A stretch of DNA of 64,000 nucleotides. Origin: Neisseria weaveri (GTDB lineage: Bacteria; Pseudomonadota; Gammaproteobacteria; Burkholderiales; Neisseriaceae). How positions within the stretch are numbered: the stretch's first letter is position 1; every line of letters begins with the position of its first letter. The stretch spans positions 620,001-684,000 of the forward strand of contig NZ_LR134533.1 in the NCBI RefSeq assembly GCF_900638685.1, given 5' to 3'. Below are positions 1 to 64,000 of the stretch, one piece after another. Both the position numbers and the translations under genes were made by a program. The notes beneath the pieces were generated by a model, which was not told where the DNA came from, ran no database searches, and saw only the letters and a program-made list of their open reading frames with translations.

Positions 1-531
1 CGGCTTATGCCGCAATACTTCCGCATAAACCGGGCAACTTTCCGTATGCGCGCCTTGCAAATAACCCGTACTCATTAAAAACTCGTTTACAATCTCGCCG
101 CCGACAAATTTAAAATGCCGTTTAAACAGCTTCACCCACTCCGGCAAACTCTGCGGATGATGGCAATCGAGCCAATTTTTAAAAGAACCGTACTCGCGCT
201 GCAATGCCTCAATCTGCCGGGCGTTATAAATGGCGGCACGGATTTTCAAACGGTTGCGGACAATGCCTGCATCATTCAACAATCGTTCGCAGTCGGCATC
301 GGTATAGGTGGCAACGGCGGCAATATCGAAACCCGAATAGGCCGTCTGAAAAGCCTGCCGTTTTTTCAATATCAATGTCCAACTCAAACCGGCTTGATTG
401 ATTTCCAACACCAGCCGTTCAAACAATTCATTGTCATCATCAATCGGAAAGCCGTAAACCCGATCATGGTAATGCTTATTCGGATTATCCGTATCCTGTG
501 GCAACGCATTGGCAAAATCACAGTAGCTCAT
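1..531 (-). CDS. tag: DNA-3-methyladenine glycosylase I (3' end beyond window)
   Basis: Base-excision repair enzyme that removes 3-methyladenine from alkylated DNA. The 177 codons present run without a stop to the window edge; the family is about 185 residues, so only a short C-terminal tail is missing. The start is the ATG at 531, giving MSYCDFANAL. Visible family features are Cys4, the YHDRVYGFP block near residue 21 (YHDxEWG in E. coli Tag), the GLSW segment, FKFVGGEIV, and H162 and C166 in an HxxxC arrangement. Cys4, the His of YHD, H162 and C166 match the zinc-binding set of Tag. A DUS lies just upstream at 535-546. The assignment is from motifs and family knowledge. Confidence 0.9.
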   Translation of the reverse strand, partial: MSYCDFANALPQDTDNPNKHYHDRVYGFPIDDDNELFERLVLEINQAGLSWTLILKKRQAFQTAYSGFDIAAVATYTDADCERLLNDAGIVRNRLKIRAAIYNARQIEALQREYGSFKNWLDCHHPQSLPEWVKLFKRHFKFVGGEIVNEFLMSTGYLQGAHTESCPVYAEVLRHKP

Positions 532-713
532 TTTTTCAGACGGCCTACTCCCATGCCCAACCCACCGCAATCGGCGCATAAATATTTACACGGTCAAACA
601 GCGGCAGCGGGCAACCGTTTCTTTCAAGATTTAAAATTCTATAAATGCGTTACGAACTTGATTCGAACAACGGTAAAACCAACTCCGTACCGCACTCTGA
701 AATACTTGGACAA

Positions 714-746
714 AGGCCGTCTGAAAATTTAAATTTCAGACGGCCT
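714..746 (-). terminator. DUS inverted-pair terminator after gcvH
   Basis: AGGCCGTCTGAA at 714-725 faces TTCAGACGGCCT at 735-746 across a short AT-rich loop. It lies just beyond the gcvH stop, where a rho-independent terminator is expected. The same pairing recurs at many gene ends in the window. Confidence 0.75.
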
Positions 747-753
747 ATCTCCG

Positions 754-1137
754 TTAGCCGATTTCCGCAGCGTATTGCTCGGCAGTCAGCAAACCGTCCA
801 AATCAGCAGCATTGGCCGGTTTGATTTTGAAGAACCAGCCTGCACCGTAAGGCTCGCTGTTGGCCGTTTCGGGCGCGTCTACCAAAGCTTCGTTGATTTC
901 TACCACTTCACCGGCAATCGGCGCGTACACATCGGAAGCCGCTTTTACGGATTCCACCACACCGGCCTGCTCTTCCGCAGCCAGATTCGCACCCACTTCG
1001 GGCAGCTCTACAAATACGATGTCGCCCAACAACTCTTGCGCGTGCTCGGTAATGCCCACGGTTACGGTGCCGTCGGCTTCCAAACGCAGCCATTCGTGGC
1101 TGGACACATATTTCAATTCAGCGGGGATATTGCTCAT
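754..1137 (-). CDS. gcvH: glycine cleavage system H protein
   Basis: Lipoyl carrier protein that shuttles the aminomethyl group between GcvP, GcvT and the lipoamide dehydrogenase in glycine breakdown. The 127 residues match the family length (129 in E. coli). The start is the ATG at 1137 ([16 protein letters not shown]), preceded by GGAG at good spacing. An in-frame upstream extension to 1242 would run through the stop region of the neighbouring small lipoprotein gene and is rejected. The lipoylation segment around [11 protein letters not shown] carries the modified Lys. The small lipoprotein gene lies 37 bp upstream on the same strand, so the two are probably co-transcribed. gcvT is about 4 kb away; gcvP is not in the window. 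Confidence 0.95.
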
Positions 1138-1174
1138 GGTTTGTTCTCCATAGGTTTCAAAATTAATACTGCCG

Positions 1175-1300
1175 TTATTTCTCGCATTGCTTGGTGGTTT
1201 CATTATAGCTGCCGCCTTGATCCAAGCAAGCGTCTTTCGCATCGCAGCCGGTTAAAGCCAGCGACGACAAAACAGCAGCCAAAAATAATATCTTACGCAT
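1175..1300 (-). CDS. 41-residue putative lipoprotein upstream of gcvH
   Basis: A short gene found by reading the gap before gcvH. The product starts [19 protein letters not shown], a complete lipoprotein signal peptide with lipobox LTGC at residues 16-19. The predicted mature part has only 23 residues, starting with the lipidated Cys, with two further cysteines (DACLDQGG and KQCEK) that could form a disulfide. GAGG lies about 10 bases before the ATG. The stop is 37 bp from the gcvH start. No function is recognised. The precise signal-peptide architecture makes a chance ORF unlikely. Confidence 0.72.
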
Positions 1301-1360
1301 CGTGCGAATCCTCTTGTATTCGGCCTTATGGTCAGCCTGTTTGAAAATACCGTTTTATCT

Positions 1361-1398
1361 TTTTCAGACGGCCTCTTGGTTTGGAGGCCGTCTGAAAA
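1361..1398 (-). terminator. extended DUS inverted repeat
   Basis: Two DUS copies in opposite orientation, their arms extended by CTC/GAG, form a strong hairpin just past the stop of the gene at 1406-1906. The likely role is termination. Confidence 0.7.
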
Positions 1399-1405
1399 CG
1401 CAGGA

Positions 1406-1906
1406 TTATATCTGTTTATCGGCAGGCGCCAATTTATCCAAGCATTGCACGGTATTTTTCTTTAACGACCCGTCCGGCTCGATAATGTCGTCTATCAGGC
1501 AAGCGCCTTGATTGCAGGATAAAACGTAATCCAACACCCGCGCCTCGCCGAAATTCTCAAAAGAAACATAAACCCGCCTGCTTTTCGTCAGCTTGTATTG
1601 AATCGTGCGGGCGATTTCCTGCCCGTCGAAATCCTGCCCTTGAATCACATAATCATAATCCATGCAGGCCACACCTTCTGCTTCCGCCGCTTTGGAGTCG
1701 CGGTTAAGCACGGCGCGGAAATCGGGCGTAAAAAACTGATCCGGCTTAATCTCTTCCGCTCCGTCTCCTTCCGTATAGTGCGTATACAGTTTTTTCACTA
1801 AGTCCAACTTGGCCTCATCAGCCGCATGGCTTTGTTGGGAACAAGCCGCCAAAGCAAACGGCAATAAAACAAACGGGAGTATTTTCCACATAAAGGTTTT
1901 CATCAT
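1406..1906 (-). CDS. DUF3828-like lipoprotein
   Basis: The 166-residue product begins MMKTFMWKILPFVLLPFALA, followed by Ala-Cys. This is a lipoprotein signal with lipobox LAAC, so the mature protein should be anchored at Cys22. The rest is a soluble domain with LVKKLYTHYTEGDG and a later DYDYVIQGQDFDGQEI segment, resembling the DUF3828/NTF2-like group of small periplasmic proteins. Three further cysteines (VACMDYD, LSCNQGACL) may form disulfides. The start may be 1906 or the next codon at 1903; neither has a strong ribosome site. The membrane location is well supported. The family assignment is tentative and no reaction can be given. Confidence 0.75.
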   Translation of the reverse strand: MMKTFMWKILPFVLLPFALAACSQQSHAADEAKLDLVKKLYTHYTEGDGAEEIKPDQFFTPDFRAVLNRDSKAAEAEGVACMDYDYVIQGQDFDGQEIARTIQYKLTKSRRVYVSFENFGEARVLDYVLSCNQGACLIDDIIEPDGSLKKNTVQCLDKLAPADKQI

Positions 1907-1983
1907 TTCTGCTTTTTATTTAGCCGGATAGCTTATCCGATAAAACGCATATCGTCGGCACCAACCTAACAGGCCGTCTGAAT

Positions 1984-2018
1984 GCGGCACTTCGTTACAA
2001 AAGAGAACGAAGTGCCGC
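1984..2018 (-). terminator. 13-bp stem hairpin after aldA
   Basis: GCGGCACTTCGTT at 1984-1996 pairs perfectly with AACGAAGTGCCGC at 2006-2018 across a 9-base loop, 10 bp past the aldA stop. No T run follows, so it may be a weak terminator or a 3'-end stabiliser. Confidence 0.5.
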
Positions 2019-2028
2019 GCGCTTCAAA

Positions 2029-3471
2029 TTAAATATTGGTTTCCAAATAAACCATCTGCGTTTGCAGATACTCTTCCAAACCGTGTTTGCCGTCGGCACC
2101 GCCGATACCCGATTTTTTCCAACCGGCATGGAAACCCTGCATGGCCTCGAAGTTTTCTCGGTTGATGTAGGTTTCGCCGAATTGCAGGCGGCGGGTTACG
2201 TAGAAGGCTTCGTTCAGATTGGTGGTGTACACCGAGCTGGTGAGGCCGAATTCGCAATCGTTCGCCAACGAAACGGCTTCGTCCAGCGTTTCAAAAGTGG
2301 CAATCGGCAGCACGGGGCCGAAGGTTTCCTCTTTCATGATGTCCATGCTGTTATCGACATCAGTCAACACCGTCGGCTCGAAGAAATAGCCTTTGCCCTC
2401 GGCACGTTTGCCGCCGCACACCAGCGTCGCACCTTGAGAAACGGCGCGCTGCACTTTTTCCGCCACTTCTTTCACCGCGCGCTCTTCAATCAGCGGGCCC
2501 ATTTCCAACGCACCTTCAGCCGCTTCGGCAGGATTGCCGAAACGCACCGTTTTCATGGCGGCGGTCATCTTCTCGATAAATGCGTCTTTAACGCTCTTAT
2601 GCACATACACGCGTTCGGCGCAGTTGCAGATTTGGCCGGTATTGCCCACGCGCGAAGCCACGATCGACTTAACCGCCAAATCCAAATCGGCATCTTTCAG
2701 CACTAACGCAGGCGCTTTGCCGCCCAATTCCAGCGACACTTTGGTGATGTTTGCCGAAGCCGCTTCCATCACTTGGCGGCCGGCTTCCACCGAACCGGTG
2801 AGGCTCACCATCGCCACTTGCGGATGCGATGCCAACGCATTGCCTATTTCCGCGCCCGGGCCGTTCACCACGTTAAACACGCCCGCAGGCAGGCCGACGC
2901 TGTGCACGATTTCGGCAAAAATATGGCAGTTGACCGGCGTAACGCTGCTGGGCTTAACCACAATCGTATTGCCCGTAACCAGCGCCGGCCCCATTTTGCG
3001 GGCAATCAGGAAAAACGGGAAATTCCACGGCAAAATACCGCCGATCACGCCCAACGGACGCTTAAACAGGAAAATATTTTCTTTCGGACGGTCGCTCTGA
3101 ATAATCTCGCCCTCATAACGGCGCGCCCATTCCGCCTGATAATCCAGATAATCAGCGGTAAACATCACTTCGATACGCGCCAAATCTTTGGTTTTGCCGC
3201 CTTCGGCCACAATCGTATCCGTCAACTCGTCGGCACGCTCGCGGATGCCCGCCGCGATTTTACGCAGATACGCACCGCGCTCCACTGCCGGCACACGTTC
3301 CCACGCAGGCTGCGCCGCATACGCCGCCGCCACCGCTTTTTCCACATCGGCACGGCTGCCCTTCGGCTCCTGCGCAATCACCGCTTCGGTAGCCGGGTTC
3401 AACACATCGCGGTAGCTGCCTGCAAAATCAGACACAAACGCACCATTGATATACATTGCTAATTGTTTCAT
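2029..3471 (-). CDS. aldA: lactaldehyde/glycolaldehyde dehydrogenase (AldA type)
   Basis: NAD-dependent aldehyde dehydrogenase close to E. coli AldA, which oxidises L-lactaldehyde to L-lactate and glycolaldehyde to glycolate. The 480 residues match AldA (479). The start is the ATG at 3471 (MKQLAMYINGAF) with a GGAG site; the longer in-frame extension to 3543 has no support. Diagnostic segments shared with AldA are ADYLDYQAEWARRYEGEI, LPWNFPFFLIARKM, the LELGGKAP block with the general-base Glu, GQICNCAERV with the catalytic Cys, and the C-terminal FEAMQGFHAGW. It stands alone between an AT-rich gene and a lipoprotein gene. The exact aldehyde used in this organism is inferred from similarity. 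Confidence 0.9.
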   Translation of the reverse strand: MKQLAMYINGAFVSDFAGSYRDVLNPATEAVIAQEPKGSRADVEKAVAAAYAAQPAWERVPAVERGAYLRKIAAGIRERADELTDTIVAEGGKTKDLARIEVMFTADYLDYQAEWARRYEGEIIQSDRPKENIFLFKRPLGVIGGILPWNFPFFLIARKMGPALVTGNTIVVKPSSVTPVNCHIFAEIVHSVGLPAGVFNVVNGPGAEIGNALASHPQVAMVSLTGSVEAGRQVMEAASANITKVSLELGGKAPALVLKDADLDLAVKSIVASRVGNTGQICNCAERVYVHKSVKDAFIEKMTAAMKTVRFGNPAEAAEGALEMGPLIEERAVKEVAEKVQRAVSQGATLVCGGKRAEGKGYFFEPTVLTDVDNSMDIMKEETFGPVLPIATFETLDEAVSLANDCEFGLTSSVYTTNLNEAFYVTRRLQFGETYINRENFEAMQGFHAGWKKSGIGGADGKHGLEEYLQTQMVYLETNI

Positions 3472-3745
3472 GCTGTTACTCCTTTTTCCTTTGTAGTGTC
3501 GGATGATTTTTATAGGTATGTGTGGTTTGGGCGTAAAGCGCAAACGACTCTTTTTCTTGTAAATCTTTTTCTTATAAAGTGATTCAAGCTGTTTTCAGAC
3601 GGCATCTTAGGAACAGATAGATATAGGTTTCGTTAAGAGGCCGTCTGAAAATTTGGTGTGGGTCAAACAACTTATCCCTTATCAACGCAGCAAGCGTGTG
3701 GTGGCACACACTTTTTCTTTTTTAGCTGTAAAGAACTATTTGCTT

Positions 3746-5041
3746 TTAGTTATAACTGATTGTTTCTTTTCTAGCGGTATAATTAGGAACAATGTATTGT
3801 CCACTTAAGGGTTGTATGAATTCACTATTAATAGTGAGACATTTTTCAGCTAAAATTTTATTTTTTTCTATATCCTTCGTAAATTTTACATGTTGCGGGC
3901 AAAATACTTTAATATTACCCAGATTCCATGCCATATAGCCATACAAAGCATTTTGTCTTTGATTGAGAATATCTGAACAAGGGTTCTTTTTGTTTGGACG
4001 ACAACGAAAAAAATTTGTTTTCAGTCTTTCTAAATCATAAGTATTTATTCCATTAATTTCTCTATATTTATTATTTATCTGATAGTTATTATGCAAAATA
4101 TACCAAGAAGAATCCTCAGCAATTTCAACAAATCTTGCCGGATAAAGTAACTTTTGATGAATTCCTGTAACCATCTTGGAAATGACTACAAAAAAGCAAA
4201 AAGCTAAAAGCAAGGGAAAACCAAAAACAGCTCCACCTTTTGTAGGAGAATCTCTGTAAAGCAAAAAAGATGCAAGGACTGAGTTTAAAAACATTACAAC
4301 AATAGATATTCCTAAAATCCACCATTGCAAGTCTTCATCTTCAATCCAAAAACCAATCATCGGTACGAAAATTAAAAAGATAGAAAATACGGTTGTAAAC
4401 GAGACTAAAAAATTATCAAATGCTATTTCCATTCCTTCATTGAAAGTAAATTTATTCTTGAAATGCCTAAGCTTAACCTTATCAACACTTCCTCCGTTCC
4501 TTTTTTTTTCCTGACGAATTTTACTAATAATTTTTTTTGTTTTATGCCATTCTATAAGCCATAAAATACTAAAAATAATAAATGAAGAAAATACTCCTAA
4601 TAAAAATAATATCGCGGCTATTAAATTTCTGAGCTCCTTTTCCCAAAATTCACAATAAAATATTAACAATATTAAGCATGACATCAATATTGCAATAATA
4701 CTGGGCAAAAGAAATACCCAAAACAATTTACTTTTGAAATGTATTAAGAATTTTTTATCAATATTTTTCTGTAAAGACAAATAAATGTTATTTTCTTTAT
4801 AGCTTAATGCAAGTTTATATGGTGTACAAAATCCAAGAAAAAATAAAAAAACAATTAGAGAGAAAACAAAAATTATTGTTACAAAACTTGCAGGCTGGCT
4901 AAGGACATTTACAAAAAGACTTTTATGCTGAATAAAATCCAAATACGCATAAGCAACTAACAGACCAAATACAACACCAACTGCAGTAGTTATAGCAATA
5001 ATTTTCGTTAAACTATCTAAATATTTACTAAATTTATTCAT
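3746..5041 (-). CDS. AT-rich multi-pass membrane protein of unknown function
   Basis: No family is recognised. The 431-residue product (from the ATG at 5041; an alternative at 5071 adds ten residues but starts inside a palindrome) shows roughly eight or nine hydrophobic segments. These are near residues 15-35, 50-75, 105-130, 140-165, several between 215 and 295, and then a hydrophilic C-terminal third of about 130 residues. That tail has several cysteines (FRCRPNKKNPCSD, IKVFCPQH, AEKCL). Base composition is much more AT-rich than both neighbours, and no DUS occurs from 3746 to 5134. Both suggest horizontal acquisition. The gene sits between gcvT and aldA, all on the minus strand. Whether it is a defence or transport protein cannot be decided here. 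Confidence 0.75.
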   Translation of the reverse strand: MNKFSKYLDSLTKIIAITTAVGVVFGLLVAYAYLDFIQHKSLFVNVLSQPASFVTIIFVFSLIVFLFFLGFCTPYKLALSYKENNIYLSLQKNIDKKFLIHFKSKLFWVFLLPSIIAILMSCLILLIFYCEFWEKELRNLIAAILFLLGVFSSFIIFSILWLIEWHKTKKIISKIRQEKKRNGGSVDKVKLRHFKNKFTFNEGMEIAFDNFLVSFTTVFSIFLIFVPMIGFWIEDEDLQWWILGISIVVMFLNSVLASFLLYRDSPTKGGAVFGFPLLLAFCFFVVISKMVTGIHQKLLYPARFVEIAEDSSWYILHNNYQINNKYREINGINTYDLERLKTNFFRCRPNKKNPCSDILNQRQNALYGYMAWNLGNIKVFCPQHVKFTKDIEKNKILAEKCLTINSEFIQPLSGQYIVPNYTARKETISYN

Positions 5042-5070
5042 AAATTTATTCTTTAAATAAATTCTTATCA

Positions 5071-5097
5071 TATGTAGCGGGAAGTTCCCGCTACATA
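5071..5097. repeat. 27-bp near-perfect palindrome at islet border
   Basis: TATGTAGCGGGAA and its reverse complement TTCCCGCTACATA meet around a single central base. The element lies between the gcvT stop and the AT-rich membrane gene, with no T run on either side. It could be a terminator for gcvT, a protein-binding site, or the edge of the inserted segment. Confidence 0.7.
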
Positions 5098-5134
5098 ATA
5101 ATAGTTCATTTAAATAAATACTTTTTCAATCAAT

Positions 5135-6235
5135 TCAATCAAACTGCTTCTGCCCATTCCGCACAAACGGCAGTTTCAACACGCGCACGTCCACTTCCTT
5201 GCCGCGAATCACCACTTTGGCCGCGTCGCCTTCAAAGTCTTTGGGCACGCGGGCGATGGCGATGGATTGTTTCAGGCTGGGGGAAAACACGCCGCTGGTG
5301 GTGATGCCTTTGCCTTGTTCGGTAACGACTTCCATGCCTTCGCGCAATACGCCGCCTTTGGCCAGCAGCAGGCCGACTTGTTTCACGTCCACGCCTTTTT
5401 CTTTGAGGGCGACAAGGGCGGTTTTGCCGATGAAGTCGCGGTTTTCGTCTTTCAAATCCACCGTCCAGCCCATGCCGGCTTGCAGGGGGCTGGTTTCGTC
5501 GTTCATGTCGTGGCCGTAGAGGTTCATGCCGGCTTCCATGCGCAGGGTGTCGCGTGCGCCGAGGCCGCAGGGTTGTACGCCGGCTTCGCGCAGGGCGGAG
5601 AAGAAGGCGGTGGCTTCGGTGCCGGGCAGAATCACTTCTACGCCGTCTTCGCCGGTGTAGCCGGTGCGGGCGACAAACCAGTCGTTGCCTAGGTCTGCGC
5701 CTTGGAAGGGTTTGAGCGCGTTAACGGTTTCGGCCCATTCGGGTTTGACGGCGAGCAGTTTTTCAATGGCTTTTGGGCCTTGCACGGCGAGCATGGCGAG
5801 GTCGTAGCGGGGGGTGATTTCGATGCCGAACGCTTCGCCCACTTTGGCAAATTGTGCCAAGTCTTTTTCGCGGGTGGCGGCGTTGGATACGATGCGGTAT
5901 TGGGTTTCGGCTTCGTTGGTGCGGTAAACGATGAGGTCGTCCATCACGCCGCCGTTGTCGTTGAGCATGGCGGAATAGAGGGCTTTGCCGACGAATGAAA
6001 GTTTGGCTACGTCGTTGGCGAGCAGTTTTTGCAGCCATTGCTTGGCTTGGCTGCCTTTGATGTCGGAAACGAGCATGTGGGATACGTCGAACATGCCTGC
6101 GTCGGTGCGCACGGCTTCGTGTTCTTGGATTTGCGAGCCGTAGTTGACGGGCAGCTCCCAGCCGGCAAAATCAACAAGTTTGCCGCCTGCGTTTTTATGG
6201 GCTTGGTTGAACGGGGTGGTTTTGAGGGTAGTCAT
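5135..6235 (-). CDS. gcvT: glycine cleavage system T protein (aminomethyltransferase)
   Basis: Transfers the methylene carbon from the aminomethyl group on lipoylated GcvH to tetrahydrofolate and releases ammonia. The 366 residues compare with 364 in E. coli. The start is the ATG at 6235 ([14 protein letters not shown]), preceded by GGAG. Family segments are [18 protein letters not shown], the folate-binding core [14 protein letters not shown], and [18 protein letters not shown] tandem glycine riboswitch lies in the 5' leader, so expression should rise with glycine. Both gcvT and gcvH are preceded by the same CCTATGGAGAAC block around the ribosome site. The next gene upstream is a divergent Lrp/AsnC regulator. 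Confidence 0.96.
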
Positions 6236-6285
6236 TGCTCTGGTTCTCCATAGGTTAAGGGCTGCGATGCTTTTCACGCGCCCCT

Positions 6286-6506
6286 ATCTGTCCTTGAACC
6301 TGAGATTTTCGGCAACAGGCCGTCTGAATCGAATGCCTGTGTGTCCGCCCGAATGTTTTCAGACGGCCTTTTTCCCTTCGGTGGGCACAGCCGCGCCGCT
6401 CTCCAGATGATTTGTGATGAAATGCAGTCCTTTTACCTGAGCGATTTAAGGGTGTCTGCGCCTTCGGTGGCTTGCCGTGTAATACGGTGTAGCACTCTCC
6501 TGCATT
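6286..6506 (-). promoter_or_regulatory. tandem glycine riboswitch in the gcvT leader
   Basis: Two aptamers in series are read on the minus strand. Aptamer 1 (6506-6421) is closed by AATGCAG pairing with CTGCATT and holds the conserved GGAGAG, CACCGAAGG and CTCAGGTAAAAGGAC blocks. Aptamer 2 (6408-6286) is closed by ATCTG/CAGAT and has GGAGAG, CACCGAAGG and CTCAGGTTCAAGGACAG. Twelve bases separate the two. An imperfect stem (GGGCGCG with GCAGCCC) lies between aptamer 2 and the gcvT ribosome site and could be the expression platform. Uniquely, the variable stem of aptamer 2 is formed by an inverted DUS pair (see findings). The identification rests on the core motifs and the gcvT context. Confidence 0.93.
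6317..6369 (-). repeat. inverted DUS pair inside riboswitch aptamer 2
   Basis: AGGCCGTCTGAA at 6317-6328 and TTCAGACGGCCT at 6358-6369 are separated by 29 bases. In the transcript they would form a 12-bp stem between the CCGAAGG and CTCAGG blocks, the place of the variable P3-side stem of glycine aptamers. Confidence 0.9.
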
Positions 6507-6651
6507 CGGGAAGATTATGGCTTTATTTTCGACATAGGGCAAGCGATTCTTTACAAACTTCACAATCCTTTCGTCATATTGTTTGCGAAGCAGTTTTTTT
6601 GCCGTTCTACACAACATGCCGCCTGTAAATGAAGATTCTCCGCACTCTTAA

Positions 6652-6709
6652 TTTAAAAAATTATGTTTTTTAAACTATTGTGCGTTAAGCCAAATTAGAA
6701 TATATTTGG
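6652..6709. promoter_or_regulatory. two inverted repeats upstream of the Lrp-type gene
   Basis: The first repeat is TTTAAAAAA-TTATG-TTTTTTAAA at 6652-6674. The second is CCAAAT-8 bases-ATTTGG at 6690-6709. Both lie in the AT-rich stretch 64-121 bp before the regulator start, where Lrp/AsnC proteins often bind their own promoter. Binding is inferred, not shown. Confidence 0.4.
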
Positions 6710-6772
6710 GGCGTATTCAAAAATAAATACACACACCAAGTTTGGTTATCTATAAGAAAAAAGGGAAATAGC

Positions 6773-7258
6773 ATGGCACAAATTACATTAGACAAAACCG
6801 ATTTGAAAATTTTGCAGGTTCTACAGGAAAACGGAAGATTGACCAATGTCGAGCTTTCCGAGCGCGTGGCGCTTTCTCCTTCTCCTTGTCTGCGCCGTCT
6901 CAAGCAGCTTGAAGATGCCGGTATTATCCGAAAATATGCCGCTTTGTTGTCGCCTGTAGCAGTTCAATTGGGTTTGCAGGCCTTTATCCGTGTTTCTATC
7001 GATAAAGCTAGCGAAGCGCGTGAAGATTTTGCTTCTGCGGTTCAAACTTGGCCTGAAGTACTCAGCTGTTTCGCACTCACCGGTGAAACGGATTACCTGC
7101 TGCACACGTTTTTTACGGATATGAACGCGTTTTCCCATTTCGTTTTGGATACCCTGCTCTCACATCCGGGGGTTCAAGATGCGAAATCGAGCTTCGTATT
7201 GAAAGAAATTAAGAATACGACTGCGCTGCCTTTGGGTCATTTGCAACAGCAGGATTAA
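6773..7258 (+). CDS. Lrp/AsnC family transcriptional regulator
   Basis: A 161-residue protein with the standard two-domain layout. Residues 1-60 form the winged helix-turn-helix (LDKTDLKILQVLQENGRLTNVELSERVALSPSPCLRRLKQLE, read in pieces), and residues 65-150 the ligand-binding RAM domain with the GETDYLL motif. Such proteins sense amino acids and control amino-acid genes. It is transcribed away from gcvT, with about 540 bp of riboswitch leader and promoter between them, so a link to glycine or leucine metabolism is plausible but not proven. Two inverted repeats upstream may be autoregulatory sites. An intrinsic terminator follows at 7273. Confidence 0.9.
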   Translation: MAQITLDKTDLKILQVLQENGRLTNVELSERVALSPSPCLRRLKQLEDAGIIRKYAALLSPVAVQLGLQAFIRVSIDKASEAREDFASAVQTWPEVLSCFALTGETDYLLHTFFTDMNAFSHFVLDTLLSHPGVQDAKSSFVLKEIKNTTALPLGHLQQQD

Positions 7259-7272
7259 AATCCGTATACCTA

Positions 7273-7306
7273 AAAGCCCACTGCCTGATCAGCGGTGGGC
7301 TTTTGT
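7273..7306 (+). terminator. intrinsic terminator after the Lrp-type gene
   Basis: AAAGCCCAC and GTGGGCTTT form a GC-rich stem followed by TTTTGTTT, 14 bp past the stop. Confidence 0.9.
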
Positions 7307-7376
7307 TTATCTCAATCTTTTTCAGACGGCCTATTTTTGTTATGATTGACAGCCGTTCTCATCTGTAAGTCCGATA

Positions 7377-7958
7377 ATGAATCTTTCCGACGAAACCATC
7401 ATCCAAAACACCCGGCAATGGCTTGAAAAAGCCGTTATCGGTTTGAATCTCTGTCCGTTTGCCAAAGCGCCTTATGTGAAAGGACGGGTTCGCATTGCCG
7501 TCAGCCATGCCAAACATCTTGATGGTTTTCTTGAAGATTTGGATAAAGAACTGCTGTTGTTGTCGGAAACGCCGTCTGAAAAAATCGAAACTTCCTTATT
7601 GATCCATCCCACGCTGTTTACTGATTTTATGGTATTCAATGATTTGATGGACATTGCCGATCATGCCGTTATTGAAAACGGTTTGGAGGGCATAATTCAA
7701 ATTGCCCCCTTCCACCCTGATTTTCAGTTTGAAGGCACAGAAGAAAACGATATCGGCAATTACACCAATCGTTCGCCTTACCCTACACTGCATTTAATCC
7801 GGGAAGACAGTATCGCCAAAGCTGCCGAAGTTTTCCCCGATGCTTCCGTAATATTCGAACGCAATATCGCCTTGCTGCAAGATATGGGACAAAAAGGCTG
7901 GGACGAATTGGCCATTCCGCGCTGTCCTTTTCCGCACCAATCTCAGGAAGAATCATGA
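7377..7958 (+). CDS. DUF1415 family protein
   Basis: The 193-residue cytosolic protein carries the DUF1415 signature near the N-terminus (VIGLNLCPFAKAPY). It also has a conserved middle (HPDFQFEG, NRSPYPTLHLIRE) and a C-terminal RCPF motif. The family is widespread in Proteobacteria and has no established activity. The conserved Cys in NLCPFA and in RCPF could be functional, which is inference. The stop overlaps the start of the next gene by four bases (ATGA), so the two are translationally coupled. A DUS lies upstream near 7320. Confidence 0.88.
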   Translation: MNLSDETIIQNTRQWLEKAVIGLNLCPFAKAPYVKGRVRIAVSHAKHLDGFLEDLDKELLLLSETPSEKIETSLLIHPTLFTDFMVFNDLMDIADHAVIENGLEGIIQIAPFHPDFQFEGTEENDIGNYTNRSPYPTLHLIREDSIAKAAEVFPDASVIFERNIALLQDMGQKGWDELAIPRCPFPHQSQEES

Positions 7959-8317
7959 TTATTCGCTCGGTATTTTGGCTGTTTGGCGCTCTGGCTCTCT
8001 TACTGGGCATTTTGGGCATTTTTCTTCCTATTCTGCCGACAACGCCTTTTGTGTTGCTTGCCGCCGCCTGCTGGGCAAAAGCCTCCCCCCGTTTTCACCG
8101 TTGGTTGCACCAACACCGCTACTTCGGTCCGATGGTACAAGACTGGGAAACGCGCCGTGCTGTGCCTAAAAAAGCAAAGCTGTTCGCTTTTACCATGATG
8201 ACGTTCTCTTGTCTGTTGATGTTGTGGCAATTTCCCGAACGCTGGTGGGTTGCTGCGGTTTCTGCCGTATTCTGCTTATGCGTCGCCATTTGGATGTGGC
8301 GTCTTCCCCATGCCTGA
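7955..8317 (+). CDS. YbaN-like (DUF454) inner membrane protein
   Basis: A 120-residue membrane protein with hydrophobic stretches at about 5-35, 75-92 and 97-115. It holds the DUF454 hallmark FLPILPTTPFVLLAAACWAK in its first half, followed by SPRFHRWLHQHRYFGP. E. coli YbaN belongs here; its function is unknown. The start overlaps the DUF1415 stop by four bases, indicating one operon. A short intrinsic terminator follows. Confidence 0.88.
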   Translation: MIIRSVFWLFGALALLLGILGIFLPILPTTPFVLLAAACWAKASPRFHRWLHQHRYFGPMVQDWETRRAVPKKAKLFAFTMMTFSCLLMLWQFPERWWVAAVSAVFCLCVAIWMWRLPHA

Positions 8318-8322
8318 ATCAT

Positions 8323-8343
8323 CAGCCCAATCGGGCTGTTTTT
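8323..8343 (+). terminator. intrinsic terminator after the YbaN-like gene
   Basis: CAGCCC-AAT-CGGGCTG hairpin followed by TTTTTC, directly after the stop. Confidence 0.85.
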
Positions 8344-8579
8344 CATTTTCGGATAAAAAAACCTATCCATGAACGGCTTTTAATTACCGGTTTTTAAAAG
8401 CCGTCAAAATCTTCTAAAAACAAGAAATTTATTAACAAAAACCGATAAAACTGGAATACACCTTGTTTTTCTTTTACAATCGGCTGCAAATTAGATGAAA
8501 TTTCATCTGTTTTTTCAAATCAGCAGGCCGGTTTTTCAGACGGCCTGAAACGCTATCTCAAGAAAAGGAAGGAATGCCT

Positions 8580-9998
8580 ATGCGCCTCCAGTTATCCATG
8601 ATCCCCCTCTTATTGGCACCGGTCTTGGCACATGCAGCCGATTTCAACGGTGCCGATTTAAGCCTGCTTTGGGGTATCCCTTTTGCATTAATCCTTTTAT
8701 CCATTGCCACAGGTCCTCTGTTGGTACCCCATTTATGGCATCACCATTTCGGTAAAATTACCGCTTTATGGACCATTATTTTCTTGGTTCCGTTTGTTGC
8801 CGTTTTCGGTTTAAGTACCGGTATCCACACCGTCGCCCATGCTTTGGTGGAAGAATACATTCCTTTCATCGCTTTATTATTGGCGCTGTACACGATCTCC
8901 GGCGGTATCTTGGTATGGGGTAATCTGCACGGCAGCCCTAAGCTGAATACTGCTATCTTGGCCATCGGCACGGTTTTAGCGTCGTTTATGGGTACGACAG
9001 GCGCAGCCATGCTGCTTATCCGCCCGCTCTTGAAAGCCAACGACAACCGTAAACACCGCGTACACGTTGTCGTGTTTTTCATCTTCCTCGTTGCCAATAT
9101 CGGCGGTGGTCTGACACCTTTGGGTGATCCTCCCTTGTTCTTGGGCTTCTTAAAAGGCGTTGACTTCATGTGGACTGTACAACATATGTTTGCGCCGGTT
9201 TTAATCAGCTCCGTTATCCTATTGCTGCTGTTTTATGCTTTGGACAGTTATTTCTATGCACGTGAAGACGAACTGACACCCAAAGATCCGACTCCGGACA
9301 GCAAGCTGCAAATTTTCGGCAAATGGAATTTCCTGCTGTTATTGGGCGTAATCAGTGCCGTTTTGATGTCGGGCATTTGGAAACCCAACCATCCCGGTTT
9401 TGAAATTTTGGGCAGTACCTATCTGCTGCAAAACCTGGTTCGCGATCTGATTTTATTGGGTCTGACTTTTGTTTCTTTGGCCATTACACCTAAACAGGTT
9501 CGTGCCGGAAACGAATTCAACTGGGATCCGATTTTAGAAGTCGGCAAACTGTTCTTGGGTATTTTCATTACCATCGCGCCGGTATTGGCCATCTTAAAAG
9601 CGGGCGAAGCCGGCGCGTTCCGTCCGCTAATCGCTATGGTTCACGACAGCTCCGGTGCGCCGATCAATACCATGTATTTCTGGATGACCGGCCTGTTGTC
9701 TGCATTCTTGGATAATGCACCTACCTATCTGGTATTCTTCAACTTGGCCGGAGGCGATGCGGCAAGCCTGATGAGTGGTCCGCTGTTCCATACACTGTTG
9801 GCCATCTCTATGGGTTCGGTGTTTATGGGTGCCTTAAGCTATATCGGTAACGCACCGAACTTCATGGTTAAAGCCATTGCAGAACAGCGCAAGGTAAAAA
9901 TGCCCAGCTTCTTCGGCTATATGGCGTGGTCGTTCGGCATTTTGATTCCGGTATTTATTTTGCATACCTTTATCTTCTTTATCTACCAATTACTCTAA
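8580..9998 (+). CDS. NhaD/IT-superfamily sodium:proton antiporter-like protein
   Basis: A 472-residue polytopic inner membrane protein with about 12 hydrophobic segments and a leading segment ending AHA that resembles a signal sequence. The motifs GGGLTPLGDPPLFLGFLKG (near 175-195) and SAFLDNAPTYLVFFNLAGG (near 375-395) are the paired re-entrant loop signatures of ion-transporter superfamily members such as NhaD and citrate carriers. Na+/H+ exchange is therefore likely, but the substrate is not proved. The second ATG (8580) is preferred because AAGGAAGG sits seven bases before it; the ATG at 8574 is almost touching that site. A DUS-pair terminator follows. Confidence 0.82.
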   Translation: MRLQLSMIPLLLAPVLAHAADFNGADLSLLWGIPFALILLSIATGPLLVPHLWHHHFGKITALWTIIFLVPFVAVFGLSTGIHTVAHALVEEYIPFIALLLALYTISGGILVWGNLHGSPKLNTAILAIGTVLASFMGTTGAAMLLIRPLLKANDNRKHRVHVVVFFIFLVANIGGGLTPLGDPPLFLGFLKGVDFMWTVQHMFAPVLISSVILLLLFYALDSYFYAREDELTPKDPTPDSKLQIFGKWNFLLLLGVISAVLMSGIWKPNHPGFEILGSTYLLQNLVRDLILLGLTFVSLAITPKQVRAGNEFNWDPILEVGKLFLGIFITIAPVLAILKAGEAGAFRPLIAMVHDSSGAPINTMYFWMTGLLSAFLDNAPTYLVFFNLAGGDAASLMSGPLFHTLLAISMGSVFMGALSYIGNAPNFMVKAIAEQRKVKMPSFFGYMAWSFGILIPVFILHTFIFFIYQLL

Positions 9999-10012
9999 GC
10001 AATAAACATCAA

Positions 10013-10045
10013 AGGCCGTCTGAAAATTTCAGACGGCCTTTTTTT
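10013..10045 (+). terminator. DUS inverted-pair terminator
   Basis: AGGCCGTCTGAA at 10013-10024 and TTCAGACGGCCT at 10028-10039 are followed by a T run. It ends the antiporter transcript and may also act on the convergent truA transcript. Confidence 0.88.
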
Positions 10046-10077
10046 ATCAAGGTGATCAAACACCTGCCAAACAAAGA

Positions 10078-10935
10078 CTACCACAACCAAATAGGAGGCG
10101 CAGGCGTTTCCACGCCCCATTCTTCAGGATAATCTACTCCGGTCAAATACAAACCATCAGGCATAAAAGTCGGCGGCGCTTTCAGACGGCTTTTCTCATC
10201 AATCAGGTTGGCAAAACCTTCCACACTTAAGCGGCCGTTACCCACATAAACCAACGCCCCCATAATATTCCGCACCATATGATGCAGAAACGCATTACCG
10301 TGCAAATCCAAGGCCATCAGCTCAGCAGAGCCGGACAATTTGGCACTGTAAATCGTTTTAACCGGCGATTTGGCTTGACATTCTGCCGCCCGAAAACTGG
10401 AAAAATCCTGCTCCCCTACCAAATATGCCGCCGCCTGCTGCATTAGCGCCATATCCAAAGGCGTATGCGTCCAACCGACTTTTCCGATTAACAACGGAGA
10501 GCGCACCGGAGAAGACTGCAAAACATAACGGTAACGCCGCCCGAAAGCATCAAACCTTGCATGAAAGCGATTGCTGACTTTTTGCGCGCGCCACACCGAA
10601 ACACCTTCAGGCAAAAACGCATTTACACCGCGTATCCATGCCTGCTCGAGACGATTGGCACGCGTATCGAAATGCACAATCTGAGCCGTTGCATGAACGC
10701 CTGTATCGGTTCTGCCGGCGACAACCGTGTTGATTTTTTCTCCGGCAATTTGCAATAACGCAGATTCCAATGCTTCCTGCACAGTAGGCAATCCGTCAGC
10801 CTGCTTCTGCCAACCGTAAAAACGGCTGCCGTCATAAGCAACCGTTAAAGCCCAACGCTGCAAATTACTGCATAAAATATCGTCTCTATTTTCAGACGGC
10901 CTATTGCTGCTTTCCAGCTTTTCTTTCTCAAACAT
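10078..10935 (-). CDS. truA: tRNA pseudouridine synthase A
   Basis: Modifies U38-U40 in the anticodon stem of tRNAs. The catalytic Asp lies in [11 protein letters not shown]; other family blocks are [28 protein letters not shown] and [19 protein letters not shown]. The product has 285 residues against 270 in E. coli. The excess is at the N-terminus, where residues 12-16 (RPSEN) are the translation of a DUS embedded in the start of the gene. A start closer to residue 24 (TTG) cannot be excluded. Gene order with the upstream TspA/FimV-like gene matches other Neisseria. Confidence 0.93.
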
Positions 10936-10983
10936 GAATGCCGTTTTTTAACCTATCGTACTTACACTTAAACACCGACCAAT

Positions 10984-11013
10984 AAAAATGCCGTCTGAAC
11001 GACGGCATTTTTT
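10984..11013 (-). terminator. intrinsic terminator after tspA/fimV
   Basis: AAAAATGCCGTC pairs with GACGGCATTTTT around TGAAC. One arm is an AT-type DUS (ATGCCGTCTGAA at 10988-10999). T runs on both strands make it bidirectional. Confidence 0.85.
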
Positions 11014-11020
11014 GTCAGAT

Positions 11021-13249
11021 TCAAGCGTCCAATTCTTCAAGAAGCTTTTTGGCCTTGGCCAAAATCGCACCATCGGACTCTTCTATCAATTCCAACAGAG
11101 TATCGCGGGCAGCCTCGGGATCCTGAATCTCAATATACATTTTCGCCAGTTCATACTTCGCCTCCAACGGTGCAGTCATACCGACAGATTCGGAAATAAA
11201 GCCGGCACCGCCGTCTGCGGTTGAAACATTCAGGTCTTCCCATTCAACCAGCTCCACTTTTCTATTGGCAGCCTGTTGGTCAATTTGAGCATGAACGGTA
11301 TCGAAATCTACCGGCTCAAACTCGGAAGAACCGCTGTCTTCTTCTGCCATTTTCAGCCAAGAATTGTCGTCATCCTCATTATCGCCGTACACAACGGCTT
11401 CTTCGGTATTCTGAGACGCCTCCTCAACAGAAGGCATAACAAATTCCAAAGGCTCATCGTCTTGCGCAGGATCTACCTCAGCTTCCGCATTAGCACTGTT
11501 CCATTGCTCCAAGGCGGCAACTGTTTCGGTTGCACCAACCGCTTCAACGGTTTGATAAGCAATTTCCTCAACAGGCTGATATACCGGCTCGGGATCAGGC
11601 TCGTATACGCTCTCTGTAGATTCGATATTGTCCCAATCAGCCTCTTCTCTGGCTTTAGTTTCCGCATCATTGGTCAACGCACCGGTCAAAATACCGGTTT
11701 GCTGATTATCGATCCGCCCCATATCCAAATTGATGTCATCGGCACAGCCTTCTGATTTTAATGAAGTTTCCTCAATGAACACATCATCAAAATCGTCTTC
11801 AATCTCTAGTTCGCTGGCCGGCTGTTGGGCAGCTGCAGCATTAGTTTTACCGGCAACAGCACCTGCAGCCATAACGGCAGCCGCTTCGGCTTTAGTCAAC
11901 GGTTTGGATTCGGTGGGACGAGCCACAGGCTGTTCGGTTTTAATGCCATAGTCGTTTTCGATGGCGGAAGAAACCATATCATCGAAAATTTTGGTTTCAT
12001 CTTCCTCAGGTTCTGCAACAGCAGGAACCACAGCTGCATGCTCTGATTTCTTTGGAGAACGGCGTGCCAGCAGCAACAATGCCAATGCACCTGCCAAACC
12101 TCCAATCAGCAACCACTTCCACCAACCGAAACCTTCTTCACCGCCGTCCGTTTCATTCACTGCAACAGGAGCTTCAGGTTTCTCCGCTTCCTCTACAACC
12201 ACTGCCACTTCTTCCGATGCGGCAACTTCCTGTTCGGCCTGCACTTCCGAAGCGGCTAACTCCTCCATTGGCTGCTGAACTGCAGAAGCTTGGACTTCAG
12301 GAGCGCTTGCCGGCTGCTCGGGCTGCTGCAATGCTGCCTGTGCTTCTTGAGCAACAGTAATTTGCTCTACTTGAGTTTGCTCTACTTGCGCAGCTTGGGT
12401 TTCAACCGCAGGTTTAGACGCGTCTGCAATATTTTCAGACGGCGTTGCAGCTTGGGGGATTTCCGTTTGTAGTTTGGCACCGGAAGCAGCCAAGCCTTTC
12501 AGCTCGTTTGCCGTAGGAATATTTAAAACATTACCGGGCCAAATCTTATCGGCATTGTGTGCGCTGAATAATTCCGGGTTTGCTGCCACCAATGCCTGAA
12601 CCGTTTGGTATGTAGTCAAACCGCTCGGACGGATGCGTGCGGCAATTTGCGTCAAAGTTTCACCGGAACGGATGATGTGTTTGCCACCGTAAGCAATACG
12701 GGCAGGCGCAGCAGCTTTGGCCGCCTGCTTTTTAACTTCCTTATCGGAATCTTTCTTGTTCTCTGCACGGTTAGAGGTATTTTGTTTGGCCGACGAACGT
12801 CCGCCGACTACTTCGGCTACACGCTCTTTGGCGATTTTATGCACATTGATATTGGTTGAAGGCGGATTCTTGGAACCCTGTGCCTGCGTTTGCAAAGGCT
12901 GGGCATGATACCCGGGAGGGTCAATAATCGCAGTATATTGGCGTGTTTGAGAACCTACGCCCATCTGAAAAATCAAAACGGGTTCTTGAACTGCTTTATT
13001 GGAACGGATATTGATAACGGCTTTATCACCGGATGCACTTACCGTACCTTTCAGACTGCCGTCTGAAAATTCGGCCTTACCGCCATCCAATAAATATTTG
13101 GCTTCTTCACCGGTTACCGTTACTGTAGCCGAGAAAGGTTCGCCCAAACTTGACTTAATATTCAATCCCCCCAATCCCGCTACGGCAGAAAAAGAGGCAG
13201 CCATAGCAACAGACAAAGCAATCAGTTTGATTTGATAATTTTTTTTCAA
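11021..13249 (-). CDS. tspA: TspA/FimV-like LysM membrane protein
   Basis: A 742-residue FimV-family protein of the cell pole, the family linked in related bacteria to type IV pili and, as TspA in N. meningitidis, to host-cell contact and T-cell stimulation. A signal peptide covers residues 1-24 (ending SAVA). The FimV N-terminal beta domain follows (LGGLNIKSSLGEPFSATV). A LysM domain spans about 190-246 (HIIRSGETLTQIAARI to VLNIP). Next come a long Ala/Gln/Glu/Val-rich linker, one transmembrane helix at about 376-396 and an acidic cytoplasmic part. The last 50 residues form the conserved FimV C-terminal domain. The name follows meningococcal usage. Confidence 0.88.
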   Translation of the reverse strand: MKKNYQIKLIALSVAMAASFSAVAGLGGLNIKSSLGEPFSATVTVTGEEAKYLLDGGKAEFSDGSLKGTVSASGDKAVINIRSNKAVQEPVLIFQMGVGSQTRQYTAIIDPPGYHAQPLQTQAQGSKNPPSTNINVHKIAKERVAEVVGGRSSAKQNTSNRAENKKDSDKEVKKQAAKAAAPARIAYGGKHIIRSGETLTQIAARIRPSGLTTYQTVQALVAANPELFSAHNADKIWPGNVLNIPTANELKGLAASGAKLQTEIPQAATPSENIADASKPAVETQAAQVEQTQVEQITVAQEAQAALQQPEQPASAPEVQASAVQQPMEELAASEVQAEQEVAASEEVAVVVEEAEKPEAPVAVNETDGGEEGFGWWKWLLIGGLAGALALLLLARRSPKKSEHAAVVPAVAEPEEDETKIFDDMVSSAIENDYGIKTEQPVARPTESKPLTKAEAAAVMAAGAVAGKTNAAAAQQPASELEIEDDFDDVFIEETSLKSEGCADDINLDMGRIDNQQTGILTGALTNDAETKAREEADWDNIESTESVYEPDPEPVYQPVEEIAYQTVEAVGATETVAALEQWNSANAEAEVDPAQDDEPLEFVMPSVEEASQNTEEAVVYGDNEDDDNSWLKMAEEDSGSSEFEPVDFDTVHAQIDQQAANRKVELVEWEDLNVSTADGGAGFISESVGMTAPLEAKYELAKMYIEIQDPEAARDTLLELIEESDGAILAKAKKLLEELDA

Positions 13250-13569
13250 GATTTATATCCCCCGATTTTGTATTGGAGCATGATAGCCAACACTATTTTT
13301 CATCAGCCTACATGATATATTCTAATTGCACATTGTGCCAAGTATTCCGAAGCTTTTATATCAAAAGAAAATAACACTTGCAACTTTATAACCACGTTGA
13401 CAAATCAAACAAATGACCAACCTTTTGACTTTGAATGTCATGCCGCAATATTTTCAGACGGCCTTTGCAGCCGCAGAAGTGCTACGGATAGCAACGGGTA
13501 ATAAATAGTGTCAAAGCTTTCCGCAATCAGGTATGATTGTCGGTTACCGATAACCGTTTTCAATAAACC
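13250..13569. other. divergent promoter region tspA / yciB
   Basis: AT-rich intergenic stretch serving both directions. It holds a lone DUS near 13453, a TATGAT box at 13532 that could be a -10 for yciB, and a small hairpin (CGGTTA-CCGA-TAACCG, 13541-13556) in the likely yciB leader. No RNA gene or ORF with coding character is seen. Confidence 0.5.
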
Positions 13570-14103
13570 ATGAAAATACTCAGTGATTTAATTGCCGTTA
13601 TTTTATTTTTCATTACTTACACCGTTACCAAAAACATATTTTGGGCAACTGCCGTTGCTCTCGTTATCGGCGTGCTCCAGGCCGGCTTTACTTGGCTGAA
13701 ATACAAAAAACTGGATACGATGCAGTGGGTCAGTCTGATTTTGATCACTGTATTAGGTGGTGCGACCCTGCTTTTCCAAGACGACCGTTTTATCAAATGG
13801 AAGCCCACCCTGTTATTTTGGTTCGGTTCGGCAGCCCTATTAACCGGACACCTGCTCGGCAAAAGCGGATTGAAAGCCTTGATGGGCAAAGAAATGACGC
13901 TACCCGACGGCATTTGGCGCAACCTGACTTTTGCCTGGATTGTATTTTTTGCCCTGATGGGCTTGATTAACCTGCTGGTCGCCTACAACTTTACCCAAGC
14001 CCAATGGGTTAACTACAAGCTTTTCGGCTCAACCATATTAATGATTATTTTCTTTATCGGACAAGGTTTTTACCTGAGCCGACACTTACCCAATAAGGAA
14101 TAA
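13570..14103 (+). CDS. yciB: YciB / septation protein A family membrane protein
   Basis: A 177-residue inner membrane protein with five or six helices. The family blocks are FFITYTVTKNIFWATAVAL, LTGHLLGKSGLKALMGKEM and the C-terminal KLFGSTILM. YciB (IspA) proteins affect envelope integrity and septation; the biochemical role is unsettled. It starts a tight cluster with yciI (3 bp gap), bolA (4 bp gap) and the first PPIase (25 bp gap), a conserved neisserial order. Confidence 0.92.
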   Translation: MKILSDLIAVILFFITYTVTKNIFWATAVALVIGVLQAGFTWLKYKKLDTMQWVSLILITVLGGATLLFQDDRFIKWKPTLLFWFGSAALLTGHLLGKSGLKALMGKEMTLPDGIWRNLTFAWIVFFALMGLINLLVAYNFTQAQWVNYKLFGSTILMIIFFIGQGFYLSRHLPNKE

Positions 14104-14106
14104 CTT

Positions 14107-14397
14107 ATGGAATACTTCATGCTTTTGGCAACCGACGGCGAAGAAGTTTACGAAGCACGCAAAGCCGCCCGTCCGCAACATTTGAAAAGATTGGAAGATT
14201 TAAAGGCACAAGGCCGTCTGCTGACCGCAGGCCCCAATCCGCTTCCCGATAATCCCGAACAAGTATCGGGCAGCCTGATTATCGCCCAATTCGCTTCTTT
14301 GGATGACGCGCAAAGCTGGGCTGAAGACGACCCTTACGTCCATTCCGGTGTTTATGACGAGATTCTGATTAAGCCGTTTAAAGCCGTATTTAAATAA
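14107..14397 (+). CDS. yciI: YciI family protein
   Basis: A 96-residue ferredoxin-like small protein. The YciI pattern is visible as the N-terminal MEYFMLLATDGEE, RPQHLKRLEDLKAQGRLLTAGP with the conserved His, then AQSWAEDDPYVHSGVYDEI with the conserved Asp-Pro. The His/Asp pair is the proposed catalytic dyad of the family, but no substrate is established. It lies in the yciB-yciI-bolA cluster. Confidence 0.92.
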   Translation: MEYFMLLATDGEEVYEARKAARPQHLKRLEDLKAQGRLLTAGPNPLPDNPEQVSGSLIIAQFASLDDAQSWAEDDPYVHSGVYDEILIKPFKAVFK

Positions 14398-14401
14398 AAC
14401 T

Positions 14402-14671
14402 ATGGATACCAAACAAGAAATCGAAACCCGCCTGCAAGCCCTACGTCCGACCCTATTACAGCTTCGCGACGACAGCCATCTGCACATCGGACATGCCGGC
14501 AACAAAGGCGGGGGACACTACCACATCTTGGTTGTCAGCCCCGCATTCGAAGGCATCAGCCGCATAAACCGCCAACGCATGGTTAAAGATCCCCTGCACG
14601 ATTTATTTTCAGACGGCCTTATTCATGCCTTAAGCATTAAAGCCGTTACTCCCGACGAACATACCGGTTAA
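14402..14671 (+). CDS. bolA: BolA family protein
   Basis: An 89-residue BolA-like protein. Members bind monothiol glutaredoxins with a shared Fe-S cluster and, in some cases, DNA. The class II KH-like fold is indicated by DDSHLHIGHAGNKGGGHYHILVVSPAF (read in pieces) and by RINRQRMVKDPLHDL near residue 60. Residues LFSDGLIHA are partly encoded by an internal DUS (TTCAGACGGCCT). It is four bases from yciI. The paralogue type (BolA or IbaG) is not resolved. Confidence 0.88.
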   Translation: MDTKQEIETRLQALRPTLLQLRDDSHLHIGHAGNKGGGHYHILVVSPAFEGISRINRQRMVKDPLHDLFSDGLIHALSIKAVTPDEHTG

Positions 14672-14696
14672 TCCGCCCCATTATTGGAGAATATTC

Positions 14697-15575
14697 ATGA
14701 AAAAAACCCATTTCGCTTCCGCACTGGTATTGGCTGCTTTATCAACCGGACTTTCCGCAGCCACATTGGTAACCGTTAACGGCACCAAAATCGACAGCAA
14801 AGAAATCGATGCACAAATCAAACAAATCACACAACAAACGCAAGGCAAAGTCCAAGACAGTCCGGAGTTGCGTAACGAACTGATTCAAGACCGCATCACT
14901 TCCGTTTTGGTCGCCCAAGAAGCCAAACGCCTGAAAATCGACCAAATTCCCGAATTCAAAAAAGCTTTGGAGCAATCACGCGCCCAAGCCAAAAAACAGG
15001 GCGCGGACAAACGTCCTACATTCAAGCAGGAATGGGCGGAATATGAATCCGCAATGCTGAACCGCGCCTACATCACCCACGTATTAATGCAAAACCCCTT
15101 AAGCGAAGCTGATCTGAAAAACGCCTATAAAGACTTCAACCAATTCTACAAAGGTTCGCAAGAAGTCCAATTGGGCGAAATCTTCACCCAGTCGGCAGAA
15201 AAAGCCCAACAAGCCGTCAACGACCTCAAAGCCAAAAAAGACTTCAAATCCGTAGCCCGCCAATACAGCGTTGACCCCGAAGTCCAAAAAACCGGCGGCA
15301 TCAATCAAGGCTACATCCGCCTGAAAGATCTGGAACAAGGTGCACCCGAAGTTTACAACGCCGTACGCAATCTGAAAAAAGGCAGCTTCACAGAAACACC
15401 GATGCGTGAAGAACCCAACTTATTCGGCGTATTCTATATTCACGACAAACGCGAAGTAAAAGTACCTCCTTACGAGCAAATCAAAGACAATCTGACCGAG
15501 CAGATCCAAGGTGCGAAAATCAATGAAGCCATCGGCGCTTTATACCAAAAAGCCACCATTCAGCCGGCAAAATAA
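14697..15575 (+). CDS. periplasmic parvulin-type peptidyl-prolyl isomerase
   Basis: The 292-residue protein starts with a signal peptide (MKKTHFASALVLAALSTGLSA). An N-terminal SurA-like helical region follows, then a parvulin/rotamase domain at about 150-255 with the typical VQLGEIFTQSAEKAQQAVNDL and SVDPEVQKTGGINQGYI segments. It likely assists folding of outer-membrane or secreted proteins. The second, related PPIase-like gene starts 18 bp downstream. N. meningitidis carries equivalents at the same place beside tspA. Confidence 0.88.
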   Translation: MKKTHFASALVLAALSTGLSAATLVTVNGTKIDSKEIDAQIKQITQQTQGKVQDSPELRNELIQDRITSVLVAQEAKRLKIDQIPEFKKALEQSRAQAKKQGADKRPTFKQEWAEYESAMLNRAYITHVLMQNPLSEADLKNAYKDFNQFYKGSQEVQLGEIFTQSAEKAQQAVNDLKAKKDFKSVARQYSVDPEVQKTGGINQGYIRLKDLEQGAPEVYNAVRNLKKGSFTETPMREEPNLFGVFYIHDKREVKVPPYEQIKDNLTEQIQGAKINEAIGALYQKATIQPAK

Positions 15576-15593
15576 CATCTTGGAAACCCTATC

Positions 15594-16379
15594 ATGATCA
15601 CAAGAAAAAACCGTATCGCCGTTTCCCTGCTGACACTGGCCGCCCTAACTGCCGGCACCGTTGCAGCCAAAGCCCCTGAAATCGAAACCGCCCGTATCGA
15701 CAGCATGGTCAGCCAAATCATGAAACAGGCCGATGCCGATCCGCACCTGACCCAAAAACCGGACGGTGCCGCCATCCGCAAAGACGTACTGCTGCAACTG
15801 CAAAGCTTTGAAATCCTGAAAAACGAAGCCTTAAAACTCGGTTTAGACAAAGAACCGGACGTGCAAAACCAATGGAAAAACGTCGAAGCACAGTTTTACG
15901 CACAGCAATACAGCCAATATTTAGAGCGCAATACCGAAGTTGACGAAGCGGAAATCCGCGCCGTTTACGACCGCGAAACCCGTGTAATCCGCCTGCAGCA
16001 GGTCCACTTCGATACAAAAGAAGCGGCAGCCGAAGCACAAAGCCTGCTGTTGAAAGGCTTGAGCTTCGAAGAACTGATGAAGCGCTACCCCAACCCCGAG
16101 CAACAGGCTTTAAACGAACTGATCTCACCAAGCCAACTGCCCGGCAACTTGAGCGGACTGGTCGCCCAAATGTCGCGCGGACAAGTTACCGCCGAACCGG
16201 TAGAATTGGACGGTAAATACTATCTATTCAAACTTGCCGCTTCGGAACGCGCCGCCGACGCACCTCCGTTTGAGCAAATCAAATACCAATTGACCATGCA
16301 CGCTAAAGCCCAAAAGGTACAGGAAAAAATTGAAAACTTATTGAAGGAAAACGGAATCCACCCCGACAATCCCAAATAA
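15594..16379 (+). CDS. second parvulin-like periplasmic protein
   Basis: A 261-residue protein with a signal peptide (ISLLTLAALTAGTVAAKA-like start from MITRKNRIAVS), a SurA-type helical part and a reduced rotamase-like region. That region covers about 125-225, with LQQVHFDTKEAAAEAQSLL, then SPSQLPGNLSGLVAQMSRGQ. The GG(I/L) glycine pair found in the first PPIase is missing, so chaperone function without isomerase activity is possible. It is paired with the preceding gene and probably arose by duplication. Confidence 0.8.
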   Translation: MITRKNRIAVSLLTLAALTAGTVAAKAPEIETARIDSMVSQIMKQADADPHLTQKPDGAAIRKDVLLQLQSFEILKNEALKLGLDKEPDVQNQWKNVEAQFYAQQYSQYLERNTEVDEAEIRAVYDRETRVIRLQQVHFDTKEAAAEAQSLLLKGLSFEELMKRYPNPEQQALNELISPSQLPGNLSGLVAQMSRGQVTAEPVELDGKYYLFKLAASERAADAPPFEQIKYQLTMHAKAQKVQEKIENLLKENGIHPDNPK

Positions 16380-16399
16380 GCAATACATATTTGACACAA

Positions 16400-16426
16400 A
16401 GGCCGTCTGAAAATTTCAGACGGCCT
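16400..16426 (+). terminator. DUS inverted-pair terminator
   Basis: AGGCCGTCTGAA 16400-16411 and TTCAGACGGCCT 16415-16426, 20 bp past the PPIase stop. Confidence 0.8.
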
Positions 16427-16594
16427 TAATACATCATACATACATCTAAAAAAACAATCATTTAAAAACTATTAAAGAAGCTGTTTCCGAGCAGTTTGAA
16501 ATTCGAACAAGACATTAATATTCGGATCTTCTTATCGCTTCAAACCATATAGATTGCGATTTATTTAAAAGAGCCGTTTACACAACATGCTTGC

Positions 16595-16621
16595 AGGCCG
16601 TCTGAAATTTTCAGACGGCCT
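16595..16621 (-). terminator. DUS inverted-pair terminator after the alcohol dehydrogenase
   Basis: AGGCCGTCTGAA 16595-16606 and TTCAGACGGCCT 16610-16621, 29 bp beyond the stop of the iron alcohol dehydrogenase gene. Confidence 0.8.
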
Positions 16622-16650
16622 TAGATTCGCATCAAATCAGCATTGAGCGA

Positions 16651-17796
16651 TTAAGCGGGATCGAATGCTGCTTCGTAGATGCCGATAATCTGCTCTTTGT
16701 TGGCTTGAATCGGGTTGGTGAAGCCGCAAACGTCTTTCAAAGCGTTGTCGGCCAACACGCCGAAGTCTTCCTGTTTCACGCCCAGCTCTTTCAAAGATTT
16801 GGGGATGCCGACGATACGGGCCAGTTTGGTAATCGCGTCGATCACGTCCAAGCCTTTCAAATCGCTGTTGTATTTACCTAAAATGGCGCCGATTTCGTCC
16901 AAACGCTCTTTAGCGGCCTGTTGATTGAAACGCTCAACGTGAGGCAGCAGCAGCGCGTTACACACACCGTGCGGCAGGTCGTAGAAACCGCCCAATTGGT
17001 GCGCCATCGCGTGTACATAGCCCAAAGAAGCGTTGTTGAACGCCATACCTGCCAAGAATTGGGCGTAAGCCATTTTTTCGCGGGCTTCTTTGTTTTTCGG
17101 CTCGTGAACGGCAGTGGGCAGATAGCCCGCAATCAGTTCGATGGCTTTCAGCGCGCAAGCGTCGGTAATCGGTGAAGCGATGGTAGAAACATAAGCTTCC
17201 ACCGCGTGGGTCAAGGCATCCATACCGGTAGCTGCGGTCAGCGGAGCGGGCATACCTTCCATCAAAGAAGGATCGTTTACCGACAGCAGCGGCGTTACGT
17301 TTTTATCGACAATCGCCATTTTCACATGACGGGCTTCGTCGGTAATCACGGCAAAGCGGGTCATTTCCGAAGCCGTACCGGCAGTGGTATTGATGGCAAT
17401 CAAAGGCAGTTGCGGTTTTTTCGATTTATCCAAACCTTCGTAGTCTTCGATTTTGCCGCCGTTGGTGGTCACAATCGCTACTGCTTTGGCGCAGTCGTGT
17501 GAAGAGCCGCCGCCCAAAGAGACGATGAAATCCGCACCGGCTTCTTTCAAGGCTGCCAAACCGTCGTTGACGTTGGTAACGGTCGGGTTGGGCTGTGCTT
17601 TGTCGAATACTGCGTAATCAATGTTTTTTTCTTTCAACAAACCGCCGATTTTGTCGGCAACGCCCATTTTGCTCAAACCGCCGTCGGTAACGATTAATGC
17701 TTTTTTCAAGCCCAAAGCGCTAATCACATCCATCGCTTCGGCCAAGGCGTTTTCGCCCAAGATGTTTTGAACGGGCATAAAGAATTGTGTTGCCAT
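16651..17796 (-). CDS. iron-containing alcohol dehydrogenase (YiaY/AdhB type)
   Basis: A 381-residue group III dehydrogenase very close to E. coli YiaY. It interconverts primary alcohols and aldehydes with NAD(H). The nucleotide-binding loop is [13 protein letters not shown], and [14 protein letters not shown] follows. The iron ligands are in [12 protein letters not shown] and in [20 protein letters not shown], which supply the Asp and three His positions. The start has GGAGC upstream. With aldA 13 kb away it offers an alcohol-to-acid route, though the two are not in one operon. Upstream lies 400 bp of AT-rich DNA shared with a divergent FadR-type regulator that may control it. Confidence 0.92.
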
Positions 17797-18202
17797 GATT
17801 GTGCTCCTTTGTGTTGTCGTTATTCATAACCGTTTAAGGTTGTCCGGCTGAAATATTTAAAACTTAATATTTTTAATATTTACTTCCGGTAGCTTCAATC
17901 TGCCATAAATAAATTTGGCACTCAATATATGTAAAGATTTATTTGCAAATTTTTCCACAAATCTTTTCCCTAAGGATTAATTCAATACAAAAATATTTTA
18001 TTATTACCAATTATTAACCATTTTTAAAAGCAATTAACAATTTAAACAGCCACAATACTTATTAGGCATCACGTTTTCTTCGAATATTTAAACGGTTTCT
18101 ATGGCGTTTTAATCCGCTGGAAGTTTAAAAAATATATGCAAGCATTAAAAAATTAATTACTGCCCGCCAATTTATTTATCTGAGATTCTGAAAAGCCGGA
18201 TT
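17797..18202. other. AT-rich divergent promoter region
   Basis: About 400 bp without coding character between the iron alcohol dehydrogenase and the FadR-type regulator. AAAGATTT at 17933 and AAATCTTT at 17959 form a weak inverted repeat. No DUS, RNA gene or clear operator of the TTGGT-ACCAA type is present. Confidence 0.5.
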
Positions 18203-18976
18203 ATGAGCCTGTTAAAATCCAAAACTTTAAGCGAGCAAATTTGCGGCATTATCGAAAAACGCATTATTTCAGGCGAATATCCCGTTTCCACTAAACTTCC
18301 GCCGGAAAGAAAACTGGCCGAAGAATTTGATGTTTCCCGCCCTTCCATCAGAGCTGCATTAAAAATGCTGGTGGCACGCAATATGCTCGCTGCCAGACAA
18401 GGCGACGGCTATTATGTTTCCCTACAATATCAGGAAGATTTTTTACACAGTTGGAAAAACCTGCTTGGCAGCCACCCCGACTGGGAATCCGACGTATTCG
18501 ACTTCAACCGCAGCATCGAAGGCTGTATGGCGGCTTTGGCCGCCAAAAGGCGTACCGATACCGACTTGGAACGCATCGAATTTTGGGTAAATAAGTTTGA
18601 AGAAGCCTATGTCAAACAAAACCGCGAGCAGCAAGAAGAAGCCGATGTCTGTTTTCATCAGGCCATTGCCGAAGCCTCTCACAATATTCTGTTTTCCCAT
18701 CTCTCCAACAGCCTGCTGAATATGCTGTATTACCAAACCCGCAGCCGTATCATGTATACGGAGGGCATCGAAGACCCGCGACCCGCACTCATCAGCCAAC
18801 ACAGAGCCATCTGCGAAGCCATTAAAGCGGAAGACTCCAAACAAGCTTCTTTTCATGCGGAACAGCATTTGAATTATGTTGCAGACTGCATCCGCCAAAA
18901 TCAGGAATACCGCAGCCGCAGCGAATATGCCGGCACACTGGCACAAAACGACCGGCAAAAAACCGATAAATGGTGA
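18203..18976 (+). CDS. FadR-subfamily GntR regulator (PdhR/LldR/GdhR-like)
   Basis: A 257-residue regulator. The N-terminal winged helix-turn-helix spans about 8-72 (LPPERKLAEEFDVSRPSIRAAL, GDGYYV). The C-terminal all-helical FCD effector domain spans about 95-235, with the metal/ligand His pattern FHQAIAEASHN and later HRAICEAI and HAEQHL. Proteins of this type sense pyruvate, lactate or other carboxylates. A lactate role is suggested by lldP and lutACB 2-7 kb downstream and by a PdhR/LldR-type palindrome before lutA, but no such site lies before this gene. The divergent alcohol dehydrogenase is another possible target. Confidence 0.87.
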   Translation: MSLLKSKTLSEQICGIIEKRIISGEYPVSTKLPPERKLAEEFDVSRPSIRAALKMLVARNMLAARQGDGYYVSLQYQEDFLHSWKNLLGSHPDWESDVFDFNRSIEGCMAALAAKRRTDTDLERIEFWVNKFEEAYVKQNREQQEEADVCFHQAIAEASHNILFSHLSNSLLNMLYYQTRSRIMYTEGIEDPRPALISQHRAICEAIKAEDSKQASFHAEQHLNYVADCIRQNQEYRSRSEYAGTLAQNDRQKTDKW

Positions 18977-19309
18977 ACCATCTACTGAAAACATCCGCTG
19001 TTATTTTATCCGCATATTTCATTCCCAAGCTCTTAGGCCGTCTGAAAACCGGCTTGACGGGTTTCGCGAAAACCATCCGTCTCCTGAATCCGGCACCGAT
19101 TTATGGCATAATACGCATACATCTTAAACGGCCGGTAAACCTGCTGCTGCCCATGGCAACCCAAAGCATTATCACAGCAACAAACGTGTTTACCCGCCCG
19201 ACCTATTCATACAGCATTCCGGCCATGCCCGGAATACATACTCGGAATTTTCAGACGGCCTCCTCTTCTCAATCTCTATTTCGGGTCGTCTTCCACAGAA
19301 AGACTGAAC
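18977..19309. other. intergenic region before rhlE
   Basis: 333 bp holding DUS copies near 19038 and 19250. No supported gene. An overlapping frame across it lacks a ribosome site and runs into the helicase gene out of frame. Confidence 0.5.
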
Positions 19310-20671
19310 ATGAACCCTTTTGCCTCACTCGGCCTTGGCAATGAAATCGTTTCCGCGTTAAGCGAACAAGGCTACGAACAACCCACACCGATTCAAGCGG
19401 CCGCCATTCCCAAAGCTTTGGCCGGACATGACCTGCTTGCCGCCGCACAAACCGGAACGGGTAAAACCGCCGCATTTATGTTGCCCAGCTTGGAGCGTCT
19501 GAAACGCTACGCCAATGCCAGCACTTCACCGGCCATGCACCCTGTCCGTATGCTGGTTTTAACGCCCACCCGCGAATTGGCGGACCAAATCGACCAGAAT
19601 ATCCGCTCGTACATCAAAAACCTGCCGCTTCGCCATACCGTACTGTTCGGCGGCGTAAATATGGATAACCAAACCAAAGAGTTACGCTCCGGCTGTGAAA
19701 TCGTCGTCGCCACCGTCGGCCGTTTACTCGACCACATCAAACAAAAAAACATCAATTTAAACAAAGTCGAGATTGTCGTTTTAGATGAAGCCGACCGTAT
19801 GCTCGATATGGGCTTTATCGACGACATCCGCAAAATCATGCAGATGCTGCCCAAACAGCGTCAAACCCTACTGTTTTCAGCCACTTTCGCGCCCCCTATC
19901 CGCAAGCTGGCCCAAGACTTCATGCACAGTCCGGAGCAAGTGGAAGTAGCCGCACAAAACACCACCAATGCAAATGTGGAACAACACATTATTGCCGTCG
20001 ACACCATGCGCAAACGCAGCCTGTTGGAACGGCTGATTTTGGACTTGGACATCAGCCAAGTCATCGTCTTCTGCAAAACCAAACAAAGCGTAGAGCATGT
20101 AACCCGAGATTTACAGCGCCGCAACATCAGTGCGCAAGCCATTCACGGCGATAAATCCCAACAGCTCCGCTTAGAAACGCTCAATGCGTTCAAAGAAGGC
20201 AAGCTGCGTGTTTTAGTGGCCACAGATGTCGCCGCACGCGGATTGGATATTGCCGAACTGCCGTTTGTAATCAATTACGAATTGCCGACCCAGCCCGAAG
20301 ATTATGTACACCGTATCGGCCGAACCGGACGCGCCGGCGCAGACGGCATCGCCATTTCGCTAATGGATGAAACCGAACAGAAAATGTTTGAATCCATTCA
20401 AGAGTTGATCGGCAAAAGCTTGCAAATAGAAAGAATCGAAGGCTTTGAACCCAAATGGTGGCCGAACGGTCATACCGATCAAACTTCAGAGCCGGCAAAA
20501 GAGCAAGCCAAAACACATAACAATAGAGAGCGCCAAACCAAAACACGTCCACATACAGACGACAAACAGCTTGATCCCGGCAGCGCCTGCGGCAAGATTG
20601 CCGGACGTTCGCGCCGAAGCCGGAAAGAGCGTGTAACCTGCGCACTTTTACAGCCCAATTTCGGGGCGTAA
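19310..20671 (+). CDS. rhlE: DEAD-box RNA helicase, RhlE family
   Basis: ATP-dependent RNA helicase, probably for ribosome assembly or RNA decay at low temperature. It shows every core motif in order: Q motif (QPTPIQ, near 21), AAQTGTGKTAAF (near 45), PTRELA, DEAD in VVLDEADRMLDMGF, SAT (LLFSATF), then ATDVAARGLDI and HRIGRTGRAG. The 453 residues end in a basic, low-complexity tail rich in Lys, Arg and Gln after residue 385, with a final KERVTCALLQPNFGA. A second frame overlaps that tail but has no start signal and is not called. Confidence 0.93.
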   Translation: MNPFASLGLGNEIVSALSEQGYEQPTPIQAAAIPKALAGHDLLAAAQTGTGKTAAFMLPSLERLKRYANASTSPAMHPVRMLVLTPTRELADQIDQNIRSYIKNLPLRHTVLFGGVNMDNQTKELRSGCEIVVATVGRLLDHIKQKNINLNKVEIVVLDEADRMLDMGFIDDIRKIMQMLPKQRQTLLFSATFAPPIRKLAQDFMHSPEQVEVAAQNTTNANVEQHIIAVDTMRKRSLLERLILDLDISQVIVFCKTKQSVEHVTRDLQRRNISAQAIHGDKSQQLRLETLNAFKEGKLRVLVATDVAARGLDIAELPFVINYELPTQPEDYVHRIGRTGRAGADGIAISLMDETEQKMFESIQELIGKSLQIERIEGFEPKWWPNGHTDQTSEPAKEQAKTHNNRERQTKTRPHTDDKQLDPGSACGKIAGRSRRSRKERVTCALLQPNFGA

Positions 20672-20733
20672 ACGTAAAGTAGCGGAATAATAAAAATATT
20701 GATGAAATGATTATTCCAATACTAAAAAACAAA

Positions 20734-20765
20734 AGGCCGTCTGAAATTTTCAGACGGCCTTTTTA
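20734..20765. terminator. bidirectional DUS-pair terminator rhlE / lldP
   Basis: AGGCCGTCTGAA 20734-20745 and TTCAGACGGCCT 20749-20760 with A/T runs on both sides, between two convergent genes. Confidence 0.88.
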
Positions 20766-20778
20766 CCAACTCAATACT

Positions 20779-22359
20779 TTAGAACAGGAAGATTGCTGCA
20801 ACAACCACTGCAATCACACCATAGATAAACATCGGGATAACGGTTTTCTTCAAAATCGCACCTTCTTGGTTATGTACGTCCAATACCGTGCTTACCGCAA
20901 TAATATTATTGATACACACCATGTTACCCATCGCGCCGCCGACAGACTGCAGAGCCAAAATCAAGGTAACCGACAAACCGGTATCCAAAGCGATTTGCTG
21001 TTGAATCGGACCGAAAGTCAGGTTGGATACAGTGTTCGAACCGGAGAAGAAAGCGCCGATCGCACCCAAGTAAGGCGCAAAATAAACCCAATGCTCGCCG
21101 GCCATGTGTGCAAACTCACGACCGATGGTTTTCACCATAGAAGCGTCACCGCCGACCAACATCAATTTCACCATTACCAACGCGCCCATCAGAGCCAACA
21201 ACGGCTTTTTGGTCTGATTAAAGGTAGCAACATAAAACGCTTTAGCATCGGAGAATTTGATACGGTATACCCAAATCGCAATCAATACCGTAATCACAAA
21301 CGGGATCCACGCCGGAACGTATAAAGTTTGGTAACGGTCGTTTACCGCTTCACCGAGAATATTTTTGAACACAAAAGTCAGCGAACGGGTTACTTCCAAA
21401 TCAAACACGCCCAAAGGAACATTGAACAAAGGCGTCATATCAGTCAACAACCCTTTGATACCCAATTGTTTGATACGGGTAATAACCAAGAAACCGATCA
21501 ACATGCCCAACGGTGCCAATGCTTTGGCTACAACGGCAAAAGGCAGCTTTTCGGCATTCGGATCTTTCGGATAATCTTTACTCAAACCAATGCCTTTATT
21601 GGCAACGGCAACAGAAATCATCAAACCGATCGCACCACCCACCAAAGACGGAAACTCTTCGTTAACCGTAGCCAACAATACATAAGGAATGGTACAGGAC
21701 ATCACGCTGATGCCGATAAACAGGAAGTTTTTACGGATTTCCTGCCAAGACGTGATAAAGCTCAAACCGATCAAAGGAATCACAAATGCAGCGAAGAAGT
21801 GGATAAAGCCGGTTTGACGACCGATATCCAAAATATCAGACTGAGACAATTCCAAAGGCGCAAAACCGAACCAAGTCGGGGTACCTACCGCACCGAACGA
21901 TACCGGAACCGAGTTCATCACCAACGTGAAAATAGCCACACGCAAAGGATTAAAACCCAAACCCATCAGAATCGGGGCCGCAATCGCAGCCGGTGTACCG
22001 AAGCCGCTCGCACCTTCAATCATAAATGCAAACGCCCAACCGATAATCATCAGCTGTGCGACGGGGTTCGGGCTGATATTACCCAACCACTTGCGGATAA
22101 CATCGATACAGCCCGTGGTTTCCATCATGCGGTTAAACATAATGGCACCAAAAATAACCGTAATCGGCGTCAGTGTAGAAATCAAACCTGAGACTACGTT
22201 TGCATTCAGCAACATGAAATCATTGCCGAAATAAGTAATCTGTAAAACGTAAATCAACGCGGCAATCAGCGGCAAAGCAATATAAGACGGCATCCCGTTT
22301 TTCTTGACCATCAGCCAAATCAGCAGCGCTATTGGAAAAATGCTGAGAAATAAAGCCAT
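20779..22359 (-). CDS. lldP: L-lactate permease
   Basis: Inner membrane lactate:proton symporter of the LctP family, 526 residues with about 13 hydrophobic segments. Family blocks include MIEGASGFGTPAAIAAPIL, VPVSFGAVGTPTWFGF, FFSGSNTVSNLTFGPIQQQ and the C-terminal GAMGNMVCINNIIAVSTV. The start is the ATG at 22359 (MALFLSIFPIALL), with AAAGGA before it; a longer in-frame start at 22410 adds a hydrophilic lead without a ribosome site. It lies 219 bp downstream of lutB on the same strand. No PdhR/LldR-type operator was found directly upstream, so it may depend partly on read-through from lutACB. Confidence 0.94.
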   Translation of the reverse strand: MALFLSIFPIALLIWLMVKKNGMPSYIALPLIAALIYVLQITYFGNDFMLLNANVVSGLISTLTPITVIFGAIMFNRMMETTGCIDVIRKWLGNISPNPVAQLMIIGWAFAFMIEGASGFGTPAAIAAPILMGLGFNPLRVAIFTLVMNSVPVSFGAVGTPTWFGFAPLELSQSDILDIGRQTGFIHFFAAFVIPLIGLSFITSWQEIRKNFLFIGISVMSCTIPYVLLATVNEEFPSLVGGAIGLMISVAVANKGIGLSKDYPKDPNAEKLPFAVVAKALAPLGMLIGFLVITRIKQLGIKGLLTDMTPLFNVPLGVFDLEVTRSLTFVFKNILGEAVNDRYQTLYVPAWIPFVITVLIAIWVYRIKFSDAKAFYVATFNQTKKPLLALMGALVMVKLMLVGGDASMVKTIGREFAHMAGEHWVYFAPYLGAIGAFFSGSNTVSNLTFGPIQQQIALDTGLSVTLILALQSVGGAMGNMVCINNIIAVSTVLDVHNQEGAILKKTVIPMFIYGVIAVVVAAIFLF

Positions 22360-22578
22360 TTTTTTCAATCCTTTGAGGTAAAACTTTTTTGTGTTTGTAT
22401 CGTCTGTCACCCCGACACATTATATAAAAACGGTAACCTTCTCTCATGAAAAGGCTACTGCCTAATACAGCAACCCTTACAGGTTGCCGTTATCCAAATA
22501 CCGGCCTGAACGGGCATTGCATTGCTTGCTTTAAACAATGCACCACCCTATCAGGCCGTCTGAATTTTTATCAAACAA

Positions 22579-24024
22579 TCAAGATTGCTTTTGCTTTTCC
22601 GCCACCATTTCATGCAGCGTTTTAGTCGCCGGCTTCAACGGTACACGGTTTTGCGTCCAACTCAACTGTTTACCCGGTGTCAATGTACGGAATTTCGTAG
22701 CCGCCCAGCCGAAAGCACGGTAAGCTTTTTTACCGCTGAAAATACCATTGAAGGTTCGCCAAGCCATATCTTCGGTAAAGGTATGAGATGCACCCTGACC
22801 TTTAATCGGATAAGGCACTACTTCGCTCGGAGAACGCTGTGCTTCAGTACGCAAACGGATCATCTGCTCGGTAATCGGTATCCGAACCGGACAAACTTCA
22901 TTACACGCACCGCACAATGTACAGGCAGTCGGCAGATCACGTGTCGCATCCAAGCCCAACATATGCGGTGATACGATTTCACCGATAGGACCCGGATAAG
23001 TCGTGCCGTATGCCGCACCGCCGATACGTGTATAAACCGGACAGTGGTTCATACAGGCACCGCAGCGGATACATTGCAGCGTGCGGCGCATTTGCTCTTC
23101 ACCGTAGGCTTGAGAACGGCCGTTATCCAACAACACCAAGTGCATTTCCTGCGGTCCGTCCAACTCCTCACTTCTGCGCGGGCCGGTAATCATATTGAAA
23201 TAAGTGGTAATGTTCTGACCGATGGCCGAACGCGGTAACAAACTGTACAAAGGCGGGATATCCGACAGCTTGGCCACCACTTTTTCAATACCGGTAATAG
23301 CAATATGCACGGGCGGAACCGTTGTAGTCAGACGACCGTTACCTTCGTTCTCAACCAAACACAAAGTACCCGTTTCCGCAACGGCAAAGTTTACGCCGGA
23401 CAAACCGACATCTGCAGTACGGTACACATCACGTAACGCACGGCGGGCAATCCCGGTTAACTCATCCACATCATCGGTTTTAGGCGTACCTAAATGATTA
23501 TGGAACAATTCGCTAACCTGCTCCTTGGTTTTATGAATAGCCGGCATCACGATATGAGTCGGCTTCTCACCGGCCATTTGAACGATGTACTCGCCCAAAT
23601 CGCTTTCAACCGCTTGAATGCCCTGCCCTTCTAAATAATGGTTCAGCTCGATTTCTTCGCTGACCATTGATTTACCTTTTACCATCAATTTACCGTTACG
23701 GGCGGTAATGATATTGTGAATAATGGTACAGGCTTCTTCCGGCGTTTCCGCCCAATGTACTTTAACACCCAAGCGGGTCAAATTGCTTTCAAGCTGTTCC
23801 AACAAATCAGGCAGTTTTGCCAGTGACCGCTGGCGGATATGTTCGCAAAGGGTACGCAAACCCTGTAATTCAACTTCATCCGACAAAACATTTTTGCGTT
23901 TTGTCATCAACATATCCATGGCTGTACGAAGACTCTTGCGCAGCGGTTTGTCTGCCAGCGCTTTGCGTGCATTTTCTTTAAAAGTTTCCGGCTTGGGGTG
24001 GATGTGGATAATTTGCTCGGTCAT
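22579..24024 (-). CDS. lutB: L-lactate oxidation iron-sulfur protein LutB (LldF)
   Basis: A 481-residue subunit of the non-flavin LutABC complex that oxidises L-lactate to pyruvate. An N-terminal LUD domain spans about 60-290. Two 4Fe-4S motifs follow, CIRCGACMNHCPVY and CTLCGACNEVCP, and then a short C-terminal extension. It is the last gene of lutA-lutC-lutB, the order known from N. gonorrhoeae, and its start overlaps the lutC stop by four bases. Confidence 0.94.
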   Translation of the reverse strand: MTEQIIHIHPKPETFKENARKALADKPLRKSLRTAMDMLMTKRKNVLSDEVELQGLRTLCEHIRQRSLAKLPDLLEQLESNLTRLGVKVHWAETPEEACTIIHNIITARNGKLMVKGKSMVSEEIELNHYLEGQGIQAVESDLGEYIVQMAGEKPTHIVMPAIHKTKEQVSELFHNHLGTPKTDDVDELTGIARRALRDVYRTADVGLSGVNFAVAETGTLCLVENEGNGRLTTTVPPVHIAITGIEKVVAKLSDIPPLYSLLPRSAIGQNITTYFNMITGPRRSEELDGPQEMHLVLLDNGRSQAYGEEQMRRTLQCIRCGACMNHCPVYTRIGGAAYGTTYPGPIGEIVSPHMLGLDATRDLPTACTLCGACNEVCPVRIPITEQMIRLRTEAQRSPSEVVPYPIKGQGASHTFTEDMAWRTFNGIFSGKKAYRAFGWAATKFRTLTPGKQLSWTQNRVPLKPATKTLHEMVAEKQKQS

Positions 24025-24722
24025 GCTGCGTCCTCCAAATCGGCAGGAGAAATATAGTCAGGCAACAAAGCCAACACCACCATATCGCGTGGGCCGTGTG
24101 CGCCATAAGCCAAAGTCAACTGGATATCGGCCGTTTTGGAAGGGCCGGACACCAATACAACATTAGTCGGCATACCGCCCGCCATTTTTTCACCCTCTAC
24201 CGCTTCATAAAAGTTGTTGTACATTTTCGTGGTATCAAACAAACAGATATGAACAGGAGGAACCAGGCTTTGGCTTCTCGGTTCTGCCGGAGTCGGCCAC
24301 AACACCAACGTTCCGGTATGTGCAATGCCGCACTTAACCGCTGTAAACCCTGCATCCACATCTTGGAAAAACTCGTCTTTCCAATCTTCTATCGGTTTAT
24401 CAAACGCTTTTACCTCAATTTCTGAGGCCGTCTGAAAAATTTCTGCCGCTCGCGCACCGTGTTCGGTCTGCAAAGGCAAAACAATATTTCGCAACTGCTT
24501 TTCTTTAGCAACGCCGAGCAATGTTTCTGCCCAATTCTGCGCATTTACCCAATAAATTTCCGTTTTAACCGCACGCATGGTTTTTGCCCAATGTTTCAGG
24601 CGTTCCACTTCGCTTTCCCACACGGGAGTCATTTCACGGTAATAATCAACGGTATCCGGTTCGCGCATCGGGTAGGCATTGGCCTTGCGCAATTTCGCCA
24701 AAATATTTTCACGTGCGCTCAT
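24021..24722 (-). CDS. lutC: L-lactate utilization protein LutC (LldG)
   Basis: A 233-residue LUD-domain protein of the LutABC complex. Typical features are the N-terminal MSARENILAKLRKA, the middle TAVKCGIAHTGTLVLWP and VPPVHICLF, and GPSKTADIQLTLAYGAHGP near the C-terminus. It overlaps lutA and lutB by four bases each, so all three are translationally coupled. A DUS is embedded in the coding region near 24425. Confidence 0.93.
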   Translation of the reverse strand: MSARENILAKLRKANAYPMREPDTVDYYREMTPVWESEVERLKHWAKTMRAVKTEIYWVNAQNWAETLLGVAKEKQLRNIVLPLQTEHGARAAEIFQTASEIEVKAFDKPIEDWKDEFFQDVDAGFTAVKCGIAHTGTLVLWPTPAEPRSQSLVPPVHICLFDTTKMYNNFYEAVEGEKMAGGMPTNVVLVSGPSKTADIQLTLAYGAHGPRDMVVLALLPDYISPADLEDAA

Positions 24723-25498
24723 GCTTTGCCTCCCGTTCTTTCCAGAAGGAAAGTAGCAATGTGCTTCGGACGCGGCATTCCCGGCTCGTCTTTAGCGATT
24801 TTTCCGCCGATATTCAGCATACAACCGGCATCGGCACTGATGATTTCTACCGCTTCGGTCGCTTTTAGCGAAGAAACTTTATCCGTAACCATCGCGCCGG
24901 AAATATCGGGCTGCTTCACAGAAAACGTGCCGCCGAAACCGCAGCATTCGCTTTCGTGGCTGTGAACCACACGCTCCACATTTTCCAAACTGTCTACCAA
25001 TGCCCAACCCGTCAGGTGAACACCCATCTCTCTGCGTGCCGAACATGAAGTATGTACAGCTACTTTGGCAGGCGCACCGACATCTTTCGGCTGATAACCG
25101 ATATCAACCAGGAAGTTGGTAAATTCCACCACCCTTCCGGCAATATTACTGGCCGTCGCTTCGTGTTCGGTATGCTTAAACATGGTCGGCCAATGGTGTT
25201 TCATCATGCCGCCGCAAGAACCGGACGGAACCACGATAGGCCAATTTTCCGGAAATAAATCCAGCTGCGCTTTAGCAACATCAAACGCTTCCTCCGGATG
25301 CCCTGAAGAAAAAGCGGGCTGTCCGCAGCAGCTCTGTTCCATTGGGAAATGAACGCGGATACCTTGCTGCTCCAGCAAAGTCATCGCATCCATCCCTGCT
25401 TCCGGCATAAAGATATCCAACAGACAGGTACCGAAAAAATACACGTCCGTAGGCTTACTGCCGCCTGATTGAGGTTGAGTAATAGTAGTTTGAGTCAT
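24719..25498 (-). CDS. lutA: L-lactate oxidation protein LutA (LldE)
   Basis: A 259-residue protein with two cysteine-rich CCG domains that bind Fe-S clusters. The first has EQSCCGQPAFSSGHP with the downstream SGSCGGMMKHHWP; the second has HTSCSARREMG with SECCGFGGTFSVKQP. It is the first gene of lutACB. The start at 25498 (MTQTTITQPQSGG) lies just after a TTGGTCAGACCAA operator-like palindrome, so the operon is probably repressed by a FadR-family regulator that responds to lactate. Confidence 0.94.
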   Translation of the reverse strand: MTQTTITQPQSGGSKPTDVYFFGTCLLDIFMPEAGMDAMTLLEQQGIRVHFPMEQSCCGQPAFSSGHPEEAFDVAKAQLDLFPENWPIVVPSGSCGGMMKHHWPTMFKHTEHEATASNIAGRVVEFTNFLVDIGYQPKDVGAPAKVAVHTSCSARREMGVHLTGWALVDSLENVERVVHSHESECCGFGGTFSVKQPDISGAMVTDKVSSLKATEAVEIISADAGCMLNIGGKIAKDEPGMPRPKHIATFLLERTGGKA

Positions 25499-25519
25499 TT
25501 TGGTTTGTGTTTTTTGGTT

Positions 25520-25536
25520 AATTGGTCAGACCAATT
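25520..25536. promoter_or_regulatory. PdhR/LldR-type operator before lutA
   Basis: Perfect 17-bp palindrome AATTGGT-CAG-ACCAATT, 22 bp upstream of lutA. The ATTGGTnnnACCAAT core is the recognised pattern for PdhR/LldR-type FadR-family regulators. Regulation by the FadR-type protein at 18203 is inferred. Confidence 0.8.
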
Positions 25537-25541
25537 TATGG

Positions 25542-25561
25542 TTAAAGTAAGCTTACTTTAA
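25542..25561. promoter_or_regulatory. second palindrome in the lut promoter
   Basis: Perfect 20-bp palindrome TTAAAGTAAGCTTACTTTAA, five bases beyond the operator at 25520. It covers a candidate -10 (TAAAGT on the minus strand, 25560-25555), which lies 17 bp from a candidate -35 (TTGACC, 25583-25578). A binding site for a second regulator is possible. Confidence 0.55.
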
Positions 25562-25722
25562 GTAATTGTTTGTAGGCGGTCAAGTATGATTTATCAACCC
25601 GCCATTAATATAATCAATCAAAACAATCAAATAATAACAAATATTTACAATTAAAATTCAAAATAAAGATAACTTGACTTTTAAAGTGGCTGAAATGATA
25701 GAATTTTTTTGAACAATCTTTC

Positions 25723-25760
25723 AAAAAACACGGGGAGCAGTCTCTTTTACCGCTACCCGT
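25723..25760 (-). terminator. intrinsic terminator for the tsaE-amiC transcript
   Basis: On the minus strand ACGGGTAGCGGT and ACTGCTCCCCGT form a 12-position stem with two mismatches and are followed by GTTTTTTG. It lies 133 bp past amiC and isolates the lut promoter from read-through. A small RNA ending here is an alternative. Confidence 0.7.
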
Positions 25761-25892
25761 TTGAATATTTTGACATTAATATCTGCTGAAACAAGCCTTA
25801 CCGACCGCTGCACTCGATAGCAAAACAAAAATTAATTACGGTGAAAACATTTTTTGTTTTGAACACGCAACAACACTTTTTTGCTTCATGTT

Positions 25893-27167
25893 TTAAGTCA
25901 ACACCGCTCCATTGATATAGTGCTGAATGCCGTTTGCAATCGCCTGTGCACTACGCAAACGGAATGAGGAACTGGCCAGCAGTTTTTCTTCCACCGGATT
26001 GGAAAGAAACGCGGTTTCCACCAAAATCGACGGAATTTCAGGCGCTTTCAAAACGGCAAAGCCTGCCTGATCGACATGACCTTTATGCAAGGTATTGATT
26101 TTACCTAATTCTTTCAAAACCTTGCTGCCCAACACCAAGCTGTCTTTAATCGTGGCCGTCTGAACCATATCAAACAATGTATCGTCAATCTGCTTGTTGC
26201 CCACTTTTCTCACACCGCCGATAGAGTCGGCACTGTTTTGGGTTTTGGCTAAGAAACTTGCCGCCGCACTGGTCGCGCCTTTAGTGCTGAGGGCATAGAC
26301 GCCCGTACCGCGTGCGCTCGGGCTGGTAAAAGAATCGGCGTGAATGGAAACAAATACATCCGCTTTCAGTTTGCGTGCTTTCGCCACCCGCACCCCCAAG
26401 GGAATAAACACATCTTCGTTCCGGGTCATATAGGTTTTATAACCCATTGCATCCAAGCGTTTTTTCACTTCCCGTGCTATCGACAACACCACATGCTTCT
26501 CATACACACCTCCCGGGCTGATAGCACCCGGATCTTCGCCGCCGTGACCGGGATCCAATACCACAATCGGTGCACGTTTTCTTCTTCCCTGAGAAGGCGG
26601 TGTATAAGGTTCGGATTCAGGTTCTTTTCTTTTGGCCATGCTGCCTGAAGTCGAGCCGTCTTTACGGATTTTTCCTTGCGAATAATCCTTGAGCAGCGCC
26701 ATTAAAGGGTCATCTGCTTCGGCAACCACATCGGCAGAAGGATAAAGATCCACTACTAAACGGTTTTTAAACGTCGAAACCGGAGGCAGGGTAAATACTT
26801 GCGGATTTACGGCCTGCTTCAAGTCAATCACGATACGGACGGTATTCGGCGTATTCTGTCCCACCCGCACGCCTTGGATATAAGGATCGCTCCTTTGGAC
26901 TTTGCTGCCGATTTTCTGCAAAACGTCATTGAGCGTTACCCCTTCGATGTCCACCACCAAACGTGAAGGATTATCCAAAATAAAATGCTTATATTTCAAC
27001 GCTTGCGTGGCTTCCAAAGTAATGCGGGTATAAGCGGAGGCAGGCCAAATTCTGACTGCTACAAATTTTTGCGCGGCAACTTTCGCCAACGCGGCAACCG
27101 GGGTAACGGTAAACAGCAAACCTGCGGCGGCGCGGCGCAGAATTGTTCTTCTTGTTAACTTAACCAT
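25893..27167 (-). CDS. amiC: N-acetylmuramoyl-L-alanine amidase (AmiC), Tat-exported
   Basis: Periplasmic zinc amidase that splits septal peptidoglycan during cell separation. The N-terminus (LTRRTILRRAAAGLLF) is a twin-arginine signal. An AMIN domain at about 38-145 should target the septum. A linker rich in Lys/Pro follows, then the Amidase_3 domain from about 200. Its zinc ligands lie in VVLDPGHGGEDPGA, the Glu in VYEKHVVL and SIHADSF, with the late VETAFLSNPVEE Glu. The 424 residues match the family. The start lies inside the 3' end of tsaE (13-bp overlap), so the two genes are coupled. Confidence 0.94.
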   Translation of the reverse strand: MVKLTRRTILRRAAAGLLFTVTPVAALAKVAAQKFVAVRIWPASAYTRITLEATQALKYKHFILDNPSRLVVDIEGVTLNDVLQKIGSKVQRSDPYIQGVRVGQNTPNTVRIVIDLKQAVNPQVFTLPPVSTFKNRLVVDLYPSADVVAEADDPLMALLKDYSQGKIRKDGSTSGSMAKRKEPESEPYTPPSQGRRKRAPIVVLDPGHGGEDPGAISPGGVYEKHVVLSIAREVKKRLDAMGYKTYMTRNEDVFIPLGVRVAKARKLKADVFVSIHADSFTSPSARGTGVYALSTKGATSAAASFLAKTQNSADSIGGVRKVGNKQIDDTLFDMVQTATIKDSLVLGSKVLKELGKINTLHKGHVDQAGFAVLKAPEIPSILVETAFLSNPVEEKLLASSSFRLRSAQAIANGIQHYINGAVLT

Positions 27168-27625
27168 GCTTCCAAAATCTCCCGTCCGCGCTCCGTGCAG
27201 GCTTCGACTGAACAGCTGCGGCCGTTTTCAACATTTTCCAATCTGACGGACAAATCGGCGGCCGGCGCAAACCCTTCGCCCTGCTGCGGCCATTCGATCA
27301 GACACACGCTGTCTTCCGTCAATAAATCGTCCAATCCCGCATCCTCCCACTCTTGCGGAGCGGTAAACCGATACAGGTCAAAGTGGTGAACCGTTTTACC
27401 CGATAAGGGATAAGACTCGACAATCGCATAAGTCGGGCTTTTTACCGAGCCGGCATGCCCCAATCCGCGCAGCAAACCCCGCGTAAACGTGGTTTTTCCC
27501 GCACCCAAATCTCCTTGAAGATAAATCACCAGCGGCGCATCCAACACAGCGGCCAAACTGCCGCCGAATGCCAGCGTAGCTTCTTCATCGGCAAGAAAAC
27601 GCGGAAATTGTGCGTTTGGGTTCAT
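27155..27625 (-). CDS. tsaE: tRNA threonylcarbamoyladenosine biosynthesis protein TsaE
   Basis: Small ATPase needed with TsaB and TsaD to make t6A37 in tRNA. The Walker A motif is GDLGAGKTTFTRGLLRGLG, followed by VKSPTYAIVESY and HFDLYRF, which hold the TsaE signature residues. The ATG at 27625 gives 156 residues and has AAAGG ten bases before it; a GTG at 27634 lies too close to that site. It overlaps amiC by 13 bp, a common neighbour pair in beta-proteobacteria. Confidence 0.93.
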   Translation of the reverse strand: MNPNAQFPRFLADEEATLAFGGSLAAVLDAPLVIYLQGDLGAGKTTFTRGLLRGLGHAGSVKSPTYAIVESYPLSGKTVHHFDLYRFTAPQEWEDAGLDDLLTEDSVCLIEWPQQGEGFAPAADLSVRLENVENGRSCSVEACTERGREILEAWLS

Positions 27626-27955
27626 TTTGTTCACAACCTTTAAACAGAATGTTTAATTATGCTTTAATTCGAAAATCTTGCAAACCTCGCCGGAGTAAAT
27701 TTCATTTAACGTGCCGATTGCACGCCGGAATCCCGAAACAACGGCATAAAATCAGTTTTATAAGGGCTGGAAAAGATTCCGGTGTCGTGCAGCGCAAAGA
27801 TACAGGCCGTCTGAAAAGCGGTGTACAATAAGCGCTTCCGGCACAAGCACTCCGCCGGTTTGAAACCGCGCCGTTTTTTTCAGACGGCCTCATGCTGACC
27901 TAAAGCAGATTGAAACGGATAACCCGCTATTTCAATATGCAACATCCGAAACCTT
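27626..27955. other. divergent intergenic region tsaE / murI
   Basis: 330 bp with one DUS near 27804 and another near 27880, probably with promoters for both directions. No RNA gene or supported small ORF is seen. Confidence 0.5.
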
Positions 27956-28771
27956 ATGGATATGAGTATCAACAAACAACGCCCCATCGGGGTTTTCGAT
28001 TCCGGCGTCGGCGGTTTGACCGTCGTCCGCGCCTTAATGGAACGCCTGCCGATGGAAAACATCGTTTACTTCGGCGACACCGCGCGCGTGCCTTACGGTG
28101 TCAAATCACGGGCAACCATCGAAACCTTTACCGCACAAATCGTCGATTTCCTGCTGCAAAACGAAGTCAAAGCCCTCGTCATCGCCTGCAACACCATCGC
28201 CGCCGTAGCCGGACAGAAAGTACGTCAAATGGCAGGCAATATGCCCGTTTTAGACGTGATTGCCGCCGGCGCCGAAGCTGCTTTGAAAACCACCAAAAAC
28301 GACCACATCGGCATTATCGCCACCAGTACGACGGTCAACAGTAACGCTTATGCCCGTGCCATACACAGCATGAACCCCAATGCCCGCGTACAATCGCAGG
28401 CTTGCCCGCTGCTGGTGCCGTTGGTGGAAGAAGGCTGGCTGGACCACGAAGTTACCCGCCTGACGGCACGCGAATATCTGAAACCGCTTTTGGCCGACGA
28501 TATCGACACGCTGGTTTTGGGCTGCACGCATTATCCGCTGCTCAAACCGCTGATCCGCAGCGAAGCGCCGCAATTGGCTTTGGTTGACTCCGCCATTACT
28601 ACTGCCGAAGCCACCGCGCAGGCATTGGCTGAAGCCGATTTGCTCAATACCGGCAACACGGCAGCCGATTACCGCTTTTACGTCAGCGATATCCCGCTGC
28701 GCTTCCGCACCATCGGCGAACGCTTCTTAGGCCGCAGCATGGAGCAGATTGAAATGGTACATTTGGGCTGA
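27956..28771 (+). CDS. murI: glutamate racemase
   Basis: Makes D-glutamate for peptidoglycan. The two catalytic cysteines lie in VIACNTIAAV and VLGCTHYPLL, and the N-terminal IGVFDSGVGGLTVV and YFGDTARVPYG are diagnostic. It has 271 residues. Starts at 27956 and 27962 are both possible, because no strong ribosome site distinguishes them. The gene stands alone and is followed by two DUS-pair terminators. Confidence 0.95.
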   Translation: MDMSINKQRPIGVFDSGVGGLTVVRALMERLPMENIVYFGDTARVPYGVKSRATIETFTAQIVDFLLQNEVKALVIACNTIAAVAGQKVRQMAGNMPVLDVIAAGAEAALKTTKNDHIGIIATSTTVNSNAYARAIHSMNPNARVQSQACPLLVPLVEEGWLDHEVTRLTAREYLKPLLADDIDTLVLGCTHYPLLKPLIRSEAPQLALVDSAITTAEATAQALAEADLLNTGNTAADYRFYVSDIPLRFRTIGERFLGRSMEQIEMVHLG

Positions 28772-28793
28772 TGGCTTCTGCCCGCTATAAACA

Positions 28794-28832
28794 AGGCCGT
28801 CTGAAAATTTCTGTATTTTTCAGACGGCCTTT
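28794..28832 (+). terminator. DUS-pair terminator 1 after murI
   Basis: AGGCCGTCTGAA 28794-28805 and TTCAGACGGCCT 28819-28830 followed by TTT. A near-copy lies 145 bp further on. Confidence 0.85.
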
Positions 28833-28938
28833 TGCTGTTTTCAGCCGATAATCATCAAACGGCTGAATAAAACAGATTCAAAAGTCCGTTAATCCGTTTA
28901 AACCGGTTGCTTTCATCTGCTTGTCAAAACAATAAACA

Positions 28939-28978
28939 AGGCCGTCTGAAAATTTCCGCATTTTTTCAGACGGCCTTT
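28939..28978 (-). terminator. DUS-pair terminator 2, near-duplicate
   Basis: AGGCCGTCTGAA 28939-28950 and TTCAGACGGCCT 28965-28976, just beyond the stop of the peptide-binding protein on the minus strand. The left flank (ATAAACA) and the first loop bases repeat those of the terminator at 28794. Confidence 0.8.
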
Positions 28979-29008
28979 CAAGCAGTCGGATTGATTGGGC
29001 GTTTATGC

Positions 29009-30823
29009 TTAACGGATATTTTTCCAACCTGTCTGCAACGCCCATTCCATCGCGCCGAAGTAAGCCGGTTTGCGTTCGGGAACGCTCAAGCCGTTGCGGT
29101 ACAAAACACGGTAGCGGTCGGCATACCAATTGGGCACGGCAATATATTGATGGCGGATCACGCGGTCGAGCGCGCGCGACACGGCAACCAATTCTTCACG
29201 GCTGTCGAAATGCTCGAAACGCTTCAGCAGTTTTTCTACTGCCGGATCGCATACGCCCGCCCAATTGCGGCTGCCTTCGGTTTTGGCGGATTGGCAGCCG
29301 AAATAAAGCTGCTGCTCGTTGCCCGGGCTTTCACTGTTGCCGTACACCACTACCGTAATGTCGAAATCAAAACCGTTCATGCGCTTCTGATAAACCGCCG
29401 AATCTGCCAAACGGATATTCAGCCGCACGCCGATTTTTTCCAAATCCCGCTGCCATTTGACGATAACCTGTTCATATACTTTAGACGGTGCCAAAAACTC
29501 CAACACCAGCGGCTTGCCTTGCCGGTCGGTTAATACGCCGTTTTGATAACGGAATCCGGCCTGCAGCAATAATGCTCTTGCTTTCAACAAATTCGGGCGC
29601 ACACCGAGCTTCGGATCAATTTCAGGCGGCCTCGGTGCATTTTCGGTAAACACGGCGGCCGGAAGTTGTTTGCGGACGGTGTCCAACACCGCCAGCTCCG
29701 CTCCTTCAGGTTTGCCCGAGGCCGCCAGACTGCTGTTGGTAAACAGGCTGTCGCTGCGGCGGTACAGGCCGTAAAACACGCGGCGGTTGACGCTTTCGAA
29801 ATCAAAACTCCACACCAAAGCCTGCCGTACGCGGATATCGTTCAGCGGTATGCGGCGCATATTCATGACAAAACCCTGCAAACCGGCCGTACTTTGATGT
29901 TTCCATTCGTATTTTTTCAAACCGCGTTTGTTCAGAATCGAATCGGGATAGGCACGCGACCAGTTTTTCGCCACATTTTCCTGCACAAAATCATATTGGC
30001 CGCCTTTTATGCCTTCCAAGCGGATGCTGTCGTCGCGGTAATATTTGAAGCGCACGGTATCGAAATTGAAAAAACCTTTGCGGACATTCAAATCCGCCGC
30101 CCAATACGCTTTATCGCGCTTAAACTCGCTCAAGCGGTTGCTGTCGGTTTTGTGCAGCCGGTAAGGACCGGAGCCGATGGGCGGTTTGTTCGGATCGGCC
30201 GCCAATCCTTTGGGGTAACTTTTTCGTGAAAACACCGGCAGGCTGCCCAAAATCAAATGCAGTTCGGCGTTTTTCTGCTTGAAACGGAAGCGTACCGTGC
30301 GTTTGTCCGGCGTTTCCACCGCCGCTACGTCCGACCAATAAAAACGGTACATCGGTGCCGCGTCTTTATCCTGCGTCAGCAAGCGGAACGAAGCCGCCAC
30401 GTCTTCCGCCAACACGGGGTCGCCGTTGTGAAACCGTGCCTTTGGGTTTAATCTGAATGTAACGGAAAGGCCGTCTGAAGCCAAGCTGATGTCTTCGGCC
30501 AGCAGGCCGTACATGGCAAACGGTTCGTCCTGCCCTTTTTCCAGCAAAGTATCCAAAGTCAGCGTGCTTATGCCCACTTCGCTGCTGCCTTTCAGCATGA
30601 AAGGATTCAGGCTGTCGAAGCTGCCGGGTACCGGCAAGGTAAACGTGCCGCCTTTGGGTGCGTTCGGATTGGCGTAAGGAAACGAATCGAAACCGGCCGG
30701 ATAACGCACGGGCTGCCCCAAACTCATGCCGTGTGCCGCCCATACCGGCAAAGATGCCGCCGCCAGCCAACAGGCAACGGCATAAACCATTTTATTTTTC
30801 AGACGGCCTCTGAAATCCATCAT
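29009..30823 (-). CDS. extracellular solute-binding protein family 5 (YejA-like)
   Basis: Periplasmic peptide/oligopeptide-binding protein of the YejA group. After a signal region (MVYAVACWLAAASLPVWA) comes the SBP_bac_5 fold: YPAGFDSFPYANPNAPKGG, GSFDSLNPFMLKG, LRDGLSVTF-like elements and the closing KPAYFGAMEW. It has about 604 residues. The start is one of two adjacent ATGs at 30823 and 30820 after GAGGA; a GTG at 30826 is less likely. No permease or ATPase gene lies beside it, so it is an orphan binding protein or works with a transporter elsewhere. The DUS near 30797 encodes part of the FRGRLKN lead. Confidence 0.88.
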   Translation of the reverse strand: MMDFRGRLKNKMVYAVACWLAAASLPVWAAHGMSLGQPVRYPAGFDSFPYANPNAPKGGTFTLPVPGSFDSLNPFMLKGSSEVGISTLTLDTLLEKGQDEPFAMYGLLAEDISLASDGLSVTFRLNPKARFHNGDPVLAEDVAASFRLLTQDKDAAPMYRFYWSDVAAVETPDKRTVRFRFKQKNAELHLILGSLPVFSRKSYPKGLAADPNKPPIGSGPYRLHKTDSNRLSEFKRDKAYWAADLNVRKGFFNFDTVRFKYYRDDSIRLEGIKGGQYDFVQENVAKNWSRAYPDSILNKRGLKKYEWKHQSTAGLQGFVMNMRRIPLNDIRVRQALVWSFDFESVNRRVFYGLYRRSDSLFTNSSLAASGKPEGAELAVLDTVRKQLPAAVFTENAPRPPEIDPKLGVRPNLLKARALLLQAGFRYQNGVLTDRQGKPLVLEFLAPSKVYEQVIVKWQRDLEKIGVRLNIRLADSAVYQKRMNGFDFDITVVVYGNSESPGNEQQLYFGCQSAKTEGSRNWAGVCDPAVEKLLKRFEHFDSREELVAVSRALDRVIRHQYIAVPNWYADRYRVLYRNGLSVPERKPAYFGAMEWALQTGWKNIR

Positions 30824-30902
30824 CACATTCCTCTACGACAATCTACTAAGCTATTGTTTTCATAATTTTTCATCTAACCAACCGGCTCTATTTAACTACG
30901 GC

Positions 30903-32285
30903 TTAAGGTTTGCTTCGGTACGTCTGCACAATCCGTGTCACCAAAGCATCCAATTCTTCCAGCAAACCGCCTGCTCTCGGGCTGTTCAACAGCACCACCA
31001 CCGCCAAAGGACGTTTGTCGTCGAGATAATAACCTGCCAATGCCCGCACATTTTTCAGCGTGCCTGTTTTCAGGCGCAGCGGTGGGCCGATATGTTTGAA
31101 ACGGGTTTTCAGCGTCCCGTCCGTCCCCGCGATCGGCAAACTGTCGACAAAGGCCGTCTGAAAAGGACTGCGGTAGGCTTTGCCGAGCATCTGTCCCAAC
31201 ATTTTCGCCGTAATCCGCTCGCGGCGCGACAAGCCCGAACCATTTTCCAACACCAATGCCTCATCGTCCAAACCGGCGGATGCCAGCTCACGGCGAACTG
31301 CCGCTTCCGAGTGTTGCGCCGTCAAACCGTCGGCAGAGCGCTCGCCCATCTTCAAAAAGACCGTGCGCGCAATCAGATTGTTGGAAAACTTGTTCATATC
31401 CGACAACACTTCCGCCAAACGTTTGGAACGGTGCCGCGCCACCACTTTGGCTCCCGATTCCGCCCTACCCAATCTCAGGCCATCTGAAATACTGCCGCCC
31501 GCCGCACGCCATTGATTGATAAAACTGTGTTGCGCAAACTCTTTCGGCTCGAGCATATTGATAAACATTTCCTTGCCCAAGCAGCTTTCCGGCAGACTGC
31601 CGCTGAACGACAACACGCCTTTACCGTATACCGCATTCATGTAGCGTGACAACGAACCGCAAGCGGAAGCCGAACCGCTCAAACTCACACGGTTATCAAA
31701 GGCAATATTGGGCAAAGGCGGATTGGTGCGTATCGCCACACCGCCCGATTCATTCCGTTCGGGCACGGCCCACACCACTTTATAGGCCAGCATATGCGGA
31801 TCAGGCGCCGTCATAAACGGCTCGCCCGAATCGTCCGAAAAACCGTCCGCACTGTCGCGGCCGTTCCAAACGCTGCCGTCCAACACCAGCTGGCCGTTAA
31901 TCCGGCTAATACCGCCGTCGCGAAGCTGCTGCTGCATTGCCGTCAAGCCGTCCTGATCCAACACGGGATCGCCGCTGCCGACCCAATAAATATCGCCGTC
32001 CAACACACCGTTGCGCTGTCCGGCTGCCGTTTTCAACTCCGTTTGCCAACGGTAATCCGAACCCAAGCTACGCAGTGCGGCGAAAGCCGTAACCAGCTTC
32101 ATCGCCGAAGCCGGATTCAATGCCACGTCTTCCCGATGCGCTTCCAACACTTCGCCGCTGTTCAAATCCTGAACATACACCGCCACTTCTTCGGCGCGGA
32201 TACGCCCCAAATCCACCGCAGCCGCCTGCAAAACCGTTAAACCCAACAGTAAAGAAACTACGCTTCTCAAATCTTTCAAAACCAT
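30903..32285 (-). CDS. dacB: D-alanyl-D-alanine carboxypeptidase/endopeptidase (PBP4)
   Basis: Periplasmic low-molecular-weight penicillin-binding protein of the S13 family. The active-site motifs are SAMK (about residue 60), SNN (in KFSNNLIAR) and KTG (in LRLKTGTLKNV). The ATG at 32285 gives 460 residues with a short hydrophobic signal (SLLLGLTVLQAAAV). It cuts peptide cross-links or stem peptides in peptidoglycan. It lies 80 bp upstream of the peptide-binding protein gene on the same strand, which may link wall-peptide release and uptake; this is inference. Confidence 0.93.
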   Translation of the reverse strand: MVLKDLRSVVSLLLGLTVLQAAAVDLGRIRAEEVAVYVQDLNSGEVLEAHREDVALNPASAMKLVTAFAALRSLGSDYRWQTELKTAAGQRNGVLDGDIYWVGSGDPVLDQDGLTAMQQQLRDGGISRINGQLVLDGSVWNGRDSADGFSDDSGEPFMTAPDPHMLAYKVVWAVPERNESGGVAIRTNPPLPNIAFDNRVSLSGSASACGSLSRYMNAVYGKGVLSFSGSLPESCLGKEMFINMLEPKEFAQHSFINQWRAAGGSISDGLRLGRAESGAKVVARHRSKRLAEVLSDMNKFSNNLIARTVFLKMGERSADGLTAQHSEAAVRRELASAGLDDEALVLENGSGLSRRERITAKMLGQMLGKAYRSPFQTAFVDSLPIAGTDGTLKTRFKHIGPPLRLKTGTLKNVRALAGYYLDDKRPLAVVVLLNSPRAGGLLEELDALVTRIVQTYRSKP

Positions 32286-32366
32286 ATATCCGCATCCGTT
32301 ATCTGCCTGCACAATACGCAGGCCCTCTCTTATTTATTTTAACTTTTATTCCACTTGCAAGCATTA

Positions 32367-32393
32367 AGGCCGTCTGAAAATTTCAGACGGCCT
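32367..32393 (-). terminator. DUS inverted pair between dacB and the RTX gene
   Basis: AGGCCGTCTGAA 32367-32378 and TTCAGACGGCCT 32382-32393. It sits upstream of both divergent genes, so it is not at a usual gene end and may stop read-through or only serve uptake. Confidence 0.65.
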
Positions 32394-32546
32394 TTCTGTA
32401 TTCTTTCTAAATACAAAACAATCCTTTTCGAAATTAACACAACATCATAAAAACTTTTTCCAAGTTGAAATATCCAAAAAAAATCAAAAAAGTAACTGAA
32501 TATACCAAAAATCCCAACTGCGCCTTACGTGAAGGAGACAACAAAA

Positions 32547-35500
32547 ATGAGCAGCATGGTTACCCATAAAAATATTTTATCCGACATCCATCTTAATGCA
32601 GCAGGCATCGAATTAACCCAACCGTTCAAATCCGCTTCCGTAAGCCGGTACTTCGGCACACCCAAAGACGACGTTTACCATATCTCTTTCCCGTCCGAAC
32701 ACATCATCGAAAAGCAGTATCACGGCATCGACACCGTATACAGCTACACCCGCCACTACACCCTGCCCAAATATGTAGAAAACCTTATCCTGATTCACAC
32801 CGCACCGAAACTGCCATTAACCCAGCAAGACGGCAGCGGCAATGAAGAAAACAATACGATTACCGGCAACAAATTAAACAACCGCCTGTACGGCTTAGCC
32901 GGCAAAGACACCCTCACAGGAGAAGGCGGAGACGACATACTCGACGGAGGTACGGACATCGACACGTTAATCGGCGGCACCGGCAACGACATTTATTATG
33001 CCGACCACAGCAAAGACACCGTCACCGAACGCGCCGGCGAAGGCAACGACACCGTATACAGCAACGTCCACTACACCCTGCCCGCCCATGTCGAAAACCT
33101 GACCCTCACCGGCAACGGCAAAGTCAACGGCTACGGCAACCGTGACAACAACACCCTGACCGGCAACAACAACGACAACTACCTATACGGCGGCGAAGGT
33201 CGCGACACCATCATCGGCAACGGCGGTCATGACGTAATAGACGGCGGTCACGGTGCCGACATCATGGACGGCGGTACGGGCAACGACATCTATTATGTCG
33301 ACAACCGCCACGACACCATCAACGAAAAAGCCGGCGAAGGCAACGACACCGTATACAGCTCCACCCATTACGCAGCACACAGCCACATCGAAAACATCAC
33401 GCTTACCGGTAAAGACAACCTGCATGCCATCGGCAACGACCAAGACAATATCCTCATCGGCAACGAAGGCGTCAACCGACTCGAAGGCGGCAAAGGCAAC
33501 GACACCCTATACGCAGGCAACAGCGGCGACCAGCTGATTGGCGGCGAAGGTGACGACATCTATAAAATCGACGGCACCGTCAAAGGCTTCAATCTGGATA
33601 TCCACAAAATCTCCGTTCACGAATACGGCAACAACGGTACCGATACCATCCATTTAGGCGTTCCGGCCCAGAAAGTCGAACGCATTGCCGACCTCCCCCC
33701 CTATATCCTGCACGGCAACGTAGAAAACCTGTTTGTATCCGGGCACAGCAGCCACATACAGGGCAATAACGCCTCCAACGTCTTACGCGGCGGCAAACAC
33801 GCCGACTATCTGAAAGGCGGCAGAGGCAACGACAACCTGTACGGACACGACGGTGACGATATTCTCGACGGCGAAGCAGGCAAAGACAAAATGGTCGGCG
33901 GCAAAGGCAACGATACTTTTTATGTCGACCACATCAACGATACCGCTCACGAAGCCGCCGGCGAAGGTAAAGACACCGTATTTGCCGGCGTCAGCTACAC
34001 ACTCGGCCAACACATCGAAAACCTGACCCTGCTCCCCAAACACACCGCCCTGAATGCAAGCGGCAACCATATGGACAACACCATCAACGGCAACCGTTTC
34101 AACAACCATATTCACGGCGGTCAAGGAGACGACACCCTTTACGGTCATGAAGGCGACGACACCCTCAACGGCGGCTTAGGCATCGACACTCTGGTCGGCG
34201 GCAAAGGCAACGATACATACATACTTGAAGACACTTGGGATTCCATTACCGAAAATCCAAACGAAGGCACAGACACCGTTCTCAGCAGTCTGGACGCCAA
34301 CATCCTTAAAGACAATCTGGAAAACCTGACCCTAACCGGCAATGCCGATGCCAAAGCCCACGGCAACGATGCCGACAACATCCTCACCGGCAACACAGGA
34401 AACAACCGCCTGTCGGGCGGCGACGGTCATGACAAGCTCTACGGCAAACAAGGCGACGACAAACTGGAAGGCGAATACGGCAACGACTTTTTATACGGGG
34501 GCGACGGCGACGACACCATTTACGGCGACTTAGAAAACGTTCCGACTCCTACCGTATTCAACCAAGAAAACCAAGACGACTTTATCGAAGGCGGTAAAGG
34601 CAACGACAAGCTCAACGGCGGCTTAGGCAACGACACCTATCTGTTCGGCAGGGACGACGGCCACGACACCATCACCGAATACAACATGGAAACCCTCCAA
34701 GCGGATCACGCCTTCTATATCGGCACCAACAAAGTCAAATTCAAAGAAGGCATCACACCCCAAGACATCCTGTGGGATGCCGCCACCTCCACCATCAGCA
34801 TCAAAGGTTCAAATGACAAATTAACCATACTCAACCAAGATCAGGCACCAAGCAAATGGAAAGGTCCGGCCGTCGCGCTCTTTGAATTTTCTTCCGGCTT
34901 CACCATGACCGCCGCCGAACTGACACCGCCCGGCATTCTGACTCCCAAAGTCGAATCGCGCGCCATCAACCGTTATTCGTCTTACCAGATTGCAAAAAAA
35001 GAAACCGCCGACCAAATCATTAAGATCAACAGCATCGAAGGCGGCAGGCTGTTTGTCGAAGATTCGCCCTACAACCCCTATGTTCAGGCTGCCAACACCA
35101 ACAAACTGAATATTCCGATCAATACGGGCGTCTGGTTTGCTCCGGATACCGATGCAAAATCCGCATCCATACACTACCAAGTGGTGGATACCTACAATTC
35201 CACTTACCCCGATATCAACAGAAAAATCCTGTTCAATATAACGGATAATCCCGACCGCACACCCGGCAACCGCTTCGGCGGCAAAACCGACGACACCATT
35301 ACCGCCTCTTCCGGCGACGACATCGTATACGGCTTAAACGGGAACGACACCTTATCGGGATTCAGCGGCGACGACCGCTTAATCGGCGGCAACGGAGACG
35401 ATAAATTGTTCGGCCACGAAGGCAGCGACGTATTGAGCGGCGGCAACGGCAACGACATTTTAGACGGCGGAACCGGCAACGACAGGCTGTACGGCAGCGA

Positions 35501-36065
35501 CTACAACGCCCAACTGCCCGACAACGATATCTTTATCTTCGGCAAAAACTACGGCCGCGACACCATCAGCGACATCCACGGCGAAAACAGCGTCCATTTC
35601 CGCGAAGGCATTACCGCCGCCGACTTGTCCGTCCGCAGCTTTAAACCTGAAAGCGTATGGCTGGACAACGCCGTCAAAACCGGTTGGGAAATCAGCATCA
35701 AAGGCACTGCCGACGTGTTAACCATCGAAAACCAAGACAACAGCAAAGCCGCTTCGGTCACTTCCTTCGTATTTAAAGACGGCACAACGCTGACCAATGC
35801 CGAATTGTTCGAAACGGTCACCCGCCCACCTTTCCGTTCCGCCGTTGCGCCTGAAACCGACCAAACCGCGCCCCAACCGTTGACCGTGTTGAATAAAAAC
35901 ATCCCCGCTTCCATTCCCGGCCTCTTGGAAAACAGCAACGCCGAACTGCTTTCCGGCAATCCATATTCAGACGGCCTCACCGGTTTTAGCGGCAGCCAAG
36001 TACCGTCTTATGCTATTACCGAGCAGGCCAAAACGGACGATACCGCCGTTATCAACATTATCTGA
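32547..36065 (+). CDS. large RTX-type calcium-binding repeat protein
   Basis: A secreted-type protein of 1172 residues built mostly from RTX nonapeptides (GGxGxDxLx). Residues about 100-700 hold modules of roughly 100 residues. Each combines GNDxYxVD, DTVxExAGEGxDTV, YTLxxxVENLTLTG, GNxxDNxLxGN and a block of RTX repeats. A degenerate copy (DDVYHISF, YTLPKYVENLIL) opens the protein. Regions near 700-795 and 995-1088 resemble haemolysin-type calcium-binding-related domains (FKEGITPQDI, FREGITAADL). A repeat-free segment lies between about 800 and 905. There is no Sec signal, so type I secretion through an unlinked or the nearby exporter is likely. AAGGAGA precedes the ATG. No toxin or enzyme domain is recognised. 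Confidence 0.85.
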   Translation: MSSMVTHKNILSDIHLNAAGIELTQPFKSASVSRYFGTPKDDVYHISFPSEHIIEKQYHGIDTVYSYTRHYTLPKYVENLILIHTAPKLPLTQQDGSGNEENNTITGNKLNNRLYGLAGKDTLTGEGGDDILDGGTDIDTLIGGTGNDIYYADHSKDTVTERAGEGNDTVYSNVHYTLPAHVENLTLTGNGKVNGYGNRDNNTLTGNNNDNYLYGGEGRDTIIGNGGHDVIDGGHGADIMDGGTGNDIYYVDNRHDTINEKAGEGNDTVYSSTHYAAHSHIENITLTGKDNLHAIGNDQDNILIGNEGVNRLEGGKGNDTLYAGNSGDQLIGGEGDDIYKIDGTVKGFNLDIHKISVHEYGNNGTDTIHLGVPAQKVERIADLPPYILHGNVENLFVSGHSSHIQGNNASNVLRGGKHADYLKGGRGNDNLYGHDGDDILDGEAGKDKMVGGKGNDTFYVDHINDTAHEAAGEGKDTVFAGVSYTLGQHIENLTLLPKHTALNASGNHMDNTINGNRFNNHIHGGQGDDTLYGHEGDDTLNGGLGIDTLVGGKGNDTYILEDTWDSITENPNEGTDTVLSSLDANILKDNLENLTLTGNADAKAHGNDADNILTGNTGNNRLSGGDGHDKLYGKQGDDKLEGEYGNDFLYGGDGDDTIYGDLENVPTPTVFNQENQDDFIEGGKGNDKLNGGLGNDTYLFGRDDGHDTITEYNMETLQADHAFYIGTNKVKFKEGITPQDILWDAATSTISIKGSNDKLTILNQDQAPSKWKGPAVALFEFSSGFTMTAAELTPPGILTPKVESRAINRYSSYQIAKKETADQIIKINSIEGGRLFVEDSPYNPYVQAANTNKLNIPINTGVWFAPDTDAKSASIHYQVVDTYNSTYPDINRKILFNITDNPDRTPGNRFGGKTDDTITASSGDDIVYGLNGNDTLSGFSGDDRLIGGNGDDKLFGHEGSDVLSGGNGNDILDGGTGNDRLYGSDYNAQLPDNDIFIFGKNYGRDTISDIHGENSVHFREGITAADLSVRSFKPESVWLDNAVKTGWEISIKGTADVLTIENQDNSKAASVTSFVFKDGTTLTNAELFETVTRPPFRSAVAPETDQTAPQPLTVLNKNIPASIPGLLENSNAELLSGNPYSDGLTGFSGSQVPSYAITEQAKTDDTAVINII

Positions 36066-36098
36066 ACTTTTTGATTAAACTTAACAACCCGCCCCGAA

Positions 36099-36130
36099 AG
36101 GCCGTCTGAAAATTTTCAGACGGCCTTTGC
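36099..36130 (+). terminator. DUS-pair terminator after the RTX gene
   Basis: AGGCCGTCTGAA 36099-36110 and TTCAGACGGCCT 36115-36126, followed by TTT. Confidence 0.85.
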
Positions 36131-36212
36131 CAAGCCGGCCCGACGGTTTTCCAACAGCCTCAGGTGTTTCAATAATAAAAACCGCCCGCCGCAAAGTTCA
36201 TACGGCACAGGC

Positions 36213-36241
36213 TTGGCGTTTTGCCGCAAAACGGATATAAT
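36213..36241 (+). promoter_or_regulatory. sigma-70 promoter of ffs
   Basis: TTGGCG at 36213-36218 and TATAAT at 36236-36241 with a 17-bp spacer, placed 14 bp before the 4.5S RNA. Confidence 0.85.
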
Positions 36242-36254
36242 GCCCACTTTCTAT

Positions 36255-36348
36255 GGCGGGTCTCCCTGCATGATAATTTGAAGCAACGGGTCAGGTGCGG
36301 AAGCAAGCAGCCCACTTTGATAAGTCAGTGCCAGGGGTTAGGCTCGCC
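36255..36348 (+). ncRNA. ffs: signal recognition particle 4.5S RNA
   Basis: The universally conserved SRP core GGTCAGGTGCGGAAGCAAGC with the following AGCCC is at 36289-36313, forming the apical GNRA-type loop region that binds Ffh. The flanks pair as a long hairpin: GGCGGGTCTCCCTG at the 5' side with CCAGGGG and GGCTCGCC at the 3' side. A consensus promoter lies upstream and a strong terminator downstream. The RNA guides membrane-protein ribosomes to FtsY. Ends are estimated from pairing and may be off by several bases. Confidence 0.93.
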
Positions 36349-36360
36349 CCCTCATTCAAA

Positions 36361-36397
36361 AAAGCATTACCGGTTTTCGGTAATGCTTTTATTTTTA
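36361..36397 (+). terminator. intrinsic terminator of ffs
   Basis: AAAGCATTACCG pairs with CGGTAATGCTTT around TTTT and is followed by TTATTTTT. Confidence 0.9.
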
Positions 36398-36488
36398 TCT
36401 TTTGCGGAAACAGACCCGTACCCACAAAAGCCTGCATAATCCGCACAATTCCCCTACAATATAGCCCTGTTTCCCACAAGGCCGCCTT

Positions 36489-37529
36489 ATGCCCAAACTG
36501 CATCAAATTATCGAGCGGCACTGGCAGCAACCCGATTTTTTGCTGACCTTGCTGCTGAAGCCCTTGTCGGTGCTGTTCGGTTGTCTGGCCCGGCACCGGC
36601 GCAACCGCTACCTGTCCGGCAAGACCAAAAGCATCCGCCTGCCCGTTCCCGTTGTCATTATCGGCAACATCCACGCCGGCGGCGTCGGCAAAACCCCGAT
36701 TGCCGCCGCACTGGTGTCCGCCCTGATGAAACAAGGCATCACAGTCGGCATCGTCAGCCGCGGATACGGGCGCAAGCAAACCGGAGTCCACCTTCTCCAC
36801 CGGAACAGCACCGCAGCCGAAGCAGGAGACGAACCGCTGCTTCTATACCGGAAAACCGGAGCTCCGACAGCCGTCGGCAGCAACCGCCCCGAAGCGGCAC
36901 AAGCCCTGCTCGATGCCCATCCGGATATTCAACTGATTGTCGCCGACGACGGCCTGCAACATTACGCCCTGCACCGCGATTTGGAAATCATCGTCTTTCC
37001 GGCGGCCGATACGGGCAGACTCAACTTGGATCTCTTGCCCAACGGCAGCCTGCGCGAACCGCTCGAACGTCTGCAAACGGCAGATGCGGTCGTAATCAGC
37101 GGCAACGGCGAAACTTACGACAACTTCAGGCCGTCTGAAAATATATTCCGCAGCCGTATCGCTTACGGCGGTATTTACCGTTTCAGACGGCCTGAAGAAA
37201 AATGGCACTCAGGCCGTCTGAAAAACAGCCGTCCTTATCTGGCCGCCGTTGCCGGCATTGCCAAACCGCAGCGTTTCTTCGATGCCCTTGCCCAATCGGA
37301 TATCCGTTTGAACGAAACCGTTGCGCTTGCCGACCACGCGGACATACATGCCGGGCTGCTGCCGAAAGCCGATGCCGTATTCATTACCGAGAAAGACGCC
37401 GTCAAATTTTCAGACGGCCCGGAATTAGAAAATGTGTGGGTTCTGCCTGTTTATGCGATAATCGAGCCTGACTTGGCCGTATGGATTGCAGGCCGTCTGA
37501 AAATAAAACCTCAGGAGAAAAATAAATGA
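36489..37529 (+). CDS. lpxK: tetraacyldisaccharide 4'-kinase
   Basis: Inner membrane kinase that phosphorylates the lipid A precursor at the 4' position. The P-loop is [17 protein letters not shown] near residue 59; the N-terminus has an amphipathic/hydrophobic segment; [15 protein letters not shown] and [10 protein letters not shown] are diagnostic. It has 346 residues against 328 in E. coli. Five DUS copies lie in the last 400 bases and encode NFRPSEN, FRRPEE, SGRLKN, KFSDGP and AGRLKI; three of them sit in a variable insertion around residues 212-250. It starts an operon of DUF2059, ycaR and kdsB genes. Confidence 0.94.
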
Positions 37530-38077
37530 AAACAAAAAGCGCATTATTCCTCGGCTTATGCTTAAGCGCCGCTGCCGCTTATGCCGAAACCCCCAGCCGC
37601 GAATCATTGGAAAAACTGTTTGAAGTCCAACAATTCGATAAAATTTTCGATGAATCGACACAAGCCATTCCCTCTGCAACTTTGCAATCCTTACAAGCTC
37701 AAGAATGGTTCCGGCGTGAGATTCCCGAAAGCAAACGCCCGGCAGTCTTGGCCAAAGCCCGAATTTATACCGAAAACATGACAGCCGGCATCAACACGCC
37801 GAAATTCCGTGAACAGCTGCGCCAACTCGCCATCAGCGGCGGTGCGGCCGTTTACACCCAAGAAGAAGTGGATGCCATGATTCAGTTTTACAGCTCGCCG
37901 ATCGGCCGCTCCATCAACGATAAAACACCGAAATACCTGTCGGCGGTTATGGCGGATATGGGCATGATGATTGACGCAAAAGTAAAAGAATACGAGCAGA
38001 AAAACCTTCCCAAATTCATCCGCGAAGTCAACTTGTTGGTTTGCGGTAAACCCCGATGCACAATAAAAGGCAAATAA
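37526..38077 (+). CDS. DUF2059-containing periplasmic protein
   Basis: A 183-residue protein with a cleavable signal ([20 protein letters not shown]). The DUF2059 core is at about 95-155, with the family pattern [21 protein letters not shown]. The C-terminus has two cysteines (LLVCGKPRC) that may form a disulfide. Its start overlaps the lpxK stop by four bases, and ycaR follows after four, so it is translated within the lipopolysaccharide operon. The function is unknown. Confidence 0.88.
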
Positions 38078-38081
38078 TTTA

Positions 38082-38264
38082 ATGGAAAAGAAATTTTTAG
38101 ACATCTTGGTCTGCCCCGTCAGCAAAGCGCCTTTGGAATACAAGCCGGAGTTGCAGGAGCTTTGGTGCCGCGAAAGCAAGCTCGCCTATCCGGTTAAAGA
38201 CGGCATTCCCTATATGCTCGAAAACGAAGCCCGCCGGCTGAACGAAGAAGAGTTAAGCGCATGA
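38082..38264 (+). CDS. ycaR: Trm112/YcaR family protein
   Basis: A 60-residue protein with the Trm112p-like start ([19 protein letters not shown]) and [18 protein letters not shown]. The first CP pair is present, but the second zinc-type pair is reduced to a lone Cys (LWCRESK). The homologue is usually found between lpxK and kdsB in proteobacteria. The role is not established; kdsB overlaps it by four bases. Confidence 0.92.
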
Positions 38265-39022
38265 CTGCTTTTACCGTACTGATTCCCGCACGCCTCTCCT
38301 CATCGCGCCTGCCGCAAAAAGCCTTGGCCGATATTCACGGCAAGCCGATGGTAGTCCGCGTTGCCGAACAAGCGGCCAAAAGCCGGGCGGCGCGTGTTAT
38401 CGTTGCCACCGACCATCTCGATATTCAGACGGCCTGCCAAGCGCACGGCGTTGAAGTTGTAATGACTTCGGATCAGCATGAAAGCGGCACCACCCGCTTG
38501 GCCGAAGCCGCCGCCAAACTCGGTTTGTCTGACGATACCGTTATCGTCAACGTTCAAGGCGACGAACCGCTGATTGCACCGGAGCTGATCAATCAAACCG
38601 CAGCAATCTTATTGGCCAACCAAGTCGAAATGGCAACTGCTGCCCACCCCATCCGCGAGTTTGAAGAATTTGCCAACCCCAACGCCGTCAAAGTCGTTTT
38701 GGACAAAAACGGCAACGCCCTGTATTTCAGCCGAGCGCCGATTGCTTATCCGCGCGACAGTATGCAGGCAGGCAGCAAAGTCTTGCCGGAATCGGCACCG
38801 CCGTTGCGCCACATCGGCATTTACGCCTACCGCGTCGGCTTTTTGCACCGTTACGCCGAGATGGAAGCTTCGCCGCTCGAACAGATTGAATCTTTAGAAC
38901 AATTGCGCGTCCTATGGCACGGCTTTCCCATCGCAGTGGAAATCACCGGCAACGCTCCGGCCGCAGGCGTGGATACACAAGAAGACTTAGACCGCGTCCG
39001 CCGATTGTTTGAGGCCGTCTGA
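38261..39022 (+). CDS. kdsB: 3-deoxy-manno-octulosonate cytidylyltransferase
   Basis: Activates Kdo as CMP-Kdo for the inner core of lipooligosaccharide. It has 253 residues. The nucleotide-binding start is [23 protein letters not shown]; then come [16 protein letters not shown] with the metal-binding Asp, [11 protein letters not shown], and [12 protein letters not shown]. The start overlaps ycaR by four bases. The stop lies in a DUS (GAGGCCGTCTGAA), whose TGA ends the gene. Confidence 0.95.
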
Positions 39023-39086
39023 AAAATAAGCGCAACGCAAAAAATATCAAACATACAATAACGATATCTCTACAAAAGGAAGAAAT

Positions 39087-39164
39087 ATGAAGATTAAACA
39101 GCCGATAAAACACAATACCGCCGCCCGCCCGGATACCCCGTGCCGCGGCCGTACCGCTTCATAA
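39087..39164 (+). CDS. possible 25-residue peptide between kdsB and adk
   Basis: ATG at 39087 follows AAAGGAAG at proper spacing and opens a 26-codon frame (MKIKQPIKHNTAARPDTPCR and five more residues). The product is basic and resembles no known family. A long hairpin (39183-39217) follows 19 bases later. It could be a leader peptide for adk or a chance ORF with a good ribosome site. Confidence 0.35.
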   Translation: MKIKQPIKHNTAARPDTPCRGRTAS

Positions 39165-39920
<756 letters not shown>

Positions 39921-39950
39921 ACCTTCGCATCCACTTCATTTTTAACCCCA

Positions 39951-39981
39951 AGAGGCCGTCTGAAATTTTCAGACGGCCTCT
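39951..39981 (+). terminator. DUS-pair terminator after adk
   Basis: AGGCCGTCTGAA 39953-39964 and TTCAGACGGCCT 39968-39979, the stem extended by AG/CT on both sides. Confidence 0.82.
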
Positions 39982-40018
39982 TGCTGCTTATTTACTGTTC
40001 CCAACCGAAACAAGCATA

Positions 40019-40048
40019 AAAAAACGCCCCGATAATCGGAGCGTTTTG
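40019..40048 (-). terminator. intrinsic terminator after metQ
   Basis: On the minus strand AACGCTCCGAT and ATCGGGGCGTT form the stem, followed by TTTTTTT, 20 bp past the metQ stop. Confidence 0.9.
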
Positions 40049-40067
40049 CTTTATTTTCAAACCGATA

Positions 40068-40991
40068 TTACTTGGCAGCAGAAGCGGTAGAAGCAGCTTC
40101 GGCGGCCGCACCTTCCACAGCCTGCTCACCCCAGGCAGCCGGATATTTGTAACCGGCAAAGCGTTGTTTGGCGTAAGATTTGAACTCGTCTGAATTGTAG
40201 GCTTCATTCACATCTTTCAACCATGCGCTGTCTTTATCCGCAGTTTTTACGGCAGACCAGTTCACATAAGCAAAGCTCGGCTCTTGGAACAGGGTTTCGG
40301 TCAGCTTCATGCCGCTGCTCATCGCATAGTTGCCGTTTACGATGGCAAAATCAACGTCGGCACGGCTGCGCGGCAATTGAGCGGCTTCCAACTCAACGAT
40401 TTTGATGTTTTTCAGGTTTTCGGCAATGTCGTTTTTAGAAGCGGTCAACGGGTTCACGCCTTCTTTCAATTTAACCCAACCCAATTGATCCAACATTACC
40501 AAAGCACGGGCGAAGTTTGAAGGATCGTTCGGAGCAGATACGGTTACGCCGTCTTTCACTTCATCCAAAGAATTCAATTTTCCGGGATACAGACCCAGAG
40601 GTGCAGTCGGTACTTGGAACACTTCGGTAATATCCAAGTTGTGTTCTTTTTTGAAGTCGTCCAAATAAGGTTTGTGTTGGAATACGTTGATGTCCAACTC
40701 ACCTTCGGCCAATGCCAGGTTAGGACGGACATAATCGGTAAACTCAACCAGTTTTACAGCGTAGCCTTTTTTCTCCAAAGCAGGTTGGATTTGGTCTTTA
40801 ACCATATCGCCGAAGTCACCGACAGTCGTACCGAATACGATTTCTTTTTTCTCGGTGGCAACGGCAGCGGAAGCAGCAGCTTCAGAAGCGGCTGCAGGTG
40901 CTTGCGCTTCCTGTTTTTGACCGCCGCAGGCAGCCAGAGCCAACGCCAACGCGCTCAGAGAGAAAGTTTTAAATAAAATATTTGCTTGCAT
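40068..40991 (-). CDS. metQ: methionine ABC transporter substrate-binding lipoprotein
   Basis: A 307-residue lipoprotein that binds methionine for MetNI, homologous to meningococcal GNA1946. The signal ends in lipobox LAAC (Cys22), followed by an Ala/Glu-rich linker. The NlpA-type fold holds GTTVGDFGDMV, DINVFQHKPYLDDF, PNDPSNFARAL and FAIVNGNYAMSSG. The Ala-rich tail (AAEAASTASAAK) is unusual and low in complexity. AAGGAG precedes the start. It is the last gene of metN-metI-metQ, with a DUS in the 85-bp gap after metI. Confidence 0.94.
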   Translation of the reverse strand: MQANILFKTFSLSALALALAACGGQKQEAQAPAAASEAAASAAVATEKKEIVFGTTVGDFGDMVKDQIQPALEKKGYAVKLVEFTDYVRPNLALAEGELDINVFQHKPYLDDFKKEHNLDITEVFQVPTAPLGLYPGKLNSLDEVKDGVTVSAPNDPSNFARALVMLDQLGWVKLKEGVNPLTASKNDIAENLKNIKIVELEAAQLPRSRADVDFAIVNGNYAMSSGMKLTETLFQEPSFAYVNWSAVKTADKDSAWLKDVNEAYNSDEFKSYAKQRFAGYKYPAAWGEQAVEGAAAEAASTASAAK

Positions 40992-41076
40992 AATTCAAAG
41001 TCTCCTTAAAGTTATATTCAAGCCGCCGAAACAATCCCTTATTTTTCAGACGGCCTCATATCCATTCAAACCAACA

Positions 41077-41763
41077 TTAACGCTTATCCAGCTTACGGGC
41101 GATAAAATTACCCGTAGTCTGCATCAAAATCACCAGCAACACCAAAATGGCAACAATAAAAATAATGACTTCGGTCTGGTAGCGGTAATAACCGTAACGG
41201 ATGGCCAAATCGCCCAAACCGCCGCCGCCGATCATACCGGCCGCCGCGCTGTAAGAAAGCAGACCGATGGCCAACACCGTAATACTCGACACCATACCCG
41301 CACGCGCTTCATTCAACAAAACTTTGCGGATAATCGCCAACGGCGTCGCACCCATGCTGCTGGCCGCCTCAATCACACCGCGCGGCACTTCGCGCAGGTT
41401 TTGTTCGACCAAACGGGCAAAATAAAACAAACCGGAAACACTCAAAACCAAAGATGCCGCCACCGGCCCGATAGTGCTGCCCACAATCGCCCGCGTTGCA
41501 GGAATCATGGCAATCATCAGAATCACAAACGGGAAAGCCCGCATCAGGTTGACAATATTATCCAAGACAAAATTCAGCTTACGGCTGTAATGAAGCTGTC
41601 GGTTGGCGGTAACAAACAGCAACACGCCCAAAGCCGTGCCGAATACGGTTGCAAACGTGGTCGACAAACCGACCATAATAAAGGTTTCCCACAAAGCCTG
41701 AACAATCTCGCCGCGCATCGCAGTAATATTTTGTACGGCCTGAGCAAAAGTCAAATCCGCCAT
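41077..41763 (-). CDS. metI: methionine ABC transporter permease
   Basis: A 228-residue inner membrane permease with five helices. The family loop that contacts the ATPase is EVPRGVIEAASSMGATPLAIIRKVLL, and the C-terminal YYRYQTEVI follows. It starts two bases after the metN coding end, using a GGGAGGA site inside metN, so the two are coupled. Confidence 0.94.
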   Translation of the reverse strand: MADLTFAQAVQNITAMRGEIVQALWETFIMVGLSTTFATVFGTALGVLLFVTANRQLHYSRKLNFVLDNIVNLMRAFPFVILMIAMIPATRAIVGSTIGPVAASLVLSVSGLFYFARLVEQNLREVPRGVIEAASSMGATPLAIIRKVLLNEARAGMVSSITVLAIGLLSYSAAAGMIGGGGLGDLAIRYGYYRYQTEVIIFIVAILVLLVILMQTTGNFIARKLDKR

Positions 41764-41764
41764 T

Positions 41765-42502
41765 TCAGTCCTCCCGAATCAGTTCCTGCCCGATTTCGGA
41801 CTGTGCATGAATTTGATTGTTGTTCACTTCCACCACTTCCAGCAACTTGCCCTGATGCAGCAAAGCCGCACGGTCGCACAAACGTCTCAACACGCTCATT
41901 TCGTGCGTCACGATGACAATGGTCACATTGAAACGCTTATTAATGTCTTCCAAGCATTCCAATACGCTGCGCGTCGTTGCCGGATCCAAAGCCGAAGTCG
42001 GCTCGTCGGCCAAAATGACTTTAGGGTTGGAAGCCAAAGCGCGGGCAATGCCGACACGCTGCTTTTGTCCGCCCGACAACTGGGCCGGATAATGCCCGGC
42101 ACGGTTAGACAAACCCACGATTTCCAAACACTCGGCCACACGCTGGCTGATTTTTTCAGACGGCCATCCTGCAATCTCCAAAGGAAAAGCCACATTATCT
42201 TCAACCGTGCGGTTACTCAACAGATTAAACTGCTGAAACACCATACCGATATTCTGTCTTGCCAACCGCAAATCGGCGGCACCCATCGCCGTCAAATCCT
42301 GACCGTCGACAATCACACGCCCCTGCTCCGGACGTTCCAACAAATTAATCAGGCGCAGCAAAGTCGATTTTCCGGCACCGGAATAGCCCATCAAGCCGAA
42401 AATCTCGCCCTGCTTCACTTCCAAGCTGATGGGCTCGACCGCAGTAAACCAAGACTTATCTCTATGCTGATAACGCTTGGATACATTATCCAAAATAATC
42501 AT
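41765..42502 (-). CDS. metN: methionine ABC transporter ATP-binding protein
   Basis: ATPase of methionine import. Walker A is GYSGAGKST, the signature LSGGQKQRVGIARAL and Walker [14 protein letters not shown]. With the ATG at 42502 it has 245 residues, about 100 fewer than E. coli MetN (343), and therefore lacks the C-terminal ACT-like regulatory domain that gives feedback inhibition by methionine. A longer in-frame start at 42565 has no ribosome site. A DUS is embedded near 42155. Confidence 0.93.
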   Translation of the reverse strand: MIILDNVSKRYQHRDKSWFTAVEPISLEVKQGEIFGLMGYSGAGKSTLLRLINLLERPEQGRVIVDGQDLTAMGAADLRLARQNIGMVFQQFNLLSNRTVEDNVAFPLEIAGWPSEKISQRVAECLEIVGLSNRAGHYPAQLSGGQKQRVGIARALASNPKVILADEPTSALDPATTRSVLECLEDINKRFNVTIVIVTHEMSVLRRLCDRAALLHQGKLLEVVEVNNNQIHAQSEIGQELIRED

Positions 42503-43042
42503 ATATTTCTTGCTTCTTTCAAATACAACAAAGCCCGATGTGCAAACACAACGGGCAACAATCACTATCGCTTTAATACATTGGAAAATGAATTACGCTT
42601 TAGCTGTTTTACGCCCGCAAGCTGTGTCAAATCGGCGAATAAGTTAGGTAGGGAATTAAACTTGAATTTCACCTATAAGTCAAGGAGAAAATAACCGCAC
42701 TTTCCAACCTCCCTTCCAAACCGACCCGACTGCGTATCCGCAGGATTTCCGGGGCTGCTTTCCGCTTTCAGACGGCCTGACGGTGTCATTCCCGATAAAT
42801 ATTGTAAACAATATACATCAAATAAAACCATCACACCAAACTGAAAACAATACAAAAAATAAAAACAACATCATGTTTTAAATAAATAAATCCTGCATAA
42901 AACCAACGCAAACCAATCAAAACCGCCCAACCGGCCACGCTGAAAAACAGGTTATTTAAAACAATAAAAAAGTTCCTGTAATCCCCAACTTCCTTTAAAA
43001 TAACGGCCTGCCAATGAAAAATATGATTTTCGGAACCAAACC
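42503..43042. other. divergent intergenic region metN / ldhD-like gene
   Basis: 540 bp, AT-rich near the right end, with a lone DUS near 42767. It presumably holds promoters for both sides. A 75-codon minus frame (42831-43058) reads as hydrophobic but overlaps the next gene and has no ribosome site, so it is not called. Confidence 0.5.
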
Positions 43043-46000
43043 ATGACCACAACGACACAGCAACGATTACGCGAAATTCCCTACAATTACACCTCTTATT
43101 CCGACCGTGAAATTGTCATCCGTATTTTGGGCGAAGACGCATGGTTGATCTTGCAAGATTTGCGTACGCAGCGCCGAACCGGCCGTTCTGCGCGTATGCT
43201 GTTCGAAGTTTTGGGCGATATTTGGGTGATGACGCGCAATCCTTATTTGGTAGACGACCTGCTCGAACATCCAAACCGCCGCACTGCTCTGGTTAAGGAA
43301 ATGCGCCACCGGCTCAACGAAATTCAAAAACGCCGCGACGACAATCCCCAAGTCAACCGCCTGTTGCAATTGGCGGAAGCCGCTGTCGTAAAATTTGACG
43401 AAAGCTTCGAAACCACCCGCAAAAAGCGCGAACAGATTCTGGCGCGCCTCTCCAAAATCACCAAAAAACACAACATCATGTTCGACGGGCTCGCCCGCGT
43501 GGTACACGTTACCGACGCTACCGACTGGCGCGTGGAATATCCGTTTGTGGTGGTGAATCCCGACACCGAAGCCGAAGTCGCACCTTTGGTGAAAGCCTTA
43601 ATCGAACTCGATTTAACCATCATTCCGCGCGGCGGCGGCACAGGCTATACCGGCGGCGCAGTGCCGCTCGATGCCATGAGCGCGGTCATCAACACCGAAA
43701 AACTCGACAAACACAACGGCGTGGAATATGTGGAACTGCCCGGTTTGGAAGGCAAACACCCGATTATCCATTGCGGCGCGGGCGTGGTAACGCGGCGGGT
43801 GGAGGAAACCGCCACCGCCTCCAAACTGGTATTCGCGGTTGACCCGACCTCCGCCGATGCTTCCTGCGTAGGCGGCAACGTGGCCATGAACGCGGGCGGC
43901 AAAAAAGCCGTATTGTGGGGCACTGCTCTGGACAATCTTGCCTACTGGAAAATGGTCAACCCGCAAGGCGAGTGGCTGAAAATCGAGCGCGTGCGCCACA
44001 ACTTCGGCAAAATCCACGACGAAAAAACCGCCGTTTTCGATGTACATACATTGGATTCAGACGGCCTCAACATCGTTAAAACCGAACGCTTGGAAATCGA
44101 CGGCCACAAATTCCGCAAAGTCGGCCTCGGCAAAGACGTTACCGACAAATTCCTCAGCGGCCTGCCCGGCGTGCAAAAAGAAGGCACCGACGGCATCATC
44201 ACCAGCGTGGCCTTTGTGCTGCACACCATGCCGAAACACATCCGCACCATTTGTTTGGAGTTTTTCGGCACCGTTGCCAACGCCACGCCGTCTATCGTAG
44301 AAATCCGTGATTATCTGCTCGGCCACGAACAGGTACAACTGGCCGGTTTGGAACATCTCGACTGGCGCTATGTGCGCGCGGTTGGTTATGCCACCAAAGC
44401 GGCGGGCAAAGGCCGCCCGAAAATGGTGCTGATTGCCGACATTGTGAGCGACGATGAAGCCGCCGTTATCGAAGCGGCCGAGCATATCGTCAAACTGGCG
44501 CAAGCCCGCGACGGCGAAGGCTTTATCGCCGTTACCCCCGAAGCGCGCAAAACCTTCTGGCTCGACCGCAGCCGCACCGCCGCCATCGCCAAGCACACCA
44601 ACGCCTTTAAAATCAATGAAGACGTGGTGATTCCTCTGGAGCGTTTGGGCGAGTATTCAGACGGCATCGAGCGCATCAACATCGAACTGTCGATTAAAAA
44701 CAAACTCGCCTTGTGCGAAGCCTTAATCCAATATCTGCAAGGCAACCTGCCCGTCGATAAAATGGGCACCGACCTGCCCAGCAGCGAATTGCTGGGCGAA
44801 CGCGCCAAACACGCATTGGCACACGTTCAATCGGTTAAAGAGCGTTGGGAATGGCTGCTTATCAACCTCGACGCGCCTTTGACCGAATACAAACAACGTT
44901 ACGGCCATGCCGTCCACGCCGCGCCCGAAGCGCGAGACGAAGAAAGCTGCTTCATCGCCTTCCGCGATTTCCGCCTGCGCGTGTCGATTAAAGCCGACGT
45001 AATGAAACCCCTGTCTGAAATTTTCAGCGGTAAGGCCGACACCAAAATCATGGAAGGTTTGGCCAAGATTCACAGCCGCGTGGTGCGCGGGCGCGTGTTC
45101 GTTGCTCTGCACATGCACGCGGGCGACGGCAACGTCCATACCAATATCCCTGTCAATTCAGACGACTACGACATGCTGCAAACCGCCCACAAAGCGGTGG
45201 AACGCATCATGAACATCGCCCGCAGCTTAAACGGTGTGATTTCCGGCGAACACGGCATCGGCATTACCAAACTCGAATTTTTAACCGACGAAGAAATGCA
45301 GCCCTTCTGGGACTACAAAGCCAAAGTCGATCCGCAAGGCCGCTTCAACCGCCACAAGCTGATGAAAGGCTCGGATTTACGCAACGCCTATACGCCTTCG
45401 TTCGAGCTGCTCGGCGTGGAATCGCTGATTATGGAGCAGTCCGACCTCGGCACCATCGCCGAATCGGTGAAAGACTGCCTGCGCTGCGGCAAATGCAAAC
45501 CCGTGTGCAGCACCCATGTGCCGCGTGCCAACCTGCTGTACAGTCCGCGCAACAAAATTCTCGGTGTCGGCTTGCTAACCGAAGCGTTTTTATACGAAGA
45601 ACAAACCCGCCGCGGCGTATCGCTGCGCCATTTCGACGAACTGAACGATGTCGGCGACCACTGCACCGTGTGCCACCGCTGCGTGAAGCCCTGCCCCGTC
45701 AACATCGACTTCGGCGACGTAACCGTGGCCATCCGCAACTATCTGCGCAAAGCCGGTAAACGCAAATTCAACCCAGCCGTAGCCGCCGGCATGGCTTTTC
45801 TCAACGCCAAAGACCCGCGCACCATCCAAGTATTGCGCAAAGGCGTGGTGGAAGCCGGTTTCAAATTTCAGAATATGGCATACAACTGGGGCAAGAAAGC
45901 CCATATCGGTGCAGGCCGTCTGAAAAAAGCCCCCAAAGCCACCACGGGCGGCTCGCCGATTAAAGAGCAAGTGGTGCATTTCATCAACCGCCCGCTGCCG

Positions 46001-46873
46001 CGCCATGTGCCGATAAAAACCGCCCGCGCTTGGTTGAACATCGAAGACAACAAAACCGTGCCGATTATCCGCAACCCGCAGCTTTCCGAAGACAGCGAAG
46101 CCGTGTTCTACTTCCCCGGCTGCGGCTCCGAGCGGCTGTTCAGCCAAGTCGGTTTGGCTACGCAAGCGATGCTCTGGCATGCCGGCGTACAAACCGTGCT
46201 GCCGCCGGGCTACCTCTGCTGCGGCTATCCGCAAGACGCAGGCGGCAACAAAGACAAAGCCGAACAGATGACCACCGAAAACCGCGTGCTCTTCCACCGT
46301 TTGGCCAACACCTTAAACTACCTCGATATCAAAACCGTGGTCGTGAGCTGTGGCACCTGCTACGACCAGCTGGAAAAATACCGCTTCGAAGACATTTTCC
46401 CCGGCTGCCGCATCATTGATATTCATGAGTTTTTATTGGAAAAAGGCATCAAGCTCGACGGCGTGAGCGGCCAGCAATACCTGTATCACGACCCCTGCCA
46501 CAGCCCAATCAAAACCATGAACGCCACCAAAATGACCAGCGAGCTGATGGGCAAAGAAGTGGTGTTGAGCGACCGCTGCTGCGGCGAATCGGGCATGTTT
46601 GCCGTCAAACGACCCGACATCGCCACGCAAGTGAAATTCCGCAAGCAGGAAGAAATCGAGAAAAACCTCAAGCAGCTGCCGCAGGGCGAACCGGTCAAAA
46701 TGCTCACCTCCTGCCCCGCCTGCCTGCAAGGTTTGAGCCGCTACACCGACGACAACGCCATGCCCGCCGACTACATCGTGGTGGAAATGGCGAAACACAT
46801 CCTCGGCGACAACTGGCAAAACGAGTTCGTTGAAAAAGCCAATAACGGCGGCATCGAGAAAGTGTTGCTGTAA
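43043..46873 (+). CDS. multidomain FAD/Fe-S oxidoreductase, D-lactate dehydrogenase type
   Basis: A 1276-residue cytoplasmic or membrane-associated flavoprotein. An N-terminal DUF3683-like part covers about 1-140. An FAD-binding (GlcD-type) domain follows, with [16 protein letters not shown] at 195-210 and the VHTNIPV/GEHGIG C-terminal oxidase part near 690-740. Two 4Fe-4S motifs follow: [11 protein letters not shown] at about 811 and [12 protein letters not shown] at about 873. Two CCG domains close the protein (LCCGYPQD near 1057, [10 protein letters not shown] near 1177). This fusion architecture is typical of proteobacterial D-lactate or related 2-hydroxyacid dehydrogenases. D-lactate is the likely but unproved substrate. 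Confidence 0.87.
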
Positions 46874-46895
46874 GCCGCTTAATTAAGCCATAAAA

Positions 46896-46925
46896 AGGCC
46901 GTCTGAATTTTCAGACGGCCTTTTT
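46896..46925 (+). terminator. DUS-pair terminator
   Basis: AGGCCGTCTGAA 46896-46907 and TTCAGACGGCCT 46910-46921 with a T run; it separates the convergent oxidoreductase and permease genes. Confidence 0.88.
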
Positions 46926-46961
46926 ATAATCCAAGTTTAATGTCAAACACCGCAAGCGGCT

Positions 46962-48116
46962 TTATCCATTATCGCCGACCGATTCTGCCGCTTGCGGCCG
47001 GGTTTTGCCGACATAACACCACAACACCAAGACAAACAACGCCAGCAATACCGACAACACCAGCAGCAGATACGCGGCATCGGCAAACGGCGTACCGATT
47101 TGGTTGAAGCGCACCGAAGCTTGAATGCCCGCCGTGCTCGGAATCAGCCAGCGCAACCATTGCAACGGCAGCGGCAGCAATTCGGCAGGCCAAGCATAGC
47201 CGCTGAGGAAAAACATCGGAATCGACGTGAACATCAACAACTGCAAAGAACGCTCACGCTTTTGAAACCACAGCCCGAACAAACAGCCGAGCGTGGCAAC
47301 CGTAGGTGCGAACAGCAGTGTGAACGCCAGCATGCCGCCGATATTCTGTCCGCGCCCGTAGTCTTGGATATAAAACACCCAGCCGAAGTAAAACAGCGAC
47401 ATCAGCCAGCCCATCACCGAAAGTGCGGCAATTCTGCCCGCCCACGCCTGCATGGTGGCATATTGCCGTTTCTGTTCGCGCCATGTACCCACCAGCAACG
47501 CCGAACCCATCATCAAAAGCTGCTGCACAATCAGCACCGCCACGCCCGGCACGACATAATTGCCGTAGCCTTGAGTCGGGTTGTATTGCACCTGCATCAC
47601 AAACGGTATCGGATTTTGCGCGGCCAAAGCTTGTTCCGGAGTCATACCGCCCGCTTGCAGGCGTTTGATTTGAATGCCTGCCGAAACCGTGCCGACCACT
47701 TCGGCAAAACCGGTTTGCACTTCTTTGCTGACTAAGAGGTAACTGCCGTTGGCCAACACCTCCGCCCGTGCGGGACGCTGCATCATCACATCGTTTTTCA
47801 AACCGGCTGGCAGCACCATATAGCCGCCGATTTCCCCTTCCCACAAGGCTGTTTTCGCATCGTTCTCGCTAGGCATCACCCGAACGTCCAAACGCGGGCT
47901 GGCTTCTGCCATGCGGATGATGCGCTGCGACAAAGTGCTTTTGTCGTAATCGATGATTGCCGCCGGAATCCGCCGCGCCGCCTGCGTGCTGTACGGCCAC
48001 GGATAGAAAAAGCCGTAAAGCACAGGTGCGATTACCAACATCAGCAGCACGCCTTTGTCGGAAAAGATGTTGCGGACAGTGTCGATAAATGCGGCGGTGA
48101 AGATTTTCTGTTTCAT
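46962..48116 (-). CDS. ABC-2 type exporter permease (YhhJ-like), second copy
   Basis: A 384-residue ABC-2 membrane protein. There is one N-terminal helix (about 20-42), a large periplasmic domain (RIPAAIIDYDKSTLSQRIIRM, then DVRVMPSENDAKTALWEGE), and five C-terminal helices from about 185 with the family block FFLSGYAWPAELLPLPLQWLRWLIPST. It resembles YhhJ/YbhR-type permeases that export drugs or envelope compounds with a HlyD-like adaptor. The gene is downstream of a related permease and separated from it by a DUS hairpin. No ATP-binding gene lies in the cluster. Confidence 0.88.
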   Translation of the reverse strand: MKQKIFTAAFIDTVRNIFSDKGVLLMLVIAPVLYGFFYPWPYSTQAARRIPAAIIDYDKSTLSQRIIRMAEASPRLDVRVMPSENDAKTALWEGEIGGYMVLPAGLKNDVMMQRPARAEVLANGSYLLVSKEVQTGFAEVVGTVSAGIQIKRLQAGGMTPEQALAAQNPIPFVMQVQYNPTQGYGNYVVPGVAVLIVQQLLMMGSALLVGTWREQKRQYATMQAWAGRIAALSVMGWLMSLFYFGWVFYIQDYGRGQNIGGMLAFTLLFAPTVATLGCLFGLWFQKRERSLQLLMFTSIPMFFLSGYAWPAELLPLPLQWLRWLIPSTAGIQASVRFNQIGTPFADAAYLLLVLSVLLALFVLVLWCYVGKTRPQAAESVGDNG

Positions 48117-48186
48117 GTTCGGGAAAGTTTTGCAGTTTGTTTTTGGTACAAGGCACAGCAGAAACTAGAGTCCATTGGTCATCGCG

Positions 48187-48225
48187 TTTTCAGACGGCCT
48201 CCAAGCTGAGGAGGCCGTCTGAAAA
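48187..48225. repeat. 39-bp DUS hairpin, left copy flanking a permease gene
   Basis: DUS inverted pair with extended arms and a CAAGCTGAG centre. Its reverse complement matches the element at 49448-49486 at 37 of 39 positions, so the two form inverted copies around the permease gene at 48227-49435. It likely acts as a terminator. Confidence 0.85.
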
Positions 48226-48226
48226 A

Positions 48227-49435
48227 CTATCGTGCGCCCCAACGTTCGGGCAGCCGGTAGGCACGTTGCGACAATTTGGTTGCAACCGACAACAGCAGAA
48301 CGGCGGCCAATGCCGACCACAACAGCGGCGCGGCCGACCATTGCCACGGTATGCCCATTTCCAGCAACCCTTGCTGTAATTCCAGATAATGCGTGAGCGG
48401 CAATATGTCCGACCAATTCCGCGCCCATTGGGGCATGGCGATACGCGGAAACGCAATACCCGAAAAGGCGAAAGCGGGCGCGGTAATGAAGCCGGTGGCA
48501 GACAGCCCCATACGCAGCGACATCGGCAAAGCGGTGGCGATCACGCCCAGCCACAACGACACCAGCATCATCAAACACAGCCCTAAAAACGCGGCCAGCC
48601 ACGACAACCCGCCGACATCATGCGTTTGCGCCAGCAGCCACAACAGCATGCCGCTCCATACGGTAAAGGCCAGCGCCGGCCACAGCAGCTTGCCGCACAG
48701 TGCGGACATGGCATCGCCAAAGCGGATATGGCCGTCTTTCAGACGGCAGCCTGCCGCCGTCAGCCAATCGTGCAGGCTTTTATCGCGGATTTCCCGTCCG
48801 AAAGCCACCGCACCGGCGGTCATGGCCAAAATGTGCAGCAGCCCCGGAATCAGCGTGGCGGCCAGAAATTGCTGGTAGTCGGTGGAAATATTGAACAGCG
48901 CGGAAGTGCTCGTGCGTATCGGGCTGAACGTATTTTCCGCCTGTTGCGGCGAAGCGCCGCGTTTGTTGAGGGCTTTCATTTCCACCCCTGCCGAGAGCGT
49001 GCCCGCCACGGCCTGCACGTCGCGCACCAATACGCCGGAAAACGAACCGAACTGCCCGTTGAGCTGCAAAATCAACGGTGAAGCCCCGCCTTGCTTGAGC
49101 TGTCGGGAAAAACCGTCGGGAATCACCACCACGCCGTATACGTCGATTCTGTCCAAACCCTGTTGTGCGGCGCGTTCGTCGGTGTAAGTCTGCACCACTT
49201 TCAAAGCCGGTGCGCCGTCGAGATAACGCACCACTTGGCGCGATAAGGCGCTGTGGTCTTTATCCAGCACGCCGACGGGCAGGTCGGTGATGGCCGCGCG
49301 GGCAAACATCCACCACACCAGCAATACGCCGGCAAGCGGCAGCCACAGCAGCAGCGAAAGCTCCCAGCGTTCACGGCGCAGATAGTGCCATTCCAAACGC
49401 GCACTTTGCCAAAAGATGTCGGTGAGTTTATTCAT
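48227..49435 (-). CDS. ABC-2 type exporter permease, first copy
   Basis: A 402-residue ABC-2 permease. An N-terminal helix is at about 26-46. A large periplasmic part follows (LPVGVLDKDHSALSRQVVRYL, then QTYTDERAAQQGLDRIDVYG). C-terminal helices from about 190 include AFAFSGIAFPRIAMPQWARNW. It is distantly related to the downstream permease, and two half-transporters of this type normally form a heterodimer with an ATPase. None is encoded here. The gene is tightly bracketed by two near-identical inverted DUS hairpins. Confidence 0.87.
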   Translation of the reverse strand: MNKLTDIFWQSARLEWHYLRRERWELSLLLWLPLAGVLLVWWMFARAAITDLPVGVLDKDHSALSRQVVRYLDGAPALKVVQTYTDERAAQQGLDRIDVYGVVVIPDGFSRQLKQGGASPLILQLNGQFGSFSGVLVRDVQAVAGTLSAGVEMKALNKRGASPQQAENTFSPIRTSTSALFNISTDYQQFLAATLIPGLLHILAMTAGAVAFGREIRDKSLHDWLTAAGCRLKDGHIRFGDAMSALCGKLLWPALAFTVWSGMLLWLLAQTHDVGGLSWLAAFLGLCLMMLVSLWLGVIATALPMSLRMGLSATGFITAPAFAFSGIAFPRIAMPQWARNWSDILPLTHYLELQQGLLEMGIPWQWSAAPLLWSALAAVLLLSVATKLSQRAYRLPERWGAR

Positions 49436-49447
49436 AGGTATCTTGGT

Positions 49448-49486
49448 TTTTCAGACGGCCTCTCCAGCTTGGAGGCCGTCTGAAAA
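49448..49486. repeat. 39-bp DUS hairpin, right copy flanking a permease gene
   Basis: Inverted near-copy of 48187-48225. It lies 12 bp upstream of the permease start, which is unusual for a terminator of that gene, so it may act on an upstream transcript. Confidence 0.85.
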
Positions 49487-49809
49487 TCATTCTTGCCGCA
49501 AATAAAGCTGAAAATCCGGTTTGTGTTCATATTAACTTTTTTCAGACGGCCTGTTTTTCCTTTTTAAACAAACAGTCTGCCTGAAAAACAATCAAAAAAT
49601 CATATCATCAATACCATCTTACCGCACGAAACAAATTAAACTGTTTATTCAAAAGCAATAAATAAGCCCATGCCGATATTGACGTAAAACAAAGCCGTCT
49701 GAAAATCCGCGCCTGCCGCCCGTCAAACAACTTTCCTCTTCATAAACAAAGTGATAAATTTAAAACATAAGCCTATGCAATACCCAACAAGCGTTTTCAA
49801 GGAGACATC
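49487..49809. other. intergenic region with single DUS copies
   Basis: A DUS lies near 49541 and a partial one near 49690 (AAGCCGTCTGAA). The DNA is AT-rich and presumably carries the promoter for the gene at 49810. No other feature is seen. Confidence 0.5.
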
Positions 49810-50850
49810 ATGACCTATTACGCCGACATCAAAAAAATCCAAGACACCGCCTCCCGCCGCCGCACCGTCGAAGGCCTGCAACGCTTGCGCAGAGCCTTAG
49901 CCGAACAGATTCCCACCCGCACCGTTTCCGACACCCTGCTGCTTGCCACATGGAACATCCGCGAGTTCGATTCCGGCAAATACGGCTACCGCAGCGAAGA
50001 AGCCTATTACTACATTGCCGAAATCCTCAACCATTTCGACCTGATTTCCATTCAAGAAGTGCGCGACGGCCTCTACCCGCTGCAACACCTGCAACGGCTG
50101 CTCGGCGACAACTGGCAGTTTCTCGTTACCGACGTCACCCTCGGCACGTCCGGCAACTCCGAGCGCATGGCCTATCTCTATGACCGCCGCAAAGTCAGCT
50201 TCACCGGCTTGGCCGCCGAACTCGTACTGCCCAAAGACAAAAACGCCGAACAGGAACCCTTGCAGCTCGCCCGTTCGCCCTATGTGGCAGGCTTCAAAGC
50301 AGGCTGGGCCTACCTCACCCTCGCCACCGTACACATCTACTACGGCAAAGGCGTGGCCGTCGATCCGCGCCGATTCGACGAAATCAAATCGTTCAGCCGC
50401 ACCATCGCCAAACACGCCGCCAAACTTTCCGGCGCACCACAATATAAGCCCGGCGCAGAAGTGAAGCCCGACAACCTCATCATGCTCGGCGACTTCAACA
50501 TCTTCAACCGCAGCGACGTCACCATGCAGGCGATTACCGAAGCCGGATTCGTCGTTCCCGAAGAACTCAAAACCATCCCCGGCTCCAACGTCGCCAAAGA
50601 CCGCCACTACGACCAAATCGCCTACTACAAACAGCTTGCCAAACTCAAGCCCACCGGACGCGCAGGCGTATTCGACTTCTTCGAACACGTTTACCGCTTG
50701 GAAGACGAAGCCGCCTACGCCCGAGAACGCGAAACCAAGCCCGGCCGCAGCTTCAAAGACTGGCGCACCTACCGCATGAGCGACCACCTGCCGATGTGGA
50801 TTGAATTGGGGATTGACGACAGCGATACTTATTTGAGCGGATTGAAATAG
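49810..50850 (+). CDS. endonuclease/exonuclease/phosphatase family protein
   Basis: A 346-residue EEP-fold hydrolase. The family's metal and catalytic motifs are all present: ATWNIREF near residue 47, ISIQEV near 79, MLGDFNIF near 225 and MSDHLPMW near 324, with LATVHIYYGKG between. There is no signal peptide, so it is probably cytosolic. Substrates in this fold range from DNA to phospholipids and cannot be chosen here. AAGGAG precedes the start. It lies, on the opposite strand, between the two halves of an exporter gene cluster. Confidence 0.88.
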   Translation: MTYYADIKKIQDTASRRRTVEGLQRLRRALAEQIPTRTVSDTLLLATWNIREFDSGKYGYRSEEAYYYIAEILNHFDLISIQEVRDGLYPLQHLQRLLGDNWQFLVTDVTLGTSGNSERMAYLYDRRKVSFTGLAAELVLPKDKNAEQEPLQLARSPYVAGFKAGWAYLTLATVHIYYGKGVAVDPRRFDEIKSFSRTIAKHAAKLSGAPQYKPGAEVKPDNLIMLGDFNIFNRSDVTMQAITEAGFVVPEELKTIPGSNVAKDRHYDQIAYYKQLAKLKPTGRAGVFDFFEHVYRLEDEAAYARERETKPGRSFKDWRTYRMSDHLPMWIELGIDDSDTYLSGLK

Positions 50851-50872
50851 TTTTTAAAAAGCCGAAAGCAAG

Positions 50873-50899
50873 AGGCCGTCTGAAAATTTCAGACGGCCT
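50873..50899 (+). terminator. DUS-pair terminator
   Basis: AGGCCGTCTGAA 50873-50884 and TTCAGACGGCCT 50888-50899, 22 bp past the EEP-family stop. Confidence 0.82.
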
Positions 50900-51016
50900 T
50901 AAGTATATATTCGGCAATTAAACGCGATGCATTCATCAAAATTTTGCAAACTATCATTATCTTCTAAATTAACATTTTTTAAAATTACTTAATTCCTAAC
51001 ATAACAGTGATCGACC

Positions 51017-52123
51017 ATGAGCCTTTTTGAAATTGAAAATACCCTAGACAATATCAAAATTGCCAAGCCGGTTAATCAAAAAACATTTATACACTACGGG
51101 ATGCTGGAAGACGAAATTCAAAAAATCATCATCGGCAGATTAAAACAAGAAGTCGATGAAAAAAGAAGCGATGCACCGAAAATCTTGGGAGAGGAACTGT
51201 TATTCATTGCCGAAGAATATTCAGGTTGGCAAGATTCCCGCAAACACTTAGATATCTTGGCACTCGATAAAAAAGGCAATCTTGTTGTCATCGGACTAAA
51301 GAGGAATGAAAACGGTTTGCACATGGACTTGCAGACTATCCGCTATGCAGCGATGGTCTCACAAATGACACCCAACGATGTTTATTCCGTTTATGCAAAA
51401 ACATACGAATGCTCGGAGGAAGACGCCAAATCCAAAATTGAAGAATGGTTCGAAACAACCGAAGACCAAGGAGAAAGCGGTGAACAGGAAGATGTTCTGA
51501 ACAGCGACGATTTCTTAAAAGATGTCCGCATTATTCTGGTCAATCAAAATTTCAGCTCCGAGCTTACTTCATGTGTTTTATGGCTGCTGGAAAAAGAAAT
51601 CGATATTTCCTGCATCAAAATTACGCCGTATCAGTTAAACGGCCAATATTTGTGGGATATGGATAAGATTATTCCATTGGCAGAAGCTAATGATTTCAGG
51701 CTGAAGCAGAAACAAAAGAAAGAAGAAATTAAAGAACAAAAACAACACAATAGGGATTACACAAAATACAAATTCAAGGACACTAAAAATCCTCTAAAAG
51801 AACAATTAATTAACAACCTCCCAAAAAATCAATTGGTTTTCCATATAGTAAAAGAATATGTGAAGAGAGAATCAGGGATAACTTTTGAAAAACTACATGA
51901 AAAATTCCCCGATTCTTTGCACAGAATAAAAAGATTCGGTGTTATCCGAAAAATCGAAAATATTGAAGAAAAATACCTAAACCGGTATTTCAGTGAGACT
52001 ATCTTTCTTGACGATAGAACTGAAATTGCCGTCTGTAATCAATGGGCTGCCGACAGAATATCGGGTTTTATTGCAGCAGCGCATCAGCTCGGATTTGAGA
52101 TTGAAGCCATGCCGAAGCCTTAA
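51017..52123 (+). CDS. PD-(D/E)XK nuclease-like protein with a changed active site
   Basis: A 368-residue protein more AT-rich than its neighbours and free of internal DUS. The segment RKHLDILALDKKGNLVVIGLKR (residues 75-96, here in fragments) fits the DUF91/NucS-like PD-(D/E)XK pattern. Asp79 is present, and Lys95 stands where the motif Lys should be. The usual Glu before Leu-Lys is Gly93 (codon GGA). An acidic patch follows (about 145-160), then a Lys-rich coiled segment (about 228-250). The C-terminal 100 residues are basic. It may be an inactive or altered nuclease. Genes like this often belong to accessory islands; no partner is seen. Confidence 0.7.
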   Translation: MSLFEIENTLDNIKIAKPVNQKTFIHYGMLEDEIQKIIIGRLKQEVDEKRSDAPKILGEELLFIAEEYSGWQDSRKHLDILALDKKGNLVVIGLKRNENGLHMDLQTIRYAAMVSQMTPNDVYSVYAKTYECSEEDAKSKIEEWFETTEDQGESGEQEDVLNSDDFLKDVRIILVNQNFSSELTSCVLWLLEKEIDISCIKITPYQLNGQYLWDMDKIIPLAEANDFRLKQKQKKEEIKEQKQHNRDYTKYKFKDTKNPLKEQLINNLPKNQLVFHIVKEYVKRESGITFEKLHEKFPDSLHRIKRFGVIRKIENIEEKYLNRYFSETIFLDDRTEIAVCNQWAADRISGFIAAAHQLGFEIEAMPKP

Positions 52124-52147
52124 CTTATACCAATAATTTTCACAATA

Positions 52148-52174
52148 AGGCCGTCTGAAATTTTCAGACGGCCT
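52148..52174. terminator. DUS-pair terminator between convergent genes
   Basis: AGGCCGTCTGAA 52148-52159 and TTCAGACGGCCT 52163-52174; it serves the nuclease-like gene and the convergent adaptor gene. Confidence 0.8.
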
Positions 52175-52200
52175 GTTTGCTTCCAATCCCTACCCTTTTG

Positions 52201-53193
52201 CTATTCCGCAACCACCAGCACGCTCATGCCGGGGCGGACGTTTTGCAAAGGCTGTACGGGGCGGGCTTTGATTTCGAAGGTGCGCATATCGAAGCCGTCG
52301 TTATTGCGGGTGGCGCGCCATGTGGCGTAGTCGGCCAGCACTTTGCTGGCAAACACTTTGAAGCGCACGGGCTGACCGCCCAAAGCGGGAATCGTGCCTT
52401 CGAATTCTTTTCCCAAAGCGAAAGCGTTTAAATAATCTTCGCGCACGTTCAACACCAGCCATTGGTCTTTCAAATCCACCAACGTAACCACCGGCACGCC
52501 TTGCGGCACAACGGTGCCTTCTTCTGCCATCACATCGGCCACTTGGCCTTTAATCGGGCTTTTCAGGTTGGCTTCGGCTTGGGCGGCTTCGGCTTCTTCC
52601 ACTTTGGCGGCCACTTGTTTGGCTTGGGCTTCGGCGGCTTCTTTGTCTTCTGTACGCGCGCCGGTTTTGGCCATGTCGTATTGGGCTTTGGCGGCGGCGG
52701 CCTGTTCTCGGCCGGCGATGTAGTTGGTGTAGGCTTCATCGCGTTTTTGGCGCGACATCAGGCCTTCGTCGGCGAGATTTTTCACGCGGCGGTAGGAGAT
52801 TTCCGCCAATTCGGCCGCGGCTTGGGCGCGTTTCCATTGCGCGCGCGCCATTTCGATTTCCTGCGGGCGCGCACCGTGTTCGGCTTTGCGGGCTACGGCT
52901 TCGGCGGCTTCCTGCGCGGCTTTGGCCTGTTTGATTTTGGCGGTGATTTCGGGGCTGTCCATCTCGATCAGCTGTGTACCGGCTTCGATGTTTTGGCCTT
53001 CTTTGACGAAAATTCTGCTGATGCGGCCGGGTACTTTGGCGGCAATATCGGTTTCTTTGGCTTCCATCTGCCCTTGCAGCACGACGGGCGTGGGTTTGGC
53101 TGCCAGCCATACGCCGTAGGCCACCGCGCAGGCGAGTATCAGTAAGGCCGCAATTAAGGCGGCGGAGCGGTTTTTGTTTTTGCTTTCTGTCAT
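52201..53193 (-). CDS. HlyD/YhiI-like membrane fusion protein
   Basis: A 330-residue periplasmic adaptor. An N-terminal anchor (AALIAALLILACAVAYGVWLA) is followed by the lipoyl half (VPGRISRIFVKEGQNIEAG). A long Ala/Glu/Lys-rich coiled-coil hairpin spans about 80-215, and SPIKGQVADVMAEEGTVVPQG closes the lipoyl domain. A beta-barrel domain forms the rest. Such adaptors bridge inner-membrane ABC-2 permeases and TolC. The gene lies 125 bp downstream of the outer-membrane factor gene. Its likely permease partners are 2.8 kb away beyond two unrelated genes. Confidence 0.9.
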   Translation of the reverse strand: MTESKNKNRSAALIAALLILACAVAYGVWLAAKPTPVVLQGQMEAKETDIAAKVPGRISRIFVKEGQNIEAGTQLIEMDSPEITAKIKQAKAAQEAAEAVARKAEHGARPQEIEMARAQWKRAQAAAELAEISYRRVKNLADEGLMSRQKRDEAYTNYIAGREQAAAAKAQYDMAKTGARTEDKEAAEAQAKQVAAKVEEAEAAQAEANLKSPIKGQVADVMAEEGTVVPQGVPVVTLVDLKDQWLVLNVREDYLNAFALGKEFEGTIPALGGQPVRFKVFASKVLADYATWRATRNNDGFDMRTFEIKARPVQPLQNVRPGMSVLVVAE

Positions 53194-53211
53194 GGTTATG
53201 CTTTCTTTTTT

Positions 53212-53317
53212 TTCAGACGGCCTCTTGGGCGGGAGCCGGGCTTGCCTGATTGTATTGGTGATTTTCAGACGGCCTTTTTTTCAGACGGCCTGTATTTGAC
53301 CGGACAGGCCGTCTGAA
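53212..53317. repeat. cluster of four DUS between the adaptor and TolC-like genes
   Basis: TTCAGACGGCCT at 53212, 53264 and 53280, and AGGCCGTCTGAA at 53306-53317. The last two form a hairpin just after the outer-membrane factor stop. Confidence 0.88.
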
Positions 53318-53318
53318 A

Positions 53319-54815
53319 TTATTGGACGATGCCGTTTTTCATAAACAGTTTGACATCGGCCTGCCGTTCGTAATCGGGCAGCCGTTCGGGAATGCCGCTG
53401 CTTTCCAGCAGCTGTGCCAGCGACTGCACATAATCGTTGGCGGCTTTGGCGCGCTCGGTTTTGGCTTTGGTAAACTCGGTTTCGGCTTTCATCAGCTCCG
53501 CCACGGTATTCATGCCTTCGCGCAGCCCGGCTTTTTTCAGGCGCAGCACTTCTTTGGCCAGATTGACGTTGCTGCCGCGACGCAGATATTCCATGCGGGC
53601 GTTTTCGACATTGCGCCAATGTTTTTCCACCAGCAGCAAAATATTGTCGCGCAAATCTTCACCGCTTTTTTCGGCTTGAATCATTTGCTGTGCGGAAGCG
53701 CGCCCCATCGCTTTGCGGTCGATTTGGCTGTATAGCGTCCAATGCAGATTGACGCCTGCCACCCAGTTGGCTTTGTTTTTGATTTCGTATGCGCCGAAAA
53801 GATTGAGATTGGGCTTGTAGCGTGCGTGTCCGGCTTTGTGCAGGGCTTCGGCCTGATGTTTTTTGGCGTTCACTTTGCCGAATGCGGGATGTTTTCCCAA
53901 GGCAAGCTGTTGGAAATGGGACAGCGGCTCAATGGGCTTGGTATGCAGGAAAATCGGCGTGGCCGGTTTTACCGCCCTTTCGCTGCCGAGCAGGCGGCGC
54001 AAGGCGGTTTCGGCTAAAGCGGCATCATGGTGCGCTTTTTCGGCTTCGCGTTTGGCATTTTCAAATGCGGCCTGCGCTTCCAAACGCTCCACTTTGGCAA
54101 TCAGGCCTTCTTCCAATGCGCGTTTGGCGGTGTAGTCGTAGCGCGAAAGGGTGTTCACGGCCTGATCGTGCAGACCGGCGGCCATGCGTGCAAGCTGTGC
54201 GCCGAAATAACGCTCGGCCAAGGTGCTGTTTAAGCCGTTGGCGGTCAGAGAAGTGTCGGCTCCGGCTTCGTCGGCACGGGCTTTGAGAAAATCCTTAGCC
54301 GCTCCGGCCGCACCGCCGTTGTAAACCGGCCATACCGCCAGCAGCGCGGCATTGCGGCCGGTCTGCTTGACATCGTAAGGCAATTCGTCGGGAATACCGG
54401 CCACCATGCCTTTCGCGCCGGCATTCATCAATGCCAGCATGGAAGGATCAACGCCGGGAATTTTGATGCCGGCTTGGGTATGCTCCGCCGCTTTCTGCTT
54501 CAAATCGGCGATGTCGATATCGCCACGTACGCGGTAACGGGCGGCATTGGCCTCCAACATCACGCTCGGCCCGCCCAAATTGGAAGCGGCCTCGCTCTGC
54601 AAACGGCGCGCCTGTTCAAACGCTTGTGCAGACGCAAGCTTGGGCGACGAAGCCAGCAAAGCCTGCCTGGCCTGCTCAAAACTAAATACGCTTTCATTCG
54701 CCGGTCGGGAGGCCGTCTGAATGTTGTCGGCCGCTCCGTCCGAATCGTGGGAAGCCGCCACCAACGGTGCATATACACACGCAGACAAGGCAAGCGGTAG
54801 CAATATTTTTTTCAT
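53319..54815 (-). CDS. TolC-family outer membrane efflux protein
   Basis: A 498-residue outer membrane factor with a signal peptide (MKKILLPLALSACVYAPLVAA). Two OEP repeats follow, each with long alpha-helical coiled stretches (FEQARQALLASSPKLASAQ and VLRLKKAGLREGMNTVAELM are the start and end marks). Beta strands are near LNLFGAYEI and VNLHWTLYS. It should form the trimeric outer-membrane duct for the HlyD-like adaptor encoded downstream. A DUS near 54711 is translated as part of IQTASR in the mature N-terminus. Confidence 0.9.
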   Translation of the reverse strand: MKKILLPLALSACVYAPLVAASHDSDGAADNIQTASRPANESVFSFEQARQALLASSPKLASAQAFEQARRLQSEAASNLGGPSVMLEANAARYRVRGDIDIADLKQKAAEHTQAGIKIPGVDPSMLALMNAGAKGMVAGIPDELPYDVKQTGRNAALLAVWPVYNGGAAGAAKDFLKARADEAGADTSLTANGLNSTLAERYFGAQLARMAAGLHDQAVNTLSRYDYTAKRALEEGLIAKVERLEAQAAFENAKREAEKAHHDAALAETALRRLLGSERAVKPATPIFLHTKPIEPLSHFQQLALGKHPAFGKVNAKKHQAEALHKAGHARYKPNLNLFGAYEIKNKANWVAGVNLHWTLYSQIDRKAMGRASAQQMIQAEKSGEDLRDNILLLVEKHWRNVENARMEYLRRGSNVNLAKEVLRLKKAGLREGMNTVAELMKAETEFTKAKTERAKAANDYVQSLAQLLESSGIPERLPDYERQADVKLFMKNGIVQ

Positions 54816-55335
54816 GAATATCTATACGAAAATGTTTAATAAAGTATTTTTAATATTGGAATTATAGGTTTAGCCCCACAAAGCAGCAATGTTTCAAATA
54901 GTGTACAACCTCTATTTGTAAACAGTTTATGCAGCCACCCGTTTGAAAAGCCAATTTTTTCAGACGGCCTCTTAGGCGTACCGTCATCTACACAAAGCAT
55001 TTCCTGTTTTCTTTAACATCAAACCTGAAATGCCCTGTTCGGCATCCGTGTAAAATTGAAAACAATCTGCCAATTTCCCCACACCCCGCGCAAGCCTGTA
55101 AAGCAGGCGCTGCCGAGTTGGTTACTTTAGAACAAATGAACCTTGTATTATGTGTAAAAAATAGTAATAATGCTTCATTCAGCCGATTCCGCCATGCCGG
55201 AAAAGTTCCTGAACAGCATAAGCAAAAATTTCTAAAAGCTGCGTCTGCCTTTCCGCCGCAGCTTTTAAAAATCCCGAATATTGCTCCGAAAAGATTTCAA
55301 ACAGTTATATAAAACCAATCAAGAAAGCACGAAAA
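54816..55335. other. intergenic region before lysC
   Basis: 520 bp that is mostly AT-rich. It has a DUS near 54960, a small GCCTG-taaa-GCAGGC hairpin near 55094 and a strong hairpin at 55233-55267. No gene with coding character is seen. Confidence 0.5.
55233..55267 (+). promoter_or_regulatory. 11-bp stem hairpin in the lysC leader
   Basis: TAAAAGCTGCG pairs with CGCAGCTTTTA around a 13-base loop, 69 bp before lysC. It could be an attenuator or terminator; only a short T stretch, inside the stem, supports termination. Confidence 0.5.
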
Positions 55336-56556
55336 ATGGCGTTAATCGTACAAAAATACGGCGGCACTTCTGTCGGCTCGGCAGAACGCATTAAAAATGT
55401 CGCCAAGCGTGTTGCCAAAGCCCGCGCAGAAGGGCACGACGTAGTCGTGGTGGTTTCGGCCATGAGCGGTGAAACCAACCGACTGGTCGCACTGGCACAC
55501 GAAATGCAGGATATTCCCGATCCCCGCGAGTTGGACGTTGTCCTCTCCACCGGCGAACAAGTCACCATCGGCCTTTTGGCCATGGCGCTGAAAAACATCG
55601 GCGTTCCCGCCAAGAGCTACACCGGCTGGCAAGTTGCCGTGAAAACCGATAACGCCCACACCAAAGCCCGTATCGAAGAAATCGACGATGCTGCCATGCG
55701 CGCCGATTTGAAAGAAGGCAAAGTCGTGATTGTGGCCGGTTTCCAAGGCATCAACGAAAAAGGCGATATTTCCACATTGGGCCGCGGCGGCTCGGATACT
55801 TCCGCCGTTGCTTTGGCTGCCGCTTTAAAAGCCGACGAATGCCAGATTTACACCGATGTGGACGGCGTATACACCACCGATCCGCGCGTTGTGCCCGAAG
55901 CACGCCGTTTGGAAACGGTCACTTTCGAAGAAATGCTGGAATTGGCCAGCCTCGGTTCGAAAGTTTTACAGATCCGCTCCGTAGAGTTTGCGGGCAAATA
56001 CAAAGTCCGCCTGCGCGTATTGAGCAGCCTGCAGGAAGGCGGCGACGGTACATTAATTACCTTTGAAGAGGACAACAACATGGAAAGAGCTGCCGTATCC
56101 GGTATCGCATTCGATAAAAACCAAGCCCGTATCAACGTGCGCGGCGTACCCGACAAACCGGGCATTGCCTACCAAATTTTGGGTGCCGTGGCCAACGCCA
56201 ATATCGAAGTGGATATGATCATTCAAAACGTCGGTGCGGAAGGCACGACCGACTTTTCATTCACCGTACCTCGCGGCGACTATAAACCGACTCTGGAGCT
56301 GCTGAACCAGCTGAAAGACAGCATCGGTGCGGCCGAAATCGACGGCGACGATACCGTATGCAAAGTATCCATCGTCGGCTTGGGTATGCGTTCGCACGTC
56401 GGCGTGGCTTCGAAAATGTTCCGCACGCTGGCTGAAGAAGGCATCAATATCCAGATGATTTCGACTTCCGAAATCAAAGTTTCCGTATTGATCGACGAAA
56501 AATACATGGAACTGGCCACCCGCATCCTGCACAAAGCATTCGAGTTGGATCAATAA
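55336..56556 (+). CDS. lysC: aspartate kinase
   Basis: First enzyme of the aspartate pathway to lysine, threonine, methionine and diaminopimelate. It has 406 residues. The N-terminal [19 protein letters not shown], the [12 protein letters not shown] and [16 protein letters not shown] loops, and two C-terminal ACT domains (about 265-400) place it with the monofunctional, lysine/threonine-regulated class. An internal in-frame start for a small beta subunit is possible near [10 protein letters not shown] (56080), as known for other class II enzymes. That is inference. Confidence 0.95.
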
Positions 56557-56580
56557 GCATTCGCCCAACCATTGCTCCAA

Positions 56581-56607
56581 AGGCCGTCTGAAAATTTCAG
56601 ACGGCCT
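56581..56607 (+). terminator. DUS-pair terminator after lysC
   Basis: AGGCCGTCTGAA 56581-56592 and TTCAGACGGCCT 56596-56607, 24 bp past the stop. Confidence 0.82.
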
Positions 56608-56675
56608 TATTCAATCAGAATCCCATGCTAAAAATGCTACAATAGCTTTTTAGCTAACAATAACACCGAAAAGAT

Positions 56676-57386
56676 ATGAATCCGACTATCGACCATGTTC
56701 AAGCCGTAGCTTTCGATTTGGACGGCACGCTCTGCGACTCCATTCCCGATTTGGCCGCTTCCGCCAACGCCATGCGCGGACATCTCGGCCTGCCTCCCCT
56801 GCCCCGAGACACCGTAGAAAGTTATGTCGGCGACGGCATCGGCATACTCGTCCACCGCGTGTTAACCGACCGGCGCGACGGTCAAGCCGAAGCCGCTCTG
56901 TGGGAGCAGGGCTTTACCTTTTTCGTGCACTACTACCGCGAACATTTGAGCGATTTCACCTGCGCCTATCCCGAAACCGAAACCGGCTTAGGCCTGCTGA
57001 AAAGCCTCGGTATTCCATTGGTCGTGATTACCAATAAAAACGAAATTTTGGCCGTCGAACTCTTAAAACAGCTCGGCTTGGCCGACTACTTCAGCCTGAT
57101 TCTCGGCGGAGACAGCCTGCCCGAGAAGAAACCCAGCGCGCTGCCGCTGAAACACGCCGCCGAAGTTTTGAATATCGACGTTGCCAATATGCTGATGGTC
57201 GGCGATTCGCACAACGACATTCTCGCCGCGAAAGCCGCAGGCTGTTTAAGCGTCGGCGTTACGTTCGGCTACGGCGACATGACCGAACTCTCGCAAAACC
57301 CGGCCACCAAACCGGACTGGCTGATCGGTTCGCTGCCGGAAATCTACGAAAACCTGCAACCGCAAAAAGAAAACGACGACGAATAA
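56676..57386 (+). CDS. gph: phosphoglycolate phosphatase
   Basis: A 236-residue HAD-superfamily phosphatase. The nucleophile motif is AFDLDGTLCDS; a helical cap covers about 20-90; motif II is VVITNKNEI and motif III/IV is KPSALPLKHA with MVGDSHNDILAAKAAG. It removes 2-phosphoglycolate formed during DNA repair. Other small HAD substrates are possible. A DUS pair and recX follow. Confidence 0.9.
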   Translation: MNPTIDHVQAVAFDLDGTLCDSIPDLAASANAMRGHLGLPPLPRDTVESYVGDGIGILVHRVLTDRRDGQAEAALWEQGFTFFVHYYREHLSDFTCAYPETETGLGLLKSLGIPLVVITNKNEILAVELLKQLGLADYFSLILGGDSLPEKKPSALPLKHAAEVLNIDVANMLMVGDSHNDILAAKAAGCLSVGVTFGYGDMTELSQNPATKPDWLIGSLPEIYENLQPQKENDDE

Positions 57387-57397
57387 TCCCAATATAC

Positions 57398-57434
57398 AGG
57401 CCGTCTGAAAAACTCCTTCATTTTCAGACGGCCT
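57398..57434 (+). terminator. DUS-pair terminator after gph
   Basis: AGGCCGTCTGAA 57398-57409 and TTCAGACGGCCT 57423-57434; recX starts 12 bp later. Confidence 0.75.
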
Positions 57435-57445
57435 CATCCGTATTT

Positions 57446-57898
57446 ATGAAGCCGCAAAAATCACTACGCGCCCGCGCCATGGACATACTTTCCCGACAGG
57501 AAATCAGCCGCGCCGAGCTCAAACGCAAACTGTTGCGATACAGCGAAGACGAAGAAGAAATCGACCGGGTTTTGGCAGAGTTTGCCGAACGCAATTGGCA
57601 GTCCGACCAACGCTTCGCCGAATCCTATATCCACAGCAAAAGTAAACAACACGGCCGCCTGCGTCTTAAGCATGCCCTCAACGCCAAAGGCGTCAGCGAA
57701 GAAGACGCACGCGCCTTCCTGCCCGACCGTCGGCAGGAACTGCAAACCGCCATCAGCGTTTTACGCAAAAAATTCAAACACCCCGACAAAGACCCGAAAG
57801 AAATCCAAAAACAAATGCGCTTTCTCGCCTATCGCGGTTTCGATATGGACACCATCCATACCGCCATCAAAAGCGACTGGGCGGAAACCGAAGAGTAA
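57446..57898 (+). CDS. recX: regulatory protein RecX
   Basis: A 150-residue, mainly helical protein that modulates RecA filaments. RecX repeats are visible as RARAMDILSRQEISRAELKRKL, then SDQRFAESYIHSKSKQHGRLRLKHAL and the third with FLAYRGFDMDTIHTAI. The TAA stop merges into a DUS whose first base is the last base of the stop. No recA is nearby. Confidence 0.92.
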   Translation: MKPQKSLRARAMDILSRQEISRAELKRKLLRYSEDEEEIDRVLAEFAERNWQSDQRFAESYIHSKSKQHGRLRLKHALNAKGVSEEDARAFLPDRRQELQTAISVLRKKFKHPDKDPKEIQKQMRFLAYRGFDMDTIHTAIKSDWAETEE

Positions 57899-57926
57899 GG
57901 CCGTCTGAAGAATAAGGCCGTCTGAA
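57898..57926 (+). repeat. two DUS in direct tandem
   Basis: AGGCCGTCTGAA at 57898-57909 and again at 57915-57926 in the same orientation, 17 bp apart. They span the gap between recX and the hydrolase gene and do not form a hairpin. Confidence 0.88.
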
Positions 57927-57940
57927 AAAAAGAACACCAA

Positions 57941-58750
57941 ATGAAAGAAACGCTCAACCATATCGACATCGCCCTCAACACCTACGGCAGCCGCGACAAC
58001 CCCACCCTGATTCTGATACACGGCCTGCTCGGCAACCGCACCTCGCTCGCCCCGTTGGCACAACAATTAAGCAGCCGTTACTTCACCGTTACCTACGATT
58101 GCCGCGGACACGGGCAAAGCAGCAAACCGCAACACTATACCTTAGCCGACCACGCCGCAGACCTGGCCGCCCTAATCGACCGTTTCGGCGGCCAAGCCCA
58201 CGTGTTCGGCTATTCGATGGGTTCGTATATTGCCGCCCAAGCCGCCATCAATACCCCGCAAAAAATCCGCCGCCTGATTCTGGCCGTGACCAAACCGAAA
58301 GATGACGGCAACGGCTCCTCCATTGCCCGATTGCTCCAAGCGCACGGCCTGACGCCGAAAACCGCAACGGAAACCCAAATCCAAGCCGTTTTGCAGGCCG
58401 CATTGTGGTCACCGCACACATCTCAAGCCCGACGCGATGCCCTCAACGCCGAAGCCGACCGGCGCGGACGCGAAGCCCGCATTCCCATACTCACCGCTGC
58501 ACAACGCCACGCCGTCAACCAAGCCTTAGTCGGCTTTGATCTCAGCGGCAAACTGCCCGATATCCAAGCCCCGACTCTGGTTATCGCCGGCAAATACGAC
58601 GGCATTAATCCGCCCGAAACCGTCCGTACCGTCGCCGATCTCATTCCCCGCAGCCGGTTCGAGTTATTCGAACACTCCGGCCATCTTATCCACCGCGAAG
58701 AGCCGGAAAAGCTGCTGCAAACCGTTGAAACCTTTCTTACCGAATCTTAA
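57941..58750 (+). CDS. alpha/beta hydrolase (YbfF-like)
   Basis: A 269-residue alpha/beta-fold hydrolase. An oxyanion-hole HGLLGNR is at about 27-33, the nucleophile Ser in VFGYSMGSY near 95, the acid Asp in AGKYDGINP, and the His in HSGHLIHRE near 250. The set is complete, so it should be an active esterase, thioesterase or peptidase. The substrate cannot be named. It is preceded by two tandem DUS and followed by a DUS-pair terminator. Confidence 0.85.
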   Translation: MKETLNHIDIALNTYGSRDNPTLILIHGLLGNRTSLAPLAQQLSSRYFTVTYDCRGHGQSSKPQHYTLADHAADLAALIDRFGGQAHVFGYSMGSYIAAQAAINTPQKIRRLILAVTKPKDDGNGSSIARLLQAHGLTPKTATETQIQAVLQAALWSPHTSQARRDALNAEADRRGREARIPILTAAQRHAVNQALVGFDLSGKLPDIQAPTLVIAGKYDGINPPETVRTVADLIPRSRFELFEHSGHLIHREEPEKLLQTVETFLTES

Positions 58751-58758
58751 ATCACTTG

Positions 58759-58785
58759 AGGCCGTCTGAAATTTTCAGACGGCCT
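58759..58785. terminator. DUS-pair terminator after the hydrolase
   Basis: AGGCCGTCTGAA 58759-58770 and TTCAGACGGCCT 58774-58785, between two convergent genes. Confidence 0.8.
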
Positions 58786-58820
58786 CATCAACTTCAATCA
58801 GCGGCAACCGGCAAAAAAAT

Positions 58821-59462
58821 CTATTTACCGTTACTCTGCCACCCTTCATGGCATGCTTCATACAAAGGCTGCAACAAACGCACCGCCGACACAATCCGCC
58901 CGACTGCATCCGTATGCGCTAAATCATCACGCCCGACATGGCAACCGATGCGGAAAAAATCCTTTCCGCCTGCCAACACTTCTTCTTTCCAAGCAAACAG
59001 AGCCGATGAGTTTAAATGATCGTCATATTCGCTGTCGCTGCCCAGCCAAACCTCAAAACCCGGAAGCCCGTCTTCGGGTAAAGCCTCTGTCCAACGGTGG
59101 TAATCCGCCAATCCGATCACCGACTGTGCGGCGCGGTAAGCATGCCAATCCAAAGCAACCGTCAGACGGCGGCGGTTCAGCAGCAGCGAAAAAATGGCCG
59201 CCGACTGCCGGTAACGATGGTATTTGAAATACGCGAAAAAGTGCGCCCTTACCTGCCAGCCGTTACACCAACGCTCGATATGCGGTTCTGCAAACTCCGC
59301 ACCCAAACGTCCGTAAACCTGCATAACCACATCGCGCCAAACCGCCCAAGCCGCTTTGTATTCCGCTTTCACGGCTTCCACCGAATCCGGCGCATATTTC
59401 TTCATTTGTGCAAACTGGAAAAAAGTGCGGTTAAACACATCACAACTTTCAGGACGCAACAT
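58821..59462 (-). CDS. conserved hypothetical protein, HI_0552-like
   Basis: A 213-residue soluble protein rich in aromatic residues, resembling the HI_0552 group known from Haemophilus and Neisseria. No function is established. Notable segments are MLRPESCDVFNRTFFQF at the start, then ERWCNGWQVRAHFFAYFKYH and DFFRIGCHVGRDDLAHTDAVG near the end. The ATG at 59462 is chosen because GGAG lies six bases upstream; a longer frame to 59501 crosses that site. It has no membrane segment or signal. The family call is from memory of conserved segments and is moderate. Confidence 0.72.
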   Translation of the reverse strand: MLRPESCDVFNRTFFQFAQMKKYAPDSVEAVKAEYKAAWAVWRDVVMQVYGRLGAEFAEPHIERWCNGWQVRAHFFAYFKYHRYRQSAAIFSLLLNRRRLTVALDWHAYRAAQSVIGLADYHRWTEALPEDGLPGFEVWLGSDSEYDDHLNSSALFAWKEEVLAGGKDFFRIGCHVGRDDLAHTDAVGRIVSAVRLLQPLYEACHEGWQSNGK

Positions 59463-59507
59463 ATATATCTCCACCGGCGGCATCAAGCCGCCCAATCCCA
59501 ATCCGAC

Positions 59508-59535
59508 AAAAAAGGAACCTTAAAGGCTCCTTTTT
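59508..59535 (-). terminator. intrinsic terminator after the amino acid ABC ATPase
   Basis: AAAGGAACC pairs with GGCTCCTTT with one mismatch around TTAAA, flanked by A and T runs, so it is active on both strands. Confidence 0.8.
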
Positions 59536-59540
59536 ATCCG

Positions 59541-60266
59541 TTAGTGCATTACCTGCTGCAAAAACTGTTTGGCACGCTCATGCTTCGGATTTCTAAAGAA
59601 CTCTTCCGGCGTCGCTTCTTCGATAATCTGCCCGTGATCAACAAAAATCACACGGTCGGCTACCTCGCGCGCAAAACCCATCTCATGCGTTACGCACATC
59701 ATGGTAATACCGGTCGTTGCCAAATCCTTCATCACGCGCAGCACTTCGCCGACCATTTCCGGATCAAGCGCAGATGTCGGCTCGTCAAACAGCATCACGC
59801 GCGGTTCCATCGCCAAACCGCGTGCAATCGCCACACGCTGCTGCTGGCCGCCTGAAAGCTGTCCGGGCAGCGCGTCTTTTTTATGCTTCAAGCCGACACG
59901 CTCCAACAGCTCCATCGCTTTTTTCTCCGCCTGCTCGCGGCTCTGTTTCTTCACTTTCATCGGCGACAGAATAATGTTTTCCAATACCGTCAAATGCGGA
60001 TACAGATTGAAGCTTTGGAACACAAAGCCCACCTCTTCACGGATTTTGTTCAAATCGGTTTTCGGGTCGGCCACGTTTACGCCGTCCACCCAAATCTCAC
60101 CGCTTTCGATGGTTTCAAGTTGGTTGACCGTACGGATAAGCGTCGATTTTCCGCTGCCCGAAGGACCGCACACCACCACCACTTCGCCCTGCTTCACTTC
60201 CAGATTGACGCCGTTGATTACATGCAGGTCTTTAAAATATTTATGTACGTTTTTAAACTTAATCAT
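59541..60266 (-). CDS. polar amino acid ABC transporter ATP-binding protein (GlnQ type)
   Basis: A 241-residue ATPase of the HisP/GlnQ family. Walker A is [12 protein letters not shown], the Q-loop [13 protein letters not shown], the signature [16 protein letters not shown], Walker [17 protein letters not shown], and the H-loop [11 protein letters not shown]. Such ATPases drive uptake of glutamate, glutamine or similar amino acids. No permease or binding-protein gene is beside it, so its partners are elsewhere. rsmA lies 19 bp upstream on the same strand, so the two may share a transcript. Confidence 0.92.
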
Positions 60267-60285
60267 GCTTGTTTCCTACGTTTTT

Positions 60286-61068
60286 TCAGACGGCCTTTTC
60301 AACCAGATAATTACTCAACTCAACATATTTTTCCGGCGCGATATGTTCTGCACGGTCTTGCGGATCGATGCCCACCGCCAGTAAATCCCCATCCGCGGCC
60401 ACTTCTTTCAAATTATTGCGGATGGTCTTGCGCCGCTGATGAAACGCCAGTTTCACCAGTTTGGCAAAATGGTCGAAATCTAAAGCTTCACCCAAACGGT
60501 GTTTTACCGGAATCATACGCACAACTGCCGAATCGACTTTAGGTGCGGGATCAAAAGATTCAGGCGGCACATCCAGCAGATATTCCATATCGAAAAAATA
60601 CTGCAACATCACGCCCAAGCGGCCGTAATCATTGGTTTTCGGCTCTGCCACCATGCGCTCGACCACTTCTTTTTGCAGCATAAAATGCATATCTGCAACT
60701 TCGTCCGCCACTTCGCTCAACCGGAACAGCAGCGGCGTGGAAATATTATACGGCAGATTACCGACAATCTTTTTCATGCCCGGCACGCTGCGGAAATCAA
60801 ACTGCAATACGTCGCCTTCGTGAATCTCCAACTTACCGGCAAACGGCAGGGTTTTCAAACGCTTGATAATATCTCTGTCGATTTCCACCACATGCAGCTT
60901 GTCCAACCGTTTGGCCAAAGGCTCCGTAATCGCCGCCAAACCCGGGCCGATTTCGATTACCGTATCGCCGGGCTGCGGGCGGACGGCGTTAACGATATCG
61001 CTGATAATACGCGTATCCTGCAGGAAATTCTGCCCGAAGCGTTTTCGTGCTTTATGTTCTTTCATCAT
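60286..61068 (-). CDS. rsmA: 16S rRNA dimethyladenosine transferase
   Basis: Methylates A1518 and A1519 at the 3' end of 16S rRNA. It has 260 residues. Family segments are KRFGQNFL, the SAM-binding [21 protein letters not shown] and the catalytic NLPYNIST (motif IV). The start is at 61068 or the adjacent ATG at 61065. The stop overlaps the DUS near 60288. The gene is also called ksgA. Confidence 0.95.
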
Positions 61069-61455
61069 CTTTATTAATATCCGTCGGATTCAGGCGGTAT
61101 TGTAACTGAAAACCTGCAAAGCCGTCTGAATTTCACACACCGTCTCAAGCTTGGAAACACGGCTTTCAAACAAAGCAAACCGCCGCCGAAACGCCCCCAT
61201 GCCACATGGAAAAATCCGTATAAAACCGGAAAATTTTTAATTAATATAAAAATAAGTTATTGGAAAAATTTTATAAAATTTTAATAAAATACTTTATTTT
61301 CAATAAATTAAATAGAAAAAACAAATTCATTTATTCATACTTTATCCCATCAGGTTTTTTGATGAATCCCATCAGAATTTTGAATTTTACAGACCCATGC
61401 TTCATGGATAAACTCAAACGCACAAGAAAAATATCAACACTTTGGAGACTATATT
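61069..61455. other. AT-rich promoter region before prpB
   Basis: 387 bp between rsmA and prpB, very AT-rich from 61230 to 61420. A partial DUS (AAGCCGTCTGAA) is near 61120. A ribosome site (GGAG) precedes prpB. No gene or RNA is recognised. Confidence 0.5.
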
Positions 61456-62337
61456 ATGACCCTACCTTCTGCCGGTCTGAAATTCCGTCAAGCAGTTCAA
61501 GAATCGAATCCTTTAGCCGTTGTCGGCTGTGTTAACGCCTATTTCGCCCGCTTGGCTACGCAAAGCGGCTTTAAAGCCATCTATCTTTCCGGCGGCGGTG
61601 TCGCTGCCTGTTCGTGCGGCATTCCCGACTTGGGCATTACCACGATGGAAGACGTGCTGATCGATGCACGACGCATTACCGACAATGTCGACACGCCTCT
61701 GCTGGTGGATATCGATGTGGGTTGGGGCGGCGCATTCAATATCGCCCGTACCATCCGCAACTTCGAACGCGCGGGGGTAGCTGCCGTCCATATCGAAGAC
61801 CAAGTGGCTCAAAAACGCTGCGGTCACCGCCCGAACAAAGCCATCGTTTCCCAAGCGGAAATGGTTGACCGAATCAAAGCAGCCGTTGATGCGCGTGTTG
61901 ATGAAAACTTTGTCATCATGGCCCGTACCGACGCTTTGGCCGTTGAAGGTTTGGATGCTGCCATCGAGCGCGCGCAGGCCTGCGTGGAAGCCGGTGCCGA
62001 CATGATTTTCCCCGAAGCCATGACCGAACTGGGCATGTACAAAAAATTTGCCGATGCCGTCAAAGTTCCGGTATTGGCCAACATCACCGAATTTGGCGCA
62101 ACGCCGCTTTACACTCAGCAGGAACTGGCTGAAAACGGCGTTTCCCTAGTTCTTTATCCGCTTTCTTCTTTCCGTGCAGCCAGCAAAGCCGCATTGAATG
62201 TTTACCAATCCATTATGCGTGACGGTACTCAAGCCAACGTGGTAGATACCATGCAAACCCGTGCCGAGCTGTACGAACATCTGAATTACCACGATTTCGA
62301 GCAAAAACTGGATAAGCTGTTCAGCCAAAACAAATAA
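61456..62337 (+). CDS. prpB: 2-methylisocitrate lyase
   Basis: Splits 2-methylisocitrate to pyruvate and succinate in the methylcitrate cycle of propionate breakdown. It has 293 residues. The catalytic-loop motif is KRCGHRPNK near 120; [16 protein letters not shown] and HIEDQVAQK hold the metal-binding acids; [11 protein letters not shown] follows. It lies upstream of prpC on the same strand with a 177-bp gap. Confidence 0.95.
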
Positions 62338-62514
62338 ACAACCAATCGGAATAAATGCGAAACAGATGCCGTCTGAAAACGGCGTCGGTTTCGCCCTACC
62401 CGAAAAATTTAAGACGGCCTCATCATTTGAATCAGAAACATTTGAATTATTTGATTTAAATAGAGTCCACAATAAGGCTTAAACCATAACGATTGTTTAC
62501 CTAGGAGAAATAAC

Positions 62515-63666
62515 ATGACTACCGAAACCCCAGTAACACCGAAACCGAAAAAATCCGTTGCCCTCTCAGGCGTACCTGCCGGCAATACCGCACTGTGTAC
62601 CGTGGGTCGCAGCGGCAACGATTTGAGCTACCGCGGCTACGACATTCTCGACTTGGCCAAACATTGCGAATTCGAAGAAGTGGCACACTTGCTGATTCAC
62701 GGCCATCTGCCGAACAAATTCGAGCTGGCCGCATACAAGAAAAAACTCCAATCACTGCGCGGTTTGCCTATCCGCGTGATTCAAGTGCTGGAAAGCCTGC
62801 CTGCGCACACTCACCCGATGGACGTATTGCGTACCGGCGTTTCCATGCTCGGCTGCGTTCATCCCGAGCGTGAAAGCCAACCGGCCAGCGAAGCGCGCGA
62901 TATTGCCGACAAACTGATTGCCTGCTTGGGCAGTATGCTGCTGTATTGGTACCAATACTCGCACAACGGCAAACGCATTAAAGTAGAAAGCAAAGAAGAC
63001 AGCATCGGCGGTCACTTCCTGCATCTGCTGCACGGCAAGCGCCCGAAAAAATCCCACGTTAAAGCCATGCACATTTCATTGATTCTGTATGCAGAACACG
63101 AATTCAATGCTTCTACTTTCACTTCGCGCGTGATTGCCGGTACGGGCTCCGACCTCTACTCTGCCATTACCGGTGCTATCGGCGCATTGAAAGGCCCGAA
63201 ACACGGCGGTGCCAACGAAGTGGCTTACGACATCCAAAAACGCTACCGCAATGCCGACGAAGCTGAAGCGGATATCCGCGAACGCATCGGCCGCAAAGAA
63301 ATCGTTATCGGCTTCGGTCACCCTGTTTACACCGTTTCCGATCCCCGCAACGTTGTGATTAAAGAAGTGGCACGCGAATTGAGCCAAGAAACCGGCGATA
63401 TGCGCTTGTTTGATGTGGCCGAGCGTCTGGAAACCCTGATGTGGAACGAGAAAAAAATGTTCCCGAATCTCGACTGGTTCTCTGCCGTTTCTTACCAAAA
63501 ACTGGGCGTGCCCACCGCCATGTTCACACCGCTATTTGTGATTTCGCGCACTACCGGCTGGTCTGCCCACGTTCTTGAGCAACGCCAAGACGGCAAGATT
63601 ATCCGCCCGAGCGCGAACTACACCGGCCCGGATGATTTGGCTTTCGTTCCGATGGAAGAGCGCTAA
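62515..63666 (+). CDS. prpC: 2-methylcitrate synthase
   Basis: Condenses propionyl-CoA with oxaloacetate. It has 383 residues. The citrate synthase fold is shown by [19 protein letters not shown], the His in [11 protein letters not shown], and the His-Pro and Asp of [13 protein letters not shown]. The C-terminal [11 protein letters not shown] is diagnostic for methylcitrate synthases. AGGAGA precedes the start. A further gene begins 328 bp downstream, as expected for a longer prp cluster. Confidence 0.95.
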
Positions 63667-63677
63667 TTAAATGTTGT

Positions 63678-63711
63678 AAGGTACGGTCGGTTTTACCAAC
63701 CGTACCTTTTT
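63678..63711 (+). terminator. intrinsic terminator after prpC
   Basis: AAGGTACGGTCGG pairs with CCAACCGTACCTT around TTTTA, followed by T's, 12 bp past the stop. Confidence 0.9.
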
Positions 63712-63994
63712 GATTTTCAGACAGCTTTTTTTAAACGGGCCGTCTGAAAATAAACTACTCAAGCAAATTAACAACCAAGCCGAAAAAAATTCAGACGGCC
63801 TGATTGCAAACAGCGCAAAATAAAACCGTTCTTTATATAATCAATCAAATAACAATAAAAATTCCCAACGCTTCGCTTCATAGAAACCGATAAGCTTAAT
63901 GCAGAGAATTTTTTTTCAGACGGCCTCCCCTCAATACAGGCCGTCTGAAAACTGAAACGCAAAATTGAAAAGAAAAACACTAAGGAGCAATTTT
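63712..63994. other. intergenic region with several DUS
   Basis: DUS or near-DUS copies occur near 63716 (one base changed), 63740, 63790, 63916 and 63938; the last two face each other. No ORF with coding character is seen. Confidence 0.6.
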
Positions 63995-64000
63995 ATGAGC
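63995..64000 (+). CDS. start of a further gene, cut by the window edge
   Basis: ATGAGC preceded by AAGGAG at eight bases. Only two codons are visible, so the product cannot be named. From its place after prpC it may be another prp-cluster gene. Confidence 0.55.

Follow-up and report, generated by a model that had tools for sequence, protein, structure and literature searches.

We think it likely that the tandem glycine riboswitch of gcvT in the window (the whole stretch of DNA analysed, 64,000 nucleotides) is an ordinary translational ON switch in which the outer helix of aptamer 2 – P3b – is built from DNA uptake sequence (DUS). The best reading of our data is that a permissive outer helix in an already known switch has accepted, and in part reused, spreading DUS, apparently with the sensor left intact. 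DUS are usually regarded as uptake tags or as parts of terminators; here they stand as part of an outer helix in a ligand-binding RNA, and in other genera copies matched to the dialect of the genome occupy different places in that helix. The DUS had been noticed in an earlier, sequence-only reading of this DNA: the observation is right, and it is more general than that reading saw. An origin of the P3b helix from DUS is described nowhere in the literature searched. The system offers a natural experiment, both on how much change a riboswitch can bear beside its pocket and on the question whether a functional RNA can be remodelled by uptake bias.

The gcvT leader and its DUS pair

The riboswitch occupies positions 6278-6512 of the minus strand and lies upstream of gcvT (5135..6235, minus strand), which encodes the aminomethyltransferase of the glycine cleavage system and thus places the switch before a gene of glycine metabolism. 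Relatives of this gene were found; its open reading frame was listed from an upstream GTG, and we place the start at the ATG at 6235. The sequence-only reading had called both aptamers readable, and the RF00504 covariance model agrees: on the minus strand aptamer 1 (6415..6512) scores 58.1 bits over model positions 1-94 and aptamer 2 (6278..6416) scores 41.3 bits, each above the curated cut-off of 32 bits, with an overlap of 2 bases between the two matches. Some listings of RF00504 matches in the window give aptamer 1 alone; one of these left out a single match from the same clan that overlapped and scored lower. The CCGAAGG and CTCAGG core blocks, the P1 closing helix and the A-rich pocket strands are all present, P1 of aptamer 2 pairing ATCTG (6404-6408) with CAGAT (6286-6290). 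Whole aptamer 2 was folded with RNAfold for 29 of the 52 leaders described below; the minimum free energy structure for the window forms the ATCTG/CAGAT helix, the rest of the core not being native. Directly before aptamer 1 is a promoter-like site, TTGCCC-17-CATAAT (6514..6542, minus strand), a consensus match alone (9/12) whose position is consistent with the transcription start quoted for N. gonorrhoeae in the parts of PMC13104608 drawn on here.

By sequence reading, the 64 nt between CCGAAGG and GAAAATCTCAGG constitute the P3 segment of aptamer 2 – pocket strand plus P3b – at 6311..6374 on the minus strand. Within it lie two exact 12-mers: DUS arm 1, AGGCCGTCTGAA (AG-DUS; 6358..6369, minus strand), and DUS arm 2, TTCAGACGGCCT (inverted AG-DUS; 6317..6328, minus strand), 29 bases apart and both in P3b, exactly where the sequence-only reading had put such a pair. 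Its statement that DUS lie inside a ligand-binding RNA also stands, the variable stem that holds them belonging to an aptamer that passes the RF00504 cut-off. The window contains 97 copies of the 10-mer GCCGTCTGAA against 0.08 expected by chance, a DUS density of about 1.5 per kb, and the 12-mer AGGCCGTCTGAA is present in 2549 copies (1210 + 1339) in the window's genome (G000). Given this abundance, the window's 12-mers are true DUS of an AG-DUS species. Transformation with AG-DUS is reported for N. elongata and N. meningitidis in the passages of PMC3630211 drawn on here.

Forms and predicted folds of P3b

Riboswitches were found in 42 of 46 genomes of the genus and in 10 of 37 other genomes of the family, giving 52 leaders, all of which were compared, with P3 segments delimited by motif. 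The search returned none in four of the genus genomes, three of which (G004, G010 and G013) also gave no gcvT match. In G032 (L290) gcvT is present with no riboswitch match; in G008 (L120), where gcvT was not found, the riboswitch precedes an open frame that by eye resembles gcvH. Aptamer 2 was reported in 34 of the 42 genus genomes and went unreported in eight (G008, G012, G014, G015, G020, G025, G036 and G037) by a search whose filters lose weak matches; that of G005, at 31.8 bits, is slightly below the cut-off of 32. Long P3 forms fit the family model poorly.

We sorted the 42 Neisseria leaders into three sets, a grouping of our own. In set A (22 leaders) the segment reads AAGGC C GTCTGAA-CCACCA-TTCAGAC ... 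second hairpin ... GCC, or is related to that pattern, and the DUS provides GGC or GGCC of the P3b base together with GTCTGAA of arm 1. In five DUS-bearing leaders of this set aptamer 1 stands at -308 from gcvT, the figure also given for N. gonorrhoeae in the parts of PMC13104608 drawn on here. Set B, eight leaders including that of the window, has a complete inverted pair of 12-mers enclosing a loop of 25-58, while the 12 leaders of set C have other P3 forms, mostly short. A minority of the leaders (8/42) have the complete inverted pair; commonest is one DUS with a half inverse copy. Six more distant leaders (L011, L012, L014, L015, L016 and L018, from Silvimonas, Vogesella, Chromobacterium and others) have, by reading, a short P3b without DUS, and the long P3 forms are therefore probably derived. 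Two further leaders deserve mention. Aptamer 2 of G047 (L160) is without P3b altogether (GGGGCAAAACTCTCAGG), yet both its aptamers score over the cut-off, and L003, a record titled uncultured Moraxella, combines a GcvT 78% identical to that of the window with a leader that has two CCGAAGG blocks and a short P3b.

The 22 leaders of set A, 17 of them with an exact DUS, have in common a Y-shaped element with two covarying arms, which is new here. Applied unaided to the 16 distinct segments of the set, RNAalifold gives exactly two hairpins. Six of the 11 pairs in the arms have changed on both sides in compensatory fashion and 99.4% of cells are paired; none of 500 shuffles matched the paired cells, the compensatory changes or the covariation score, and 365 of 500 matched the number of pair types, results that relatedness may inflate. 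In slid controls the share of paired cells never exceeded 39.1%, and no more than 2 pairs had changed on both sides. At the foot of P3b, where the 5′ strand GGC of the window (6366..6368, minus strand) is common to DUS arm 1, three base pairs are possible in 50 of 51 leaders – G033 is the failure, and G047, having no P3b, is left out of the count – by way of eight triplet combinations (GGC/GCC, GAC/GTC, GAA/TTC, GTT/AAC and others).

Two folds of P3b are predicted for the window's species. The first is a rod: the DUS arms pair with each other over 12 bp, so that the 5′ GGC pairs with DUS arm 2 and the core-adjacent GCC (6311..6313, minus strand), the 3′ strand of the P3b base, is left unpaired. 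The second is a Y, in which the GGC/GCC base forms as in other leaders, CGTCTGAA pairs with TTCGGGCG in the loop (6346..6353, minus strand; a degenerate inverse of DUS arm 1) to give arm 1, and a second arm, ACAGGC ... GCCTGT (6315..6340, minus strand), has a 3′ strand that overlaps DUS arm 2. The sequence-only reading had the variable stem made by the DUS pair; a DUS:DUS stem is indeed predicted, but as just one of these two folds.

The existence of two folds invites the idea that the DUS stem takes part in control: by choosing arm 2 (rod) or the GCC (Y) as its partner, the GGC would make the pocket looser or tighter and in that way tune the switch. We consider such a role unlikely, although it has points in its favour. 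Rod and Y, at predicted energies of -23.0 and -21.4 kcal/mol, are 1.6 kcal/mol apart in G000, G002, G028 and G045; all 8 double-DUS leaders retain the core-adjacent GCC, though arm 2 could substitute for it; and the Y does better than most loops shuffled with dinucleotides kept, its energy being reached by 2 of 1000 in G000, 0 of 1000 in G002 and 35 of 1000 in G021, and by 67, 68 and 64 of 1000 in G011, G012 and G034, respectively. Against this, a gap of 1.6 kcal/mol does not exceed the error that is usual in predictions of this kind, and in G021, G011, G012 and G034, where the shuffle results are weak, the rod is favoured by a predicted 3.7-7.3 kcal/mol. Complementarity of a single arm to arm 1 is, moreover, not rare among shuffled loops (195 of 5000 in G000, 185 in G021, 61 in G012 and 986 in G034, each of 5000). 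As far as the modelling goes, a real Y has a good case in the group of the window and a weak one in the other double-DUS leaders.

Location and dialect of the DUS

In 29 of 52 genomes the P3 segment contains an exact DUS of the genome's own dialect (39 matches in 3120 nt), a number that overstates independence, many of the leaders being close relatives, and to which five genomes given no dialect (G047 and G050-G053) could not contribute. The corresponding figures are 1 of 52 for aptamer 1 (5047 nt), 0 of 52 for the rest of aptamer 2 (3829 nt), 2 of 52 for the expression platform (2907 nt, the platform of G008 being taken as 100 nt) and 16 of 52 for the 200 bases upstream (19 matches in 10400 nt). 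Some exact DUS is found in P3 in 32 of 52 genomes when the mucDUS genomes G007, G019 and G027, which have AG-DUS there, are added, and among the 52 leaders every exact DUS in aptamer 2 lies inside the P3 segment. Five DUS-rich genomes (G003, G008, G017, G018 and G044) are without an exact DUS in P3.

Other structured RNAs served as controls. Searched with six dialect words, 2 of 42 RNase P RNAs contain an exact DUS (that of G044, L268 at 1638, and that of G022, L275 at 249); of the 65 TPP matches listed, 38 aptamers were searched and none contains one. Some details of these RNAs are worth recording for themselves. The RNase P RNAs of G001, G043, G016, G008, G011 and G029 (L269-L274) are some 35-105 nt longer than those of other species and contain no exact DUS; in L269, L273 and L274 the extra stretch resembles, by eye, an extended hairpin (CAGCCTTTTG ... 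CAAAAGGCTG). In L225, L233 and L237 an inverted DUS pair, ordered TTCAGACGGC..GCCGTCTGAA, begins 2-3 bases past the TPP aptamer match.

These counts bear on a simpler explanation – pure hitch-hiking – according to which DUS fell by chance into DUS-rich non-coding DNA and the stem means nothing structurally. Upstream DUS in 16 of 52 leaders do indicate that non-coding DNA is DUS-rich in general, the density in the window is high, and the two RNase P RNAs have their DUS too. Yet the contrast between P3 and the other segments of the riboswitch is strong, the same helix is used in other genera with different dialects, and the arms covary where the DUS itself has been lost, all of which renders hitch-hiking improbable. 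In G001 the arm is kept as GTTTGAA/TTCAAAT, in G018 as TCTGAA/TTCAGA and in G008 as CCGCA/TGCGG around the same CCACCA loop; outside set A, GTTTGAA/TTCAAAC is found in G006, G026 and G041. The persistence of arms without DUS supports selection on the folded P3b and not on the DUS as such. With leaders that have the arm and lack the DUS (G001, G008 and G018), it becomes easier to tell selection for structure apart from selection for uptake.

Matching the copy in the riboswitch to the genome's own dialect was done on the basis of the DUS dialects of PMC3630211, in the passages drawn on here. Dialects were assigned from whole-genome counts and, for 28 genomes including that of the window, also from 10-mer and 12-mer counts in samples of 17-64 kb; in our own grouping AT-DUS and AG-DUS, with their common 10-mer, are pooled, and the mixed genome G001 is placed with the GCCGTCTGCA dialect. 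This last dialect occurs at different places in P3 of two Neisseria genomes, G031 (as an overlapping palindrome) and G033 (on the 3′ side), and in G001 it is in the platform and not in P3. The sim/king-type dialect is present in P3 in three of five such genomes, representing three non-Neisseria genera: in G081 as a 17-bp inverted pair the second arm of which is one mismatch off, in G066 at the apex (with a one-mismatch copy in aptamer 1 as well) and in G054 on the 3′ side. In G046 the copy instead lies in aptamer 1, by reading in P2, and in G076, a weak sim/king genome, the own dialect is absent from P3. Among mucDUS genomes G024, whose leader equals that of the N. sicca record L001, has mucDUS in P3, and in three of the four the P3 copy is the AG form and not the own dialect; none of five wadDUS genomes has its own dialect in P3. 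In P3 of all six AT-DUS genomes the 10-mer is preceded by AG and not by AT; conservation of AAGGC at the P3b base would lead one to expect this, and relatedness could account for it too.

The occurrence of dialect-matched DUS elsewhere in the P3 stem points, on present sequence comparisons, to repeated acquisition. On a gcvT tree an exact DUS in P3, of any dialect, has been gained or lost at least 11 times, a count that is a guide only. On this tree 17 of 51 inner branches are open and the bootstrap had not settled; G042 and G043, one mismatch off, were scored as without DUS, and G008, having no gcvT, was left out. The wadDUS genomes G006, G026 and G041 have a gcvT close to that of the window, and gcvT itself has probably been exchanged by transformation. 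The sequence-only reading had left two options: DUS spread accepted by the riboswitch, or a hairpin with a part in control. Location bias toward P3, the RNA controls and the gcvT tree lend the former the better support.

In two genomes from another genus of the family (G060 and G062; L292-L295), no 12-mers are commoner in the samples than AGTCTGCCGGAA and the overlapping GTCTGCCGGAAA, runs of N aside. G062 has 21 and 22 copies of them in 23 kb, with an inverted pair seen once, and the overlapping AAGTCTGCCGGA, according to reversed-pattern control counts, is present genome-wide in 404 and 546 copies in G060 and G062. The AGTCTGCCGGAA motif differs from simDUS, AGGCTGCCTGAA, at two positions and, so aligned, is without the CTG that the passages of PMC3630211 drawn on here give as common to all DUS dialects. 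We regard it as a candidate for a new DUS dialect.

Possible origin and working of the helix

How might a DUS have come to form part of an aptamer? P3b lies beyond the glycine pocket and tolerates widely differing sequences provided that it folds on itself and begins with a short base helix. A DUS would fit such a site because its GGC can serve at the same time as 5′ strand of the base helix. We infer that uptake biased toward DNA with a DUS established one in this permissive helix because AAGGC was already present. In either state of the switch P3b would self-fold, joining two distant halves of the pocket across 64 nt, and in the window's species the RNA may do so as the 12-bp DUS:DUS rod or as the Y with the usual P3b base. 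At low glycine the core strand of aptamer 2 that contains CTCAGG is predicted to pair with the ribosome-binding region of gcvT. In the window this OFF stem would consist of CTCAGGTTC (6296..6304, minus strand), the anti-RBS partner, and GAACCAGAG (6238-6246) within the ribosome-binding region GGAGAACCAGAG (6238..6249, minus strand), following the logic set out in the parts of PMC13104608 drawn on here. Similar stems are predicted in G020, G006 and G030, and not clearly in G011 and G021. A more far-reaching version, in which uptake bias repeatedly rebuilt the pocket-adjacent helix in several genera with their own dialects and a bistable P3b joined the glycine switch in double-DUS species, is conceivable, if on the doubtful side.

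The switch itself has a close published relative. A glycine riboswitch had earlier been predicted from RNA-seq (PMC4176332), and the tandem riboswitch of N. gonorrhoeae gcvT is described as a translational ON switch (PMC13104608, J Bacteriol 2026): in the parts of that paper drawn on here, glycine raises gcvT expression in vivo via the leader, an effect attributed to translation, and at low glycine nucleotides of aptamer 2 pair with the ribosome-binding region, as supported by mutants. The same parts describe the P3 loop of aptamer 2, 73 nt long, as unusual, with a predicted Y of two stem-loops, and the P3 region as variable among Neisseria. Gene, tandem aptamers, translational ON logic and long P3 loop of aptamer 2 are alike in the two switches; the window's species differs in its full inverted DUS pair and in a different loop. 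The main text of PMC13104608 has no mention of DUS, DNA uptake or uptake sequence, and in the parts drawn on here no covariation analysis of the gonococcal Y was seen. Structured RNA is likewise not a subject of the passages of PMC3630211 drawn on here ('RNA' at the start of a word has no match). In the literature on DUS with riboswitches or RNA hairpins we found no description of a DUS inside an aptamer, as judged in part from passages of PMC7237195, PMC1852404, PMC1590033 and PMC2267715; in those of PMC7237195 the Neisseria uptake sequence is a mere primer tail. The sequence-only reading knew of no description of this arrangement; the riboswitch and its 73-nt P3 loop are described for N. gonorrhoeae in PMC13104608, and the identity of the stem as DUS is alone unreported in the literature searched. 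New here are the own-dialect DUS in P3 (29/52), the other dialects elsewhere in the stem, the covarying Y and the two predicted folds.

A parallel of another kind is provided by the palindromic elements of Rickettsia, repeats that are inserted in structured RNA genes. There, as in P3b, a functional RNA puts up with a repeat in its outer helices. Unlike those elements DUS are not known to be mobile, and their maintenance is ascribed to uptake bias.

DUS pairs in Neisseria transcription terminators were reportedly the subject of work by Ambur in 2007. That the inverted pair in the riboswitch is itself an intrinsic terminator, whether of gcvT (attenuation) or of antisense transcription, is very improbable: DUS pairs are common in such terminators (PMC1852404, in the passages drawn on here), the window's pair has their commoner orientation, GCCGTCTGAA then TTCAGACGGC, in transcribed non-coding DNA, and CTTTTTCCC follows it on the antisense (plus) strand (6368-6376), but the pair lies inside an aptamer, its loop of 29 compares with a commonest gap of 3 in the window, no T-run follows on the gcvT strand, where the pair is succeeded by CTGTTGCCGAAA, the antisense T-run stems from a P3 start, GAAAAA, unique to the window's genome among 51, and N. 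gonorrhoeae, in the parts of PMC13104608 drawn on here, has neither a predicted Rho-independent terminator nor a sign of premature termination. A sense-strand terminator was rejected on the gap, the CTGTTGCCGAAA tail and the want of a call in a terminator scan with a loop limit of 8; the pair has neither the short loop nor the T tract on the transcribed strand that mark terminators of the DUS type. The wider claim of the sequence-only reading, that in most of the window the inverted DUS pair acts as a terminator, calls for caution: among 21 neighbouring pairs at most 100 bases apart, 12 have a gap of 2-4, but a T-run of at least 5, on either side, accompanies only 5 of the 21 window pairs of that orientation, and the antisense side of the riboswitch pair is among those five.
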